Notes under the pieces: model-generated
The model's input: the letters and a program-made list of their open reading frames with translations, nothing else
Told to the model about the DNA's origin: nothing
Database searches by the model: none
Part shown: positions 1 through 5,587 of the stretch, piece after piece
How the letters are laid out: the number at the start of each line of letters is the position of its first letter
Numbering within the stretch: position 1 is the stretch's first letter
Assembly (NCBI GenBank): GCA_937925595.1
Contig: CALALQ010000352.1
Span: forward strand, 1 to 5,587
Reading direction: 5' to 3'
Length of the DNA stretch: 5,587 nucleotides
DNA from: an uncultured Demequina sp.
GTDB taxonomy: Bacteria > Actinomycetota > Actinomycetes > Actinomycetales > Demequinaceae
Translations under genes and position numbers: made by a program

Positions 1-312
1 TCGCGTGCGCTGAAGCTGATGGCGAAGGAGCTGCAGGTTCCCGTCATCGCCCTGTCTCAGCTGAACCGTGGCGCCGAGCAGCGCGCCGACAAGAAGCCGG
101 CCCTCTCCGATCTGCGTGAGTCGGGCTCGATCGAGCAGGATGCCGACATGGTGGTGCTGCTGCACCGCGAGGCGGCTTATGAGAAGGACTCCCCGCGCGC
201 CGGTGAGGCCGATCTGATCGTGGCGAAGCACCGTAACGGGCCGACGGACACGATCACGGTCGCGTTCCAGGGGCACTATTCGCGGTTCGCGGATATGGCG
301 CCGGGGATGTAG
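1..312 (+). CDS. dnaB: Replicative DNA helicase DnaB, C-terminal end (5' partial)
   Basis: This is the last 103 residues of the hexameric replicative helicase, which unwinds DNA at the replication fork using ATP. The frame is open from base 1 and stops with TAG at 310-312, so the gene begins upstream of the window. The RecA-fold C-terminal domain is recognisable. A strand ends in ALSQLNRG (the sensor-like glutamine and loop region), followed by a segment with [15 protein letters not shown] (the conserved DnaB motif H4 region), then [11 protein letters not shown], which supplies the arginine-finger/lysine region. The protein ends in a short FQGHYSRF tail typical of actinobacterial DnaB. It looks like a normal housekeeping copy, with no intein or frameshift in the visible part. 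It probably marks the chromosomal side of the island boundary, since a mobile-element insertion scar begins about 55 bases downstream. No clear intrinsic terminator follows the stop codon. Confidence 0.95.
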
Positions 313-364
313 CTCTCTGCCGGGGCTGTCGGCGCTGTCGCTCGAGTCGATTCCGTCTGCGCTC

Positions 365-967
365 CTAGGTTCGAGTCCCTCCAGGGGCACAGTCTGTTTT
401 TAGCGTCGGATACGCCGAGCACGCCGCCAGCGTCGCGACCTGGTCATGCGTGAGGTAGACCCGACGCTTGCCCGGCCCGCGGCGAGGAAGACTACGCACG
501 TGCCGGGCTGGATTGCTTGCGAGGCGGCGATCGTCAATGGCGACGTCGAGGATGCCGGCGAGGACTCCCAGCGCGCGAAGAACGACCGTGCGCGACTTCT
601 GCGTCGCAAGGTCAGACACCCAATCCTGGACTTCGGAGCGTCGGATCGACGAGATCTCTCTGTCGACCCACACCGGCGCGACGTGGTTCTTCCACGCCCG
701 TTCGAGCGTCATGTAGTACGAGGGCTTCGACATCGGCGGCTGCTTGGATCGCAGCCAGCTGTCCGCGAACATCCGGACCGGGACGCGTGACGAGGACGGG
801 TCGATGTACTCACCCTTCGACTTCGACACCGTGACCATGGAGAGGTAGAGCTTCGCCTCGCGCATCGTCGTGAAGCCACGCTTCTCGGCCTCGGTACGAT
901 CCGGCTTGCGAAACCGCACACGGTAGCGGCGGCCATTCACCGTTTCGTGCGGGGTGATGCTGCCCAT
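365..967 (-). pseudogene. Truncated phage-type tyrosine recombinase (integrase), N-terminal half only
   Basis: The ORF begins at an ATG (965-967) preceded by GGAGG with a 5-base gap, and ends after 200 residues, about half the usual length of phage integrases. Residues about 10-60 (VNGRRYRVRFRKPDRTEAEK onward, with an aromatic/basic beta pattern) resemble the arm-type DNA-binding domain. Residues about 65-155 form the SAM-like core-binding domain (MFADSWL, NHVAPVWVDREISSIR, VQDWVSDLA, ALGVLAGILDVAIDDRRLASNP). Residues 170-189 (YLTHDQVATLAA) start the catalytic domain, which then breaks off. The catalytic Arg, the HxxR box and the Tyr nucleophile are all absent. The last dozen residues (KTDCAPGGTRT) are encoded antisense to the adjacent tRNA-like fragment and are not integrase sequence. 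It cannot catalyse strand exchange; at most it could bind DNA. It is probably a relic of the element that delivered the downstream genes. The family call is confident; whether the remnant is expressed is unknown. Confidence 0.82.
368..390 (+). other. Orphan tRNA 3'-end fragment, probable integration (att) core or scar
   Basis: Bases 370-376 read TTCGAGT, a canonical tRNA T-loop. They are followed by CCCTC (T-stem 3' strand, 377-381), CAGGGGC (acceptor 3' strand, 382-388) and an A at the discriminator position. The 5' T-stem strand would have to be GAGGG, but only G368 and G369 fit, so similarity stops there and there is no anticodon arm or 5' acceptor to the left. The piece is therefore not a tRNA gene. 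Many tyrosine-recombinase elements integrate at the 3' ends of tRNA genes and carry or duplicate exactly this portion, and an integrase fragment lies directly beside it. A matching 7-bp TCGAGTC also occurs at 342-348. The amino-acid identity of the parent tRNA cannot be told; its 5' acceptor should read GCCCCTG. Confidence 0.65.
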
Positions 968-1006
968 CTCGACCTCCTGGACCGGGTTCGCGGGTCAGTA
1001 TCGGGC

Positions 1007-1021
1007 CAGTGTCGGACACTG
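1007..1021. promoter_or_regulatory. Perfect 7-bp inverted repeat, possible operator upstream of integrase
   Basis: CAGTGTC and GACACTG flank a single central G, giving a 15-base palindrome 40 bases upstream of the integrase start. A near-copy of the left half with its flank, CAGTATCGG (996-1004), precedes CAGTGTCGG (1007-1015) by 11 bases, about one helical turn, so the site also reads as two direct half-sites. On the minus strand the sequence GATACT at 997-1002 could serve as a -10 box for the integrase, though no good -35 is seen. The arrangement suits a repressor or excisionase/arm-type binding site, but no bound protein can be named. Confidence 0.4.
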
Positions 1022-1083
1022 ATCGCATGCCGTCAACGCGGCCGACGACGGATGTGGATAGATGGCGGAAGACGTCGTTAGCT

Positions 1084-1116
1084 GGCGTTGAGGTGGGGGC
1101 GCCTCCCTCCGACGCC
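1084..1116. repeat. GC-rich imperfect stem-loop in the intergenic region
   Basis: GGCGT (1084-1088) pairs with ACGCC (1112-1116). Inside it, GAGG (1090-1093) pairs with CCTC (1106-1109), with a T-G wobble and a one-base bulge between. A few more G-C pairs close toward a small loop around 1098-1101. No T-run follows on either side, so it is not a typical intrinsic terminator. It may be a folded RNA leader, a protein-binding site or a chance structure in GC-rich DNA. Confidence 0.3.
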
Positions 1117-1380
1117 GAAAGTGTAGCGATCGTTCGCGTCTCCCTTCTCGCCGCTCACTCCCTGCAGACTCCGCGCTGGCGCGCTCCGCTTGGCAGCCGT
1201 TCGATGACGAACACTGCGCCGCGCCGGAGCGCTTGACCGCTGGTTGTCGGAGCGCCCGCGACGGTGCTCAACTCACTGGCGTGCCGGCGGCCTTCGTCCC
1301 CCGACGACCACACAGCGCGCACCATTCGCCGAGCGTCGCCGCGGAGACATGTCGATGGGGTCCACTACTTTAGGTGCTGT

Positions 1381-1404
1381 CCTCCGGGGGGAGGCGACAG
1401 GAGG
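1381..1404 (+). promoter_or_regulatory. herA leader: ribosome binding site with an upstream anti-SD that can mask it
   Basis: AGGAGG at 1399-1404 is the ribosome binding site for the ATG at 1408, with a short 3-base spacer, and it decides the start of herA. Upstream, CCTCC (1381-1385) is followed by GGGG and then GGAGG (1390-1394), a self-complementary hairpin. The same CCTCC is equally complementary to the GGAGG of the true site (1400-1404). The leader can therefore form two exclusive pairings, one freeing and one hiding the ribosome binding site. The pairing is visible in the sequence; a regulatory role is inferred. Confidence 0.5.
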
Positions 1405-1407
1405 AAC

Positions 1408-3426
1408 ATGAGCATCACATTCGGCGTAGGGGCTGGGTCGGTTCTGCAGTCGACGCTGCTCGCTGACGATCGCGCCATTCGGGTTGGCGCGATCCATCGA
1501 CTCGACTTCCACGAGGCCGTTGTGCTGACCCATGACAAGTGGAAGTTCGATGCGGGCGGGATCCCTCAGCACTCCTTCCTGCTCGCAACCGCCCGAGACG
1601 CAGACCGTCCCGGTGACGACGACGAGGTCCTGCTCCTCAGGGTCGAGGGCACCGCTTCGCTTTCGCTCGAGTCCGATCTGCTTGCGGTCCGTGAGGAGTC
1701 GCTCCGTGATGCGCTCAGCCGCGCTGAGGACCCGTCGCCAAGCGTGGTTCTTGACCGCCACATGGACCCGTTCACGCTGAACCGCGCGTCGTTTACCGGT
1801 CTGAAGTGTCGTGTGCTCGGCACCTTTTACGAAGACATCGCCGCCGGAACCACGCAGCTCGTGTTTGGCGCCGATGTCGACAACTTTTACGCGACGAGCA
1901 CGTATCGAGTGCTGAAGCCGACTGGTGCGGGCCTGTCAGCTATCGCGAGCTACCTGAAGCCCGACTCGGAGCCCGGCGACCAGGTGCGGCTGGGTGTCGT
2001 CCGGTACTCCGCCACCCGCCGGCGCGCTCTCGCCGCAAATCAGGCGGACGCGGCGGTCAACGTGCGCATCCAGGACTTCATCGGCCACAAGACAGCCCTT
2101 CTCGGCATGACCCGCTCGGGCAAATCGAACACCGCAAAAATCATCATCGCCAAGACCTTCGTCGCGTCGGAGCAGCGCCGCCGGGACGGGAAGTCTCCTA
2201 TCGGTCAGTTGATCTTTGACCCTCAGGGCGAGTACGCGAACGCCAATGTGCAAGACGAGTCGGCGGTCGCCGGACTTGGCGCCGAACACGTGCGCATCTA
2301 TAAGTTCGGCGCTGACGGTGGAGAAGCGCACGTCAAGCCGCTGGCGATCAACTTCTTTGATCCGAAGCAGATTGACACCGCGCAGGGTTTGATTGCGGCC
2401 ACGCTTTCGCAGCAGAGCGGGTCGGGTTATGTGCAAGACTTCATCGCCACCGACTTCACAGGAGGGTCGGACTCGCAAGACTACGGCTCCAAGAACCACG
2501 CCAGTCGAGGGAGGCTCGGCCTATACGCGACGCTGCTGCGTGCTGGATTCAAGCCGCCGCGCGGGTTCCACGTGAACGTAAGTATGAAGCGCGAATTCGC
2601 CGATCAGGTGGCAAGCGCGATCAGCACGAACCCATTCCCCCCGGCGCAGAGCGGATACGTGAGCATCCCCGGCGATCAGGTTGTGAATGCCGTCCTGAAG
2701 ATCGCCGAACTCCGCGAGTCCGACGACGCGAACGCTAAGGACTTCGGCCGCGAGACTCCCTGGACGAGCACGGAAGCGATGGCGACCGGGAAGTCGTCGT
2801 CCGGTTCGGGAAAGGTCCGCGGCTACCTGAACCTCATCCCGATGCGCGTGTTCCACGATCCCGCCGTGACCGACGACGTCGCCGAGGGCATATATCAGGA
2901 GCTTCTCGAGGGGCGCATCGTCATCATCGATCTTCACATCGGCAGCGAGAAGGTGATTCAAACGATGTCCGAGACGATCACGGAACACCTCCTCGAGCGG
3001 CACACGGGTGTCTTCACAAACGGCGAGGAGCCCGGGCACATCCAGGTCATGCTCGAAGAGGCACACAACCTATTCGCGTCCGACCGCTACAAGAACGACG
3101 CCGACGTGTGGGTGCGTCTCGCGAAGGAGGCAGCAAAGCTGAAGATCGGCATGTTGTATGCGACCCAGGAGGTGACCGGCGTCGCCCATCAGGTCAAAGC
3201 GAACACTGCGAACTGGGTCGTCGCGCACCTTAACAACCGGCAGGAGCTCAACGAGCTGGGAAAGTTCTACGATTTCGGATCCTATGCCGACGCGATCCTC
3301 GCATCTGAAGACCGGGGATTCGTGCGGCTGAAGACACTATCGTCTCCGTTCATCGTGCCCGTCCAGATCGAGCGCTACGCGAAGGCGCTGATTGACGAGG
3401 CCAAGGCTGTAGCGGCGGGGAGCTAG
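1408..3426 (+). CDS. herA: HerA-type hexameric DNA translocase/helicase ATPase
   Basis: This 672-residue P-loop ATPase belongs to the HerA/FtsK superfamily, whose hexameric rings pump double-stranded DNA and hand ends to a partner nuclease such as NurA. An N-terminal beta-rich region (about 1-215) fits the HAS barrel. Walker A is GMTRSGKS at 233-240. A FDPQGEY motif (270-276) matches the HerA-specific D-x-x-GEY signature. A hydrophobic strand ending in IIDLH (506-510) precedes helical packing. Walker B is VMLEEAHN at 547-554, with the paired glutamates 550-551 and the His usual in HerA. The polar strand-end motif YATQE (584-588) is followed by a conserved Asn/Arg-rich segment (KANTANWVVAHLNNRQE). 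Between Walker A and B lies a large, Ser/Gly-rich and helical insertion (about 340-500). The ATG at 1408 is chosen for its AGGAGG; the frame is open further upstream but the product there is low-complexity. The gene is the first of the operon and its stop lies 2 bases before the nuclease start. Sequence cannot separate a repair role from a defence role. Confidence 0.9.
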   Translation: MSITFGVGAGSVLQSTLLADDRAIRVGAIHRLDFHEAVVLTHDKWKFDAGGIPQHSFLLATARDADRPGDDDEVLLLRVEGTASLSLESDLLAVREESLRDALSRAEDPSPSVVLDRHMDPFTLNRASFTGLKCRVLGTFYEDIAAGTTQLVFGADVDNFYATSTYRVLKPTGAGLSAIASYLKPDSEPGDQVRLGVVRYSATRRRALAANQADAAVNVRIQDFIGHKTALLGMTRSGKSNTAKIIIAKTFVASEQRRRDGKSPIGQLIFDPQGEYANANVQDESAVAGLGAEHVRIYKFGADGGEAHVKPLAINFFDPKQIDTAQGLIAATLSQQSGSGYVQDFIATDFTGGSDSQDYGSKNHASRGRLGLYATLLRAGFKPPRGFHVNVSMKREFADQVASAISTNPFPPAQSGYVSIPGDQVVNAVLKIAELRESDDANAKDFGRETPWTSTEAMATGKSSSGSGKVRGYLNLIPMRVFHDPAVTDDVAEGIYQELLEGRIVIIDLHIGSEKVIQTMSETITEHLLERHTGVFTNGEEPGHIQVMLEEAHNLFASDRYKNDADVWVRLAKEAAKLKIGMLYATQEVTGVAHQVKANTANWVVAHLNNRQELNELGKFYDFGSYADAILASEDRGFVRLKTLSSPFIVPVQIERYAKALIDEAKAVAAGS

Positions 3427-3428
3427 GA

Positions 3429-4793
3429 GTGCCCTACGTCACCGCGGCCGGCGACAGCTTCGAGCGCGCCGGCCGTCTCAGCCACAGTGCAGCGGCCGTC
3501 CAAGCGATGGCGGATCATGCCGAGTTCTTCGTGCCGGCCGACGTACTCGCCGACGCTACGTGGGTCCGTGATGTCGTGGTGCAGAAATCCTCGATATCTG
3601 GCGCGAGTGAAGCACCATCGCTCGACTGGGCCATCGCAATCGACGGCTCCCACCTCACGCAGCAGGTGCGCGACGGGATGCCGTCCGTCCTCTATGGCTT
3701 CGCGCAGGCGGCCGCCGCTCTCGTCGACCTGGCCGTAATGACCGAACAGTCGGCAGCGCGCTTCGTGGATCCTATCGAAATGGAACGCGCCGTCTCCACA
3801 GCGCTCGTCACCCTCGACCTTCCCGTTGCCGGCGCCTATTCCCGCGAAGGCATCGACATCAAGACATCGTGGCGCGAACTAATGAACCGGATCTTCCGCG
3901 AGAAGTACGTGGAAGTCGACGGCTTCAAGCACAGTCTCCTTGAGCTGCTTTTCCGCCTGCATGGCGTCCCCGGCGGCGCAGCCGACTCGGTACCGGTGAA
4001 CTGCCCCGACTGCTCCGTCAAAGACCTCGCCGTCGAGTTCGACGGGATGAAGTGCCCGGGATGCACCCTGGACCTCTACCCGACCGACAGCCTCCGCATC
4101 CATGAAGGTGTTCAGGAGGACAAGTCGAACGAGGAGTCGCTCGGGCGGCTGCGATCAGTGATCGAGCTCCTGGTGCTCGTCGGACTCACGACCCTCATGT
4201 GGGAACGGTCGCGTCGGTTCCTCCTTCCCCGGACGCTATTCATTCAGGACGGCCCGCTCGCGATGTACGGCGAGCCGGCGAAGCTGCGCGCGCAGGCCGA
4301 GCGTTACTTCCGGGCGATGGCGAACTCAACCCCAGGCGAGGCGCCGTACATCTGCGGTGTCGAGAAGTCGGGTGCGTTCGTGGACTACGGTCGCGCGCTC
4401 GCACGCCACGATCTCGTCCAGCCAGGCGAGGTCGTCATCTGTGGGAGGCAGGTCCTCGAGAAGCTGGTGAGCACCAACGATCCGATCGCCTACGGTAAGG
4501 AGACCTATTGGGGTCGGAAGTTCATCTACCGCAGCCTTGACAGCCGAGTCGTGGTGATCACCGTCCCGCCCTTCAGCGGCAGCGCGTACGATGCTCGCGG
4601 TGGCCAGCCAGGCCCGGACGGGTATCCGACGCTCCCCGCGATCCTGGATGTCATAGATCGCACCGGCTCATCGATGTACCAAGATGGCATTATTCCAGTC
4701 GCGGCCGCGCACGGGCGTGCGGCTTTCCCGATCGGCGTCGGCACGGACGTGCTCCGGCTCGTCGCGCGCGAGAAGCTCGGGCTTGCCCGCTAA
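3429..4793 (+). CDS. nurA: NurA-domain nuclease with an inserted zinc-ribbon-like Cys4 motif
   Basis: This 454-residue protein is a NurA-family, RNase H-like nuclease that works with HerA to degrade or resect DNA ends in a metal-dependent way. The first active-site motif is WAIAIDGSH, with Asp72 at the end of the first strand. The second is LFIQDGPL with Asp274, followed by a long helix. A strand then carries the GVEKSG motif (310-315, Lys313), as in family members. The C-terminal part (VVVITVPPF, YPTLPAILDVID, and AAAHGRAAF around His428) closes the fold. Between the first and second motifs, Cys192-x2-Cys195 and Cys209-x2-Cys212 form a zinc-ribbon-like knuckle pair, which archaeal NurA proteins as I know them lack. 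The start is GTG at 3429, with GGGGAG at 3417-3422 as ribosome binding site and only 2 bases after the herA stop, which indicates translational coupling. The match to NurA is by motifs and by the HerA neighbour. Confidence 0.85.
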   Translation: MPYVTAAGDSFERAGRLSHSAAAVQAMADHAEFFVPADVLADATWVRDVVVQKSSISGASEAPSLDWAIAIDGSHLTQQVRDGMPSVLYGFAQAAAALVDLAVMTEQSAARFVDPIEMERAVSTALVTLDLPVAGAYSREGIDIKTSWRELMNRIFREKYVEVDGFKHSLLELLFRLHGVPGGAADSVPVNCPDCSVKDLAVEFDGMKCPGCTLDLYPTDSLRIHEGVQEDKSNEESLGRLRSVIELLVLVGLTTLMWERSRRFLLPRTLFIQDGPLAMYGEPAKLRAQAERYFRAMANSTPGEAPYICGVEKSGAFVDYGRALARHDLVQPGEVVICGRQVLEKLVSTNDPIAYGKETYWGRKFIYRSLDSRVVVITVPPFSGSAYDARGGQPGPDGYPTLPAILDVIDRTGSSMYQDGIIPVAAAHGRAAFPIGVGTDVLRLVAREKLGLAR

Positions 4794-4812
4794 GTGAGAA
4801 GGGAAGGGCATC

Positions 4813-5587
4813 GTGCTCCAGCCATCGCCCACGCGGACGCGCCAGCACGCAGCCTCCCGCACACCGCCGACCCGCTACCTGTCGCCATTGCGATACCCCG
4901 GAGCTAAGTCCAAGCTGACGCCCCTCATCGGCGATCTGATCCGAGACGCGCGCAATCGCCGCGCTCTCCACGGGCAGGTCACGCTCGTCGAGCCTTTCGC
5001 GGGTGGTGCGTCGACGACGCTGAGACTGCTAACGGACGGCGTGGTAGAGCGCGCGATCATCGGTGACGCGGATCCCATGCTCTCGTCCTTCTGGTACGAG
5101 GCCGCCAGCGCGCCCGAGCGACTCATCGAGCGCATGTCCAACGAGTTCGATCGCTACCTTGCCATCGGTGGCGATGTGGCCGTCTCTCGATGGGATTATT
5201 GGCGCGCATGGCAACCAGAGCTGGGCTTGCCACTAGACGCGAATCGCGCCGCGCTCGCGCTCAAGTGCCTCTTCCTTAACCGCACCACCTTCTCGGGCAT
5301 CCTCCATGGCAGCGCCGGCCCTATCGGCGGACGCGCGCAGGCAAGCGAGTACACCATCGGCTGCCGATTCCCCGTCGACGGGCTTGCCGAGCGCATCCGC
5401 TGGATCGGACATCTCGCCGACACCGGCCGCCTGGTACTCGTGCACGGCGGCACCTGGCGCGAGACGCTAGACATCGCCGTCGAGTTCGTCGACGACCCGG
5501 GAGAACTCGTTGCGTACCTCGACCCGCCCTACATCGAGAAGTCGGACCGCCTCTATGCGACCGGTTTCGAAGGTTCCGGGCACGCTC
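4813..5587 (+). CDS. D12-class DNA N6-adenine methyltransferase (Dam family), 3' partial
   Basis: 258 codons are visible and the frame is still open at the right edge. The enzyme transfers a methyl group from S-adenosylmethionine to N6 of adenine at a specific DNA site. Motif order is that of the D12 (alpha) group: motif X, LRYPGAKSKL, at 26-35; motif I, VEPFAGGAS, at 59-67 for cofactor binding; then an acidic IIGDADP strand around 80-86. The D12 target-recognition region holds LNRTTFSG (155-162) and GPIGG (169-173). Catalytic motif IV, DPPY, is at 237-240. The likely start is GTG at 4813, preceded by GGGAAGGG (4800-4807), 19 bases after the nurA stop, so it belongs to the same operon. The first 20-odd residues (Thr/Arg/Pro-rich) precede the conserved fold and may be a tail or a start misplacement. 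Dam enzymes usually recognise GATC, but the target cannot be read from this sequence. No cognate restriction gene is visible within the window. Confidence 0.9.
   Translation, partial: MLQPSPTRTRQHAASRTPPTRYLSPLRYPGAKSKLTPLIGDLIRDARNRRALHGQVTLVEPFAGGASTTLRLLTDGVVERAIIGDADPMLSSFWYEAASAPERLIERMSNEFDRYLAIGGDVAVSRWDYWRAWQPELGLPLDANRAALALKCLFLNRTTFSGILHGSAGPIGGRAQASEYTIGCRFPVDGLAERIRWIGHLADTGRLVLVHGGTWRETLDIAVEFVDDPGELVAYLDPPYIEKSDRLYATGFEGSGHA

Follow-up and report, generated by a model that had tools for sequence, protein, structure and literature searches.

The locus analysed here raises the question of what a HerA-like translocase, a NurA-like nuclease and a DNA methyltransferase do together when their genes stand in one operon on a mobile island. 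The features of the window, by which we mean the whole stretch of 5,587 nucleotides that was analysed, are collected in Table 1. The gene coordinates confirm that herA, nurA and the D12 methyltransferase gene form a compact single operon, and both the HerA-NurA pair and the restriction-modification-like make-up of the original prediction are borne out. Catalytic motifs are intact in all three proteins; the methyltransferase matches Pfam MethyltransfD12 (E 9.3e-11) and contains the motifs EPFAGG and DPPY, the latter invariant in an alignment of 31 rows. The four cysteines inserted in NurA are invariant in a 47-row alignment that includes archaeal, cyanobacterial and phage relatives; at least one row of a separate alignment of 31 loci has Ala at NurA position 195.

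Table 1. Features of the window, with positions counted from its first nucleotide.
Feature	Position	Strand	Remarks
dnaB (replicative helicase) 3' end	1..312	+	DnaB_C, E 1.4e-43
Integrase relic	365..967	-	Arm and SAM-like domains only, without catalytic domain; Phage_int_SAM_3, E 2e-7
att core	368..401	+	Last 23 nt of tRNA-Arg(CCT) plus element end; 33/34 bases identical to L005 6172-6205
HerA/TdpA-like DNA-translocase ATPase	1408..3426	+	672 aa
NurA/TdpB-like nuclease	3429..4793	+	454 aa, with inserted four-cysteine zinc-ribbon-like motif (C192, C195, C209, C212)
D12-class DNA adenine methyltransferase	4813..5587	+	258 of about 349 aa, truncated at the 3' end by the window edge

The closest relative was found in Microbacterium oleivorans (L005), where the operon adjoins a 376-aa integrase (6403-7533) and a tRNA-Arg(CCT) gene (6122-6194). 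The M. oleivorans island is 23.2 kb long, extending from the tRNA-Arg gene to a 22-bp repeat that copies the tRNA 3' end, and has a G+C content of 63% compared with 70-71% in two flanking stretches. Past the D12 gene, a Mod-like protein (PF01555), a ResIII helicase and a UvrD-PD(D/E)XK protein are encoded in this order. The far end of the island (L073 2213-7747) encodes a 645-aa SMC/Rad50-like ATPase and, as judged by eye, sensor-kinase and response-regulator-like genes.

In the window, the last 23 nt of tRNA-Arg are joined to about 188 integrase residues, and, compared with L005, about 760 bp are absent. The integrase fragment was rightly taken for a relic, its catalytic half being gone while L005 retains the full-length homologue, and the proposal of island cargo at a tRNA att site likewise holds. 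The dnaB 3' end is probably the chromosomal flank. No full tRNA gene is present at the att core, only its 3' end, and in positions 310-401 this 3' end stands without a tRNA gene on the dnaB side. Either insertion of the element at a secondary site or loss of its tRNA neighbour may account for this.

Occurrence of the module is patchy. In genus and phylum samples whose counts take in their centre genomes, it was found in 1/198 Microbacterium genomes and 1/398 Pseudomonadota genomes (in both cases the centre genome itself), and in 5/199 Streptomyces genomes (two already known), all five with a D12 gene. NurA was detected in 7/396 Actinomycetota (centre genome counted, two already known): four have a D12 gene, one (G338) has a PF01555 methyltransferase upstream, and in two none was identified. 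On the Microbacterium and Streptomyces counts, the module is not fixed at a core locus in the genera sampled. A gene that precedes the module in three Streptomyces loci (L010, L013, L032) has homologues in 19/199 genomes, 17 of them without a NurA match; these homologues are 50-83% identical, which does not prove that the site is the same. In the NurA tree, Streptomyces and Micromonosporaceae are spread over several clades, a scatter of sequences such as horizontal transfer would be expected to produce.

The methyltransferase gene travels with this core. In a scan of close relatives (one genome per species, 31 loci), a D12 gene lies behind NurA in 30/30 assessable loci; L033 was left out because less than 30 bp separate a shortened NurA frame from the contig end. 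With a D12 methyltransferase profile, scoring at most four candidates per genome, 8 of the 396 Actinomycetota genomes were matched at E <= 1e-30: four (two already known) at <= 3.1e-159, each with its D12 gene directly beside NurA, and the remaining four at E 6.3e-47 to 5.2e-34. Co-conservation of the methylase with herA-nurA, on which the original prediction depended, is therefore upheld. Distance correlations are high between HerA and NurA (r 0.96) and lower for the methyltransferase against HerA (0.59) or NurA (0.61). More distant D12 relatives (<40% identity) occur in 10 phage and 17 plasmid records, mostly without this HerA-NurA, which confines the association to the close subfamily rather than D12 enzymes in general. 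A protein search for relatives scored 7996 candidates, and the best 120 of 404 matches were listed. No methyltransferase was recognised at some relatives, namely a Nostoc plasmid (L002), where an AbiTii gene lies next to the core, G510, with 1.9 kb of contig remaining past NurA, G578, which has NurA without HerA, and L107.

Relatives are also present on eight IMG/VR contigs, L107 among them. The D12 gene lies immediately upstream of HerA in five (L101, L103, L104, L105, L106) and 2.1 kb off on the opposite strand in L099; none was recognised upstream in L102, whose contig ends behind HerA. Integrases are found downstream in L101 and L105. Scans of the viral contigs returned relatives with queries A2 and A5, and none with A1 or the Vibrio NurA. 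A Vibrio phage encodes an integrase, HerA in two frames and NurA, with a D12 gene on the other strand. Given such carriage by phages, the module may serve the phage rather than the host.

HerA is interrupted at several loci. In the Vibrio phage (L004 1309-3502) the two frames overlap, and in a second Vibrio phage HerA aligns as one piece. In Deferribacter (L003 4006-7804) the two pieces lie around an IS200/IS605-type insertion, and in Kibdelosporangium (L008 7041-9990) two pieces (166 and 516 aa) flank an opposite-strand frame.

The class of the methyltransferase is not constant. A Halorarius plasmid, a Deferribacter megaplasmid and the actinobacterium G338 carry the same HerA-NurA core with PF01555 (N4/N6) methyltransferases, a class unrelated to D12. 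Mapped on the NurA tree, possession of D12 requires four changes, of which starred branches force at least three, and possession of PF01555 three, at least two of them forced; several of these rows are long-branched and unsure in placement. The L047 methyltransferase has a mean identity of 56% to the close clade, compared with 37% for HerA and 32% for NurA, which suggests exchange of methyltransferases between deep lineages. In our view, the clearest indication that methylation is relevant to what the core does is the retention of a DNA methyltransferase through changes of its class.

The surroundings of the module were compared with other stretches of the same contigs using PADLOC, for 19/31 loci and proteins of at least 180 aa (204/302 flank and 216/270 control proteins of at least 100 aa). 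At E <= 1e-10, the 204 flank proteins match 199 and 93 families and the 216 control proteins 11 and 13, an enrichment that is indicative only, since families rather than proteins are counted, the families are redundant, some are generic and one TnpB is read as Cas12f. In the module itself, PADLOC gave no match for NurA, while HerA and the methyltransferase match only parts of other systems. Clustering of the flank genes showed no further gene common to most loci.

A PF01555 methylase and/or a ResIII helicase plus a UvrD-PD(D/E)XK protein are repeatedly found next to the trio, in varying order. All three are present in L005 (12337-20062) and, by clustering, in L007 (244-7859); L027 (2020-7590) has the methylase and UvrD, and L022 (13127-15937) UvrD alone. 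In G338 (L048 5017-16620), a PF01555 methyltransferase, HerA, NurA and a DUF4041/MUG113 protein are accompanied, by eye, by an exonuclease-like protein and a 1344-aa protein; this locus resembles a larger defence cluster. In Catellatospora, the gene at L030 5137-6600, upstream of the trio, matches PADLOC Cas12f models and falls in one cluster with the protein annotated as TnpB in L003.

We take TdpABC to be a phosphorothioate-based defence system of Thermus, in which TdpAB degrades DNA that has no phosphorothioate mark. By HerA sequence and by both predicted folds, TdpAB (PDB 8wet, 8wfd, 8y1k) is the nearest solved relative of the window proteins. The fold was used for the NurA comparison because the NurA profile found nothing among PDB sequences at E 0.1 and, at E 10, one repressor (E 0.6). 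Archaeal and Deinococcus HerA-NurA have the same folds as the window pair, with structural scores below those of TdpAB; the resection pair named in the original prediction must accordingly give way to TdpAB, a kinship that favours modification-gated degradation over resection. Since the TdpABC mark is on the backbone and not on a base, a gating mechanism of that kind may not apply here.

The operon is a mobile, methyltransferase-linked, TdpAB-like HerA-NurA module. The most likely role, and one we hold to be somewhat more probable than all others together, is defence by modification-gated degradation, with the module as a mobile form of TdpAB-type, modification-dependent HerA-NurA restriction that is linked to methylation. 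The D12 methyltransferase would mark host DNA; a HerA hexamer would load on duplex DNA, pump it and feed the NurA nuclease. Marked DNA would stall or escape the HerA motor, and unmarked phage or plasmid DNA would be pulled through and degraded. We infer the defence function, methylation as the self mark and the gating of translocation or cleavage by that mark alike.

Alternatively, the operon could encode a defence nuclease, abortive or otherwise, that is triggered by a phage signal, with the methyltransferase as antidote or regulator rather than genome-wide self mark. Antiviral activity is reported for HerA in complex with Sir2 or DUF4297 (PMC12977600), and the methyltransferase resembles the B part of PD-lambda-5, which has been described as a condensed, prophage-borne form of an RM+Abi system. 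However, a co-conserved methyltransferase and two unrelated methyltransferase classes are explained most simply if DNA methylation itself matters, and the flank clustering offers no additional gene shared by most loci. We therefore regard a triggered nuclease as unlikely.

A role in DNA donation or mobilisation, with HerA pumping DNA out, NurA processing the ends and the methyltransferase protecting the element, is suggested by ICETh1 of Thermus thermophilus. According to PMC5365140 and PMC7767461, this element sits in a tRNA 3' end and carries an integrase, a NurA-like nuclease, the HerA/FtsK-like ATPase TdtA and a methylase. Its type IIG enzyme, NurA, TdtA and methylase genes are co-transcribed; the first three are needed for efficient donation and the methylase hardly at all, transfer being undetectable without TdtA and reduced by orders of magnitude without NurA or the type IIG enzyme (PMC5365140, PMC7767461). 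The M. oleivorans element is integrated in the same kind of way. However, no type IIG restriction enzyme was recognised in the L005 operon on gene-by-gene annotation (HerA, NurA, D12, Mod, ResIII, UvrD-PDDEXK), the methyltransferase is kept throughout the close clade while that of ICETh1 is nearly dispensable, and carriage by phages fits donation poorly since phages have their own transfer route. Donation thus appears less likely still than a triggered nuclease.

Ordinary DNA end resection by a housekeeping pair with the methylase as a chance neighbour, which the family names and the HerA-NurA of archaea and Deinococcus would suggest, was rejected on distribution and context and is very improbable, given the patchy occurrence, the island and phage carriage, TdpAB as the nearest solved relative, a methylase that is no chance neighbour (30/30 assessable loci; 4/4 strong matches beside NurA), and an operon in which no mre11-rad50 pair was recognised on non-systematic inspection, unlike the archaeal herA-nurA operons, which include mre11 and rad50.

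Modification-gated degradation may extend beyond this clade. Tentatively, and with rather less confidence than we place in the role of the module itself, we suggest that HerA-NurA immunity gated by DNA modification is widespread across bacteria, archaea and phages, a single core having been joined time and again to D12 N6-adenine, N4/N6 or phosphorothioation (TdpABC) enzymes; the ring translocase would read marks while pumping, and base methylation alone would gate destruction of the whole duplex without a site-specific endonuclease. If so, HerA-NurA, long treated as repair enzymes, would also constitute a methylation-coupled immune system missed by defence annotation. How a ring motor distinguishes marked DNA from unmarked could then be tested directly, using one type of core that comes with chemically different marks, and TdpABC, the phage-borne cassettes and perhaps the Thermus DNA-donation operon would be tied together.

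In the literature searched, mostly outside subscription papers and preprints, no description of a HerA-NurA-D12 operon was recognised, and the module was compared with the known systems nearest to it. PD-lambda-5 provides the best PADLOC match of the window methyltransferase (PD-Lambda-5_B, E 1e-44); membership was rejected because HerA and NurA have no PD-Lambda-5_A match in PADLOC up to E 0.1. Sir2-HerA (Nezha) and DUF4297-HerA likewise join a HerA-family motor to a partner effector, but the window partner has a NurA fold and an accompanying methyltransferase, whereas these systems, to our knowledge, have no modification gene; against the window HerA, their HerA proteins score half the bits of TdpA. 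For the Thermococcus HerA-NurA, a 2026 study disputes a function in end resection and proposes an antiviral one. The ICETh1 tdtA operon and the module are alike in gene make-up, with a HerA-like ATPase, NurA and a DNA methylase in one operon, and in integration at a tRNA 3' end with an integrase; the ICETh1 methylase, however, belongs to PF01555 and that of the window to the D12 class, and the demonstrated role of the tdtA operon is in DNA donation. Membership of TdpABC was rejected since a search of 30 genomes for PF01507 gave no match up to 20 kb from NurA, or to the contig end where that came first, and none anywhere in the genomes of M. oleivorans (G001) and G265, with PF01507 (PAPS-reductase family) taken by us as the TdpC/DndC-like family, so that another family could be missed. 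At 17-21% identity in the structural alignments, the window HerA is a TdpA-type translocase and the window NurA a TdpB-type nuclease, perhaps set apart from TdpB by its four-cysteine insert, and a D12 DNA methyltransferase stands where TdpABC would have the phosphorothioation gene TdpC.
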